Of a DNA stretch of 41,013 bases, positions 1 to 41,013 are shown piece by piece. The DNA lies in IMG/VR virus record IMGVR_UViG_3300046737_000067, positions 1-41,013 of that record; one strand, given 5' to 3'. Within the stretch, counting starts at the first letter, position 1. Each line of letters starts with the position of its first letter. The stretch comes from a virus. Below the pieces are notes generated by a model. The model searched no databases. It was not told where the DNA came from and worked only from the letters and a program-made list of their open reading frames with translations. The translations under genes were made by a program, and so were the position numbers.

Positions 1-127
1 TATAAACGACGATGTCCACATTCTGTGAAACGACAGGCCAAAAGGATAACGTCGCATTCGCGTCGGCCAGATTGGTTTGAAAGAAACTTTGGATCGGAAG
101 CGCGGACGACAGTCGCTTGATCGACAC
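1..127. repeat. Terminal direct repeat, left copy (circular contig overlap)
   Basis: Bases 1-127 are identical to 40887-41013. A gp4-like reading frame remains open and in phase when the two ends are joined, so the molecule was most likely assembled as a circle. A length of exactly 127 suggests an assembler k-mer overlap rather than a biological terminal redundancy (inference). Confidence 0.95.
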
Positions 128-466
128 CGCCGCATACGCATCCTGATCCATCTGCCCGATCGGCACTTCGACGGATGGTGACGACCCCGGAATGATGTAG
201 GTGAGCGAGTCGATCCACATCGGCCGCGCGGACATCGTCACCGTCGCGGCACTCGGCCCCAGCGTCACCGACAGCGTCCCGCTCGTCAGCGTGAACGTCG
301 TCCGCATCTGCAGCGACAGCGTGAGCCGGTCGGCGGCCCACGCATCGATCTGGTTCTGAAAGCGCAGCAGGACCGTCGCGCCCTGCTGCGCACTCATCGT
401 GTCGCCGGGCTCGAGTACGCCGAGTTCGATCAGCGCATCGGTCCCGATGCTGCGCACCGTCGCCAT
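1..466 (-). CDS. Head-closure / tail-accessory protein, P22 gp4-like (N-terminal part; continues through the junction)
   Basis: The frame opens with ATG at 466 and runs leftwards off the start of the window. Joined to 40886-40612 on the circle it gives a 246-residue protein ending in TAA. The N-terminus (MATVRSIGTDALIELGVLEPG, then an aligned QNQIDAWAADRL helix) has the helical layout of P22 gp4-type proteins, which bind under the portal and close the head after packaging. P22 gp4 is shorter (166 residues). It lies immediately after the 83-residue gene (TAA then ATG) and before the small virion genes at the other end, which suits a head-tail joining role. The assignment rests on fold-like features and on synteny with the portal, coat and gp10-like genes. 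Confidence 0.6.
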   Translation of the reverse strand, partial: MATVRSIGTDALIELGVLEPGDTMSAQQGATVLLRFQNQIDAWAADRLTLSLQMRTTFTLTSGTLSVTLGPSAATVTMSARPMWIDSLTYIIPGSSPSVEVPIGQMDQDAYAAVSIKRLSSALPIQSFFQTNLADANATLSFWPVVSQNVDIVVY

Positions 467-718
467 TTACCGCTTCCGCTTCGGTTCGGCGTCGGGCTCC
501 GGCAGCGTCTGGTCGACGTGGTCGCCGCCGCCTGGCAGCGCGTGGTCTGGCTTCGCCGGCGTGGCTGGCTCGGCGGGCAGTTGTTCGGCCGTCAGCCGCC
601 AGCCATCGCCCCGGCCCTTGTCTTCGTCGGCCTTGCTGTGGACCGTGACTTCGCGTCCGTCCGGCAACCACATCAGCTTCGGGTATTCCTGCACGTCCAC
701 CGTCTGTTCGTCAGCCAT
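467..718 (-). CDS. Small virion-region protein with a domain shared with its upstream neighbour
   Basis: An 83-residue acidic protein starts at ATG 718 and stops directly before the head-closure ATG. Residues 11-50 (EYPKLMW ... GREVTVHSKA ... GW RLTA) align with residues 69-105 of the 179-residue gene just upstream (PYPRLMW ... GEEITVDSQA ... GFILTA), so the two share a small beta-rich module. The C-terminal third is rich in Pro, Asp and Lys and looks disordered. Its function is not recognised. Its place between the coat cluster and the head-closure gene suggests a minor capsid or connector-region protein. Confidence 0.65.
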   Translation of the reverse strand: MADEQTVDVQEYPKLMWLPDGREVTVHSKADEDKGRGDGWRLTAEQLPAEPATPAKPDHALPGGGDHVDQTLPEPDAEPKRKR

Positions 719-1258
719 TTACGACTCCTTTCGCGGACGCCCTGGTCCCCGGCGCACGGGCTCCGCAGTCCCGTTCGCGGCAAGAAGCGCCGCCAGTTGC
801 GACTCCGGCAAGGCCGCCAGTTGCGCTTGCAGCGCCGCCTTGCGGTCCTGCTGCGCCGCCGCGAGCAGTAGTGCCCGGTCCTCCGGCGACAACTGCTCGA
901 GCGCCACGCGCATCGCGTCGAGCGGGTCCGGCGCCGGCAGGTCGGCTGGCGCCGTCAGAATGAACCCCTGCGCCGTCATCGTCTGTTCGGATGCCTGGCT
1001 GTCGACGGTGATCTCCTCGCCGCTCTCCAAGTGCCACATCAGCCGCGGATACGGCGTGGTGCGCGTCAGATCGCCGGCGTCCCGCGGCGGCTCGGCGCTC
1101 CAGACGAACGTCGGTCGCGGGTCATCCTTCGTCGGCAGCAGCCGCAGGTCGTGGAGTTGCCGCGAGCGGAACGGCGAGCGACCCGTCGTGTCGCTCAGCC
1201 CGTCGAGTTGCGCCTTGAGCGCCCGCAGTTGCTCCGGTGTGAAGGCCGTGATGTCCAT
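719..1258 (-). CDS. Hypothetical virion-region protein (179 aa) with C-terminal Ala/Gln-rich helices
   Basis: The frame starts at ATG 1258 and ends next to the following gene's ATG at 718. The N-terminus (MDITAFTPEQLRALKAQLDG) predicts a helix. The middle carries the YPRLMW/ITVDSQAS module shared with the 83-residue downstream protein. Residues 112-165 are Ala/Leu/Gln-rich helices that could form a coiled coil, and the tail (RRGPGRPRKES) is a basic AT-hook-like GRP stretch that could touch DNA. No family is recognised. Its position between head proteins and head closure argues for a structural or assembly role. Confidence 0.65.
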   Translation of the reverse strand: MDITAFTPEQLRALKAQLDGLSDTTGRSPFRSRQLHDLRLLPTKDDPRPTFVWSAEPPRDAGDLTRTTPYPRLMWHLESGEEITVDSQASEQTMTAQGFILTAPADLPAPDPLDAMRVALEQLSPEDRALLLAAAQQDRKAALQAQLAALPESQLAALLAANGTAEPVRRGPGRPRKES

Positions 1259-1267
1259 GGGCGTCCT

Positions 1268-1912
1268 TTAGATGGCCGCGATCGTGAGGCCCGAGGCGAG
1301 GTGATTGACCAGCAGGCCAATCGCCACGGTCGGATGGTTGTCGGCGGCGCCCGCCGAGCGCGCGTTCTTGAACTGGATCGTGAACGTGTTCACGGCGCCA
1401 ACCGCACCGGACATCGCGGACACCGACCCCGTGATGACGGCGTTGGCGGTCGCGCCCGCCGTCGCCCCCGCGCCGGTTTTCGCCCCGATCACTGCTTTCG
1501 CCGCCGCGCCGGCGACGCGCGAGATGCCGACGCAGTAGAGCGCCGAATCCGTCGAATCGCCGTCGCCCAGGGTGGACGACACTTTGACGAACACAGCCCC
1601 GCCCATGATCGCGTTGGGCACCGTCACGGTAAAGAAGTCCGTGACGGTGTTGTTGACCACGACATGGCTGCTGTAGATTTCCGAGCCCGCGCCGGCGGAC
1701 CCCGCCGCCCCGTTCGACTGCACCGTGCCGGTGATCGTCGGACTGGCGATCGTGGGCGCCGTGCCCCCGATCAGGCTGTTCGTGCCCGCCGCCGCCGCCG
1801 ACCCCCCAATGGTCGGCGCAGTGACGAAGTTGACTGCGCCCGTCAGACTGTAATCGCCTCCAGGCAGGAAGGCGCCGCCGGATTGCAGGCCCACCTTACG
1901 CCACCACCGCAT
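1268..1912 (-). CDS. Structural beta-rich virion protein (decoration or head-fibre type), 214 aa
   Basis: The sequence is rich in Gly, Ala, Thr, Ser and Val (for example GAVNFVTAPTIGGS and VTDFFTVTVPNAIMGGAVFVKV) with almost no charge. That pattern is common in phage surface or decoration proteins made of beta-sandwiches. ATG 1912 overlaps the upstream gene by 17 bases. A GTG at 1894, just after the upstream TAA, is an alternative start. It is the second gene after the first coat-proximal gene. Beyond a likely exposed structural role, its function is unknown. Confidence 0.6.
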   Translation of the reverse strand: MRWWRKVGLQSGGAFLPGGDYSLTGAVNFVTAPTIGGSAAAAGTNSLIGGTAPTIASPTITGTVQSNGAAGSAGAGSEIYSSHVVVNNTVTDFFTVTVPNAIMGGAVFVKVSSTLGDGDSTDSALYCVGISRVAGAAAKAVIGAKTGAGATAGATANAVITGSVSAMSGAVGAVNTFTIQFKNARSAGAADNHPTVAIGLLVNHLASGLTIAAI

Positions 1913-2480
1913 TGCCGCCGATGACGGCCCACGCGCCCGACTGCGCCTTGATGACCAGCGCGCTGCCGATGCCGGCGATGAAGGTCGCCACATCCATCGT
2001 CGCCGTGTTGCCGGTCAGCGTCAGGACATGCGCCGCCGCCGTCGTCGAGATGATCGTGATGGTGTTCTGCTGATCGACCGCCGGCGCCGCAATCGTCAGC
2101 GTCGCCGCCGTCGCCTTGGTGATGAAGAACAGCGTATCGGTCACGGGCACCGTGCCGACCCCGTTGGGTCCGGTCAGCGCCCCGTCGAGCCCGATGCTCT
2201 GCGAGACGACTTCCGTCTGCGGGTTGATACCCATGATGCCGACGAAATCGGACGCGAGGCCGAAGACGGCCGGCGCCAAGATGCCGTGCGGCGTCGCCGC
2301 CGAGCCGTTGTAGCCGGGCACGACGCCGATCGTCGGGGACAGCGACACATCGGTCACGCGCATGAGCTCGCCATCGACGCGCACCAGCATCTTGTTGGCG
2401 ATGCCGGTGGCTGAGGTCAGCTTGATCGTGCGGTCGTTGAGGGCTTTTGCGCTTGCTAATGTCGTGGAAACAAGAGCCAC
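1896..2480 (-). CDS. Head-associated structural protein (194 aa), possible capsid decoration protein
   Basis: The start is GTG 2480, with an AAGGAG ribosome site about nine bases upstream. The protein begins with ALVSTTLASAKALNDRTIKLTSATG and continues as alternating Val/Thr/Gly-rich strands (TLFFITKATAATLTIAAP, NTITIISTTAAAHVLTLTG). It follows the coat gene with only a GIY-YIG gene in between, the place where P22-type and related phages often carry a decoration or head-stabilising protein. The family was not identified with certainty. Confidence 0.6.
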   Translation of the reverse strand: MALVSTTLASAKALNDRTIKLTSATGIANKMLVRVDGELMRVTDVSLSPTIGVVPGYNGSAATPHGILAPAVFGLASDFVGIMGINPQTEVVSQSIGLDGALTGPNGVGTVPVTDTLFFITKATAATLTIAAPAVDQQNTITIISTTAAAHVLTLTGNTATMDVATFIAGIGSALVIKAQSGAWAVIGGNAVVA

Positions 2481-2539
2481 AGGTCACACTCCTTCAGTCG
2501 GGTAACGGGCACGTTCTCTCTATGCCCCACTGAACGCAG

Positions 2540-3175
2540 TTATAGATATCGAGCGGTGCCTTTTTGAAGGCGATACCGAGCCTGCATGCGCGTCAATCCG
2601 AGCGCATCGGCTGCTTCGCGAATAGTCGCAAACTGTTGACCATCAAATTCCACCGCTCGCGCGGCTGGACTCAACTTGCCAACATGAGAAGCGCGTAGGG
2701 CAGCACGATGCGCGTCCGTCGCATTAACACCCTTATTCCAAGCGACTCGGCCCTTGAGTTTTTCGACTCGCTTGGCTACCACATCGGGCGGTGTCGGAAT
2801 GCCTTTGTTCCATGCCGCATGACCTGGACGCCCGAGCGCTCGCGCGGCAATCTTAGCCCGCGTGCTCTCTGCGTGCTTGCAATCCGGCGTGCCCAATCCT
2901 CCACTGGCGCGGTTATACCCTGCTGGCATCATCGTGCCGAGTGCAGCAATCGTGGCGCGTTCCGCCGCGTAGAGTTCTGCGACGGTGCTAAATGTCGCCA
3001 ATATCGTCACCGTGAATGCGGGCCATCCATCCTCGCGAATGGCGTGCGAAAGCGGATGAGACAATCCTTGATTCGCTTGGCTCCGATGGTCGCCCATCCG
3101 CTGCGCCAGTGTGCGAGTCGTTGCGCCGACGTAAGACATGCCTGTTTTCGTGTTGGTCAATCGGTAGAGTGTCAT
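2540..3175 (-). CDS. GIY-YIG homing endonuclease (free-standing), with C-terminal DNA-binding repeats
   Basis: This 211-residue protein has an N-terminal GIY-YIG nuclease domain: LYRLTN at 3-8 and YVGATTR at 15-21 stand for the two signature strands, followed by the RMGDH helix with its basic residue and the AAERATIAALG glutamate helix. Downstream are repeated AWNKG-containing NUMOD-type segments and a C-terminal helix-turn-helix (ATIREAADALGLTRMQARYRL). The start at ATG 3175 is supported by a strong AGGAGG site five bases upstream. It sits just after the coat gene and is probably a selfish element cutting a nearby target in related phages. Confidence 0.88.
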   Translation of the reverse strand: MTLYRLTNTKTGMSYVGATTRTLAQRMGDHRSQANQGLSHPLSHAIREDGWPAFTVTILATFSTVAELYAAERATIAALGTMMPAGYNRASGGLGTPDCKHAESTRAKIAARALGRPGHAAWNKGIPTPPDVVAKRVEKLKGRVAWNKGVNATDAHRAALRASHVGKLSPAARAVEFDGQQFATIREAADALGLTRMQARYRLQKGTARYL

Positions 3176-3227
3176 CGGTCCTCCTGGAAGAGAACCGACT
3201 ATACCACTACGCTATTGCATTAACCAG

Positions 3228-4445
3228 CTACCCTGAAACTCGACACCCTAATTCCTGCCTCAATACTGCCGTTCCGTACAAAACGTCCAACCTTTGGATC
3301 CACTGGTCGGTGGTCGCCACATAGTCGCGAATCACGCGCAGCGACTTGCCCGACTTGCGCGACGCGGCGCGATACGCCTTGTCCGTCCCGCCCGGCAGCG
3401 GCAGGTCGACCATCGCGATCGTGCCGAAGTCCTTGTGCACGACCAGGTTCAGCGGCGTCTGTTTACCGGTGATGCTCGCGAAAGAGGCCGCCGGCGTGTC
3501 GTAGACGAAGATCGCCGTGCCGCTCGCCGGCAGGTTCGTGACGTTCTGCTGGTTGCTGCCAGGCCCGACAATCGCCGGCGCGATCGGGATCGTCATCGCC
3601 CCCGCGCTGTCGGTCGTTGTCGCGGTCACGACAAACTGCATCGGCTGGCCGGTGGACTGGAACGACTGCGGATTCACGCCGTTGACGGGCGTCGAGGTCG
3701 AGATGAAGGAGATGATGTCGCCGGCGTTCAGCGTCGTCGAGCTCCAGGACTGCGTGACGACGGTCGAGGCGCCGGAGGTCGGCACGCCGTTGGTCGTCGG
3801 CGTCCCACCGAGCGTCCCCACGGTCTGCACGAAGATGTTCTGGTCCATGTACCAGTCCATCCCCAGCGTCGAGCTCTTCGTCATCGAGCCGCTGTCATAC
3901 TGCGACGCGATTTCCTTCCCGTTGTGGAACAGCCCCTTGAGGTTGTCCATCAGCGTGAAGTCTGCGATCGGGTTGAGGAACGCGCAGCGCCCGTCGTCGT
4001 CCGGCGCGGCCATGTTGTCGAGTTTCACCTTCGCCAGGCCGTAGGTCGTGAGCGTCGTCGGCGTCGTGCCGGGCGTCCCGACCGAGTTGTTCAAGCCCTG
4101 CGCGAGGTTGCAGACGTCCTGGTCGATGAGGTTCGACAGGCGCACGATCTGCGGCTTGACGACCCGCGTGCGGTAGTTGTCGATGTCGAGCGTGAGGTTC
4201 TGTGAACTGACCTGCGTGTCGACGCCGCGCTGATAGGACAGCGTGAGCGGCACGAACGTCTCCGTGATCGCTTCAATCTGCGCGGCCTGCCCGAGCCGGC
4301 CGATGTAACGGGGCGGCTTGCGGATGCTCAGCGTCTGCCCCAGCACCGCGCCGCCAAACTGGAAGGCGTCCGAATATTCGGAATTGATGTTGATCAAGGC
4401 GGCGTCGGTGTTCTCAAGAACATCAAGCGCCTCAAACGTGATCAC
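3228..4445 (-). CDS. Major capsid (coat) protein, P22 coat-like
   Basis: This protein forms the icosahedral head shell. The pattern FGGAVLGQTLSIRKPPRYIGRLGQ, then VPLTLSYQRGVDTQVSS and LDIDNYRTRVVKPQIVRLSNLIDQDV, is typical of the P22 coat protein family in phages lacking tail sheaths. GTG 4445 gives 405 residues, but the in-frame codons just upstream read ANQFLTND. That matches the usual family N-terminus after Met, so the true protein probably begins about nine residues earlier, at 4472. The codon at the expected ATG there is ATC (4470-4472). It lies downstream of scaffold and portal, with a homing nuclease between scaffold and coat. See the finding on its start. Confidence 0.9.
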   Translation of the reverse strand: MITFEALDVLENTDAALININSEYSDAFQFGGAVLGQTLSIRKPPRYIGRLGQAAQIEAITETFVPLTLSYQRGVDTQVSSQNLTLDIDNYRTRVVKPQIVRLSNLIDQDVCNLAQGLNNSVGTPGTTPTTLTTYGLAKVKLDNMAAPDDDGRCAFLNPIADFTLMDNLKGLFHNGKEIASQYDSGSMTKSSTLGMDWYMDQNIFVQTVGTLGGTPTTNGVPTSGASTVVTQSWSSTTLNAGDIISFISTSTPVNGVNPQSFQSTGQPMQFVVTATTTDSAGAMTIPIAPAIVGPGSNQQNVTNLPASGTAIFVYDTPAASFASITGKQTPLNLVVHKDFGTIAMVDLPLPGGTDKAYRAASRKSGKSLRVIRDYVATTDQWIQRLDVLYGTAVLRQELGCRVSG

Positions 4446-4699
4446 ATCGTTGGTAAGGAATTGGTTCGCGATATAGCTACCCTAACGCTTTCGATTGCAC
4501 CACTGGTGCGCCCGATAACGATCCCTACCGGCTGATGAGGACCGTCGCGTTTCGAATAGCCCGATATGTCTGCGAGGCCGGACGGACGCAGACGACAGGG
4601 CCGAACTGTGATACCCGTGTTGCTCGTTACTGGCTTATGCGAGCAACACTAGAGTCGCGCACGTCATCATCGAGGCCAGATGGCGATGATGGCGCGCAA
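4446..4699 (-). promoter_or_regulatory. Structured untranslated leader of the coat gene
   Basis: A stretch of 254 bases lies between the GIY-YIG stop and the conventional coat start, in a genome where neighbours normally overlap. It holds three perfect inverted repeats: 10 bp at 4617-4626/4640-4649, 7 bp at 4568-4574/4587-4593, and 6 bp with a one-base centre at 4497-4509. The last 27 bases (4446-4472) look translated (IANQFLTND in frame). It may be a regulatory leader, an RNA-processing element or the remnant of an intron. No poly-T tract follows the stems on the minus strand, so simple intrinsic termination is unlikely. Confidence 0.55.
4617..4649 (-). repeat. Perfect 10-bp inverted repeat (hairpin) in the coat leader
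   Basis: GTGTTGCTCG at 4617-4626 pairs exactly with CGAGCAACAC at 4640-4649, leaving a 13-base loop. It lies about 50 bases after the GIY-YIG stop codon on the minus strand and has no U-run behind it. It could protect or separate transcripts, or be part of a larger RNA fold. Confidence 0.6.
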
Positions 4700-5305
4700 T
4701 TACGTCGCGTATCGTAAGGCGTAGGCGTGCCAGCGGTCAACCGTCCACGAGGTCCCGCGCTTCGCGGCCGCCATCTTCTCTTTTGTTTCCTGAGAGAATG
4801 TTTTTCCCCGTTGCGCGAGCGATGAGGCTGGACAGGGTTTCCGATTCGCCGCACCGATCTTCGCGCGATGCGCTGGCGACTTGGGGCGCCCCTTCTGGAA
4901 CGCCGACATCTTTCGCCGACTTTCCTCGCTTCGCTTGACGCGCTTGCCCATGTTCAACGCTTGCGCGGCTCGCATGTGCGCAATCGATTCAGGCGTGTGC
5001 TTGAACCCATCCGCAGGCCCAGAACCTGCGCGGCGGGCCGCATTGTAAAGCGCGTGATGCTCGTCAATGCGGCGCTGTTCAAGCGCAATCGCGTCAGATC
5101 GCGACAGGCATTGTTCCATCGTCCACGAAAACGCCGCGCAGCCGTATTTCTGCCAATCGGCCTGGAGTGCCACGTTGTCGTGTTCGCCGCGCCCGAGTGC
5201 GGACAGATGCTGTTGCCAGCGTTTCGCAACATTGAAACTGCTGCCGATGTATCGTCGTCCCGTGACGAGATTGAGAATCGTATAGACGCCCGCGTGCCGC
5301 GTCAT
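4700..5305 (-). CDS. GIY-YIG homing endonuclease between scaffold and coat genes
   Basis: This 201-residue protein has clear GIY-YIG signatures: GVYTILN at 6-12 and RRYIGSS at 17-23, the helix FNVAKRWQQHL with the catalytic-type arginine, and LEQRRIDEH carrying the metal-binding glutamate. The C-terminal half has SPAHRAKIGAANR and SQETKEKMAAAKRG, the lysine-rich NUMOD repeats that bind target DNA. The ATG overlaps the scaffold stop (ATGA), so it is translationally coupled to scaffold. It splits the usual scaffold-coat neighbourhood and is followed by the structured coat leader. It is not clearly paralogous to the other GIY-YIG gene beyond the nuclease fold. Confidence 0.88.
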   Translation of the reverse strand: MTRHAGVYTILNLVTGRRYIGSSFNVAKRWQQHLSALGRGEHDNVALQADWQKYGCAAFSWTMEQCLSRSDAIALEQRRIDEHHALYNAARRAGSGPADGFKHTPESIAHMRAAQALNMGKRVKRSEESRRKMSAFQKGRPKSPAHRAKIGAANRKPCPASSLAQRGKTFSQETKEKMAAAKRGTSWTVDRWHAYALRYAT

Positions 5306-6297
5306 CGCCGTCGCACCTTGACGCCACGCTCGGCCGCGCGTCGTTCTCGGTACCCACTCGCATCGAAGTCGTACGATTTGACGAGTTCAGCGGACGAAGG
5401 TGTAGTGGTTCGGCTGCCCGTGCCGACTGGTTGGAATGGGGCGGGCGGTGGCGGCGCGGGGTGGGCCGGGCTGTGGCCGTTCCCGTTCGGCACGAGCTTC
5501 GCGATTTCCGCCCCGAAGGCGATCGGGTCCGTCTGCTGTAAGCGCTTCGCGAGATCCCCATCCTTCAGGATGGCGTATTGAATGTGCGCCGACTGCGGGT
5601 GCTGGATGACATACGTCGCCCGCTGCATCGCTTCTTGCGGAGTCGGTCCTAACGGCACCAGCGCACCGGGCCCAGACGCAAGAAGGGTCTCGAAATCGGG
5701 ATAGAGCTGTTTCGCCGCCGCGCGGGACCGTTCGACCGTGCTGAAGAAGTCCTGGGCGGCCCGTTCGGCGGAGATCCGCGCGCCGATGCGGGTGTCGAGG
5801 TCGGAGGCGAGCCGTTGCTCGGTTTTCCAGTCCGCGAGGTCTTCGGTGAAGTCTTCGTAGGTCTGATAGGTCGTGCCGACGTGGTCGACGGACGGCTTCG
5901 GACGGGTAGGAGCAGGCGTCGCAGGTTGTGCCGGCGGCGCGGCCTGTGGCGCGGCCTGCTGCGGCGTCGGGGGCGGCGTCGGCTGTTGCGCCCGCGCTTC
6001 GAGCTCCGCGGCGCGTCGCTCAGCCGCCTCGGCCTTGGCGTTCGCCGCGTCGCGCTCTCGCGTCAGGTCCGCAAAGCGTTGCTGGCCGCGGGACCGCTTC
6101 GGCTCCGGCGACGCGGGCGACGCCCCCTCCGCAGGCTGGGCGACTGCGGTCCCAGACGGCGCCGCCTCGTCCGCCGGAGTCTCATACCGCTCGGTCAGCG
6201 CATCGAGCGCCTCCGGCGGCCCGCCGACACCCGTCAGGATGCGCCCGTCGATTTCGGTGCTGACCTGCGCGTCGGGGGCGGAAGTGGGCTCACCCAT
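5302..6297 (-). CDS. Scaffolding protein
   Basis: This 331-residue protein lies between portal and coat, the standard scaffold position in P22-like phages. It is charged and mostly helical: residues about 65-110 (RSRGQQRFADLTRERDAANAKAEAAERRAAELEAR) form a strong coiled coil, followed by a Pro/Ala/Gln-rich linker. A further helical region follows (DWKTEQRLASDLDTRIGARISAERAAQDFFSTVERS). The C-terminal end is short and basic (ERGVKVRRR), matching the basic helix-loop-helix that binds coat in P22 scaffold. It guides coat assembly and leaves before maturation. Start ATG 6297. Confidence 0.8.
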   Translation of the reverse strand: MGEPTSAPDAQVSTEIDGRILTGVGGPPEALDALTERYETPADEAAPSGTAVAQPAEGASPASPEPKRSRGQQRFADLTRERDAANAKAEAAERRAAELEARAQQPTPPPTPQQAAPQAAPPAQPATPAPTRPKPSVDHVGTTYQTYEDFTEDLADWKTEQRLASDLDTRIGARISAERAAQDFFSTVERSRAAAKQLYPDFETLLASGPGALVPLGPTPQEAMQRATYVIQHPQSAHIQYAILKDGDLAKRLQQTDPIAFGAEIAKLVPNGNGHSPAHPAPPPPAPFQPVGTGSRTTTPSSAELVKSYDFDASGYRERRAAERGVKVRRR

Positions 6298-6324
6298 GTA
6301 AACGTCCGGCAGTATACACCCGCA

Positions 6325-8616
6325 TTACGTCCCCGCGCCGGCGGGCTGCGCCGCCGCCTGTTCCGCCTGCGCCTGCTGTTGCTGCTGCGCGAGCGCCGCT
6401 TCGTGCTGTTGCTGCGCCGCTTGCTGGTCGGCCGCGGCCGCCGTCTGCTGCGCCGCTTGTTGCTGCTGATGCGCCTGGTCGGCCGCTTGCGCCTGGGACT
6501 GTTGCTGCGCGCTCATCGCCCCCATGCCCACTTCGTGCGCGCGGTCGAGCGCCGCCTGCTCGGCCTCGTGCTGCACCTGGAGCCCCGTCGACAGCCGCTC
6601 TTCCTGCGCCGCCGCCTGCGCGTCCAGCGCGCCCTTCGCGGCCCCGATGCGCGCGACTTCGATGCGCGCCGCGTTGTCCATCTTCGCGATTTCGATCTTG
6701 ACCTGCGCGTCGAGTTGCGCGCGTTGCCCGTCCGCCTGCGCCTTGATTTGCGCTTCCTGCAACGAGCCCTGCACCTTCACCTGGTCGGTCTTCAGCATCT
6801 CGCCGGCTTGCTGCACTTGCTGCTGCAACTGCTGGATGACCTGCTGCATCTGCTTCGGGTCGCCGCCTTCTTGCGGGTTCGGCGGCTCGAGTTTCTCCGC
6901 GATGCCTTGCGCGCCGGGGAACGACAACTGCTTGATGTAGTCCGGCAGAATCTTCGCCTGCATCTCCGGCGGCAGATGCGGAATCAGATCCCCCAGCGCC
7001 GCGGCGCCTTCTTCCCGCCGCGTCGCGCTCGCCTTGCCCACGGTCACCGTCACCGCATACGTGCCCTGCGTCAGGTCGTAGAACTTCGCGAGCGACTCCT
7101 TGAGCTTTGCCACCTCTGGCGGCACGTTCGCCTCCTGCGGCACCCCGTCCGGCCCCTTCGTGAACGGCTTCCCCACCATGACCTGCTCCGGCTCGTCGTC
7201 CATGCCGAGAATGTGCAGAATCTGCCCCGGTCGCGTGATTTTGGGGATGATTTCCACCATCAATTCCGCCGCGTAGATGATGGCGCGCCGCACGTTGTCG
7301 GGATAGTTGCTATTGGCGAGGTCGCTCTGCGCCTGCAGTGCCTGCAGCGCCTTGCCGCTGCGCTCGTTCGGGTTCGTGTTGCCGAGACTGGCATCGCCAG
7401 TGCTCGTCGACGCCTTGATCGCCTCTTCGGACGTCCGCAACAGCGCCACCGCGCCGGCAATCGGCGCTTCCGCCTGGTCCCGTTGTGGCCGCGCATACTG
7501 CTTGCCGTCCACGTATTCGTCAAACGGCAACCAGGCGTAGTTCGCGACGTTCGCCGTGTCCCAAATCCCTTTGTAGTTGGCGACCGACTCCGCACTCACG
7601 ATGTAGGGGCTCTTGCTGCCGAGCGCGAAGATTTCAATCGCGGCCGAATACGTGTAGTTCACCATCCGCTGCGCGTCCATCCCCATCTCGATGATGCCGC
7701 GCAGCACGCACTGCCCGTCGACGTTGAGTTCCTCTCCGAGAATGGGAATGAGCGGAATCCGCGACCCGACCCAGTCCCACGTTTCGAGCTCTTCGATCGC
7801 GTTGATCTTCGACCCCTTCACGACGGGCGTACGCACTTTCCGCGTCTTGTCGCCCAGCGTCAGCGTCTGTTCCTTGAACGTGACGCGCCAGTATTCCGCG
7901 ACGCGAATCATGTCCTTGTCGACCCAATGCGCCAGGTCGCCGGTCGCTGCGAAGTCCTCGAGCCCACGCAGGTCCGCCTTCGGATACTTGCTGAGAAACT
8001 CGTCGCGGTCCATGTCCTCCGTGACGAACATGTAGAGCGCATCCGACCGCGTCGGCCGCATCGCGCTCGGATCGCAATACACCGTCAGGTTGTTCGCGAT
8101 GCGCTCCATGCGCAGTTCCTGGTCGAAGGCTTCGTCGCTCGCCGCCTGGTCCCATGTCTCATGCACGTATTCCGTGCGCAGCCGGAACCACCCGATGCCG
8201 CCTTCGATCGCGCCGTCCGCCGCCCACTCCACTGGGCTCTCCCCGCGCGACTGGTTCTGCACCCGCCGCAGATAGCCCTTGAAGATGTCGGCCGTCTCGG
8301 TGTCCGCGCCGAAGCCGTTTGGCATGACGTCGAAGCCGAAGTCGGCATTCTTGATGGTGTTGCTGACTTGCCGTACCGGCTGCGACAGGCGGTCGACCAC
8401 CAGGCACGGCCGCGCCGGCTGCGGGGCTTGACCGGCGATCGCCGCACTGCCTTCGCGTGCCGCTTTGATAGCCGGCGGCCACTGCTCGAGCGCGCGGAAC
8501 TGCTTGGCTTTGAGAATGCGCTCGCGCTGCTGCGACTCCGCATCAGCGCAGCGCGTCCACCGCTTGCGCGCTTCCGCAATCACGGGATCGACGGGCTTGC
8601 CAGGATCACGCGCCAT
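6325..8616 (-). CDS. Portal protein, P22 gp1-like
   Basis: The ring through which DNA enters and leaves the head. Starting at ATG 8616 gives 763 residues, against 725 for P22 gp1. Family-like stretches include PCLVVDRLSQPVRQVSNTIKN, DFGFDVMPNG, RAIIYAAELMVEIIPKI and ITRPGQILHILGMDDEP. The C-terminal 180 residues are a long Gln/Ala-rich helix (QQQQAAQQTAAAADQQAAQQQ). That is consistent with the helical barrel extending into the head in P22-type portals. The start overlaps the upstream 84-residue gene by 11 bases. Confidence 0.9.
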   Translation of the reverse strand: MARDPGKPVDPVIAEARKRWTRCADAESQQRERILKAKQFRALEQWPPAIKAAREGSAAIAGQAPQPARPCLVVDRLSQPVRQVSNTIKNADFGFDVMPNGFGADTETADIFKGYLRRVQNQSRGESPVEWAADGAIEGGIGWFRLRTEYVHETWDQAASDEAFDQELRMERIANNLTVYCDPSAMRPTRSDALYMFVTEDMDRDEFLSKYPKADLRGLEDFAATGDLAHWVDKDMIRVAEYWRVTFKEQTLTLGDKTRKVRTPVVKGSKINAIEELETWDWVGSRIPLIPILGEELNVDGQCVLRGIIEMGMDAQRMVNYTYSAAIEIFALGSKSPYIVSAESVANYKGIWDTANVANYAWLPFDEYVDGKQYARPQRDQAEAPIAGAVALLRTSEEAIKASTSTGDASLGNTNPNERSGKALQALQAQSDLANSNYPDNVRRAIIYAAELMVEIIPKITRPGQILHILGMDDEPEQVMVGKPFTKGPDGVPQEANVPPEVAKLKESLAKFYDLTQGTYAVTVTVGKASATRREEGAAALGDLIPHLPPEMQAKILPDYIKQLSFPGAQGIAEKLEPPNPQEGGDPKQMQQVIQQLQQQVQQAGEMLKTDQVKVQGSLQEAQIKAQADGQRAQLDAQVKIEIAKMDNAARIEVARIGAAKGALDAQAAAQEERLSTGLQVQHEAEQAALDRAHEVGMGAMSAQQQSQAQAADQAHQQQQAAQQTAAAADQQAAQQQHEAALAQQQQQAQAEQAAAQPAGAGT

Positions 8617-8860
8617 CGCGGGCCGCCGGGAATGTCCCCACCTTCGTCGGCGCCGGCGTCGGCGTCGGATGATGCGCGCAGCCCTCAACTGGCCACCGCG
8701 CCGTGTCGTCGACGTAGAGATCGCGCGGAATCAGGTCGCTTTCGATGAGCGCAATCTTCAGCACGCGCGCCTCCTCCGGCGTAACCCCGACATGCTTCTC
8801 GCATACCGCTTTGCACTGCCGGCAGATCCCATAGAGCACCCGCGTGCGACCAGTCGTCAC
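8606..8860 (-). CDS. Small Cys-containing hypothetical protein (84 aa)
   Basis: The first 25 residues contain CRQCKAVCEKH, a possible zinc-binding knuckle, followed by helix TPEEARVLKIALIESDLIP and a Pro/Thr-rich tail. It overlaps the portal start and, at its own start, the stop of the 42-residue upstream gene (ATGA), so all three are probably one translational unit. Its function is not recognised. Confidence 0.6.
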   Translation of the reverse strand: MTTGRTRVLYGICRQCKAVCEKHVGVTPEEARVLKIALIESDLIPRDLYVDDTARWPVEGCAHHPTPTPAPTKVGTFPAARDGA

Positions 8861-8985
8861 GCGTCCGCCTCATACACTGTCTGCGGGCACACCAGCACGC
8901 CGGCGACATCGATGTGCTCGGCCTTCTCGCGGCCGCAGTTGGCGCACGGCGGCGGGGTCTCGTCGGTCTTCGCTACGTCAGCCAT
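8857..8985 (-). CDS. Mini zinc-ribbon-like protein (42 aa)
   Basis: The ATG is at 8985 and the product carries PPPCANCGREKAEH followed by GVLVCPQ, a CxxC plus later His/Cys arrangement that could hold one zinc. It overlaps both neighbours by a few bases, the usual sign of a real, co-translated small gene. No function can be given. Confidence 0.5.
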   Translation of the reverse strand: MADVAKTDETPPPCANCGREKAEHIDVAGVLVCPQTVYEADA

Positions 8986-9341
8986 TTCGCCACCAATCTC
9001 GCGCGCTCCCGATCCTGCTCGATCATCGGCATCGCTTCGTGCATCAGCATCCGCCACACGTCCGGGTTCTGCGCCGCATCCAGCAACCGCCGCTGCATCA
9101 TCGGCCGGCACGCCTGGAGTTCGAAGTAGTGGAAGATCGCATCGAGCAACTCGGTGTCCGCCCACGACGGCAGCACACTCCCCGCCACCTTCCGCCACTT
9201 CTCCAGCCCGTCGAGCACAATCGACAGCAACCGCACCCGGTCGCGCTCCGTGTCGCGCATGAAGAGCATCACCTGGTCGGTAAGCTCGCGTTGCCGGTGC
9301 GTCGCATACCCGGCATCGGGGATGTCTGGAAGGTGAAACAT
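8973..9341 (-). CDS. Hypothetical helical protein (122 aa) upstream of portal
   Basis: The product starts MFHLPDIPDAGYATHRQREL and is almost entirely helical (VMLFMRDTERDRVRLLSIVLDGLEKWRKVAG). ATG 9341 was chosen because it clears the upstream HNH gene. A GTG at 9356 would add five residues and overlap it. It is followed with overlap by the 42-residue gene. No family is recognised; the location between terminase and portal is typical for small accessory proteins. Confidence 0.6.
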   Translation of the reverse strand: MFHLPDIPDAGYATHRQRELTDQVMLFMRDTERDRVRLLSIVLDGLEKWRKVAGSVLPSWADTELLDAIFHYFELQACRPMMQRRLLDAAQNPDVWRMLMHEAMPMIEQDRERARLVAKWLT

Positions 9342-9345
9342 CGGC

Positions 9346-9864
9346 TCAGTGGACACGTTCGTCTCGCTTGCGCTGCAAATACGCCAATCGCGCCGCACGG
9401 ATACGTGCGCGTTGTTCGCTGGTGCGGCGCTGGCCGGTATTCGCTGCGCGGATTTTCTCTTTCGCTTCTGCGCTATGCGTCCGTCCAGTGCTCGCGACGC
9501 GATTTTTCTCTTTGGACGCGTTTGTATTCGGGCGTCCGAGATGCCACTCGCGCAACTTCGCCCGCGTCTCGTCCGACACAGGATGGCCCATTGTTCGCTC
9601 ACGAAGCGCAATGATGGCGTCGCGCCGCTTTCCCTCGTCCGCCCAAAAGGCTTTTATGCCGGCGACCATTGACGCGATGTGGTCTTTACCAATCATGGAC
9701 GTGAGCATCTTCCACGCGTGAAAGTCGCGGGTATCGCCGTGCTGTTCCCAAAGACACTTGTGCAGGAACGCGTGCATCGCCACGTTCACGCGAATGACGT
9801 TGCGCGCGTCATACGTGCCGCCCATGTGCCCCGGCACGATGCGATGCTTGTGGAAGTGAATCAT
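9346..9864 (-). CDS. HNH homing endonuclease
   Basis: From ATG 9864 the protein starts MIHFHKHRIVPGHMGGTYDARN and continues VNVAMHAFLHKCLWEQHGD. This is the usual phage HNH arrangement with histidines around the metal (HKHRIVPGH ... N ... H). The C-terminal half has basic repeats (SDETRAKLREWHLGRP, SAEAKEKIRAANTG, SEQRARIRAARLA) that are NUMOD-type DNA-binding segments. A longer frame to 9960 exists, but the conserved start is internal. It interrupts a row of small overlapping genes, which supports insertion as a mobile gene. Confidence 0.85.
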   Translation of the reverse strand: MIHFHKHRIVPGHMGGTYDARNVIRVNVAMHAFLHKCLWEQHGDTRDFHAWKMLTSMIGKDHIASMVAGIKAFWADEGKRRDAIIALRERTMGHPVSDETRAKLREWHLGRPNTNASKEKNRVASTGRTHSAEAKEKIRAANTGQRRTSEQRARIRAARLAYLQRKRDERVH

Positions 9865-9922
9865 CAGAACCACACCACCGCGCACATCGCTCGCCACCGT
9901 GCCACCCAGCGATGCCAGCGCG

Positions 9923-10207
9923 TCATCGCGGCCCTCGATTCGCCATCCCGAGCGCCTCAAGCAGATTCATCTGCGCCTGCGACTGCTGTTGCCCGAGCAG
10001 TTGCTGCTGTAGATACTGCTGCCCGAACAGTTGCTGCCAGTCGCCCTGCAGCGCCTGCGCCTGCATCTGCTGCACCGCCGACGCTTCCCGCGCCCGCTCG
10101 CGCGCATAAATCTCGTCCAACGCGCGCTGATACTCGTCGAGCGTCGGATACCGCTTCCCGTCGCTCAATCGCTCGTCGAGCATCGCCATGAATTCGCCCG
10201 CGTGCAT
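9923..10207 (-). CDS. Gln-rich helical hypothetical protein (94 aa)
   Basis: The N-terminus (MHAGEFMAMLDERLSDGKRYPTLDEYQRALDEIYARER) looks like a folded helical segment. It is followed by a Gln/Leu-rich repeat region that may be disordered or a coiled coil. It starts at ATG 10207, touching the stop of the 51-residue upstream gene. Its role is unknown. Confidence 0.6.
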   Translation of the reverse strand: MHAGEFMAMLDERLSDGKRYPTLDEYQRALDEIYARERAREASAVQQMQAQALQGDWQQLFGQQYLQQQLLGQQQSQAQMNLLEALGMANRGPR

Positions 10208-10362
10208 TAGCGCCCCTTCCGCCCATACGCGCCGCGCCCGCCAACCTTGCGCGCCGTGCTATAGGCGATGGCCGCGGCCTGCTTGACCGGCTTCCCCGCC
10301 TTGACTTCCGTGCGGATGTTCTGCGCGATCGTCTCCCGCGAACTGCCTCGTTTGAGCGGCAT
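10207..10362 (-). CDS. Small conserved phage protein, MPLKRGSS type (51 aa)
   Basis: The product MPLKRGSSRETIAQNIRTEV continues with KAGKPVKQAAAIAYSTARK. This basic small-protein pattern (a KGSS start and AGKPxKQAxAIA) recurs in many unrelated phages near structural or terminase genes. Its biochemical role is not established. The positive charge suggests nucleic-acid contact. ATG 10362 is preferred over the longer frame because the conserved segment begins there. Confidence 0.75.
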   Translation of the reverse strand: MPLKRGSSRETIAQNIRTEVKAGKPVKQAAAIAYSTARKVGGRGAYGRKGR

Positions 10363-10364
10363 CC

Positions 10365-10496
10365 CTACCTCCCCGTCAGCACCCACCAGACCCGCGACCA
10401 CCATGGCCGCGCGAGCGGCAAGACCGCCAACTGCAACGCCACCACCCGCGCCTCCAGCGCCGTCAGCCGGTCCTCCACGTCCTGCCCCTCATCCAC
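10365..10496 (-). CDS. Possible small coiled-coil / membrane-edge protein (43 aa)
   Basis: A GTG at 10496 opens a 43-codon frame beginning VDEGQDVEDRLTALEARVVA and ending in a Trp-rich segment (RPWWSRVWWVLTGR). A short heptad-like helix followed by an aromatic patch resembles small phage membrane-associated proteins. It fills the gap between two accepted genes. No Shine-Dalgarno site was clear, so this is tentative. Confidence 0.35.
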   Translation of the reverse strand: MDEGQDVEDRLTALEARVVALQLAVLPLARPWWSRVWWVLTGR

Positions 10497-10523
10497 CGTC
10501 GCGCAGTCTACACCCACTCCCCT

Positions 10524-10622
10524 TTACCGGTGATACCAAACCCACAGACACACCCCGATAAACACCGCCCAGCACAGCGCCGTCACCAGCAGCAGCACGA
10601 CCAGCTTCGCGAGGTCGCTCAT
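10524..10622 (-). CDS. Small single-span membrane protein (32 aa)
   Basis: The frame at ATG 10622 reads MSDLAKLVVLLLVTALCWAV and continues FIGVCLWVWYHR. It is one hydrophobic span of about 22 residues with a short charged end, too short for routine gene finders. It lies just after the exported 97-residue gene. It could be a holin-like or accessory membrane peptide, but there is no direct evidence. Confidence 0.45.
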   Translation of the reverse strand: MSDLAKLVVLLLVTALCWAVFIGVCLWVWYHR

Positions 10623-10626
10623 CGCC

Positions 10627-10920
10627 TCAGTAGCAATGCGCCGCGTGCGCCTGCTCCTCGAACACCGCCGCCGTGTTCAACGCGCCCACCAGGTCATGGT
10701 CCGCCGCGTCGAGCGCGTCCAGCATCCAGCCGTCGCGCGAGGCGTCCCAGTCCGGTGCGCCAATCGCGGATTCGAGCGCATCGACCACGTCCATCTGCGC
10801 TTGCGCGTCCCGTTGCGCCGCCGCCAGTTGCCGCATCACCCCGTCACAGTCGTCGTCCCCGCCGGCGCCCCGCGCCAGCCCGAGCGCCAGCACGACCGCC
10901 GCCACTACGTGCCGAGCCAT
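10627..10920 (-). CDS. Predicted exported small protein (97 aa)
   Basis: ATG 10920 gives an N-terminal signal-like segment (MARHVVAAVVLALGLARGAGG), then an acidic helical mature part (MRQLAAAQRDAQAQMDVVDALE). It overlaps the terminase large subunit stop by 16 bases. It could be a spanin-type or periplasmic accessory factor, but no family was recognised. Confidence 0.55.
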   Translation of the reverse strand: MARHVVAAVVLALGLARGAGGDDDCDGVMRQLAAAQRDAQAQMDVVDALESAIGAPDWDASRDGWMLDALDAADHDLVGALNTAAVFEEQAHAAHCY

Positions 10921-12323
10921 GACATCGGCCCCCCCGGCACGGTTCGCGCCTTACTCACGTCCGACTTCTTGCGCGGCACCCCATCCCCGAAGTGGAGCTC
11001 GAGATACTCCGCGCAGTTCTGCCCATGCTCATACCAGCCGTCTTTCTTCGGCTTGCGCACTTGCTTATTGTTCACGCTCACCATGTGCTCGTCCCAGACG
11101 TAGCCGGCTTCAAACCCGTCCGCCAGGAACCGGTCCACCATCGTCGATTGCGCCGAGATGCGCAGCCAGCGGTCGCTGTGCGACACGATCAGCGCCTCTT
11201 CCCGGTTCGCCGCGCGCCGCCGCATCCGCGAGGCGATGCGTTCCACCATCGCGAGCCGAATCGCTGGACTATTCGCGTCCGGCTGCGACATCGGGTGCAC
11301 GCCCTTCGCGTGCAGGCTCTTCACGGCGCCTTGCGTCCCGTGCGAGGTGTCTGACGCGCCCGCTGGATCGCAGCATTCACGCAATTCGACCGGATTTGGG
11401 AACCATTCCGCCCGATAGCGCAAGACGAGGTCGATAAAGTCGTCGAGGTAGAGCGATTGGCCGAGAATGCCGCCGAGATAGCGCACCTGGCCGAGCGCGC
11501 TCGTCTGCCGGAACACGACACAGGGATGGTGCTTGCCGAAGTCGAGCCCCATGTCGAGCGGCAGCCGCGGGTCATACTCGGCCGGCCCTTCGTGCAATTG
11601 GCGCACGAACGCCGCCTGATACACCGGCACGCCGACGACATTCATCCCCCGCACGCCTTGGATGAGGGTCTTATGTTTCGGATGCGACGCCGGATAGAGA
11701 CGCTCGAGGGCGGGAATGACGGATTCGTCCAGATTGTGGCGGTTGTCGTACACCGAGAGGGCAAAATAGACCCGTTCGGGCTTGCTATTGTCCGTGGGAA
11801 ATTCTTGCGCGATCCAGTGCGTGTCTTCGATCGCCTGCGGACTGATGGTGATCTGATGCGGATAGCCCTTCTGGCTCAACCGGCCGGCGAGCTCGAGGTA
11901 GATGTCATGCGGGAGCTCTTCAGCCTGGTCGACGTAGGCCCGCGCGATGGTGTAGCCGCGCAACTTGGAATAGCGCATCGTCTGGTCCTGGGTTTTGAGG
12001 CCGCGGACGTAGATGCGCGAGCCGTTCGGCCAGTCGAAGCACCCCTCTTTGCTGTTCCACGTCTGCCGGTTGCCGGCCTGCTCGCAGATCGTGTTCCAGA
12101 GGGGCACGATGAGCCCGAAGACCGCATCGTCCGTCCACCGCGCCAAGAGCGTCGCGATGCCGGGATAAGTGTTCGCGAAGTCGTTCTCCTTCCAGAGACA
12201 GACCGTGGTCTTGCCGGCGCGGATGGCGCCTTCGACGTCGACTTCGCGTGCAGTCGCCTGCATCGCCCGCGACTGTGTGCCGCGCCAGCGCATCTCGACG
12301 GTGCGCTCAGGCGTCAGGCTCAT
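10905..12323 (-). CDS. terL: Terminase large subunit (packaging ATPase-nuclease)
   Basis: This 472-residue protein pumps DNA into the head and cuts it. Walker A is GAIRAGKT at residues 32-39 and Walker B with the catalytic acid is AYVDQAEEL. The C-terminal nuclease has an Asp strand LDMGLDFGKHH and a second acidic site CDPAGASDTSHGT, with LHAKGVHP following, as in phage terminases of the P22/T4 type. ATG 12323 was chosen because the sequence starting MSLTPERTVEMRWRGTQSRA is the family-like N-terminus. It overlaps the small subunit by 17 bases. Confidence 0.93.
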   Translation of the reverse strand: MSLTPERTVEMRWRGTQSRAMQATAREVDVEGAIRAGKTTVCLWKENDFANTYPGIATLLARWTDDAVFGLIVPLWNTICEQAGNRQTWNSKEGCFDWPNGSRIYVRGLKTQDQTMRYSKLRGYTIARAYVDQAEELPHDIYLELAGRLSQKGYPHQITISPQAIEDTHWIAQEFPTDNSKPERVYFALSVYDNRHNLDESVIPALERLYPASHPKHKTLIQGVRGMNVVGVPVYQAAFVRQLHEGPAEYDPRLPLDMGLDFGKHHPCVVFRQTSALGQVRYLGGILGQSLYLDDFIDLVLRYRAEWFPNPVELRECCDPAGASDTSHGTQGAVKSLHAKGVHPMSQPDANSPAIRLAMVERIASRMRRRAANREEALIVSHSDRWLRISAQSTMVDRFLADGFEAGYVWDEHMVSVNNKQVRKPKKDGWYEHGQNCAEYLELHFGDGVPRKKSDVSKARTVPGGPMSWLGT

Positions 12324-12600
12324 GGATGTGCTTGACCGTCGTATGGATGGGCTCGCCATCTTTCCCCGTCAGTTCGGTCCTGGCGAGCTTGGGGATGTGG
12401 TACTCGAGCAGGTCTTGGACGCACCGGAAGGCCATCGCCGGGCCGTCGCGCGTGGCAATCTCATCCAACCAGCCCTGCAGGCGGCCGGCGTTGGCATCAA
12501 CAAAGGCCGCGATGGCCTCGCGGGCGTTGGCCGTGGCTTTGTTCGGCACGCCTTTGGTGCGGCCGCGGACGTAGGGTTGTTGACCCTTGACAAAGGTCAT
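12307..12600 (-). CDS. terS: Terminase small subunit
   Basis: This 97-residue protein recognises the packaging site. It sits immediately before the large subunit. The N-terminal GRTKGVPNKATANAREAIAAF is a common opening of small-terminase proteins, followed by helices (WLDEIATRDGPAMAFRCVQDLLEYHIP) and a short tail. ATG 12600 has no strong ribosome site; a GTG at 12618 is an alternative. The upstream region carries a palindrome and a repeat array that could be its control or packaging site. Confidence 0.82.
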   Translation of the reverse strand: MTFVKGQQPYVRGRTKGVPNKATANAREAIAAFVDANAGRLQGWLDEIATRDGPAMAFRCVQDLLEYHIPKLARTELTGKDGEPIHTTVKHIHEPDA

Positions 12601-12612
12601 GTCGGCAGACAG

Positions 12613-12625
12613 TAGCACTGTGCTA
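12613..12625. promoter_or_regulatory. Perfect palindrome upstream of terS
   Basis: TAGCAC-T-GTGCTA forms a 6-bp perfect inverted repeat with a one-base centre, ending 13 bases before the terS ATG. This is the normal size and spacing for a repressor operator, possibly autoregulatory. Confidence 0.45.
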
Positions 12626-12647
12626 GGCGCAGGGCAACGTGCACAGG

Positions 12648-12656
12648 TTTTCCACA
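12648..12656. promoter_or_regulatory. DnaA-box-like site
   Basis: TTTTCCACA matches the DnaA consensus TTATCCACA in 8 of 9 positions. It lies 15 bases from the repeat array, a typical origin arrangement. A single near-match can occur by chance. Confidence 0.35.
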
Positions 12657-12670
12657 GGTATTACGCCGCG

Positions 12671-12728
12671 AGTAGGTCCAGTAGGTCCGAGTGGGTCTGC
12701 AGTCGGTCCCAGTAGGTCCAGTAGGTCC
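12671..12728. repeat. Array of six AGTAGGTCC-type direct repeats (iteron-like)
   Basis: Units start at 12671, 12680, 12690, 12701, 12711 and 12720. Four are exactly AGTAGGTCC and two are degenerate (AGTGGGTCT, AGTCGGTCC). Spacings are 9, 10, 11, 10 and 9 bases, about one helical turn and symmetric about the centre. A further unit AGCAGGTCC is at 12761-12769. Regular helical spacing suggests cooperative binding of a protein on one face of the DNA. Confidence 0.75.
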
Positions 12729-12768
12729 CCCCCCTTTAGGGGGACTACTGACTGACCCCGAGCAGGTC

Positions 12769-14751
12769 CTACTCACGAGAAGACCGAGTGGCCTCACCAG
12801 AGCCGTTAACAAGGGCCGTCAGGCCGGCGGCCGTGAGCGTGTAGGGCGCGCGTTGTTTGTCGGGGGGCGCCATCAAGCCCGCCAGGACGAGTCGGCTGAC
12901 CGAGGCATTGACGGCTTCCTTGTTCGCATGGAGGGCGACACGAAAGCGTTCGAACGAGGTCAGGCCGTCAGGATGGGTCCGCAGGACCTGCAGCATACGC
13001 CGATCGAAGGCGTGCTCGGCGGCGTCGGTCGTGCGCTGGCGTTCGGCCTGCACATCCCCATCACTGCGCATGTCGGGGTCAATGACGCAGGAGGTGACGG
13101 GTTTTCCGTGGCGGTCGCGCTCGGGGAAGGTCACGCGCTGGCGTCGGCACCGGAGCGGCGCCGGGCGTTCGCCGTCGCGCACTTTCTGCGTCGTTAGGGT
13201 GAGGGGGGCCGATTGCGTAGAGGGATCATAGGTCCCCGCTTCCAGATACAGCGTGGCGTCCACGTTACCGCGGAAGGCGCTGGACCCACGTTCACGCTTC
13301 TTGGTGCTTTCCCCGTCCTGCCACCCGGCGTGATGGATGAGCAAGGCCGCCGCCGTGGGCACAGCCGCCAAGACGCGCCGAATGGCCCGCAGATAGGCGC
13401 TGACCGATTCGCTGCTGTCTTCCGAACCGGTGAGGCTGGCGCGCACGGTGTCGATCATCACGAGCACGATCGGCGGGCGGCCAGACTGCGCGAGCTCAGC
13501 GGCGAGCGTGGTCAGCGCCTGGCGCACATCATGCTCCCCGGCGGACCGCTGTTCGCCCTCCCGTGTCACCACCGGCGACAACGGCGCGTCGGCGCGAATA
13601 TGGTAGACGTGCTCAAGCCGCGCCTGTCGATGCTCGCGCAGGGCTCGGAGCCGGAGCCCGATGGCATCCCCTTCGTAGCCGATATGCACGACAGACCCTG
13701 GCGTTAGACTGCGCCCGTGCCACGACAGCCCGGCGCTGACTGCGGCGGCGAGGTCAAGCGCGATGAAGGTCTTGCCGCCCCCGCTTTCCGCGACGAGCAC
13801 GGTAATACACCCGGCCCACGCCACGCTTTCGACAATTTCAGTCGGGGGAGCGGTCTGCATCGCCTCGTCCGCCGAGAGCACGCGCAAGGTCGGCCGTGGG
13901 ACTTCGTCGGCGTCAGGCGGAGGCGTGTCGAGGTCTGGCGGTTCGCAGCCCGTGCACATCTCGCTCCCGCAGCGGGGACAGGCGCTCGGGTCGCACGCGC
14001 CAGCGAGCGCCTCGAGTTCTGCGACGGTATGACCGGCGTCGAGCCAGTCGCTTACGTCCCCGCCGTCGCCAGCGTGGAAGAACGGCGGGACCGTGACCGT
14101 CGCAATGCCGGCGTCCGCGAGATGGCGCGCGCCGGCGGCGACATGGGCGGCGCCCGGCGGATCGTCATCCTGGAGGAGCACGCACTCGCGCACGCCTGCG
14201 GCGACGAGAGCGGCCGATTCGACCGCGTCCCATTTCCCCGCGCCGCCGCTATTGCAGGTCGCTGGCAGCCCCAGCGACCACAACCGATTGACGTCTTTCT
14301 CGCCTTCACACACAAACAGGCGCGCGTGTCCGGCGAGCTCCGGCAAGCGGAACGGGAGTCGCGTCACCCCCTTGAGATTCCACGTCCACGGCTGGCCGCC
14401 ATTGCTGGTTGGCCGTCGTTGTTTAAACTGTTTCTTCGCGCCGGGCGGTGTGCGGAGTTGCACGACCTGATAGCGCAGCACGCCTGCAGCATCGCGATAG
14501 TCGTGCGTGGCGAGGAGGTCGAGCGACGCACGGACGCGCGCTGGCGAGACATCGTCGTGCGTGAGGCCAGCGGCGGCGAGCAGCGCATCAAGGGGACAAT
14601 GCTGGGACCAGCATTTAAACAGCACATGCGTATCGCCGTTCGTGATGACCAGCGAGCCGCCACCATGCACGGGGCAGATGGTGCGGTATTGGTTGGGACC
14701 GACACGGCGCGCGGGAGGGAAATGGGTCAGGATCTCGGCAAGCGCAAGCAT
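12769..14751 (-). CDS. Primase-helicase (CHC2-type zinc finger, TOPRIM and RepA-like ATPase domains)
   Basis: A 660-residue replication protein. Residues 26-52 (C26-P-V-H29, C47, C52) make a primase-type zinc site. Residues 143-200 are a TOPRIM domain (RLFVCEGEKDVNRLW with its glutamate, then VLLQDDDPPG acidic cluster). A second Cys cluster lies at 253-269. Residues about 305-505 are a RepA/AAA-type helicase with Walker A AESGGGKT at 321-328, Walker B VLVMIDT around 429-435 and sensor LLIHHAG. The C-terminus is likely a winged helix. It probably primes and unwinds phage DNA while the host supplies polymerase. Confidence 0.88.
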   Translation of the reverse strand: MLALAEILTHFPPARRVGPNQYRTICPVHGGGSLVITNGDTHVLFKCWSQHCPLDALLAAAGLTHDDVSPARVRASLDLLATHDYRDAAGVLRYQVVQLRTPPGAKKQFKQRRPTSNGGQPWTWNLKGVTRLPFRLPELAGHARLFVCEGEKDVNRLWSLGLPATCNSGGAGKWDAVESAALVAAGVRECVLLQDDDPPGAAHVAAGARHLADAGIATVTVPPFFHAGDGGDVSDWLDAGHTVAELEALAGACDPSACPRCGSEMCTGCEPPDLDTPPPDADEVPRPTLRVLSADEAMQTAPPTEIVESVAWAGCITVLVAESGGGKTFIALDLAAAVSAGLSWHGRSLTPGSVVHIGYEGDAIGLRLRALREHRQARLEHVYHIRADAPLSPVVTREGEQRSAGEHDVRQALTTLAAELAQSGRPPIVLVMIDTVRASLTGSEDSSESVSAYLRAIRRVLAAVPTAAALLIHHAGWQDGESTKKRERGSSAFRGNVDATLYLEAGTYDPSTQSAPLTLTTQKVRDGERPAPLRCRRQRVTFPERDRHGKPVTSCVIDPDMRSDGDVQAERQRTTDAAEHAFDRRMLQVLRTHPDGLTSFERFRVALHANKEAVNASVSRLVLAGLMAPPDKQRAPYTLTAAGLTALVNGSGEATRSSRE

Positions 14752-14955
14752 CTAGGCGTCCAGGTCTGGGAAACGGAGGCCGCAATCGAGACATTTGTCA
14801 AAACTGCCCTTGTCGCGGAGATTCCGACTCCCACAGCGGGGGCACGTCTCGGGGTTGTTCGGCCAGTGACAGCCGCAATCGTCGCAGTGAAAACAGAAAT
14901 CGGCGCCGAAATGGATCGCACAGCCGTCACATAGGGGACATACACACTCAGGCAT
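14752..14955 (-). CDS. Small double zinc-ribbon protein (67 aa)
   Basis: There are several CxxC pairs (CPLCDGC, CFHCDDCGC, CPRCGS, CLDCGLRFP), enough for two zinc ribbons. It ends with TAG directly before the primase-helicase ATG, so the two are co-expressed. It may help primase or DNA binding; this is inference from its neighbour. Confidence 0.7.
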   Translation of the reverse strand: MPECVCPLCDGCAIHFGADFCFHCDDCGCHWPNNPETCPRCGSRNLRDKGSFDKCLDCGLRFPDLDA

Positions 14956-14983
14956 GAGGCGCCCTCTTGTCAGGGGCTAGGGG

Positions 14984-15055
14984 CGCTGAGGGCCGCGAGT
15001 GGAACAAGCACTCGCGCGCCGTTGCAGGCGAGCCCTGGCCGGGGCCGCCTCAGCG
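14984..15055 (-). other. Nested-stem RNA-like element
   Basis: CGCTGAGG (14984-14991) pairs perfectly with CCTCAGCG (15048-15055). Inside, CGCGAGTG (14994-15001) pairs with CACTCGCG (15009-15016) around a 7-base loop, and there is room for a further short CGCC/GGCG stem. The multi-branched shape recalls a tRNA in size (72 bases) but lacks a T-arm and a standard anticodon arm order. Confidence 0.5.
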
Positions 15056-15085
15056 TCGGTAGCAATGTAACCGGAAACTTATACA

Positions 15086-15099
15086 CCCGTGTGCACGGG
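15086..15099. promoter_or_regulatory. 14-base palindrome in primase leader
   Basis: CCCGTG-TG-CACGGG is a perfect inverted repeat with a two-base centre. It is the right size for a dimeric regulator's operator but could also be a small hairpin in RNA. Confidence 0.35.
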
Positions 15100-15189
15100 C
15101 ACGGCTACCGCAAGATATTGGGGCCATCGCGCCGATCCCTTGTGTAGGACAAACACTGACACGCTGCCGCTAAGTGGACCCCCCGCAGG

Positions 15190-15393
15190 CTACTTATGGG
15201 CGCACCGTTTGGGAATGCCCACACCACAGACATGCTCCCCAGACGAGACGCATACCGTCTCGACCCAGCGATGATTGCGGCCCTTGACGAACCGTGTATG
15301 CGCCATGATGCCGGGCGTCGCTTTTCGCCCCTTCACCCAGCGGCCACAGCGTGGACACTTCCGCAAGGGAAACGGCCCAGGGCTCGCGCTCAT
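15190..15393 (-). CDS. Small zinc-finger-like protein (67 aa)
   Basis: ATG 15393 opens MSASPGPFPLRKCPRCGRWV, with KCPRCG as one Cys pair and VCVSSGEHVCG plus a late Cys as a possible second. It overlaps the end of the RuvC-like gene by four bases (ATGA). It is likely an accessory DNA-binding protein, but no family could be named. Confidence 0.5.
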   Translation of the reverse strand: MSASPGPFPLRKCPRCGRWVKGRKATPGIMAHTRFVKGRNHRWVETVCVSSGEHVCGVGIPKRCAHK

Positions 15394-15893
15394 CGTTGCA
15401 CGCCCGTGACGGCCGGTGCCGACGCCGCTGGATGCGTGTCGAGCCAGGTGACCGCGACCGCCAGCGCCGCGAAGTGATGCCCGTGCAGGCCGTAGAGGGG
15501 ACCGGGCGTCGCCTTGCGGCCGATGGCCGCCGACCCGCCGAAGCGGTCGAGCAGGCTCTGTCGCACGTTCGCATCCTTCGCCCGCATCGAGCCGCACAGG
15601 TGGAGCTTGACCGCGCGCCGCGGCAGCCGATACCGCTCGAGCCCCGGCCACGCTTCGTAGAACCGGCCGGTCCAGAAGACCGTCTCAAAGGTTTCGGCCC
15701 CGACCGCCATGCCCATCGCTTCGATCTGCTCGAGCACGAGCGTGGCCGAGGCTGGCGCTCGCCGGCAGCGCGCGAGAATCTCGCCGTTCAGGGCAAGGAC
15801 GGCATCGAGCACGGACAGCCCCTGCGCGCCCGTCTGGACGACGACGAGCGCGGACTGCAGGGTGCCGGGGTCTACCGCGTAGAGCACGCTCAC
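15390..15893 (-). CDS. RuvC-like Holliday junction resolvase
   Basis: Starting at GTG 15893 (overlapping the upstream stop as GTGA) gives 167 residues, the usual RuvC length. The RNase H-fold acidic residues are visible: D8 in YAVDPGT, E55 in LVLEQIEAMG, and D107 in the KLHLCGSMRAKDANVRQSLL stretch. The WTGRFYEAW and KDANVRQ segments are typical of phage RuvC-type nucleases. It would resolve branched DNA produced by recombination-driven replication before packaging, and works logically with the exonuclease-annealase gene on the other arm. Confidence 0.75.
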   Translation of the reverse strand: MSVLYAVDPGTLQSALVVVQTGAQGLSVLDAVLALNGEILARCRRAPASATLVLEQIEAMGMAVGAETFETVFWTGRFYEAWPGLERYRLPRRAVKLHLCGSMRAKDANVRQSLLDRFGGSAAIGRKATPGPLYGLHGHHFAALAVAVTWLDTHPAASAPAVTGVQR

Positions 15894-16075
15894 GCGGGCG
15901 CCTGGGGCGTCAGGCGGGCCGCCGGCGCGTCGTCGTCGAGGGGCAGGGTCTGCGGCACCGGGACGGGCGGTGGCGGCTCGCGCACGGGCCGCGGCAGGGC
16001 ATCGTGCGCCGCACAGACGGACGAGCCCGCCCGCGCCAGGCACGGGCAATCGCGCTCGCGGCAGGGGCGGCTCAT
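15890..16075 (-). CDS. Small Cys-rich, Pro-rich protein (61 aa)
   Basis: The N-terminus MSRPCRERDCPCLARAG plus SSVCAAH has four Cys and one His in 23 residues, enough for one zinc. The rest is a Pro-rich tail. It overlaps both neighbours, supporting translation. Its role is unknown. Confidence 0.55.
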   Translation of the reverse strand: MSRPCRERDCPCLARAGSSVCAAHDALPRPVREPPPPVPVPQTLPLDDDAPAARLTPQAPA

Positions 16076-16179
16076 CGCCCATCCTTCCAGTCCCGGTCGA
16101 GCGCGGCGACCCAGAGCACCATGACGGCGACGGCGCCGAACAGGGCACCGGCGGCGAGCAGCATAAGGTCGTGGATCAT
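16072..16179 (-). CDS. Small single-span membrane protein (35 aa)
   Basis: ATG 16179 gives MIHDLMLLAAGALFGAVAVM, then VLWVAALDRDWKDGR. It is a hydrophobic span with a charged C-terminal tail, overlapping its neighbours on both sides by four bases (ATGA). It is too short for routine gene finding but well supported by the overlaps. Its function is unknown. Confidence 0.55.
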   Translation of the reverse strand: MIHDLMLLAAGALFGAVAVMVLWVAALDRDWKDGR

Positions 16180-16475
16180 CGCTGCCTCGCGGCAAGCATC
16201 GCGTCGGCCATCTGGTAAGCCCACGTAGCAGCCTCTTCAGTATCACCAGTGCCGCATTCATCGCCAATGCGTTCCAGTCTGCGAATAGTTGCCTGACTGC
16301 CGAGGAGGCCGCCCATGGCCTGCCCCGCGAAGTAGTCGCGCAGCGTCATGCCGCCGACATTCTCCCCAACAATTCTCAGCGTCATTACCGGCACACCATA
16401 GGCGTCTTTCTCGCGAGACTGATGCTGTTGGATGGTGAGCGTCGGAAACGCCGGCCCGCCGTCGTTGGTTGCCAT
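16176..16475 (-). CDS. Phage protein of the NDGGPAFP type (99 aa)
   Basis: The product begins MATNDGGPAFPTLTIQQHQS and contains GGMTLRDYFAGQAMGGLLG and a C-terminal AYQMADAMLAAR helix. This arrangement recurs in many phages of different hosts, usually among early genes. Its function has not been established. ATG 16475 was chosen because the conserved start lies there. It is the first gene of the leftward arm, 73 bases from the divergent first rightward gene. Confidence 0.75.
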   Translation of the reverse strand: MATNDGGPAFPTLTIQQHQSREKDAYGVPVMTLRIVGENVGGMTLRDYFAGQAMGGLLGSQATIRRLERIGDECGTGDTEEAATWAYQMADAMLAARQR

Positions 16476-16496
16476 GCGCGCACGGTAGCACACACA

Positions 16497-16510
16497 TTGC
16501 GCGTGCGCAA
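16497..16510. promoter_or_regulatory. Operator-like palindrome
   Basis: TTGCGC-GT-GCGCAA is a perfect inverted repeat with a two-base centre, placed directly upstream of the rightward -35 and inside any leftward promoter. A protein bound here could set the balance between the two arms. No repressor gene was identified. Confidence 0.5.
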
Positions 16511-16512
16511 GT

Positions 16513-16541
16513 TTGACAATTGCTCGCGCAGGCGGTATCGT
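16513..16541 (+). promoter_or_regulatory. Sigma70-like promoter, rightward early arm
   Basis: TTGACA at 16513-16518, a 17-base spacer and TATCGT at 16536-16541. The expected start of transcription falls on or next to ATG 16549, so the first mRNA would be leaderless or nearly so. Confidence 0.6.
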
Positions 16542-16548
16542 GGCGCGC

Positions 16549-16743
16549 ATGAAACGGTATCTCAAAGCCGGCCGGCGCTTGTCGCTGAGCTTGACCCGCT
16601 ACCAGCCTCGCAGCCGCCAATACGTGCGCACCGGCAAGACCCGAACGACGGCGGTCGAAACCGAGCGCGAAGAAACGGCATTCTGGCGGCATATCGAGGC
16701 GGCGGTCGATGATTGGGAGAAAATTGCGAATACCGCAAAATAA
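16549..16743 (+). CDS. Small basic hypothetical protein (64 aa), likely leaderless
   Basis: The product MKRYLKAGRRLSLSLTRYQP is strongly basic and then shifts to an acidic helix (EREETAFWRHIEAAVDDWEKI). It is the first gene of the rightward arm, and its ATG coincides with the predicted transcription start. Early position and charge are compatible with a host-interaction or nucleic-acid-binding protein, but nothing specific is shown. Confidence 0.55.
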   Translation: MKRYLKAGRRLSLSLTRYQPRSRQYVRTGKTRTTAVETEREETAFWRHIEAAVDDWEKIANTAK

Positions 16744-16746
16744 TGC

Positions 16747-16775
16747 TTGCAAACAAACTTGAATGGTTTTATAGT
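16747..16775 (+). promoter_or_regulatory. Sigma70-like promoter, second rightward
   Basis: TTGCAA at 16747-16752, a 17-base spacer and TATAGT at 16770-16775. It lies in an AT-richer 82-base gap before the 82-residue gene. This is the best-matching promoter in the window. Confidence 0.65.
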
Positions 16776-16825
16776 GGTTCCTGTCGGGCGGGAATGGACC
16801 CGGACGACGAGCAAAGGCGAAGACA

Positions 16826-17074
16826 ATGCAGAAGGCGACACGGAACGAATTCCTTACGGCGGTCGGCACAGTGAATGCCGACATTCTGACTGCTGGTCAG
16901 CGCGGAGGGCTGGTCGTCAAGACGACATATCCCGGCGTCGCTGATCGTATCCACGGCATGGCGCGAAGTTGCGAATTGCGAACGCTTCAGACTGTCGCGG
17001 AAAACGAGGCCAAGCCGTGGTTGCCTATCTACGTGGTCAGCGTTAAAGGGTTCCGTCAGGAAGGGGGCCGCTAA
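16826..17074 (+). CDS. Early hypothetical protein (82 aa)
   Basis: The sequence MQKATRNEFLTAVGTVNADI and a middle GGLVVKTTYPGVADRIHGMARS suggest a small mixed alpha/beta fold. It is preceded by a good promoter and overlaps the next ATG by one base (TAATG). It is not recognised. Confidence 0.65.
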   Translation: MQKATRNEFLTAVGTVNADILTAGQRGGLVVKTTYPGVADRIHGMARSCELRTLQTVAENEAKPWLPIYVVSVKGFRQEGGR

Positions 17075-17286
17075 TGCCCAACGAATTCCAGACCCACGGC
17101 ACGGACTACGAGCTCGGCGCGCGTCGGATGCAGGTCGTGCTGCTGCAAGACGCCCTGCGCCGCTACGGCGCGCACCGCGACTGGTGCCATACCGCGCACG
17201 GCTCCCCCTGCAACTGCGGGCTAGCCGAGGCGCTCCGTATCGGACCCGATGCCCGCGAGGTCTGCGGGCTGCAGGAGGCGAAATGA
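17074..17286 (+). CDS. Small His/Cys-containing hypothetical protein (70 aa)
   Basis: It contains YGAHRDWCHTAHGSPCNCGLAEAL, with three Cys and several His that could bind zinc. The ends overlap both neighbours. Its function is unknown. Confidence 0.6.
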   Translation: MPNEFQTHGTDYELGARRMQVVLLQDALRRYGAHRDWCHTAHGSPCNCGLAEALRIGPDAREVCGLQEAK

Positions 17287-17501
17287 ACATCTTCGGCGCG
17301 ATCGCCAAAATCTTCACCGATGCCGCCCCGGACCCGCGCGAAGCCGGCGCCGGCCACGTCTACCGCTGCACGGTCTGCGCGTGGCGCGACCGCGGCGGGA
17401 TGCTCGCGGCGGCGCATCACCGCGCGACCGGCCACCCCGTGCGCGGCGTCGCATGGCCGAAAGACTGGCCGGATGCGAAGTTTGTCGAGGTGCAGAAGTG
17501 A
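17283..17501 (+). CDS. Small C2H2-like zinc-finger protein (72 aa)
   Basis: From ATG 17283 (ATGA overlap), residues 28-50 read YRCTVCAWRDRGGMLAAAHH followed by RATGHP. CxxC followed by spaced histidines fits a single C2H2-type finger. It could bind DNA or a host protein; no target is evident. Confidence 0.6.
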   Translation: MNIFGAIAKIFTDAAPDPREAGAGHVYRCTVCAWRDRGGMLAAAHHRATGHPVRGVAWPKDWPDAKFVEVQK

Positions 17502-17665
17502 CCACCGTCACCGCACGAAAGCCGATGAACCACGCCGCGAAGGTTCGCGCACAGCGGCGCCGAATCATTGAATTGTTGCATGAGGCGAACAAACTCCGCG
17601 AGGAGCGAAACGAATGGAAGGCGCGATTCGATGCGCTCATCGCGCGGATGCCGGTGACCCGCTAA
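17498..17665 (+). CDS. Small basic coiled-coil protein (55 aa)
   Basis: GTG 17498 overlaps the upstream stop (GTGA). The product has a basic N-terminus (TARKPMNHAAKVRAQRRRI) leading into a heptad-like helix (IELLHEANKLREERNEWKARF), the layout of a small bZIP-like or DNA-associated protein. No homologue is recognised. Confidence 0.5.
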   Translation: MTTVTARKPMNHAAKVRAQRRRIIELLHEANKLREERNEWKARFDALIARMPVTR

Positions 17666-17964
17666 TGGGCCGCCGCTTCGTGGACGCCATTTGGATCAAC
17701 CAGCGCCTCGACCGCCGCGATCGGCGGTTCCAGCGGGAGCAGGCAATTCGTAATTCTCAACTTCGGTTGGCCGGCAGTCCGGTGCCGGCTGCACGCGAGC
17801 GCCGGGAGTCGCTGGCGAACGGTCAACCGACTCATCTTCGGCCGGTGGCGACTGAACCCCGCCTGGGCAATGACGTTCAGGACATGACGGCGAGAGAGAG
17901 CGTCCCGTGTCAGCCGGTCGAACCTTCCACAGACGAAACGAGGACACATGGCACGGATGAGTGA
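17665..17964 (+). CDS. Hypothetical Arg-rich protein (99 aa)
   Basis: The product starts MGRRFVDAIWINQRLDRRDR and has a basic helical first half and a polar, probably disordered C-terminus. It overlaps its neighbours on both sides (TAATG at the start, 17 bases at the end). It is not recognised. Confidence 0.5.
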   Translation: MGRRFVDAIWINQRLDRRDRRFQREQAIRNSQLRLAGSPVPAARERRESLANGQPTHLRPVATEPRLGNDVQDMTARESVPCQPVEPSTDETRTHGTDE

Positions 17965-18148
17965 GATGGCGACGGTTCTGGCAAAACTCGACGCCGACAT
18001 CGACCGGTTGACCCACATGCGCGATTACCTGACGGCCGTGAGCGACTATGCCGCCGTGCGTAGCAACGGCGAGGCTGAGGCGCCGGCCCCCCGCAAGCGC
18101 GGTCGCAAGCCGAAGGCGAAGGGCGAACCGGCGGCGGGGACGTTCTAA
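17948..18148 (+). CDS. Small protein with AT-hook-like tail (66 aa)
   Basis: The N-terminal helix (MSEMATVLAKLDADIDRLTHMRDYL) is coiled-coil-like. The C-terminus PRKRGRKPKAKG matches the RGRP-type AT-hook pattern that binds the DNA minor groove. A DNA-bending or silencing-antagonist function is possible but inferred only from this motif. Confidence 0.6.
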   Translation: MARMSEMATVLAKLDADIDRLTHMRDYLTAVSDYAAVRSNGEAEAPAPRKRGRKPKAKGEPAAGTF

Positions 18149-18202
18149 GGTTCCGTGGCGCGGCTGTTTCCTTCGCCGGACGGTCGCGTTCCAAACCGGG
18201 CC

Positions 18203-18236
18203 TGGTCCGGCCCCGGGCGGAAGCAAGCCCGGACCA
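18203..18236 (+). repeat. Perfect 8-bp inverted repeat in the gap before the HNH gene
   Basis: TGGTCCGG (18203-18210) pairs with CCGGACCA (18229-18236) across an 18-base loop within the 98-base gap 18149-18246. No T-run follows, so it is not a standard terminator. It could shield the HNH gene or slow transcription. Confidence 0.4.
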
Positions 18237-18246
18237 CTTCGCGCTA

Positions 18247-18741
18247 ATGGAGGCGCATCCAATGGAATACGGCGACAAGTTCAGAGAGCGATTCCGATCG
18301 CGCATTCAAACCGTTGACGATGCGACATCGTGCTGGCTGTGGCAACGCGGGCTCGACCGCCACGGATACGGCGCGATTAGTCTCAATGGAAAGATGCTGA
18401 AGGCCCACCGCGTTTCCTGGGAGCTTGAAAACGGCGATATCCCAGACGAGATGTGCGTCTGCCATCACTGCGATGTGCCCGCCTGTGTCAGGCCGTCCCA
18501 CTTGTTTCTCGGCACGCACGCCGACAATTCAGCCGACATGGTGACAAAGAACCGGGTCAACCGACAGCCGCGCAAGTTTGGCGTCGAAAACGGAGGCTCC
18601 AAAATCACGCCGGAAAGTGTCCTGCAAATCAGAGCGATGGTTGCTTCGGGCATGAAGACGCGCGACGTTGGCGCATTGTTCGGCATTTGCAGTTCGCAGG
18701 TCAGCAACATCACACGGCGTATTCATTGGAGAAACGTATGA
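18247..18741 (+). CDS. HNH homing endonuclease (CHHC type)
   Basis: This 164-residue protein has the layout CWLWQRGLDRHGYG, then AHRVSWELENGDIPDEMCVC and HHCDVPACVRPSHLFLG, the HNH_3-like core (VCHHCD ... C ... PSHLFLGT ... N). A C-terminal helix-turn-helix (TRDVGALFGICSSQVSNITRR) adds specificity. It is paralogous to the gene at 40141-40620. It overlaps the next gene by ATGA, so it now drives or shares translation with the recombination gene. A start at ATG 18262 is also possible. Confidence 0.87.
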   Translation: MEAHPMEYGDKFRERFRSRIQTVDDATSCWLWQRGLDRHGYGAISLNGKMLKAHRVSWELENGDIPDEMCVCHHCDVPACVRPSHLFLGTHADNSADMVTKNRVNRQPRKFGVENGGSKITPESVLQIRAMVASGMKTRDVGALFGICSSQVSNITRRIHWRNV

Positions 18742-20306
18742 AGGACAACGAGCTTCTGTTGATTGACCTGAGTTCGCTGGCACATCCCATCTGGCACCAG
18801 TCGGGATCTGAGCCCGACCCGAACCACGTCAGCACGCAAGTCGTCGCCAGGGTCCGCGCGCTCGCCTCCGACCATCCGCACGCCGCGGTCTGCTGCGACG
18901 ACGGGAAGTCCTTCCGCGCCACGGTGGATCCGACCTACAAGGCGCAGCGCCCGGAGCCGATTGCGCCCCTGCAGCACCAGATCAAACTGGCGCGCGAAAT
19001 TCTCATCAAGGACGGCTTCCCGGTCTGGGCGGTGAAGGGGTTTGAGGCCGACGACCTGATTGCCAGCGCGACGGTGCAGGCGCTCGCCATCGAGGACACG
19101 ACGGTGCTGATTGCGTCGGCGGACAAAGACCTGCTGGCGCTCGTCAGCGACCGCGTGAGCGCGAAGAGCCTGACGAACGGCGGCATACTGGGACCGGCCG
19201 AGGTGAAGGAGAAGTTCAAGGTCACGCCGGCGCAGATGACCGATTACCTGTGTCTGGTCGGTGATGCCAGCGACAACATCAAGGGCGCGAAGGGCATCGG
19301 CGGTGTCCGCGCCAGCGAGCTCCTGACGCGCTACGGCTCGCTCAACGGCGTGTATGCCGCGATCGACAAGGGGGCGACGCCGGACATCACGCCGGCGCAG
19401 CGGACGGCGTTGCAGGAGTTTCGCCCGCGGCTGGCGACGGTGCGGCAACTGGTCGCGCTGCGGACGGATGTGGATCTGCCCTTCGCGGAAATCGCGGCGG
19501 AACGGGTGCCGGTGAATGAGCCCGCGCCGCTGGGCGACGACGAGTGGCCGGTGCGCATGACCGACGAGGAACGCTACGCCGTCGCGCCGAAGCCCGAGCC
19601 CGTCCAGCAAGAGATACCAGATGCATGGAAACCCCTCGTGCAGCAGGCCGATAGTGCCATCGTAGCGGCGCAGGCGATGCAGCCACCACAGCCAGACGGG
19701 GAGGGCAAGGAGAGGCCCAGTTCTCCACCGGCGACGGTCCTCGACCCCGTAGGGCCGTCGCCACTTCCACAGCGCACCGAACTGGTCCGCGCCGAGCCCG
19801 ACTGGGACCGGCAGTTGGAGCCGCGCTCGCTGGATGAGGCCGCGAAACTGGCCGCGAAGATGTTCGCGTCACGGCTGTTCTCGGCCTACGGCACCTACGA
19901 GGGCATCTTCACCACCATCATCGCCGGCCGCGAACTGGGGATGCCGGCGATGGCGTCGCTGCGTGCCTTCCACATCATCGAAGGCAAGCCGTCATTGAGC
20001 GCGGACGCAATGGTCGCCTTGGTGATGCGCTCCGGCAAAGCGAAGTATTTCAAGTGCACGCAGCGCACGGATACCATCGCGACATTCAAGACGCTACGCG
20101 TGGGCGAGGACGAAGAGCCCATGACGCTCCTCTACTCCATCGACGACGCGAAGAAGGCGTGGAAGAAAGACCAGAAAGCCTGGGACAACAGTGGCTACGG
20201 AAAGAATCCCGCGGACATGCTCGTCGCGCGGGCGAAGTCGAAGCTGGCACGGCTGGTCTATCCCGATGTCGTCGGCGGGCTCTATGCGCCAGAGGAGATG
20301 GAGTGA
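18738..20306 (+). CDS. Fusion of a 5'-3' exonuclease (FEN/T7 gp6-type PIN) and a RecT-like annealing domain
   Basis: A single 522-residue frame. Residues 1-255 form a 5'-nuclease: D10 (LLIDLSS), R60 and K68 (SFRATVDPTYKAQR), FEADD at 102-106, SADKD at 127-131 and VGDASDNIKG at 174-183 with the following helix-hairpin-helix GIG. All expected acidic residues are present. Residues 256-355 are a Pro/Glu-rich linker. Residues 356-522 carry AGRELGMPAMASLRAFHIIEG, KPSLSADAMVALV, PADMLVARAKSKLARLVYPD and GLYAPEE, the pattern of RecT-like single-strand annealing proteins in many phages. In known systems exonuclease and annealase are separate polypeptides. Start ATG 18738 overlaps the HNH stop. Confidence 0.75.
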   Translation: MKDNELLLIDLSSLAHPIWHQSGSEPDPNHVSTQVVARVRALASDHPHAAVCCDDGKSFRATVDPTYKAQRPEPIAPLQHQIKLAREILIKDGFPVWAVKGFEADDLIASATVQALAIEDTTVLIASADKDLLALVSDRVSAKSLTNGGILGPAEVKEKFKVTPAQMTDYLCLVGDASDNIKGAKGIGGVRASELLTRYGSLNGVYAAIDKGATPDITPAQRTALQEFRPRLATVRQLVALRTDVDLPFAEIAAERVPVNEPAPLGDDEWPVRMTDEERYAVAPKPEPVQQEIPDAWKPLVQQADSAIVAAQAMQPPQPDGEGKERPSSPPATVLDPVGPSPLPQRTELVRAEPDWDRQLEPRSLDEAAKLAAKMFASRLFSAYGTYEGIFTTIIAGRELGMPAMASLRAFHIIEGKPSLSADAMVALVMRSGKAKYFKCTQRTDTIATFKTLRVGEDEEPMTLLYSIDDAKKAWKKDQKAWDNSGYGKNPADMLVARAKSKLARLVYPDVVGGLYAPEEME

Positions 20307-20530
20307 TGCGAACGCTCATCAGCGCATCATGCGGATGGATGCTGTCTATAACGCTTATGAATGCGTTCGGCATCCCCAGATGGCAACCGCTACAAATAGT
20401 AGACGTGGCAGTTGCGCTGTTCTTGTGCGTATGCGTTCCCATCGACCGTTCGCGCGCGTCGCGTGCCATGCTCGCGCGATTCGTAGACCTGACCGGATGG
20501 AAGAGGCCCGACAGTGCTCGTCACTATTGA
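20306..20530 (+). CDS. Small hydrophobic protein (74 aa)
   Basis: ATG 20306 overlaps the fusion gene's stop (TGATG). The product has two hydrophobic stretches (LISASCGWMLSITLMNAFG and IVDVAVALFLCVCVPI) and a basic tail, so probably two membrane segments. It overlaps the DnaQ-like gene by 17 bases. Its function is unknown. Confidence 0.5.
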   Translation: MRTLISASCGWMLSITLMNAFGIPRWQPLQIVDVAVALFLCVCVPIDRSRASRAMLARFVDLTGWKRPDSARHY

Positions 20531-21104
20531 CACCGAAACAGCCGGCCTCAAGCCTGAGCATCCGACGATTCAGGTAGCCGCGACCGCGCGCGAGGGCGGC
20601 GTCGAGCTCGCGTATTTCGAGCAGAAGATTGCGTTCGATGAGGCCGCCGCCGACCCGCAGGCGCTCGCGGTGAACCACTACCGCCGCGAGGACTGGGTGG
20701 ATGCCGTCGCCGGCCCAATTGCGGCCTCGCGCTTCGCCGCCTGGCTGCGGCCCTACTGCACGCTCGAGCGCGTGAGCAAGGCGGGCAATCCGTATCGCGT
20801 GGCGAGGCTCGCGGCGTATAACGCTGGTTTTGATACTCCGCGGCTCGAGGCGCTCTTCGGGACGCAGTTCATGCCGTGGGATCGGCGGGTGCGGGATGTG
20901 CTGCAGCGGGTGCTGTTCTGGTTCGATGAGCATCGTAACGAGCCAGCGCCGCTCGCGTTCAAGTTGTCGATGGTGGCAGAGCACTTCGGCATCAAGACCG
21001 ATGGCGCCCACGATGCGCTCGCTGACGCCAGAATGGCTGCCGCCGTGTTGGAGCATGTGCAGTATCTACAAGCACAAGAGGAGCGATCTGGACATGGCTT
21101 CTAA
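20514..21104 (+). CDS. DnaQ-like (DEDDh) 3'-5' exonuclease
   Basis: This 196-residue protein starts at GTG 20514. Motif I is IDTETAG (D6, E8), motif II lies in RLAAYNAGFDTPRLEAL, and motif III is GAHDALADARMAA with the HxxxxD pair. All catalytic acidic residues of the proofreading-exonuclease fold are present. With no phage polymerase in the genome it probably trims 3' ends in recombination or repair, or could act with the host polymerase (inference). It sits between a membrane protein and a 152-residue gene. Confidence 0.83.
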   Translation: MLVTIDTETAGLKPEHPTIQVAATAREGGVELAYFEQKIAFDEAAADPQALAVNHYRREDWVDAVAGPIAASRFAAWLRPYCTLERVSKAGNPYRVARLAAYNAGFDTPRLEALFGTQFMPWDRRVRDVLQRVLFWFDEHRNEPAPLAFKLSMVAEHFGIKTDGAHDALADARMAAAVLEHVQYLQAQEERSGHGF

Positions 21105-21552
21105 CAACATCGCCCCGCCGCTCGCCGGCAAGACGGACCCCCGCCTCGAAACCCTGCGCCTGTTGCAGAGCATCGATGCGACGCTGAAGCAACTGCTCGC
21201 GCGATTCCCGGCGCCGACGACCGCCGCGGACCCCGCGATGACCGACGCCGAGCTCGATCAACCGTTCAGCGACGAACTCATCCGCATGATTCCGCGCGAC
21301 TACGCCGCCGGTGATGTCGTGAAGGGCACGAAGATGTCGCTCTGCCCGCCGGCGTTTCTCGAGCAGTATGCGCAGGCGCACGACTACTTCGCGCAGAAGA
21401 ACGACGCCGACGGCGTGAAGGCGAAAGACGACAAACCGAAAAGTGTCTATGACCGGCGCACGGCACGACGCGCCCGCGCCTGGGCGACGCGCCTGCGCGG
21501 CGGCTGGACGCCACCTATCACCACCATTGACACCGAAAGCGCAGGTTTCTGA
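21094..21552 (+). CDS. Hypothetical recombination-region protein (152 aa)
   Basis: ATG 21094 lies 11 bases before the DnaQ-like stop, with a GAGGAG site upstream. The N-terminal helix (DPRLETLRLLQSIDATLKQLLARF) is coiled-coil-like. The middle has DELIRMIPRDYAAGDVVKGTKMS and the end is basic. The last ten residues (TTIDTESAGF) closely mimic the start of the upstream exonuclease. Its function is not recognised; single-strand binding is a possibility, not shown. Confidence 0.65.
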   Translation: MASNNIAPPLAGKTDPRLETLRLLQSIDATLKQLLARFPAPTTAADPAMTDAELDQPFSDELIRMIPRDYAAGDVVKGTKMSLCPPAFLEQYAQAHDYFAQKNDADGVKAKDDKPKSVYDRRTARRARAWATRLRGGWTPPITTIDTESAGF

Positions 21553-21980
21553 TGCTGACCATATTGCTGCTCGCCACGCTCGCGCAAATCCCCGGCTACC
21601 CCAACGGCTGCGAGAAGTGCGGCCTCAAGTCGGACGTGGACTGGGTGCAGATGGTGGACCTGGGACCGGAAGGCCGCCGGCCGGTCATTGCCGTATGGGG
21701 CGTGGAATGCTTCAGCGGCCACGTCGCCAATCGCGTCTACGTCTACGCCATCACCGCAAACGGCCCTGTGAACGTGCCGGCGGAAATCCGCTGGACGATT
21801 CCCCGACCGGATGTGCAGGCCGTCTGGGCGCCGCGGTGCTACGATTTCCCGATTGATGCGCGCGTGGGGCTTGGCATCGTGCTGACAGGTGACCTGCCGG
21901 CGGATACGACGCGGCTGTCGATTGTGCTTGGCTGGGGCGCATATCAGCAGACGCATACGGTGACGGTGCTCTCCCGGTGA
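21552..21980 (+). CDS. Predicted secreted protein (142 aa)
   Basis: The N-terminus MLTILLLATLAQIPGYPNGC looks like a signal peptide with a Cys soon after. The mature part is beta-rich (GVECFSGHVANRVYVYAITANG) with scattered cysteines that could form disulfides. A secreted protein in the early arm might act in the periplasm or on the envelope, for example in superinfection exclusion (speculative). It starts at the previous gene's stop. Confidence 0.6.
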   Translation: MLTILLLATLAQIPGYPNGCEKCGLKSDVDWVQMVDLGPEGRRPVIAVWGVECFSGHVANRVYVYAITANGPVNVPAEIRWTIPRPDVQAVWAPRCYDFPIDARVGLGIVLTGDLPADTTRLSIVLGWGAYQQTHTVTVLSR

Positions 21981-22023
21981 CCGCCGCCCTGTTCCCCGCC
22001 AGCGGGGAGAGCGGGAATCTGAC

Positions 22024-22101
22024 ATGACGACATTTCGCGCGCGTGGACAGACCGTGGCTATTCCATCGACTGGATCTACCGCGCCGACCGAACGGAGATA
22101 A
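22024..22101 (+). CDS. Possible micro-protein (25 aa)
   Basis: ATG 22024 opens MTTFRARGQTVAIPSTGSTA ending PTERR. It fills most of the 128-base gap between accepted genes, and the previous short frame ends in ATGA with it. No conservation can be judged; tentative. Confidence 0.25.
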   Translation: MTTFRARGQTVAIPSTGSTAPTERR

Positions 22102-22108
22102 GTGACCG

Positions 22109-22339
22109 ATGAAGGTATCAGGCCATCCCGGCTACGACGATGATTCGCGGTATCCAGACGATACGCCTCCGCGCTGCGGCGGAACTGGCATGGTCGCTTA
22201 TTGGGACGGTTCGGCCTACGCTGGCGAGATGTGCCGTGGCTGTCTCGACTGCGAGCCGCCAGACCATGACGCCAATTGCGAGGCCGAACTTACCAGCCAC
22301 GGTTATACGCCGTGTCGCTGCGCGGAGCGTATCAAGTGA
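22109..22339 (+). CDS. Small Cys-rich protein (76 aa)
   Basis: It has seven cysteines in pairs (RCGGTG, CRGCLDC, NCEAEL, PCRC), suggesting one or two metal sites. It overlaps the next gene by GTGA. DnaJ-like CxGxG appears once only. Its function is unknown. Confidence 0.6.
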   Translation: MKVSGHPGYDDDSRYPDDTPPRCGGTGMVAYWDGSAYAGEMCRGCLDCEPPDHDANCEAELTSHGYTPCRCAERIK

Positions 22340-22716
22340 AACGTTACGACCTCATCACCAACTATCGCGCGGGATCGTCCATTGAGGAGATGGAACCATC
22401 TGACGATGGCGAGTGGGTTCGCTACGAAGAAGTCGCTGGGGCAACAAACGAATGGATCGACTGCGCGATCTGCCGTCAGCAAAACAGCTTCAGCGGCGTA
22501 GGCCACTGGGCATGGCATCGGTTCTGCCGCGCCGAGGTCAACCCGATTGCGCTAATCGCGTTCATCGACCGCAACAGTCAACCAGATGCCGCCGACAAGA
22601 TCCTGCGCTACGTCGTCGCCATCACCGGCATGAACCTGAAGGCTGTTCGTCAGGCGATGGATGAAGAAATGTCTGCCAACGCGGTAGATCCCCATGTTGG
22701 AGAAACCCCCGCATGA
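22336..22716 (+). CDS. Hypothetical protein with Cys/His cluster (126 aa)
   Basis: GTG 22336 start. A region IDCAICRQQNSFSGVGHWAW followed by HRFC could bind zinc. The C-terminal helix LRYVVAITGMNLKAVRQAMDEEM resembles small DNA- or protein-binding helices. It is not recognised. Confidence 0.55.
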   Translation: MKRYDLITNYRAGSSIEEMEPSDDGEWVRYEEVAGATNEWIDCAICRQQNSFSGVGHWAWHRFCRAEVNPIALIAFIDRNSQPDAADKILRYVVAITGMNLKAVRQAMDEEMSANAVDPHVGETPA

Positions 22717-22976
22717 CCACGCGCGACAAATCGTCGTCTTCGTGTCCTACTTGTTCGGATCTCCTCGCCTCTCAGGAGGATCAGATCCGGGAACTGGAAT
22801 GGACGCTGGATAACGTCTATACCCTCGCGCGGCGCGAACTGCGACGGCCGGAGCAGTTGAACGCTGGGCCGGTATCCGCCAAGGAACGCTGGGGCCATGT
22901 TCTGCGACTCTGCGAGAAGGCCGGATGTAAACCGCGTGGCGTACTGCGCGACAACGGAGGCTCGCTCAATGACTAA
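22713..22976 (+). CDS. Hypothetical coiled-coil protein with CxxC (87 aa)
   Basis: It starts MTTRDKSSSSCPTCSDLLAS, then a heptad-like helix (QIRELEWTLDNVYTLARREL). It overlaps genes on both sides by 4-8 bases. Function unknown. Confidence 0.6.
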   Translation: MTTRDKSSSSCPTCSDLLASQEDQIRELEWTLDNVYTLARRELRRPEQLNAGPVSAKERWGHVLRLCEKAGCKPRGVLRDNGGSLND

Positions 22977-23514
22977 ATCGTGGGCCGTAACGGTCGAGCG
23001 CGACGGCGAGAGCATCTTGACGCTCGGCAGCAACCATCTAGCGGGCCGTGACTTCATCGATGGAGACGAGGACACCATTCGCACCGTCGCGCGACATTTG
23101 CTGGCCTTCATTGGCGATCCCGATCTGCAATCCCAGCTCACCGCGATCTCGACGGAGCGGGACGAGTGGAAGCGGCACGCGACGGACATTTGGGATGCGC
23201 TGGCGGACGACGTGGCGAGGAACGGTGAACGCGACGTGCCTGACGGTTCTACGGTAGCTGAGGCCGTCAAGAAGCTGCTGGTGGACTTGCACGACGCCGA
23301 GGAACAGGTGCGCGTCCTTCGACCGGGCGGCACCTACGCATGGAAACTGCGCGCCTACAAGGCCGAGGCGGATCTCTCCACGGTGCGGGAGGCGCTGAAG
23401 GCGGCAGCGCAATTTCTCGATCCTGGCGTTGATCGTGGCCCTGCCGTCGATGGCTGGGACAACACGCGCATGCTAGTCGAGGCCGCGCTCCAGCCCTCCA
23501 AGGAGGAGAAGTGA
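22969..23514 (+). CDS. Hypothetical early protein (181 aa)
   Basis: ATG 22969. The N-terminal third is beta-like (KSWAVTVERDGESILTLGSN). A long charged helical part follows (LQSQLTAISTERDEWKRHAT, AEAVKKLLVDLHDAEEQVRV). No signature residues are recognised. It is the largest of the small early genes in this block. Confidence 0.65.
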   Translation: MTKSWAVTVERDGESILTLGSNHLAGRDFIDGDEDTIRTVARHLLAFIGDPDLQSQLTAISTERDEWKRHATDIWDALADDVARNGERDVPDGSTVAEAVKKLLVDLHDAEEQVRVLRPGGTYAWKLRAYKAEADLSTVREALKAAAQFLDPGVDRGPAVDGWDNTRMLVEAALQPSKEEK

Positions 23515-23666
23515 CGATCACGCCGATTATGTTGTTCGTCGCGTTCGTTGTCGTGCTGGCCGTGACCGCGAAGTGGTGCTACGAACTGGGCGTCAAGGAT
23601 ACCGAAGGCCGATGGCGCGAAGCCGTTGGTCGCGCTGACGATGCCAGAACGAGGGCTCCTCGATGA
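23511..23666 (+). CDS. Small membrane-anchored protein (51 aa)
   Basis: GTG 23511 (GTGA overlap) opens VTITPIMLFVAFVVVLAVTA, a membrane span, followed by a charged cytoplasmic or periplasmic tail (GVKDTEGRWREAVGRADDAR). It ends overlapping the next ATG. Its layout resembles small spanin-like or Rz1-like peptides, but it is far from the lysis genes. Confidence 0.5.
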   Translation: MTITPIMLFVAFVVVLAVTAKWCYELGVKDTEGRWREAVGRADDARTRAPR

Positions 23667-23908
23667 CCCCCAAGGGAGGCCGCTCTGCACACCGGGGAGG
23701 AGCGATGACGGCTGTTCACGTTGAACGCTGGATTGAGCATCACCCGTCGTGCCCTTCGTCAAACGACTGCGAAGGTGCGTGGTCCGTTGGCTGTCTGTGT
23801 CCACCATTCTGGCCGCGTCCTGCCGCGTATTTTCGCGGGAAGATGGCGCTTGGGCAGCGTGAAGTGGCCGAACTGCTAGCCAAAGTGACAGGGGAAGCTC
23901 CTCGATGA
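23663..23908 (+). CDS. Small Cys/His-containing protein (81 aa)
   Basis: ATG 23663 overlaps the previous stop, although a start at the later MTAVHVERW is possible. It contains WIEHHPSCPSSNDCEGAWSVGCLCPP, a Cys/His-rich stretch likely to bind metal or form disulfides. Its start context repeats twice more downstream. Function unknown. Confidence 0.55.
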   Translation: MTPKGGRSAHRGGAMTAVHVERWIEHHPSCPSSNDCEGAWSVGCLCPPFWPRPAAYFRGKMALGQREVAELLAKVTGEAPR

Positions 23909-23931
23909 CCCCGAGGGAGAAGGAACGATGA
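23905..23931 (+). CDS. Eight-codon leader mini-ORF
   Basis: ATG 23905 (overlapping the preceding stop) reads MTPREKER and then stops inside the ATG of the next gene. Its start context matches those of the genes at 23663 and 24150. It may only couple translation between its neighbours, or be the remnant of a longer gene. Confidence 0.3.
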   Translation: MTPREKER

Positions 23932-24146
23932 AGGCGTGGGGTGGCTTTTGCGATGGCGCGTTGAACGTCTACGCTTCCGATGATGGCGCGGCGGTGTTCA
24001 AATCTCGGCGGGCGGCTCGGGCTCAGTATACGGACGTGCGCCGGATCGAGATTCACGAGGTGCCGCGACGAGGCGACGGAGGCAAGAAGCCTTCTCGTCC
24101 TGGACAACCAGGTAAATCCAAGACACGCAAGCAGAAAGCAGGCTAG
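23928..24146 (+). CDS. Hypothetical basic-tailed protein (72 aa)
   Basis: MKAWGGFCDGALNVYASDDG is a compact N-terminal part, then a highly basic tail (GKKPSRPGQPGKSKTRKQKAG). GAGGGAGAAGG just upstream is a good ribosome site. The tail could bind nucleic acid; function unknown. Confidence 0.6.
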   Translation: MKAWGGFCDGALNVYASDDGAAVFKSRRAARAQYTDVRRIEIHEVPRRGDGGKKPSRPGQPGKSKTRKQKAG

Positions 24147-24149
24147 GCG

Positions 24150-24410
24150 ATGACCCCGAGGGAGTTGATCGCGCAACTAGCCGCCGAGATGCGAAGCATA
24201 GCGATGGTCGCTGGACAATGCTCCGTCGAAGGGCCGGAGGACACGAAATCGCTGATGGCGGCTGCTGAGGCCGAGCGGTGCGAAGACTGGGCACACAGGC
24301 TGGACGATCTCGCCGCCTCCCTCGGAGTAGGAGAGCCGCCGGAGGACGCTACCCCCCCGCCTTCACCAGCCGCAACCCCGCCGGATTCGCCAGCACGACC
24401 TGCACGGTAA
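24150..24410 (+). CDS. Last gene of the rightward arm (86 aa, hypothetical)
   Basis: MTPRELIAQLAAEMRSIAMV begins a helical protein with a Pro-rich C-terminus. It overlaps the minus-strand gene at 24349-24705 by 62 bases tail to tail. No recognised family. Confidence 0.55.
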   Translation: MTPRELIAQLAAEMRSIAMVAGQCSVEGPEDTKSLMAAAEAERCEDWAHRLDDLAASLGVGEPPEDATPPPSPAATPPDSPARPAR

Positions 24411-24705
24411 ATTGCAACAGCACACCCGAAGACGACTGGTTGCACCCCGCCGTGCAGGCTTGCACGGCCACGCGATGCGCGCCAGGCGTCAGCGCGGGCA
24501 ACTTCCACGTATACGTGCGCAACGGCGCCGCCGTGCCTGCTGAGACGGGCACAGTCGCACACGCCGCCGTGGGTTGCCCGTCGAGGCACACGAGGAACTG
24601 CGCGACGGTGCCGGCGTCGATGTCGGTCTGCGCGTAGTCCCACGCGATGGAGTCGGCATTGGTCGCCGTGACCTGCAGCGCCAGCGCGAGGACGGCGAAG
24701 ATCAC
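24349..24705 (-). CDS. Secreted Ig/Fn3-like small protein (118 aa)
   Basis: GTG 24705 start overlaps the upstream stop. An N-terminal VIFAVLALALQVTATNA is signal-like; the mature part is beta-sandwich-like (IAWDYAQTDIDAGTVAQFLV, YTWKLPALTPGAHRVAVQAC) with the ALTPGAH turn typical of Fn3/Ig-type modules. It is the last gene of the leftward late arm and may be exposed on the virion or cell surface. Confidence 0.6.
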   Translation of the reverse strand: MIFAVLALALQVTATNADSIAWDYAQTDIDAGTVAQFLVCLDGQPTAACATVPVSAGTAAPLRTYTWKLPALTPGAHRVAVQACTAGCNQSSSGVLLQFTVQVVLANPAGLRLVKAGG

Positions 24706-25046
24706 GCGGGGCTCGTGCCGGGCGCCTTTACGACCTTCGCGCCTTCGACGACGTGCACCGCGCCGATGACGGCATCGATCCCGTCTGACGCCACCGCCTG
24801 CACTTCCGCCGTGTCGAGTTTGACCTTGCCGGTCGCATTGGCTGCCGCAACGCCGGCTTCGACGGTCTTCAGGACGTGCGCCTTCTTGTCGGCCCCGCTC
24901 GCGCCCTTGATTTGCTCGGCTTCCTGGATGCCGGAGACAATCACCGGAATGACCGGCGCGATCTTGTCGCCGCCCTTGATGTTCGACAGGATGAGCGGCG
25001 CGAGGCCGGTAATGAGCGCGAACCACTTGTTACTCGTCAGTTTCAC
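24702..25046 (-). CDS. Small helical late protein (114 aa), possible holin-like or structural accessory
   Basis: The product begins MKLTSNKWFALITGLAPLIL, then a mildly hydrophobic helix (APVIPVIVSGIQEAEQIKGA) and Ala/Val-rich helices. It lies in the lysis/late block. GTG start at 25046. A single clear membrane span is not evident. Confidence 0.55.
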   Translation of the reverse strand: MKLTSNKWFALITGLAPLILSNIKGGDKIAPVIPVIVSGIQEAEQIKGASGADKKAHVLKTVEAGVAAANATGKVKLDTAEVQAVASDGIDAVIGAVHVVEGAKVVKAPGTSPA

Positions 25047-25047
25047 G

Positions 25048-25185
25048 TTAGGGCTCCTTGGTGAGGCGCTCGCGGGCCGGGTGCGCCTCTGACACGGGCG
25101 GTGGCAGCGTCAGCGGGCGCGTCCACCACCAGACCGCGAGCACGGTGAGCAGAAGCACGCCGCCTGCCACGCCTACCGCGACCAT
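25048..25185 (-). CDS. Small single-span membrane protein (45 aa)
   Basis: ATG 25185 reads MVAVGVAGGVLLLTVLAVWW, then WTRPLTLPPPVSEAHPARER and a short tail. One membrane span with a Pro-rich tail is similar in layout to outer-membrane spanin or holin accessory peptides. No lipobox Cys is present. Confidence 0.55.
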   Translation of the reverse strand: MVAVGVAGGVLLLTVLAVWWWTRPLTLPPPVSEAHPARERLTKEP

Positions 25186-26171
25186 AGAATGCCGTCCCCG
25201 TCGAGCATCCGCCAGCCGGACTCCGGGGCGGTGCGCGTGGTTGGCCGCACGCGGACCATGTGGTTCCCGACGACATAGGTGCGCAGCGAGTCGTCGACAA
25301 TCCGTCGATAGGGGCCGAGCGGCGCATCAGCCGGGAAGGCGCGCAACGCGCCGAGCGCCTCTGCCGCGAGCGCCATCTCGTCCGTCGTGGGCGGCTGGCC
25401 GAGTTTGCCCGTCTCGCTATGAAACGTCCCACCGGCGCCAAGCAGCGCACACACGCCGAAATACGCGCGCCAGTCGGTCGGACGAAAACTCACATCCTGC
25501 CACTTCGCCGGCTCATCCTCGACGCAGGGGACGTGGTGCGGATGCGTCGGTTTGTCCGGCCCATCGCCGGCGTAGAACTCCAGCAGGTTGTGCGCCCGCC
25601 GCGGCCACTCGCTGTCGCGGGCACTATGGTCGACGTAATACGACCCATACCAGCGGTCGGAGTCTTCGTAGTTGCCGGAGACGTAGGGAAAACCAGACGC
25701 CTCGAGTGTGCCCCGTAGCGCAGCCGTGTCGATCGCCTTGTGCGTCTCCGGCTCGTTGCCGGCCTCGAGCAGGAGGTTGGTCGGCTGCGCGTCAAAGAGT
25801 GCCTCGACCAGTTGCTGCGCCGGCGCGAGGCGCGCGGGGTCATCGTCAGTCAGCAGCGTGAGCTCGACGCGCCAGCCGCGCGCGGCGACGTAGGCGAGGA
25901 AGCCCGACCAGACCGCTGGCGGCGCCGAGTCCCAGGCTGCCGCACCCCACGCGGAGGCCGGCGTGTAGTCCCAGACGCGCAGTAGGTTGAATCCCTGATA
26001 GGCCGCCAGGAACGGGTCAATGTCTTCGCCGCGCCGGAAGCGGTCGCAGAGCTTGAAGGCCGAGACACCCGCCCAGCGCCACGGCTGGCCGTCCGAGAGC
26101 CAGATCGGTCCCTGCGAGGTCAGACGCCCGATCGGCGGCGCCCCGTAGGGCCGGATGGCCTGGTAGGTCAC
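25173..26171 (-). CDS. Glycoside-hydrolase-like TIM-barrel enzyme (GH clan A type)
   Basis: GTG 26171 gives 332 residues and overlaps the upstream stop (GTGA). Alternating strands and helices (GFNLLRVWDYTP, GWRVELTLLTDDD, NLLLEAGNEPETHK) follow the clan-A barrel. The GNEP motif puts a candidate acid/base at E140, and VPCVEDEPAKW supplies a candidate nucleophile at E218 or E220. Such enzymes cleave polysaccharides. In the late region it may help penetrate or leave a capsule or biofilm. Substrate cannot be told. Confidence 0.6.
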   Translation of the reverse strand: MTYQAIRPYGAPPIGRLTSQGPIWLSDGQPWRWAGVSAFKLCDRFRRGEDIDPFLAAYQGFNLLRVWDYTPASAWGAAAWDSAPPAVWSGFLAYVAARGWRVELTLLTDDDPARLAPAQQLVEALFDAQPTNLLLEAGNEPETHKAIDTAALRGTLEASGFPYVSGNYEDSDRWYGSYYVDHSARDSEWPRRAHNLLEFYAGDGPDKPTHPHHVPCVEDEPAKWQDVSFRPTDWRAYFGVCALLGAGGTFHSETGKLGQPPTTDEMALAAEALGALRAFPADAPLGPYRRIVDDSLRTYVVGNHMVRVRPTTRTAPESGWRMLDGDGILWSR

Positions 26172-27367
26172 TTCTTGACCCAGGTCAGGCTCGCGGACGT
26201 CCACGGGCGGCCGTGGTCGGCCCCCTGCTCGATGTAGGGCACGAGCGCCGTCACCAGCCCGCTGTCCCAGACGCCGACGTCCCAGCGTTGATACCAGCCC
26301 GGCAGGCCATCCGGCCCGAGCACGTCGTCGGCCGTGGCCCCGTAGTATTGCAGGCAGACGTTCCCGGCCGGCGTGGACTTGGTCCCGTCTGCGGTCAGGT
26401 AGAGGTCAAGGTGGGCCACGGGCCGATAGGTGCCGCGGCGGTCGCCTGGAATCGGGTCCAGTTGCAGCATATCTTGGTCGGTCAGGTCCGAGCGGTCGAA
26501 CGAGACGCGCCCCTGCCCGTCGCAGGCGAGCACTTTGTCACCGGGGCCGATCAACCAGCCCTGTTCAGTCGTCATAGACACCTCGCAAATCGGGGGATAG
26601 GGCCGCACCACGGGCGGCTGGGGCGGCTCCGGCGGCACGGGCGGGTCTGGGGGCTCCGGCGGCTCCGGCGTCGGCTCTGGCGGCTCTGGCGCTTCGACCG
26701 GGGGCAGCGCGCGGAGCTCCGCCAGCGTCGTCTGGATGAGCACGGTCTGCGGCGGTGTGGTGAAGGTAATCGCGACCTGCTCGCCAGCCCACTGCACGCG
26801 CACGAACCGGCAGTCGCCGCGCTCGAGTTGCCGCAGCGTCGTGCCATCCCAGACCTGCACCCCGCCGCCGTCGTAGGCCGCCTGCCCCACCCAGAGGTCC
26901 GGCCCGGCGGGCGAGTATTCGAAAAGCCCCTGCACCCCGTAGTGCTGCGCGATGGGCGAGGTCGGCCCGTAGGTCTGGTCGCCGGTGATGAGTCGGCCCG
27001 TGCCCGAGCCGTCCTGCGCGCAGTAGCGCCAGCCCTGCGAGCCGATGGACCCGTCCGAGGTGTGCAGAATCCCCAGCAGGTCATAGATGAGCGGGGAGAC
27101 GCCCACGCAGGGCGGCGGCAGCGCCCTCCATGCGGCCCCGGTCCATTCCCACGCGGCCGGCACCTCGACGGACGAGGACTGCCCCGCACAGCGAAAGCCG
27201 CCGACGTCGGTCACCCGCAGAAAGAGCGGACTCTGCAGCGGCTGGGACGCCGGCAAGGGGATCGGTCCCTGGTGCGTCTGGACATGGCTGTTCGCGAAGA
27301 GGACCGCGTAGGCGCCGCCCGGCGTGGCGTCGCCATACCAGCCGCCGGGGAAGGTTGTGCGGATCAT
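26168..27367 (-). CDS. Two-domain late protein with Pro-rich linker (399 aa)
   Basis: ATG 27367 overlaps the endolysin stop (ATGA). Residues 1-215 are beta-rich (MIRTTFPGGWYGDATPGGAY, then many Trp/Gly-rich strands). Residues about 224-256 are a Pro-Glu linker with repeated PEPP and PPEP units. Residues 260-399 form a second beta-rich domain (GWLIGPGDKVLACDGQG ... WYQRWDVGVWDSGLVTALVP). The layout resembles a secreted binding protein or spike component partnered with the glycosidase next to it. Confidence 0.55.
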   Translation of the reverse strand: MIRTTFPGGWYGDATPGGAYAVLFANSHVQTHQGPIPLPASQPLQSPLFLRVTDVGGFRCAGQSSSVEVPAAWEWTGAAWRALPPPCVGVSPLIYDLLGILHTSDGSIGSQGWRYCAQDGSGTGRLITGDQTYGPTSPIAQHYGVQGLFEYSPAGPDLWVGQAAYDGGGVQVWDGTTLRQLERGDCRFVRVQWAGEQVAITFTTPPQTVLIQTTLAELRALPPVEAPEPPEPTPEPPEPPDPPVPPEPPQPPVVRPYPPICEVSMTTEQGWLIGPGDKVLACDGQGRVSFDRSDLTDQDMLQLDPIPGDRRGTYRPVAHLDLYLTADGTKSTPAGNVCLQYYGATADDVLGPDGLPGWYQRWDVGVWDSGLVTALVPYIEQGADHGRPWTSASLTWVKK

Positions 27368-27858
27368 GCGGACTCCGTCGTGCGTAGCCGGTCGAGTCGG
27401 AGCAGCACCTGGGCGGCATAGGCGACCGCCGCCGGCGCGTGCGCGCCCCCCTGTCCGCCGTTGTAGGCCGCAAGCGCCGTGCGGAGCACCGCCGCGCGCT
27501 TGGCGGTCTGGAGGCCGCGGTAGGTCGTCCCGGCCCACTCCAGGAGGTGCGCCAGGTAGCGGCACCCCCAGTGCAGCGAGGCTTCCGGCGCGAAGAGATC
27601 CCACGGCTCGCCGGTGAACCCGTGATCGACGGCGGTCGGATACATGATCTGCATGAGCCCGTAGGACGCCGAGACTTCGCGCGGCTCGCGATGCATGTAG
27701 GCCGGGTTGTTCGCGAGGTACCGCACGAAGAAGTCCGGCTCATAGCGATAAGCGTGAAACCGCGTCGCGGATTCCTGCTCGACCACAGCCGCGACCAGCA
27801 GCGGCTCGAGCCCATGCGCCGCGGCGGCGGCCGCGATCTCTGTCCGATAGGGGCTCAT
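27364..27858 (-). CDS. Endolysin: lytic transglycosylase (SLT/goose-lysozyme-like)
   Basis: This 164-residue protein starts at ATG 27858. LLVAAVVEQES holds the catalytic glutamate (E29, followed by Ser). YGLMQIMYPTA is the G-L-M-Q motif and TALAAYNGG the AYNGG motif, the three hallmarks of SLT-type transglycosylases that cut peptidoglycan. It has no N-terminal signal, so release needs a holin, and small membrane genes directly upstream fit that. Both gene ends overlap neighbours. Confidence 0.88.
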   Translation of the reverse strand: MSPYRTEIAAAAAAHGLEPLLVAAVVEQESATRFHAYRYEPDFFVRYLANNPAYMHREPREVSASYGLMQIMYPTAVDHGFTGEPWDLFAPEASLHWGCRYLAHLLEWAGTTYRGLQTAKRAAVLRTALAAYNGGQGGAHAPAAVAYAAQVLLRLDRLRTTESA

Positions 27859-28253
27859 GGCGTGACCGGCGGGACGTCTGGCGGCGTCGTCACGGCGGCG
27901 GCCGTCGCGACCAGGCCGGCGCCCTCGACGCGCCCTTCGGCCTTGTTCAGTTTCGCCGTTTCGTCGACGAGTTGGCTGAGCCGTCCATCGACGCGGTAGG
28001 CGACTTCGCGCGTCAGGTGTTTGGCTTCCTGGCTCTTGAGCGCGGCAATGATGGAGGCGAGCGTGGTCGAGGCAAAGCCGATGATGATGACCACCAGCGG
28101 CGTGTTATCGACCGCCGGCCGCAGCCACACAATCGCCGTGATCGCGCCGATGGACACCAGCGCGAGGCCGAGGCCAGACAGCACGTAGAGCCAGGCAATC
28201 GACACAGTGACCCGCTGGCGGGAATCGCGTGGCACGGGCGGCAGCGTCGTCAC
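27855..28253 (-). CDS. Two-span membrane protein, probable holin (132 aa)
   Basis: GTG 28253. Two hydrophobic segments, VSIAWLYVLSGLGLALVSIG and PLVVIIIGFASTTLASIIAA, are separated by a short turn, followed by a charged tail (REVAYRVDGRLSQLVDETAK). Class II-like holin layout and position just before the endolysin support a role in timing lysis. Confidence 0.65.
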   Translation of the reverse strand: MTTLPPVPRDSRQRVTVSIAWLYVLSGLGLALVSIGAITAIVWLRPAVDNTPLVVIIIGFASTTLASIIAALKSQEAKHLTREVAYRVDGRLSQLVDETAKLNKAEGRVEGAGLVATAAAVTTPPDVPPVTP

Positions 28254-28444
28254 CGCAGTTTCAACGAGGGCGCGCCGCCGAAGAACATGCCGACGAGCCA
28301 GAGGACGACGAGCACGACGAAGGCGACTTGCACCACCGTCGCGATCGGCTCACCCACGCCGAAGGCCGCCAGGATGCGCATGATCGCCCAGTAGAGCAGC
28401 GCGACCACGATGAGCGCGACGAGGATGCCCACCAGTCCAGTCAT
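28250..28444 (-). CDS. Small two-span membrane protein (64 aa)
   Basis: MTGLVGILVALIVVALLYWA and ATVVQVAFVVLVVLWLVGMF are two strong spans. It overlaps genes on both sides (GTGA/ATGA). It may be a second holin or an antiholin of the 28253 gene. Confidence 0.6.
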   Translation of the reverse strand: MTGLVGILVALIVVALLYWAIMRILAAFGVGEPIATVVQVAFVVLVVLWLVGMFFGGAPSLKLR

Positions 28445-28701
28445 CGATCCCCCTTGGTCGGTTTGGTTGCCGTGAAGACGCCGGATTCGGGCTCCCACGT
28501 CCAGCCCGGCCGCGCCGCGTCGATCTCCAGTTTCAGTCGTGCCTTCTTCGCTTGCCAGTCGTCGAGTTCGCGCTGGATCAGTGCCCCTTCGAGCCGCACG
28601 TTTTCGATCTTGAGCCGCTCGAGTTCCGTGAGCGGGGGGACATCGGGACCGGCGTGCAGCGGCGCCACGAGGAGCAGCATGGCGAGCAACAGGACGCGCA
28701 C
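28441..28701 (-). CDS. Spanin-like exported coiled-coil protein (86 aa)
   Basis: The GTG start lies at 28701, one base into the upstream stop. The first 17 residues (RVLLLAMLLLVAPLHAG) look like a signal or anchor. Residues 25-60 (LERLKIENVRLEGALIQREL, DDWQAKKARLKLEI) form a clear periplasmic coiled coil, as in Rz-type inner-membrane spanins. It lies next to the two holin-like genes. Confidence 0.55.
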   Translation of the reverse strand: MRVLLLAMLLLVAPLHAGPDVPPLTELERLKIENVRLEGALIQRELDDWQAKKARLKLEIDAARPGWTWEPESGVFTATKPTKGDR

Positions 28702-29915
28702 TACCCGCCTCCAAGCACGAGCCACGCGGTATCGGTCAGCGAGTAGTAGAGGAGCACGGACTTGAACTGCGTGAGGGCGTAGTCGGCCGCGCCGGGACAG
28801 AGGAACCGATTGCCGGCGGTCGAGGAGCCGGAGCTGTGCTTCAGCGTGATCGTAGAGGCGCTCAGGTTCGTGAGCCAGAGCGTGCGACTCCCGACACCGG
28901 GCGCCGCGATGCCCGTGAGGTCTTGCGGCGCCCCCGTCGTCGCCAGCCGCGCGAAATAGCCCGCACCAATGGCGTAGTTGTTCGTCGTGCCGGAGAGCGC
29001 CGTAGGGGAGACGGTGGCCCCAAGCGAGAGACTGGCATACCCGACCACTGTCGTGCCGCCGGCCAGATCGGTGATGACCGTGCCACCCACAGACGATAAG
29101 GTCGAACTGGCGCCCATCGATACACATGCCAATGCGGAGGCGCCTCGCCCACAGACTTGATCGGATCGAAGGCCCGTGGTGAACGTGTTGTAGTTCAACG
29201 TGCCATCGAGGAGCGGCACGTTCGTATTGTCCGACAAGTCCGCCACCGCCGGCCGCACCACCGTCACCGTCCCCCCGACCGTGTTCTGCCGCAAAAACTG
29301 CGACGCGCCGCCCGTGCCGGACAGACTGACACCCGCCCCGCCGCGCGCCAGGTCGATGATGGTGCCCTGCCACGTCCCGGACGTAATGGTGCCCACCGTC
29401 GCGAGTGTGGACGCCGACGTGAGTCCCGCCATCGTCGTCACGTTCGGCTGCACCGCCGTCGAGAGCGTGCCGGTCAGCGTCGTCGCGCTCACGGTGTTCA
29501 CACAGGTAATCGTCGTGCCCGATTCCGAGCAGATGGAATCCCCCACCGCCGCCGCGCCGGTAAACTTCGCGAGCTTGCCGATGGTGCCGCTGACCGTCGA
29601 ACCGCCAATCGACAGCGGCGAGCCGTTCCACATCAACGTGGATGCGTTGTTGTAGAGCCTATTCGCCGTGCTGGCCGGCACGTTGCTCGCAATCCCAATA
29701 AACCCCGCACTCGTCACCGATACCACATCAACGGGACCAGCCACGATGCCGCCCGTGCAGGGACCGGTTGATGCGCATCCCACTTTCACGGAGGTGGCGG
29801 CCGTGGACGTCGAGCGCAATGTTGAAACAACTGTATTGGCAGGTTGTGCAAAAACGTCCGCGCAACCAAACAAGTTATAGAGTAGAATCGCCACGATGCC
29901 CCCCGAAATCGACAT
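28701..29915 (-). CDS. Tail-fibre-like exported protein (404 aa)
   Basis: The protein is Ser/Thr/Gly-rich with repeating short strands (TSASTLATVGTITSGTWQGT, GGASQFLRQNTVGGTVTVV), typical of fibre or receptor-binding shafts. The N-terminus (MSISGGIVAILLYNLFGCAD) looks like a signal or lipoprotein-type start, which is unusual for a virion fibre. ATG 29915 overlaps the HNH start head to head; a GTG at 29894 with a G-rich site upstream would remove the overlap. The C-terminal part contains LTQFKSVLLYYS. Confidence 0.6.
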   Translation of the reverse strand: MSISGGIVAILLYNLFGCADVFAQPANTVVSTLRSTSTAATSVKVGCASTGPCTGGIVAGPVDVVSVTSAGFIGIASNVPASTANRLYNNASTLMWNGSPLSIGGSTVSGTIGKLAKFTGAAAVGDSICSESGTTITCVNTVSATTLTGTLSTAVQPNVTTMAGLTSASTLATVGTITSGTWQGTIIDLARGGAGVSLSGTGGASQFLRQNTVGGTVTVVRPAVADLSDNTNVPLLDGTLNYNTFTTGLRSDQVCGRGASALACVSMGASSTLSSVGGTVITDLAGGTTVVGYASLSLGATVSPTALSGTTNNYAIGAGYFARLATTGAPQDLTGIAAPGVGSRTLWLTNLSASTITLKHSSGSSTAGNRFLCPGAADYALTQFKSVLLYYSLTDTAWLVLGGG

Positions 29916-30543
29916 CGCAGGACGCATATTTGGACGATGGCTCGTCATCGAAAAAGCCCCCAAAAAACACGACGAAGTGCGGCGTTGGATCTGCCGGTGT
30001 TCATGCGGCACCCACGCCGAAGTTATCAGTCAAACCTTGCGCGATGGGCGATCGACCAGTTGCGGATGCCTGCATCGCGAATTGACGTCCGTGCGTTCGC
30101 GCACGCACGGTCAGTCGCGCACCATGGAATACCGCAAATGGAAAGCCGCGAAGAGTCGCTGCTACAACCCGAAGACCCTCAACTTTGCCGACTATGGCGG
30201 CCGTGGCATCACAATGACCGATGAATGGCGCTACGACTTTCCGCGCTTCCTGCGCGATATGGGGCCATGCCCTGACGGCCATGAATTGGACCGCATCGAC
30301 AATGATGGGCCGTATGCGCCCGGTAACTGCCGATGGACGACGAATGCCATGCAATCCTTGAATCGGCGCAATACGCTGCTCGTCACAATTGACGGTCAGT
30401 CGATGCCGTTGATGCGTGCGATTCAGCGATTCGGCAGTGTCGTGGGGTATGACACCGCGCACGACCGTGTGACGCGTCTCGGATGGACCGCACACGATGC
30501 GCTGCAGACACCGCCGGATGCGAATGGGAATCGTCATCGTTAG
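29896..30543 (+). CDS. HNH-like homing endonuclease with N-terminal zinc knuckles
   Basis: This 215-residue protein has a CRCSCGT ... SCGCLHRE metal-binding segment, then MEYRKWKAAKSRCYNPKTLN, YGGRGITM and LDRIDNDGPYAPGNCRW. That sequence of motifs is a widespread phage homing-nuclease family. It runs against the surrounding minus-strand late genes. Its start overlaps the fibre gene's start region and its stop overlaps the next gene's end by four bases. Confidence 0.82.
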   Translation: MPPEIDIAGRIFGRWLVIEKAPKKHDEVRRWICRCSCGTHAEVISQTLRDGRSTSCGCLHRELTSVRSRTHGQSRTMEYRKWKAAKSRCYNPKTLNFADYGGRGITMTDEWRYDFPRFLRDMGPCPDGHELDRIDNDGPYAPGNCRWTTNAMQSLNRRNTLLVTIDGQSMPLMRAIQRFGSVVGYDTAHDRVTRLGWTAHDALQTPPDANGNRHR

Positions 30544-31235
30544 GCTGTTCGGATCACTTCCGCACCGATAAGAAACCCTTCATTCGCGGATACCTTGGCT
30601 TTCAACCCGAGATGGATGGCCGATCCGCCTGAGGGGAACGTAATCGCGCCGCTGCGCGACACTTCGCCCGTCAGACTCGTCGCGGTCGCAATCGCGAGCG
30701 GCGTATCGGGACTGCCGCCGTCCAGATTCACCAGCGCGACACTCAGCGTCCCGGAGACGACTTGCATCGCGGTGATTTCCAGCTTGTAGGTGCCCGACAG
30801 CGTGGCCGGATCGACCAACCAGACCGCCGTCCCAGGCACGAGCTTGTCGAAGGTCGCCCCGGTCGGATACGCCAGGTCGGCAATCGCCGCGCTGGAGTTC
30901 GACCCGAAGACGAAGGCCGCCGTGCCGACGCCACTCGCCACGCCCGCATTCGTCGGCGTCACGGGGTCCACGGTCGGCCCGAGCGGGACGCCGAGGCTGT
31001 CGGTGGCGATGAGTTTCAGGTTCCCGACTGCCGGATCGAGGTAGACGACGATGCGCCCGGCCGTATCCGCGACCGCTGGCTGCGTCCACGGCGTGCCGAG
31101 ATTGGCGTCGTGGTAGACGGTGGCCGGCGTCGAAGTGCCGGAGAGGTAGAAATTCAGCAGCGCGCCGGGCGCGATGGCGCCATCGTCATCGAGGGCGGTG
31201 AACCAGAAGGCTGGCGCGAGGGCTCCAGTCGCCAT
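30540..31235 (-). CDS. Tail/fibre-type virion protein (231 aa)
   Basis: MATGALAPAFWFTALDDDGA followed by IAPGALLNFYLSGTSTPATV and VYHDANLGTPWTQPAVADTA matches the N-terminal particle-binding region seen in many tail fibre/spike proteins of podoviruses. The rest is beta-rich. It probably attaches a fibre to the tail. Located just after the ejection-type genes and before the HNH-interrupted fibre gene. Confidence 0.7.
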   Translation of the reverse strand: MATGALAPAFWFTALDDDGAIAPGALLNFYLSGTSTPATVYHDANLGTPWTQPAVADTAGRIVVYLDPAVGNLKLIATDSLGVPLGPTVDPVTPTNAGVASGVGTAAFVFGSNSSAAIADLAYPTGATFDKLVPGTAVWLVDPATLSGTYKLEITAMQVVSGTLSVALVNLDGGSPDTPLAIATATSLTGEVSRSGAITFPSGGSAIHLGLKAKVSANEGFLIGAEVIRTA

Positions 31236-32434
31236 TACTGCTCCTCATCCTGCGCGCTCGCGATGGCCCCCACGGCCCAGCGCAACGCTTCAGCCGGCAT
31301 CCCTGAGGCTTTCGCGGCACTCTGGTAGAGCCCACGCGCGAGCATGGACTTGACGACCGGGCTCCGCTCCATGACCGCCATCATAAACGTCACGGGGCTG
31401 TGCGCGAGCCATGCGAGGCCCGCCGGATCGCGATTGCCGACCATCGCCACGCGCTTCGCGATAGCATCCCGCGCCGTGATGGCCGCCCCTTCGCGCGCGT
31501 TCTTCGCAGTGAGGTCAATGCCGGATTTTTGCGCTTCGGCGGCGATTTCCTCTTTCAGCCCGCGCGCCAGTGCCTTCTCGGCTTCAATCGTCGCGCCCTT
31601 GACTTCGCCGTAGGCTTTATCTTTTAGGGCCGCATACGTGCCGGTTTTGAGCGATTGCGCCGCTTGCGGCGCCAAGTCCTGCGCGCCGTGCGCTTCCAGG
31701 AAGTTCTGGCCGACGTCGCTAATGGCATTGAGGTCGGCTTGCGGATTGACCTGATTGGCAAACTTCCGCGCCGTCTCTGAGAGACGACTGGTCACGGCCA
31801 GCGGACGAATGCCTCCCGTGAGGCTATTGATCGCGGACTTGATGTCGGCGTTCGTCGCCCCGATGATGCCGTTTAGTTTTTCAATCCCGCCTGGTGTCAC
31901 GTTGATGCCTTCATCGAGGAGCGTTTGCACGACAGGCGGGGTCGTGCCGCCTTTGACCGCCGCGAGCGTAGACTTGATGCCAGGCTTCAGGGCAGATTGC
32001 ATCAGCGCAGGCGCAAGATTCCGCGCGCCAGCCACGACGGCATTCCCGACGAGATTCGCGCCACCCTGAATCGCGGCTTGTGTCCCGGCATCGACCGCGC
32101 CCTGCCCAGCCCCCTGCGCAAATCCACGTAGGGTCGCGCCGGGTTGCTCCACGACATTGTGGGCGATGTCGGCCAGTGCGCCGGGGAGTTCTGTCGCGTG
32201 CTGCGCGAGTTGCCGATAGCCTGCGCCTGCTGCGCCTCCAACAGCGGCGCCAATCGTGCCGCCCTCGAGACTCCCGATCGTGCCGCCGACCGTGGGGAGA
32301 AAATCCGCCGCGACATCACCCCAGGTGCGCGCTTTTTTCGGCGTGGCGTCTAGCGCGGCGCTGATTTCCGCGTCGGTCGCATCATCCGGGAATTCATGGA
32401 CTTTCCCGTCTGGCCCCTGCACGCGTCGCGGCAT
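31235..32434 (-). CDS. DNA ejection/internal virion-type protein (399 aa)
   Basis: ATG 32434 is embedded in the upstream TAA (TAATG). MPRRVQGPDGKVHEFPDDAT is a short folded head, then a glycine-zipper region (VGGTIGSLEGGTIGAAVGGA) that could enter membrane. Long Ala/Lys helices follow. Glycine zippers and helical amphipathic layout are common in proteins injected with DNA, as with P22 gp7/gp16/gp20. Family is inferred from layout and position. Confidence 0.6.
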   Translation of the reverse strand: MPRRVQGPDGKVHEFPDDATDAEISAALDATPKKARTWGDVAADFLPTVGGTIGSLEGGTIGAAVGGAAGAGYRQLAQHATELPGALADIAHNVVEQPGATLRGFAQGAGQGAVDAGTQAAIQGGANLVGNAVVAGARNLAPALMQSALKPGIKSTLAAVKGGTTPPVVQTLLDEGINVTPGGIEKLNGIIGATNADIKSAINSLTGGIRPLAVTSRLSETARKFANQVNPQADLNAISDVGQNFLEAHGAQDLAPQAAQSLKTGTYAALKDKAYGEVKGATIEAEKALARGLKEEIAAEAQKSGIDLTAKNAREGAAITARDAIAKRVAMVGNRDPAGLAWLAHSPVTFMMAVMERSPVVKSMLARGLYQSAAKASGMPAEALRWAVGAIASAQDEEQ

Positions 32435-33888
32435 TACGTGCCGCCTTTCTTGACCATCTTGCCGGTCTTTGGATCGCGGACCCACTGTTCGACCGCGCCG
32501 GCCGGGGGCGGCGTGGCCGGAGGGGCGCCTGTATTCTGGTTGGCGTAATGCCCCATCGGCGTTTTCAGACTCGCCTTGCGGTTCTGCAGGAATTCTTCGA
32601 CCCGCGCCATGTTGGACATGAACGTCTCAGGCGCGAGATTCGGGTCCACCACGTCGAGGCCGAGTTGTAACTTCATGTCCGTCATCGCGCCGCCACCCAG
32701 CGCCGTGCCGAGCTCGTCCCCGATCAGTTTCTGCGCCTGCCGAATGTTCGCGACCGTCGTGTCCCCGAGTTTCGCCTGCACCGAGCCCAGGAATCGATTG
32801 ATGTCGGGATACTTCGTGCGATCCCAACTGTTCGACAGGTCTACCAGTTTCTTGATGTTCGGCAGCACGTTATCGACGGCCGCAATCGCGGTCACGGTCT
32901 TCGGATTCGTCGCGAACTTGTAGCCCGATTCAAAGGCGGCCGGCGTGAATTCAGGATTTAGATCGCGCGCTTTGTCGTAAATGGCCGCTTTCTTCCCCGC
33001 CATCGCCCCCGATCGCGACGGATAGAGCCGCAAGAACTGCGAATAGGTCAAGTCACCCGAGGCGAGGTCTTGCGCGACGCGATAGTCACGCGATCCCGGT
33101 GGCACATCCTGCGCGGACGCACCCGAGGCCGCTTGCGCCGCGTCTGACTCGCGCCGTTCGCGCGCTTGCGCCACGCCCAACTGTCCGCGCGCAATCGCGT
33201 TGGTGGCCTGCTGTTCCGGCGTAATGCCGCCCTTCGTCCCCGCGGCAACCTGCTGCTTGACGGCGGTATCGGCCTGGATGCCCGGTAACTGCGCGCGTTC
33301 CATCTCCGTGAGCGCCTTCTGCGGTCCCTGCGCATACGCGATCACGCCGTCGAGCAGGCGCGGCAACGCTTGCGGATTTTGCTGCAGCGTTTGCTCCCAC
33401 TGCGAGACGTCGTGGCCTTCTTTCTTCGCGTGCTCGATGGCCGCCTGCGCGGCCGTCGTCATGGCTTCCGGCCCGTCCTTCTCCCACGATTTCACGGACG
33501 CCGCGAGATGGCCGAAGTAGTCGCGTTCGGCGGTTTCGGCTTCCAGTTTCGCCTTGCGCGCCTTGGTGCTGTATTCATCCGCGTCGGAGAACTGCTTCTG
33601 CACGGTGGCGACGAGGTCGCCGTGGCCGCCCTTGCGCAGGAGCGTGATCGCCTCGTCCGGCGTCGTGGCCGTCGAGAGCGCCTGCTGGAGCGCGGCGCGG
33701 TCTTCGTTTTGTTTCGCGAGTCCTTCGGTGCGTTCGCGTTCCTGCGCGGCGAGGGCTTGTCGCTGTTCCTGCAAGCCCTGCGCGGCTTGCTGCTGGTTGC
33801 GCAGTTGCAGGATCTGGCTCAGCGACTCGAACGGCGTGTTGATGCGCGGTTGCTGCAGCGTGCTGTAGATCGAGGCGTCAGCGGGCAT
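32434..33888 (-). CDS. Large helical internal virion/ejection protein (484 aa)
   Basis: MPADASIYSTLQQPRINTPF is followed by an extended coiled coil (LRNQQQAAQGLQEQRQALAA, KARKAKLEAETAERDYFGHL). It is mainly alpha-helical with repeated Gln/Ala. It sits between the Gln/Asn-rich protein and the glycine-zipper protein, as DNA-injection proteins cluster in P22-like phages. Confidence 0.6.
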   Translation of the reverse strand: MPADASIYSTLQQPRINTPFESLSQILQLRNQQQAAQGLQEQRQALAAQERERTEGLAKQNEDRAALQQALSTATTPDEAITLLRKGGHGDLVATVQKQFSDADEYSTKARKAKLEAETAERDYFGHLAASVKSWEKDGPEAMTTAAQAAIEHAKKEGHDVSQWEQTLQQNPQALPRLLDGVIAYAQGPQKALTEMERAQLPGIQADTAVKQQVAAGTKGGITPEQQATNAIARGQLGVAQARERRESDAAQAASGASAQDVPPGSRDYRVAQDLASGDLTYSQFLRLYPSRSGAMAGKKAAIYDKARDLNPEFTPAAFESGYKFATNPKTVTAIAAVDNVLPNIKKLVDLSNSWDRTKYPDINRFLGSVQAKLGDTTVANIRQAQKLIGDELGTALGGGAMTDMKLQLGLDVVDPNLAPETFMSNMARVEEFLQNRKASLKTPMGHYANQNTGAPPATPPPAGAVEQWVRDPKTGKMVKKGGT

Positions 33889-35906
33889 TAGCCGTTTCCA
33901 TATCCGTAGGGATTCGTCGGAATACCGCCGGAATAGGATGGATACACGGGGGCTTGCGGCCCGGCGGTCGCACCCGGTAGCCCTTGCGGCAGTCCGGTGT
34001 TATACGGGATATTCGGCGGCACCGCTGGACGCTGCTGCGGATACAACTGATTAAAGTAGGCCGCCTGCTGCGCCGCGTTCCCAATGTTCCCGAGCGCCCC
34101 CGCATACGCATTCGCGCCAGCCATGCCGGCCGCCGCATTCGCATTGCCCTGCCCGCTATAGAGCCCGGCGGCGCTATTGCCGTAATTGAGGGCGGAATTC
34201 TGCCCCAGCCCGGCGAGCGCCAACTGCTGATTGAACGCCGTGTTCTGATTGTTCTGATACACGCCGTAATTCGTATTGAACGTCTGCAACCCCTGATTGA
34301 AGCCCTGGTTCTGCCCCGCCAGCCCCAGATAGCCCTGCGACACGCCGAGATTCCCCTGCGCGACGCCGAGATTGCCGAGCCCGAGGTTGTAGCTCTGGTC
34401 CGCTTGCTTGTTGCCGAGCGAGAGATTCCCGAGCCCCAGGTTGTAACTGTTCGCCGCCTGCGCCGCGCCGAGATTCAACTGCCCGAGGCCGAGCGCCGCG
34501 TTCGTGTTCGCATTGAACGCGCCGAGTTGATTCGCGTTGTTCGCCTGCTCGACGTTGAAGCGATTCGCGAAGTTGCTCTGCGCCGCCGCCGCGTTCTGCG
34601 AGGCATTGAACTGCGCATTCTGCTGCTGCAGCGGCTGATAGGCGTTATAGGCCGCCAACTGGTTCTGAATGTTCTGCGCCTGCGTGTTGTAGTCCATGCC
34701 GGCGTTGAACGTGCCCGCTTGCAGGTTCGCGCCCTGATTGGCGAGCGCCGCCTGCTGCTGCTGCCCGGCGTTGAACTGCTGCGCCTGCTGGCCGGCATTC
34801 ACGTTGAACTGCGCAGCGTTGAGGTTCGCGCCCTGGTTCGCGAGTTGCGCGGCCTGCTGGAACTGGTTTGTGAGCCCGTAGGCTTGCGCCTGCGCGGCGT
34901 TGTTCTGCCCGGTGACCGATGCCTGATTCGTCAGGTTCTGCTGGTAAGTCTGGCGGGCGCGTTCGTTCGCGGCCTGGTATTCCTGGCTCGCGGACTGGCC
35001 CGCGTAGTCCATAAGCGCCTTGCCGGTCGCGCCCGTGTTGAGGAAGCCGCGCGCCGCCGCGCTGTTCTGCAGCGCCCCGAGTCCCTGCGACAGTCGGAAC
35101 TTGTAACTGGGATCTTGCTGGAGTTGGTCGGCCGTCAGGTTCTGGAAGCCGGACGGATCGTTGACATCCTTCGCGGTCAGCGCCTGCGGTCCGGTGACTT
35201 GGTCGGCGGTGACCTTCGCGGGTCCGCCGATCGTCTGCCCGGTGACCTGATCCGCCGTGACCGCGCCGGGCTGGTTGATGCTGCCGAGCGTCAGCTTGTC
35301 CGGCCCCTGCACGGCGGTCGGCGTGTAGTCCTGCGCGGCGGTGAGTTCCTTGGCGCTAACCGAGCCGAGGTCACGCGGCAGCGCCGCCTGCGCGCCAGTG
35401 GCCCCCAGCGACGAAAAGCCGAGATCGCCCATGCCGGCGACCGGCCCCATCGCCGCCGCGCCAGCTGCGCCAGCGCCCTCGCCCGTGTCCCACGTCCATG
35501 CGGTGCCGCCGAGTCCGGCGGACTGCACGACCTGCACGAGCTTGCCGGTCGAAGGGTCCACAATCTTGCTGCCCTTGGACCCCCCAATGGACGAGCCCGA
35601 CGCCGCGAGCTCCGGATGCTGCGCGAAGGCTTGCTGGAGGCCCGCAGGCGTATGCGGATACTGGTTTAGGATGGCCGAGACGTTCTGCTGGTTGAACTGG
35701 AACGGGGCGCCGCCACCGGCGGCTGGTGTGCCCTGCGCCGTGCCCCCCGGCACGCCCGCTAACTGGTCGACCGCGAGCGGCCCCGCGCCCGTCACCCCGC
35801 CCTGCTCGTAGACCTGCGGTTGGACGGCCGGGGCGTAGTTCCCCACGTTGCCCCCCGCATTCGGGCCGAGCAAGTCCTGGTGCTGGTCAAACCAATCGTT
35901 CGGCAT
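33888..35906 (-). CDS. Gln/Asn/Gly-rich repetitive virion protein (672 aa)
   Basis: After an N-terminal start MPNDWFDQHQDLLGPNAGGN, residues about 290-600 are dominated by Asn, Gln, Ala and Leu with degenerate repeats such as NLGLGNL, AAQFN and NAGQQ. This is a low-complexity segment expected to be beta-solenoid-like, amyloid-like or disordered. Comparable long low-complexity proteins in podoviruses lie in the ejection module. ATG 35906 overlaps the upstream stop (ATGA). Confidence 0.65.
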   Translation of the reverse strand: MPNDWFDQHQDLLGPNAGGNVGNYAPAVQPQVYEQGGVTGAGPLAVDQLAGVPGGTAQGTPAAGGGAPFQFNQQNVSAILNQYPHTPAGLQQAFAQHPELAASGSSIGGSKGSKIVDPSTGKLVQVVQSAGLGGTAWTWDTGEGAGAAGAAAMGPVAGMGDLGFSSLGATGAQAALPRDLGSVSAKELTAAQDYTPTAVQGPDKLTLGSINQPGAVTADQVTGQTIGGPAKVTADQVTGPQALTAKDVNDPSGFQNLTADQLQQDPSYKFRLSQGLGALQNSAAARGFLNTGATGKALMDYAGQSASQEYQAANERARQTYQQNLTNQASVTGQNNAAQAQAYGLTNQFQQAAQLANQGANLNAAQFNVNAGQQAQQFNAGQQQQAALANQGANLQAGTFNAGMDYNTQAQNIQNQLAAYNAYQPLQQQNAQFNASQNAAAAQSNFANRFNVEQANNANQLGAFNANTNAALGLGQLNLGAAQAANSYNLGLGNLSLGNKQADQSYNLGLGNLGVAQGNLGVSQGYLGLAGQNQGFNQGLQTFNTNYGVYQNNQNTAFNQQLALAGLGQNSALNYGNSAAGLYSGQGNANAAAGMAGANAYAGALGNIGNAAQQAAYFNQLYPQQRPAVPPNIPYNTGLPQGLPGATAGPQAPVYPSYSGGIPTNPYGYGNG

Positions 35907-36475
35907 CAGCCCACCCGCATGGCGCCACGGGCGATGAGTTGCGGCGCAATCGCCGCCGGCACATCACGCACGGACCCGTCCGGCCCCTGCAGTTTCACCA
36001 TCATGCCCTGCGCGCCGCCCTGCGCCATCGGTGGCGGGCCACCTTGCGCCATCTGCGGTCCCTGTCCGGCCATCGCCGCGCCCTGCGGCCCCGGCCCCAT
36101 CGGCGGACGGCCCATGCCGGCGAGCGAGCCAGGCGGCGGTCCCTGTGGCCCCGCTCCAGGCGGCATCCCCGGCGGCGGTCCCTGCGGCGGTCCCTGGAAC
36201 GGCTGGAACCCGTTCGACCCGCCAGCCCCGCCAAACTGCTGCGTATAGGGCTGGAAGTTGGCGCCCATCTGCCCGAGCCGCTGCGCCGCCGCGGACCCGA
36301 CGTCCATGTAGGGCTGGTTGGTGCGCTGCTGCACCGCGAGGGCTTGATTGGTCGCCTGCTGCTGCGCCTTCCGCGCGTTGCCGGCGGCGTGCGACTGCAT
36401 CGCGGCCCCGGCGACGGCGGTGCCGCCTGCGACCGCGGAGCCGATGAGCATGGCGGCCGGAATTCCGATCGGCAT
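35906..36475 (-). CDS. Virion-associated protein with Gly/Pro/Gln-rich tail (189 aa)
   Basis: MPIGIPAAMLIGSAVAGGTA is a glycine-rich hydrophobic start, then a helix AGNARKAQQQATNQALAVQQ. The C-terminal 120 residues are Gly-Pro-Met/Gln-rich and likely disordered. The N-terminal hydrophobic piece plus helices resembles small injected proteins. ATG 36475 is chosen; it overlaps the acetyltransferase-like gene's stop. Confidence 0.6.
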   Translation of the reverse strand: MPIGIPAAMLIGSAVAGGTAVAGAAMQSHAAGNARKAQQQATNQALAVQQRTNQPYMDVGSAAAQRLGQMGANFQPYTQQFGGAGGSNGFQPFQGPPQGPPPGMPPGAGPQGPPPGSLAGMGRPPMGPGPQGAAMAGQGPQMAQGGPPPMAQGGAQGMMVKLQGPDGSVRDVPAAIAPQLIARGAMRVG

Positions 36476-36840
36476 CACGCCTCCTTGAACGGCAACACGT
36501 AGTGGTCGCCCTCGAGCTTCGTCGCGCCGAGATGGCGCAGCAACTGGCGCGCCTCGTCATCGATCGCGGCGGTCATGACGCGGATGACACCCGCGTCGCG
36601 CGCCGTCTGCCGCATCCCGACGAGCAGATGCCGCACCACCGCCGGATGCTTGCGGTAGAGCGGATGGATCCACGCGCATTCGACATGCGGCAGCGTCATC
36701 AGCGCCCAATGCGCGACCACGACATCGCCATCTTCGACGACGACAATCTGCGTCTCCGCGCCGAGCCCCGGCACGACGGGCGCGATGTAGGTATCCGCGA
36801 GACGGTCGTATTCGGCGGCGGGCAGCACGCGGTGCGTCAT
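36475..36840 (-). CDS. GNAT-fold acetyltransferase-like protein (121 aa)
   Basis: The fold order is that of GNAT enzymes: MTHRVLPAAEYDRLADTYIA, then strand QIVVVEDGDVVVAHWALMTL, then VECAWIHPLYRKHPAVVRHL and VIRVMTAAIDDEARQLLRHL and LGATKLEGDHYVLP. The usual acetyl-CoA loop Q/RxxGxG/A is not obvious, so it may be catalytically reduced. In T7-like phages a GNAT-like fold occurs in an internal virion protein; a structural role is possible here. Confidence 0.55.
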   Translation of the reverse strand: MTHRVLPAAEYDRLADTYIAPVVPGLGAETQIVVVEDGDVVVAHWALMTLPHVECAWIHPLYRKHPAVVRHLLVGMRQTARDAGVIRVMTAAIDDEARQLLRHLGATKLEGDHYVLPFKEA

Positions 36841-36843
36841 CGG

Positions 36844-37467
36844 CTATTGCACCTCGAAGGACATCTGCATCGAGATGGCGGTGGCGTCGGTCGCCAGCGT
36901 CCAGTTGGGGGCCGCCAGCGTCTTGAACAGCACCAGCGTAGTGCCGGCGGCGTTGACCCGGCACAGTCCCGTCCCCTCTGTCCCGTTGTCGAGATACTTG
37001 AAGGCGCTGTCCATCGTCTTTGCGGCGGTGAACCCGCCAGGAATGGCGACGCGCAACTGGGCACTGACCACCCCGCCGACCGTCGTCGTGCCCAGCACCA
37101 GCGCCACCGTCATCGTCTTCCCCTCAAGCGTGTAGGCAAAGGTCGTCTGATCGCCAGCCGTCAGCGTCCACGTCATCGCGCCACTCGCGGTGAAGTTGGC
37201 CGCATTGAACGCCACGGGCGTCCATTCCCCCTGCGCCGCCGCGTAGTCGGTGCGGAAGAACCGCGTCGCATGGACATCGGCCGCCGTCACATTGCCGCTC
37301 ACGACGAGCGACGCGCCGGTGATCGCCCCCGTCACCGTCAGCGACTCGCCCGAAATCGCCCCGCTAATCCCGTCGCTGAGCGCCGTGAAATACCGCACCC
37401 AGTCCCGGCTAATCAGGCCATTCTCCGCGAGCACCGGCACGCGCAACGGGACCGGCGGCAGACTCAC
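36844..37467 (-). CDS. Beta-rich virion protein (207 aa)
   Basis: GTG 37467 overlaps the gp10-like stop. N-terminus MSLPPVPLRVPVLAENGLIS and then WVRYFTALSD is followed by repetitive GAITGASLVVSGNVTAADVH strands and a C-terminal beta domain (TWTLTAGDQTTFAYTLEGKT). It looks like a short tail-tip or fibre-anchor protein. Confidence 0.6.
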   Translation of the reverse strand: MSLPPVPLRVPVLAENGLISRDWVRYFTALSDGISGAISGESLTVTGAITGASLVVSGNVTAADVHATRFFRTDYAAAQGEWTPVAFNAANFTASGAMTWTLTAGDQTTFAYTLEGKTMTVALVLGTTTVGGVVSAQLRVAIPGGFTAAKTMDSAFKYLDNGTEGTGLCRVNAAGTTLVLFKTLAAPNWTLATDATAISMQMSFEVQ

Positions 37468-38909
37468 GACGTGCCCACGGTGATCTCAATCTCCGCATCC
37501 GCGATGCGAAACGACACCGGGTCCGAGAAGACAAACTGGTCCTGGTAGTTGCGCGCCTGCCCGCACGGCGACCAGAAGACGCGCGTGCTGTAGTCGCCCA
37601 GTTTCCCGGCCGACATCCACTTCTCCGGCCCCCACGTCTTGCCGCCGTCGCGCGAGGCGCGGCGCATGACCTGCGGATCGACGCCGACGGTCGGCTCCGT
37701 CCCGCTCAGCCCGACGCCGACATCCATCACCAGCCAGACCGACTGCACGGTGAAGCGCGTCTGCCCCATGCTGATGCGCGGCGGCTGCCGCAGGCGGCGC
37801 AGGGCTTCCCCGTCGACATCCGTGAACACGTCGAGCGCCATGCGATAGAGCTTCCCCGTCGTGCGGTCCCCGACGAGATGCTCGCCAAACGCAAAGGCGT
37901 GCGTCTGCACGCGCAGCGCCTCTTCGGTGCTCGTCGCCGTGTTCCAGTAGGGCCGCTCATGCCATGCGCCTTCGTTCACGTCGTAGCACCAGGTCTTCGA
38001 CTCGGTGGGAAAGGTGAGCACGTAGAACATATGTCCCGAGTCCTGGTAGCCAAAGGAGGTCGCATCCGCAATCGTCGCGTAGGATTCCAGTGCCGTCTCG
38101 ACGCCGTGCGTGCTGACGCGCTGCCCGTCGTAGCCGGAGGCCAGCAGCACCAAGCGCGAGCCTTGTGCGTTGGCGCTCACCCAGAGCAGCGGCGCGACGT
38201 CGCGCGTGGCGGAAAACGGCGCAACGATACCCTGCTCGAGAAACGCGCCCGGAATCGGCCCAAAAGGAAACGGGAACGTGCCGGCGTCATACCAGACTTC
38301 GCTGGTCTGCGAGCCCATGAGCCAGATTTCGCGGTGAATGACGGTCATCGCGACCCACGGGTCCGCGCCGGCGGTGCGCTGCGCGACTTGCGTCGGATCC
38401 CAGACGAGGCCGTTGAGCAGATCGGAGATTTGCAGTGTCGCGGTCGCCGCGTCGAGCGCGAGGAAGAACCCGTCGAGATACGCGCCCATCGTCGCCCCAG
38501 ACGCGAGCACCGTCGTCAGCACGTTCGTCGCGAGGTCGAGAATGTAGCCGACATCGCCGGAGGTGATGAAGAGTTGGCCGCCGTTCGGCCCGTTCCAGCA
38601 CATCGTCACCGGATTGACGTCGGCCGCCAGTGTGCCGCGCCCGGTCACCGTCCAATCGGCAAAGACTTCGTAGAGCCGGAAGCCGGAGACAAAGAAACTG
38701 CGGCCATTGACGCCGGCAATTTGTCCGCGAATCGGCCCTTCCGCCACCGTCACCAGGAGTTCAAAGCCCGGCGTCGGCAGCAGGCAATACGGCGTCTCGA
38801 CGTTCGGCGTCTCGTTCTTTTCTAAGTAAAAATTCACCGTGCGCTCATTCGCCGCCATGTAGGACGCCGACTGATAACTGGGGCCGAGAAAGCCGGGGTA
38901 CTTCGCCAT
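37464..38909 (-). CDS. P22 gp10-like packaged-DNA stabilisation/tail hub protein
   Basis: This 481-residue protein begins MAKYPGFLGPSYQSASYMAA, then NERTVNFYLEKNETPNVETP, YCLLPTPGFELLVTV, the characteristic N-terminus of gp10-family proteins in P22-type phages. The rest is a beta-propeller-like repetition (WNGPNGGQLFITSGDVGYIL, LLNGLVWDPTQ). gp10 joins gp4 and the needle to close the portal channel and bear the tail. Strongly supports a P22-like tail. Confidence 0.85.
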   Translation of the reverse strand: MAKYPGFLGPSYQSASYMAANERTVNFYLEKNETPNVETPYCLLPTPGFELLVTVAEGPIRGQIAGVNGRSFFVSGFRLYEVFADWTVTGRGTLAADVNPVTMCWNGPNGGQLFITSGDVGYILDLATNVLTTVLASGATMGAYLDGFFLALDAATATLQISDLLNGLVWDPTQVAQRTAGADPWVAMTVIHREIWLMGSQTSEVWYDAGTFPFPFGPIPGAFLEQGIVAPFSATRDVAPLLWVSANAQGSRLVLLASGYDGQRVSTHGVETALESYATIADATSFGYQDSGHMFYVLTFPTESKTWCYDVNEGAWHERPYWNTATSTEEALRVQTHAFAFGEHLVGDRTTGKLYRMALDVFTDVDGEALRRLRQPPRISMGQTRFTVQSVWLVMDVGVGLSGTEPTVGVDPQVMRRASRDGGKTWGPEKWMSAGKLGDYSTRVFWSPCGQARNYQDQFVFSDPVSFRIADAEIEITVGTS

Positions 38910-38912
38910 AGC

Positions 38913-39692
38913 TCAGAACGCGAAACAGGAGACGCGCAGAATGCTATTCCCGGCCCACGCTGTGGCCACTCCAGCCGCATTCTGTGATTCGACTGTTGCT
39001 GACGTCGTTGTCGATCCTGTTTGCACGGTATGCAACCCCACATGAGCCGCCGCACCCGTAATGTCAGTCACATAACAATTCCATCCATTCGTAGCGGTTG
39101 GTAATCCAATGACTCCAGAACTTCCGGGTGTGGTCGCCCCCACAGTGATCACAAATGCGGCGGTTCCATTGTTCGGAGTAAGCGTGGTGCCACTCGCCGC
39201 GAAGCCGCTAGAGATGGTGGGGGCGGCACCAGACGCCAGCAACGCGCCGAAACCGAGCCCCGCCGCGACCGTATCATCTGCGAGCCGAACCTGCAGCATC
39301 GTCCCAGACTGCTTCAACGCCGGGAAACTCGCCGTGGTGCCGCCGAGTTGCAGCATCGGCGTCGTGCCGGCGAGCGTGACCTTGCCGGCCGCGCCGCCGC
39401 GGGTGAGGAACGTATCGCCGGCGGACACGGCCGGATCGCCCGAGGAAAACTCAAGGGATTCACTCGATCGCAATCTGAAAACGCTATTCCCCACGAGAAA
39501 TTGATTCGCGCCCCCTGACGACGCGACGAGGTTGTTCGTCGCAGTCACGAACAATCCCGTCGAGGGCGCTGACGTAAAACTGATCGACGGCGCCGCCGCC
39601 GTCCCATCGGGAAACAACCCCGGCGTCGGAAATGTCGTCCCGCTCCCACTGAACGTGAACCCCGACTGGTCGATGAAGATGGAGGACGCCAT
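38913..39692 (-). CDS. Fibre-like/decoration virion protein (259 aa)
   Basis: Starting at ATG 39692 (overlapping the upstream stop, ATGA) gives MASSIFIDQSGFTFSGSGTT. It is a repetitive Gly/Ser/Thr beta-rich protein (TLAGTTPMLQLGGTTASFPA). It resembles short fibre or head-decoration proteins with shaft-like repeats. Specific role not known. Confidence 0.55.
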   Translation of the reverse strand: MASSIFIDQSGFTFSGSGTTFPTPGLFPDGTAAAPSISFTSAPSTGLFVTATNNLVASSGGANQFLVGNSVFRLRSSESLEFSSGDPAVSAGDTFLTRGGAAGKVTLAGTTPMLQLGGTTASFPALKQSGTMLQVRLADDTVAAGLGFGALLASGAAPTISSGFAASGTTLTPNNGTAAFVITVGATTPGSSGVIGLPTATNGWNCYVTDITGAAAHVGLHTVQTGSTTTSATVESQNAAGVATAWAGNSILRVSCFAF

Positions 39693-40051
39693 CAGTTCCC
39701 CCACGCCCACACGCTGACCGTCCCACCGCCGGTGATATTCGCCGTAATCCGGCACCGCACCGCCCAGAACGACCCCACCGCGTGCACCACCGTCTGCGCC
39801 CCGCCGGTAAACGCCGACGCATTGATGACCGCGCCCACCGCCGACCACGTCCCCGTATACGTGCCGTCGACATCGGGATTGAAATACGCCTCTTCGATCT
39901 GCAACGTCCCGCCGGAGGTCGTGCCGGTCGATTGCAGCGTGACGGTGAGCCGTGCGCCGAGCCCGCGCATCAGGATGATGCCGCCATTGCCGGTCGTCGC
40001 GGCCGTGTGCAGTTGGACGACGCCTGGAACCAAACTGTAAGGCGCTGGCAC
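39692..40051 (-). CDS. Small beta-sandwich virion protein (119 aa)
   Basis: GTG 40051 start. MPAPYSLVPGVVQLHTAATT then ILMRGLGARLTVTLQSTGTT and GTWSAVGAVINASAF give a compact beta-rich fold. It lies just downstream of the head-closure gene on the circle and directly upstream of the fibre-like gene. Probably a minor surface or adaptor protein. Confidence 0.6.
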   Translation of the reverse strand: MPAPYSLVPGVVQLHTAATTGNGGIILMRGLGARLTVTLQSTGTTSGGTLQIEEAYFNPDVDGTYTGTWSAVGAVINASAFTGGAQTVVHAVGSFWAVRCRITANITGGGTVSVWAWGN

Positions 40052-40140
40052 GTTGACTCCTAACCTGCGATAGAGTAGGCGGGCCGCGCGAGTGTAATCA
40101 GCACCCGTGCAGCCCTCACCAATACGACATCGGAGGTCGC

Positions 40141-40620
40141 ATGGCTGGACCCAAGCCTAAACCATTGGCTGTTCGATTCGCACGATTCGTTCAACCGGGA
40201 AAACCAGACGCCTGCTGGTTGTGGACCGGATCGATCGCGAGTAGTGGCTATGGACAAATTGCCGATCGTCCACGGCCGCCACTGCTGGCGCATCGGGTCG
40301 CATGGACGCTCGCGCACAGCCCCATCCCTGATGGCTTGTTCGTGTGCCATCACTGCGACGTGCGCGCCTGCGTCAATCCTGCGCACTTGTTTCTTGGCAC
40401 CGCGCGCGATAACACGCACGACATGTTCACCAAAGGCCGTGAAGGCCCGCGCAGAGGCTTGAATGGTGAACAGAGTCCGCGCGCAACGCTGACCGACGCC
40501 GCCGTTCACGACATTCGCACATCGACGGAACCATTGCTGGTGATGGCTCGACGTCATGGCGTTGGGATAACGACCATTTCCAAAGTGCGCCGCCGCGAAA
40601 CGTGGAGGCACTTACCGTGA
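40141..40620 (+). CDS. HNH homing endonuclease (paralogue of 18247-18741)
   Basis: 159 residues with CWLWTGSIASSGYGQI, AHRVAWTLAHSPIPDGLFVC, HHCDVRACVNPAHLFLG and an HTH (MARRHGVGITTISKVRR). It shares the VCHHCD...AC...HLFLGT core with the earlier HNH gene. It reads against the late genes and its stop overlaps the end of the gp4-like gene. It lies between head closure and the 119-residue gene. Confidence 0.85.
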   Translation: MAGPKPKPLAVRFARFVQPGKPDACWLWTGSIASSGYGQIADRPRPPLLAHRVAWTLAHSPIPDGLFVCHHCDVRACVNPAHLFLGTARDNTHDMFTKGREGPRRGLNGEQSPRATLTDAAVHDIRTSTEPLLVMARRHGVGITTISKVRRRETWRHLP

Positions 40621-41013
40621 ACTCCGCATCGTGTCGCTCAAAATATTGTAAGCACCTGAGGTATTCCCGGTGAGCGCCGGGTCAACACCTAATACCCCAG
40701 GGGCTACGTTCGTGCGCCGCAGGTTCGTCATCGCCCGCTCACGCATCTGCAACAACATCGGCGGGGGAGCCACGCCAAACGGATTGCACAACCGCACCGC
40801 GAGATCGTAAAGAAACCCTTCTTGATACCCGGCAGGCCCGATGACAACGGTGTTTAACGAGGCAGGGATATCGACGGCTTGCGGGCTATAAACGACGATG
40901 TCCACATTCTGTGAAACGACAGGCCAAAAGGATAACGTCGCATTCGCGTCGGCCAGATTGGTTTGAAAGAAACTTTGGATCGGAAGCGCGGACGACAGTC
41001 GCTTGATCGACAC
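40612..41013 (-). CDS. Head-closure / tail-accessory protein, P22 gp4-like (C-terminal part)
   Basis: This is the continuation of the frame starting at 466 on the circle. It ends in TAA at 40612 after ...NILSDTMRSSR. The last 127 bases duplicate the window's first 127. This part is helical and Pro-rich (GYQEGFLYDLAVRLCNPFGV, APPPMLLQMRERAMTNLRRT), the expected layout of the second helical half of head-completion proteins. It overlaps the HNH stop by nine bases. Confidence 0.6.
   Translation of the reverse strand: MSIKRLSSALPIQSFFQTNLADANATLSFWPVVSQNVDIVVYSPQAVDIPASLNTVVIGPAGYQEGFLYDLAVRLCNPFGVAPPPMLLQMRERAMTNLRRTNVAPGVLGVDPALTGNTSGAYNILSDTMRSSR
40887..41013. repeat. Terminal direct repeat, right copy (circular contig overlap)
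   Basis: This is an exact copy of bases 1-127. Removing one copy leaves a circle of 40,886 bases. P22-type phages package headful DNA and give circularly permuted genomes, which is consistent with a circular assembly and no unique physical ends. Confidence 0.95.

Follow-up and report, generated by a model that had tools for sequence, protein, structure and literature searches.

The coat gene reads ATC where its family starts

The window, by which we mean the whole 41,013-nucleotide stretch of IMG/VR virus record IMGVR_UViG_3300046737_000067 that was analysed, carries a P22-type major coat gene on its minus strand. The features at this locus, in the direction of transcription, are as follows.

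5302 to 6297, minus strand: head scaffolding protein gene, the upstream neighbour (PHROG 8865)
4700 to 5305, minus strand: free-standing GIY-YIG/NUMOD3 homing endonuclease gene between scaffold and coat (PF01541 plus NUMOD3)
4505 to 4698, minus strand: two tandem copies of a conserved RNA element (4505-4601 and 4607-4698)
4482 to 4484, minus strand: in-frame stop TAG bounding the coat frame upstream and overlapping the first G of the leader
4473 to 4482, minus strand: conserved leader GGGTAGCTAT, an invariant GGG plus the 7-nt TAGCTAT abutting the start codon
4470 to 4472, minus strand: ATC codon, the proposed coat start (from frame reading, relatives, PHROG 283 alignment and identity profile)
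4443 to 4445, minus strand: GTG, the first conventional in-frame start of the coat, not conserved in other ATC lineages
3228 to 4472, minus strand: P22-type major coat gene, 414 codons counted from the ATC plus stop (PHROG 283, E 4e-53)

The coat shares with P22-type coat proteins (PF11651, PHROG 283) a profile match over its whole length and the portal-scaffold-coat gene order. Those proteins have AUG at their start while the window coat has AUC instead. The minus-strand translation of this frame is R * G S Y I A N Q F L T N D V I T F E..., the 5' end running TAG (4484-4482), GGT AGC TAT, ATC (4472-4470), GCG AAC CAA TTC CTT ACC AAC GAT GTG, with no ATG, GTG or TTG between the in-frame TAG and the ATC. 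When the coat is begun at the ATC, residues 2-414 match positions 2-383 of the 385 in PHROG 283 (major head protein; 182.0 bits), and the ATC consequently corresponds to profile position 1, the place of the family's methionine. Begun at the GTG, the coat scores 176.6 bits against the same profile and E 1e-23 against PF11651. The first-pass annotation had described a coat lacking its expected ATG, with ATC in the methionine position and ANQFLTND encoded upstream of the GTG at 4445 as in P22-type coats; re-reading of the frame confirmed both points and the coordinates. It had also placed a stop three codons upstream of the ATC. The in-frame TAG is indeed there, but three sense codons separate it from the ATC, which makes it the fourth codon upstream. 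The sequence GGGTAGCTAT has a single exact copy in the entire window. The stop codon of the coat lies within AGGGTAGCT, whose nine bases recur in the start leader; this may be chance.

A conserved leader precedes ATC in related coat genes

A protein-similarity search of IMG/VR yielded 80 loci encoding relatives of the coat. At the column of the window ATC, relatives have ATG, GTG or TTG followed by GCN AAY (MANTFLTND...), and some conventional-start relatives begin a few codons upstream, for example ATGCCAGCC. ATC occupies the column in L003, L020, L024, L025/L026, L031, L058 and L059. The leader GGGTAGCTAT stands immediately before the ATC in the window and in all ATC coats (8/8 distinct ATC coats), and every coat among the 80 relatives without an ATG, GTG or TTG start has GGGTAGCTAT-ATC. 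Among seven ATC-coat lineages, mean pairwise identity is 29% at -40 to -12, 98% at -11 to +3 and 68% in the coding stretch +4 to +40. The region directly upstream of the coat is thus more conserved than the gene itself, indicating that it is under selection. Judged by these comparisons, the recurrence of ATC with its leader in other coat records is not chance, and a sequencing error as its cause is very unlikely because independent contigs have the same leader and ATC. In the coat tree ATC coats are scattered, requiring six changes, at least five of them forced by well-supported branches. Related coats may have gained the signal jointly by homing, in which case the lineages are not all independent.

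The RNA element consists of two hairpins whose loops, CCGGC and GCCGG, are complementary to each other. It lies upstream of nearly all these P22-type coats, in the scaffold-coat gap at some loci and within the 3'-terminal part of the scaffold gene at others (L011, L038, L067, L074). Covariation is strong: compensatory changes occupy 33 cells, whereas shuffling predicts 12 and slid controls never exceed 13. No Rfam family matched the element, and Rfam scans of the window at gathering and permissive thresholds gave nothing. Since it accompanies ATG and ATC coats alike, the element is not part of the start signal. In a further coat locus, L194 (MW202674, 1471-2986), the coat annotation consists of two CDS separated by a short ORF, which may be an insertion or intron.

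The leader precedes AUH codons in unrelated phage genes

Scanning with parts of the motif identified ORFs unrelated to the coat that lack a conventional start and lie directly after the leader. The leader, usually GGAGGGTAGCTAT, was found directly before AUC, AUU or AUA (AUH) starts in about 15 unrelated phage gene families, coat included:

L103: 745 aa ORF, ATT start
L187: ORF, ATT
L211, L240, L252, L254/L260: ORFs
L219: two sites, a major head protein (PHROG 9953) and a 132-aa ORF
L220: dUTPase
L232/L093/L100: PHROG 644
L236/L253: ORF, ATT
L238: major tail protein
L249/L262 (ATC) and L222/L234 (ATT): class-II glutamine amidotransferases
L256: replication initiation/initiator gene, ATA
L140/L190: distant P22-type coat, ATA

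The rare AUC start, one of the options raised for the coat in the first-pass annotation, is thereby supported and widened to a conserved leader with AUH in these families. The signal is rare: 2.9 million contigs contain a few tens of sites. The loci bearing it range from 38 to 70% G+C. In PHROG 283, 13807, 14519 and 2509, position 1 of the profile coincides with the AUH codon. At most non-coat sites GGAGG is followed by GUAGCUAU and then AUH, with a spacing of 8. The Shine-Dalgarno is weaker (only AGGG or CGGG) in the window and several coats, where the spacer is still invariant. Tallied by family, the start codons are approximately 12 ATC, 4 ATT, 2 ATA and 2 ATG. This third-base tally looks like isoleucine codon usage, a pattern not expected from plain near-cognate initiation with fMet. 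The second codon is mostly Ala, Ser, Cys or Pro. Two further families found in an NTG scan (L342, L341) have the leader GGAGGGTAGCTAT followed by a normal ATG. As the sites read, AUG is permitted after the leader and not favoured, ATG versions being fewer. A one-base leader variant, GGAGGGTATCTAT, precedes the ATC start of a major head protein (PHROG 14242) in L461 (1053-2306).

The association is lost when the leader is altered

For quantitative scans we used the pattern GGAGNGTAGCTATATH, counted distinct sites and scored as positive an ORF of at least 75 aa without ATG, GTG or TTG in the upstream frame; thresholds of 50 and 100 aa left the picture unchanged. The association disappeared when one leader base, the spacer or the first start letter was altered (Fisher p 1e-6 to 1e-8, values that are descriptive because the scans were designed successively as the motif emerged). 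With N=G in the leader, GGAGGGTAGCTATATH, 16 of 24 sites open such an ORF, compared to none of 30 for GGAG[ACT]GTAGCTATATH, where N is not G (p 3e-8). For GGAGGGTNNNTATATHGC, the spacer triplet AGC gave 10/12 and other triplets 1/37 (p 8e-8), the single positive being L461 with the triplet ATC. With C, G or T as first start letter (GGAGGGTAGCTAT[CGT]T[ACT]) the result was 0/22 (p 8e-7). In 84,980 prokaryotic species genomes the same motif gave 1/66, that one unconvincing (p 5e-11), and GTAGCTATATH sites without GG in the carrier genomes opened no ORF.

Two other sources of the motif were considered and rejected. Host infC as origin of the leader finds no convincing match among the 66 of the prokaryote scan, and sampled infC starts are without the spacer. 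A conserved peptide GSYI as the cause of conservation is contradicted by codons that are invariant in DNA across 38-70% G+C and by stops just upstream. Among INPHARED isolates, blastn with 31-32 nt queries, a weak test, gave marginal matches only and no clear cultured carrier; the exact 16-mer does occur in Geobacillus phage phiOH2, at a place that does not resemble a start.

Several genes point to initiation at the AUH codon

In class-II glutamine amidotransferases the nucleophile cysteine is residue 1 once methionine has been removed. The amidotransferase of L249 opens AUC-UGC-GGU, the AUC directly preceding the nucleophile cysteine, and has no conventional in-frame start. Its homologues L262 (AUC) and L222/L234 (AUU) have the same arrangement of AUH and catalytic cysteine, and in an alignment of GlmS (4amv) with L222, Met1 falls on the AUU-coded residue and Cys2 on its cysteine. 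As read from the frames, L249 is the clean case, since in L222 and L262 a TTG or similar codon precedes the AUH in frame at a distance of a few codons; L093 likewise has a conventional in-frame start a few codons before the AUH. In L003, L020, L103 and L238 none of the three upstream frames stays open beyond about 10 codons or contains a start; ribosomes initiating further upstream could not arrive in frame, so that initiation must be local. The window coat and the other sites of this kind combine AUU, AUC or AUA at the start position with the absence of any conventional start.

Taken together, we consider it probable that the coat starts at AUC by means of a conserved phage initiation signal tolerating any AUN codon. 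In this model the leader would be a translation-initiation signal made up of a Shine-Dalgarno segment and a fixed 8-nt spacer (GTAGCTAT), the spacer setting the AUN codon in the P site where its third base would be nearly irrelevant. The simplest account would be ordinary 30S initiation with fMet-tRNA on the AUN codon, enabled by contacts of the fixed spacer, perhaps with the 30S subunit, the initiator tRNA or a factor, and with the ribosome starting the coat at AUC. The fMet would then probably be removed, given the prevalence of Ala, Ser, Cys or Pro at codon 2. The spacer is not complementary to the anti-Shine-Dalgarno, and the motif could pair with E. coli 16S, 23S, 5S and tRNA-fMet only in G-U-rich stretches at chance level. 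No common RNA fold was found around the leader sites. The window contains no tRNA genes and 3 of 31 carrier records contain ordinary ones only, none specific to such a start. A bS21 gene, as bS21-dependent initiation would call for, was found in 0 of 18 carriers.

It is possible, and on present comparisons unlikely, that a 13-nt leader recruiting the ribosome sequence-specifically replaces the third-base codon-anticodon check or starts with a non-initiator tRNA (tRNA-Ile). If true, diverse phages would be starting single key genes by a bacterial initiation mode that has no earlier description. The narrower version, in which the leader recruits the ribosome such that tRNA-Ile or the tRNA of the next codon, often Ala, begins the protein in place of fMet-tRNA, appears very improbable. 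All AUH codons are isoleucine codons, their order C>U>A follows isoleucine usage and the leader seems not to favour AUG. Against this, the leader sites lack a structured element, the Shine-Dalgarno at most of them fits ordinary initiation and AUG versions of the leader exist (L342, L341). We know of no bacterial precedent for a protein start with a tRNA other than the initiator.

Initiation at the GTG at 4445 without the first nine residues, which the first-pass annotation had offered as a second option, is equally hard to credit. The GTG is the first conventional start codon in the coat frame. The other ATC coats, however, do not have a GTG at that place (GTC, ATC or ATT GTC), the nine residues that would be skipped (ANxFLTND) are conserved across coats, and the stretch from GGGTAGCTAT to the GTG offers no good Shine-Dalgarno at the right distance. 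A GTG start would also leave the conservation of the upstream 13 nt without a reason.

A homing endonuclease gene accompanies ATC in the coat family

The gene at 4700..5305 has the properties of a free-standing GIY-YIG gene: it contains the domain, is intergenic and does not lie in an intron. A GIY-YIG gene is located between scaffold and coat in six ATC coats (window, L003, L020, L024, L025, L031) and upstream of about 4 of about 40 distinct conventional-start coats (L012, L016 weakly, L056, L073). L058/L059 have ATC and leader about 45 nt past the scaffold stop and do not carry the gene, and a homing endonuclease gene of the window type was present at 0 of 20 non-coat leader sites within the up to 1.6 kb upstream that were examined. 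As the loci stand, the GIY-YIG gene is linked to ATC within the coat family and is not required for it. Two additional genes of this kind lie nearby. A second GIY-YIG gene is found just downstream of the coat (window 2540-3175, minus strand), and the ORF at 9346-9960 (minus strand) has a NUMOD3 motif and a homing endonuclease PHROG match, which makes three homing-type genes in the structural region.

The T4 seg homing endonucleases are free-standing GIY-YIG proteins whose genes spread with co-conversion of their flanks (PMC2988022). They share with the window an intergenic GIY-YIG gene beside a conserved gene; no change in a neighbour's start codon is reported for them in PMC2988022, whereas most carriers here have AUC as the coat start. 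By analogy, we infer that homing with co-conversion of flanks fits the association of ATC and GIY-YIG gene, the endonuclease gene standing outside the start mechanism. In the coat family the signal would probably have spread also in this way, together with the neighbouring gene.

Alternatively, GGGTAGCTATATC could mark where the GIY-YIG element homes or ends, and insertion could have damaged the coat start, with translation poor or from another start. The association within the coat family and the patchy spread on the coat tree are in keeping with this. The same sequence, however, precedes unrelated genes without a homing endonuclease gene, with AUU or AUA, and a damaged coat would not last in several lineages, and we regard this reading as highly improbable.

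Little can be said for a self-splicing intron or bypassed stretch containing the GIY-YIG gene that supplies an upstream ATG, a route the first-pass annotation had also proposed and which we rate as remote. The coat is preceded by the GIY-YIG gene and a non-coding stretch of about 220 nt, and the upstream gene is present in 6 ATC coats versus about 4 of about 40 distinct conventional-start coats. Yet the comparison it recommended, with relatives lacking the gene, turned out against it: L058/L059 retain leader and ATC with no room for an intron, so the gene is not needed. The 20 non-coat leader sites likewise have no window-type gene upstream, upstream frames are closed and the scaffold stop overlaps the ATG of the endonuclease gene, leaving no exon with ATG. 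Neither a group I/II core nor a match to Rfam at gathering or permissive thresholds, a common fold around the sites or an upstream ATG exon was found, and L058/L059 have no exon at all.

A programmed +1 frameshift of the prfB type, in which GGG-UAG-C preceded by an SD-like GGAGG, a sequence similar to a +1 site, fuses an upstream ORF to the coat frame, is excluded as a general account and scarcely credible otherwise: an upstream gene does end at the leader TAG in L024, L025, L031, L093 and L100, but in L003, L020, L103, L211, L232, L238, L249, L256 and L260, and hence at nine or more sites, the frame ending at the TAG is start-free and mostly open for only 2-21 codons.

Relation to known non-AUG starts

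The nearest known case to the proposed AUH initiation is that of infC-type AUU/AUA starts with an extended Shine-Dalgarno. The AUU, AUC or AUA starts of infC (IF3) and other bacterial AUH starts have in common with the phage sites an AUH codon and the absence of conventional starts; a strong upstream Shine-Dalgarno is shared by most non-coat sites, the window and several coats having only AGGG or CGGG. The infC-type cases are regulatory, rely on extended Shine-Dalgarno pairing and concern weakly expressed cellular genes. The phage leader differs in its conserved fixed spacer GTAGCTAT, which does not pair with the anti-Shine-Dalgarno, and in serving phage genes, those for major capsids among them. 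The leader spacer is also absent from the infC contexts that were sampled in other phyla. For AUU and AUA starts of S. aureus, where the Shine-Dalgarno is extended (cvfC1 AUU, ccpN AUA, citZ AUA), output is about 10-30% of that from AUG (PMC13009471), a level that sits oddly with use in a coat gene. Such starts are repressed by IF3, as is the GTC start of sigR in Streptomyces (PMC5472188). The latter is likewise a non-canonical bacterial start with a possible link to IF3, but sigR is a single cellular gene with GTC, and the phage leader was never seen before a GTC-started ORF in our scan (0/22). Searches of the open-access literature turned up no description of phage AUH starts with such a signal or of the motif. 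The combination of leader and AUH points to what, from the sequences compared, may be an undescribed way of starting protein synthesis.

Gene finders take only ATG, GTG and TTG as starts, and genes with the leader signal, including major capsid genes, are consequently truncated or missed. A short exact leader that would make AUC, AUU and AUA usable in phages of 38 to 70% G+C would be a new handle on start-codon choice by the 30S subunit, and on a possible bypass or exploitation of IF3 proofreading by phages.

Follow-up and report, generated by a model that had tools for sequence, protein, structure and literature searches.

A single-chain fusion of a FEN-type 5' nuclease and a Red-beta/RecT-type annealase in uncultured phages, a predicted recombinase

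Phage exonuclease-annealase pairs are the basis of recombineering. In the known phages, the job is divided between two proteins. Here, we describe a gene where a single chain, recurring in dozens of uncultured phages, carries a 5' nuclease of the FEN type and, after a linker, the core of a Red-beta/RecT-type annealase. Both domains belong to known families. It is their fusion that is a new arrangement of two-component recombinases. The protein is probably a one-chain exonuclease-annealase recombinase of the lambda Red/RecET ("SynExo") kind, its activity being predicted, and the analysis supports an initial annotation that had read the gene in this way.

The gene and its surroundings

The gene lies in a stretch of viral DNA of 41,013 nucleotides, called here "the window". 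The features needed below are these.

12769..14751, minus strand: primase/helicase (AAA_25)
15390..16148, minus strand: RuvC-like Holliday junction resolvase (phrog_1770, 2.7e-10)
18247..18741, plus strand: HNH (HNH_3) endonuclease gene, overlapping the fusion start by 4 bases
18738..20306, plus strand: fused 5' nuclease-annealase gene (open frame, Pfam/PHROG matches to both halves, 45 fused loci)
18738..19508, plus strand: FEN/PolA-type 5'-3' nuclease domain, residues 1-257, with nine acidic residues and a C-terminal SAM/helix-hairpin-helix fold
19509..19811, plus strand: Pro/Ala-rich linker, residues 258-358, pLDDT mostly below 50
19812..20306, plus strand: Red-beta/RecT-type annealase core, residues 359-522, without a C-terminal extension
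20514..21104, plus strand: DnaQ-like 3'-5' exonuclease (RNase_T), between the fusion and the partner gene
21094..21552, plus strand: downstream partner gene, conserved, 152 amino acids, of a family often having an acidic SSB-like tip plus F/W

The fused frame runs for 522 codons without a stop, giving a product of 522 amino acids. It starts with an ATG preceded by GGAG, and this start overlaps the stop of the upstream HNH gene through the sequence ATGA. The HNH_3 gene probably encodes a mobile nuclease. HNH genes abut the fusion gene, either before or after it, in L050 (2754-3347), L051 (9623-10129) and L167 (5329-5799) as well; these are perhaps mobile nucleases aimed at the fusion locus. Small nuclease frames that look GIY-YIG-like and HNH-like by eye also lie among the head genes of the window (2540-3175, 4700-5305 and 9346-9960, all minus strand). 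Among its late genes, positions 33888-35906 (minus strand) encode a repetitive Gln/Asn/Ala/Gly/Leu protein of 672 amino acids, perhaps an ejection or tail protein.

Recurrence of the fusion

Scans of IMG/VR, first with the protein and then with alignments, delivered four and then three more full-length fused relatives, at approximately 48-56% identity. One more came from a Thermoanaerobaculia MAG contig. Scanning with the annealase domain alone gave 72 loci, and at none of these was a separate FEN frame detected near the annealase. After repeats were removed, 45 loci (40 at less than 90% identity) carried FEN and annealase profiles in one stop-free frame. Thus, the view in the initial annotation that one unbroken frame holds both domains is borne out by recurrence in uncultured phages. 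A stop codon or frameshift between the domains, which it had named as refuting evidence, was looked for and found at no homologous locus. Two long annealase frames (L187 and L189) were considered as extra fusions and rejected; their N-terminal parts have no nuclease match and look like shadow frames.

The fusion appears in no record among 50,697 named phages (queries P0001, L180 and L176; 80% coverage), and it is absent from 72,556 plasmids. In the phylum of the MAG match, 396 genomes were searched, and a fusion-length frame occurs in that MAG only; three others have weaker matches, in frames of 302-357 amino acids. A search of open-access text found no description of a FEN-annealase fusion.

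One might ask, of course, whether such a gene is simply an artefact, either two genes read through in one GC-rich frame or a contig assembled as a chimera. At the region's 65% GC, long spurious frames are common. Against this, the same domain order and frame recur at 45 loci from many separate metagenomes, where the domains are conserved (mean pairwise identity 50% for FEN domains and 58% for annealase domains) and the linker is not. These loci already refute an artefact, to which we give almost no credence. Indeed, 45 fused loci, in which the domains but not the linker are conserved, mark the fusion as a selected architecture rather than an accident.

The nuclease half

Modeling gives the N-terminal half, with confidence, the FEN fold. 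Both domains expected in the FEN superfamily (PF02739 and PF01367) exceed their cut-offs. The resolvase-like N-terminal domain (5_3_exonuc_N) matches residues 6-160 at E 1.2e-27 (97.1 bits, cut-off 34.3), and the SAM (H3TH) C-terminal domain (5_3_exonuc) matches residues 162-251 at E 3.3e-21 (76.0 bits, cut-off 40). The PHROG match is to the exonuclease family phrog_107 (5e-29).

The predicted nuclease has the acidic two-metal active site of the FEN superfamily. Its nine acidic residues (D10, D54, E103, D105, D106, D129, D131, D176 and D179) are unchanged in 40 of 40 fused homologues, as are K68 and R71. Because the nine are invariant, conservation indicates that the nuclease half is very probably catalytic.

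Compared with solved structures, the model is nearest to PLEX1, a plastid exonuclease (Z 28.7), followed by ExoIX (Z 27) and T5 FEN (Z 24.9); the M. smegmatis FEN is also among the nearest folds. Sequence comparison places PolA 5' nucleases and Xni closest among solved proteins. Thus, a complete FEN-type nuclease, with all its acidic residues and helix-hairpin-helix, stands as initially annotated, and the structure prediction suggested there returned the expected fold. Only the label "T7-gp6-like" should give way, on these nearest matches, to "PolA/T5-FEN/ExoIX-like". The T5 D15 FEN, the PolA 5' nuclease domains and ExoIX/Xni have the same fold and catalytic residues as are found here. They differ in being free-standing or joined to a polymerase; in the collections searched, none has an annealase attached.

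The linker and the annealase half

A Pro-rich linker of about 100 residues had been noted, and the Pro/Ala-rich segment at residues 258-358 agrees with it. Residues 260-359 are predicted to be disordered. Among homologues, the linker ranges from 39 to 173 amino acids, varying in both length and sequence.

When the full-length model was used in a structure search, the matches listed all fell on residues 1-266, and the annealase was therefore folded separately. Folded alone with 57 sequences, its core reached a pLDDT of 90. The best PDB match is lambda Red-beta (7ujl; Z 8.8, 137 residues aligned, covering Red-beta residues 3-169), then Listeria phage RecT (7ub2; Z 6.8, Foldseek probability 0.99), with RAD52 a further match after these; the RecT/Red-beta match is the best of all, yet remote (Z 6.8-8.8). 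The model has the core fold of the family, a beta-hairpin, a helix, a three-stranded sheet and a long helix. A sequence profile of the annealase run against all PDB chains gave Red-beta as its sole significant match (E 3.3e-5). Among solved structures, then, Red-beta is the closest to the annealase half.

Family profiles lead to the same place. In the whole 522-residue protein, the Pfam RecT match (E 3.8e-5, 23.8 bits) falls just under the curated cut-off of 24. With the annealase domain searched alone, a check that the initial annotation had suggested, RecT (PF03837) scores 27.6 bits and passes. Seven of nine members match this profile at E<=0.01, and PHROG adds RecT-like matches to phrog_4171 (3e-17) and phrog_561 (7e-15). 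Because fold and PDB profile matches both point to Red-beta/RecT, the C-terminal domain is predicted to be an annealase core of that fold. The RecT-like assignment made initially thus survived the test of whether the fold was an unrelated one.

Exchange of the two halves

If the two domains had been finely tuned to each other, their trees should agree. FEN and annealase trees do have a deep split in common (rho 0.53, above all 2000 permutations). Inside the core clade, no such agreement is seen (rho 0.13, n=36), and we make no claim of co-adaptation for this reason. Further, L155 and L170 have FEN halves that are 90% identical and annealase halves that are only 62% identical. Here, recombination within the gene, its site probably the linker, has swapped domains between phages. 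Because the core trees are uncorrelated and these identities do not match, tight co-adaptation does not seem to be needed. The sequences argue, instead, for halves that are exchanged between lineages and used as modules.

This suggests a second way to see the gene, in which the domains are co-translated yet independent, so that fusion gives co-expression without any functional hand-over. A linker free to vary between 39 and 173 residues would fit, as would the shuffling of halves. Yet all 40 fused members keep the fusion even as domain identities drop to about 35-60%, and the tail with which an annealase recruits its exonuclease was lost along with fusion. Independent domains are therefore improbable.

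The missing tail

That tail is best known from lambda. There, Red-beta uses its C-terminal domain to bind lambda Exo and SSB; truncated Red-beta anneals without supporting recombination, the domain being dispensable for annealing (PMC8303780, PMC5052646). SynExo recombinases have such an exonuclease/SSB-binding domain. The fused annealases end 0-10 residues past the core in 40 of 40 cases. Unfused relatives (n=18) extend 37-218 residues past it, and 16 of the 18 by at least 115. Ancestry confounds this comparison: all fused proteins fall in one clade (SH-aLRT 82), and tail loss and fusion may reflect one event.

By analogy with lambda, the covalent link may replace the exonuclease-recruiting tail. 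Because the nuclease is already attached, a tail that binds it in trans would be unnecessary.

The SSB link and other neighbours

The conserved gene that follows the fusion belongs, at 33 of 40 fused loci, to a family of proteins of approximately 150 amino acids; 0 of 18 unfused loci have it in that place. Of 32 complete partners, 25 end in F or W, and the endings DDDIPF, DDEIPF and DDDVPF occur. A DDDIPF-like ending is the tip of bacterial SSB. The partner in the window ends in TESAGF, a weak version of this. The family has no Pfam or PHROG match, and six partner proteins searched with Pfam SSB (PF00436) gave none even at E 10. Its members include the window gene (21094-21552) and those of L169, L004, L003 and L151, and many in the family have the SSB tip without a recognised SSB domain. 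In three deep-branch loci, a true SSB gene takes the partner's place, overlapping the end of the fusion in L176 (1e-29) and L177 (3e-30) and lying close to it, by homology, in L181. The partner family could, from these endings and positions, be a new SSB-mimic or loader.

An SSB gene just downstream of the annealase is also found with Sak4 of HK620, where the SSB tip stimulates annealing (PMC5928155). The fusion likewise is followed by an SSB or an SSB-tipped protein. The two differ in that Sak4 is RecA-like and has no nuclease fused to it, and in that no Pfam or PHROG domain is recognised in the partner family.

NinB/Orf mediator genes lie downstream of the fusion in three fused genomes (L049, L160 and L169). 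The Orf fold is that of the Red-beta C-terminal domain (PMC8303780), the domain that fused annealases are without. A RecF/SbcC-like ATPase (AAA_23) is a neighbour of the fusion in L002 (1283-2608) and L050 (5103-6410), once upstream and once downstream.

The initial annotation placed the fusion with a DnaQ-like exonuclease and a RuvC-like resolvase in a compact system for recombination-dependent replication. Both genes are indeed in the window; in the RuvC-like frame, homology covers residues 89-234, and the real start is further downstream in the frame. But because DnaQ lies close to the fusion at just 2 of 40 loci (the window and L136), and the resolvase is near none of the other fusions, they form no conserved module with it. 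Recombination-dependent replication itself is plausible, because a primase/helicase is present and neither PolA nor PolIII-alpha, the two polymerase families searched, was detected.

How one chain might work

Under the preferred reading, the FEN-type nuclease would strip the 5'-ended strand of phage DNA that is broken or replicating, and so bare a 3' single strand. The linker would pass this to the Red-beta-like annealase, which would oligomerise on it and pair it with a complementary strand. The nuclease could additionally trim 5' flaps at the joint. Recruitment of the exonuclease, in lambda the work of the Red-beta C-terminal domain, would fall to the covalent link, and the SSB or SSB-tipped protein encoded downstream would supply or contact SSB.

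Taken as a whole, that one polypeptide resects, anneals and trims, that the link replaces a lost tail, and that a new family copying the SSB tip brings SSB partners, the scheme is tentative, less likely than not. Two further facts weigh against the preferred reading. Since FEN enzymes are structure-specific, they may not resect blunt ends processively. Further, L002, a short contig carrying the fusion, also encodes a Cas4-like exonuclease, located two genes downstream.

Both facts invite a different division of labour. The classical substrates of FEN/PolA 5' nucleases are flaps and nicks. The FEN half might accordingly serve mainly to trim 5' flaps once annealing is done, or to clear Okazaki RNA at the fork, with a different nuclease, from the host, making the 3' tails and the annealase tethering the protein to forks and joints. 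PolA, T5 FEN and ExoIX are, after all, the nearest homologues of the nuclease, L002 might draw on its extra exonuclease, and single-strand annealing does yield flaps. What makes this unlikely, though still worth weighing, is the content of the 29 fused genomes. PolA or PolIII-alpha is present in 0 of 29, and no other recombination exonuclease (PDDEXK_1 or YqaJ) passes its cut-off in any. Conversely, the nearest unfused relatives (L178, L179 and L183) carry a resection-type exonuclease in that place, a PD-(D/E)XK gene immediately downstream. The same 29 genomes differ in virion type, a P22-type portal being above cut-off in 20.

Comparison with known systems

Lambda Red, like the fusion, pairs a 5'-3' nuclease with a Red-beta-fold annealase. 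In lambda, a PD-(D/E)XK toroid, Exo, forms a chain of its own and is brought in by the C-terminal domain of Red-beta (PMC8303780). The fusion instead has a FEN-type nuclease within the annealase chain and lacks the C-terminal domain. Among named phages, the nearest annealase relatives belong to RecE/RecT and YqaJ/RecT pairs (for example, in Gordonia Wizardvirus and Thermobifida phage P1312). In these, the exonuclease is upstream of the annealase, the order seen in the fusion. Unlike the fusion, they use two genes, a RecE-like exonuclease and an annealase with a C-terminal extension.

SynExo systems encode exonuclease and annealase together, and the 45 loci do so in one chain. They are also defined by separate proteins and a PD-(D/E)XK nuclease, and in both respects the fusion departs from them. 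By analogy, then, it would work like the SynExo group, being itself neither lambda Red nor RecET.

The fusion thus adds the FEN fold to the known nuclease partners of Red-beta-like annealases. Debate continues on why the two SynExo proteins need to be in contact and on the order of their action (PMC7496540, PMC5052646). With a natural fusion, their coupling becomes directly testable within one protein. For the biotechnologist, it may serve as a single-gene tool for dsDNA recombineering in those bacteria where host-specific partners fail.
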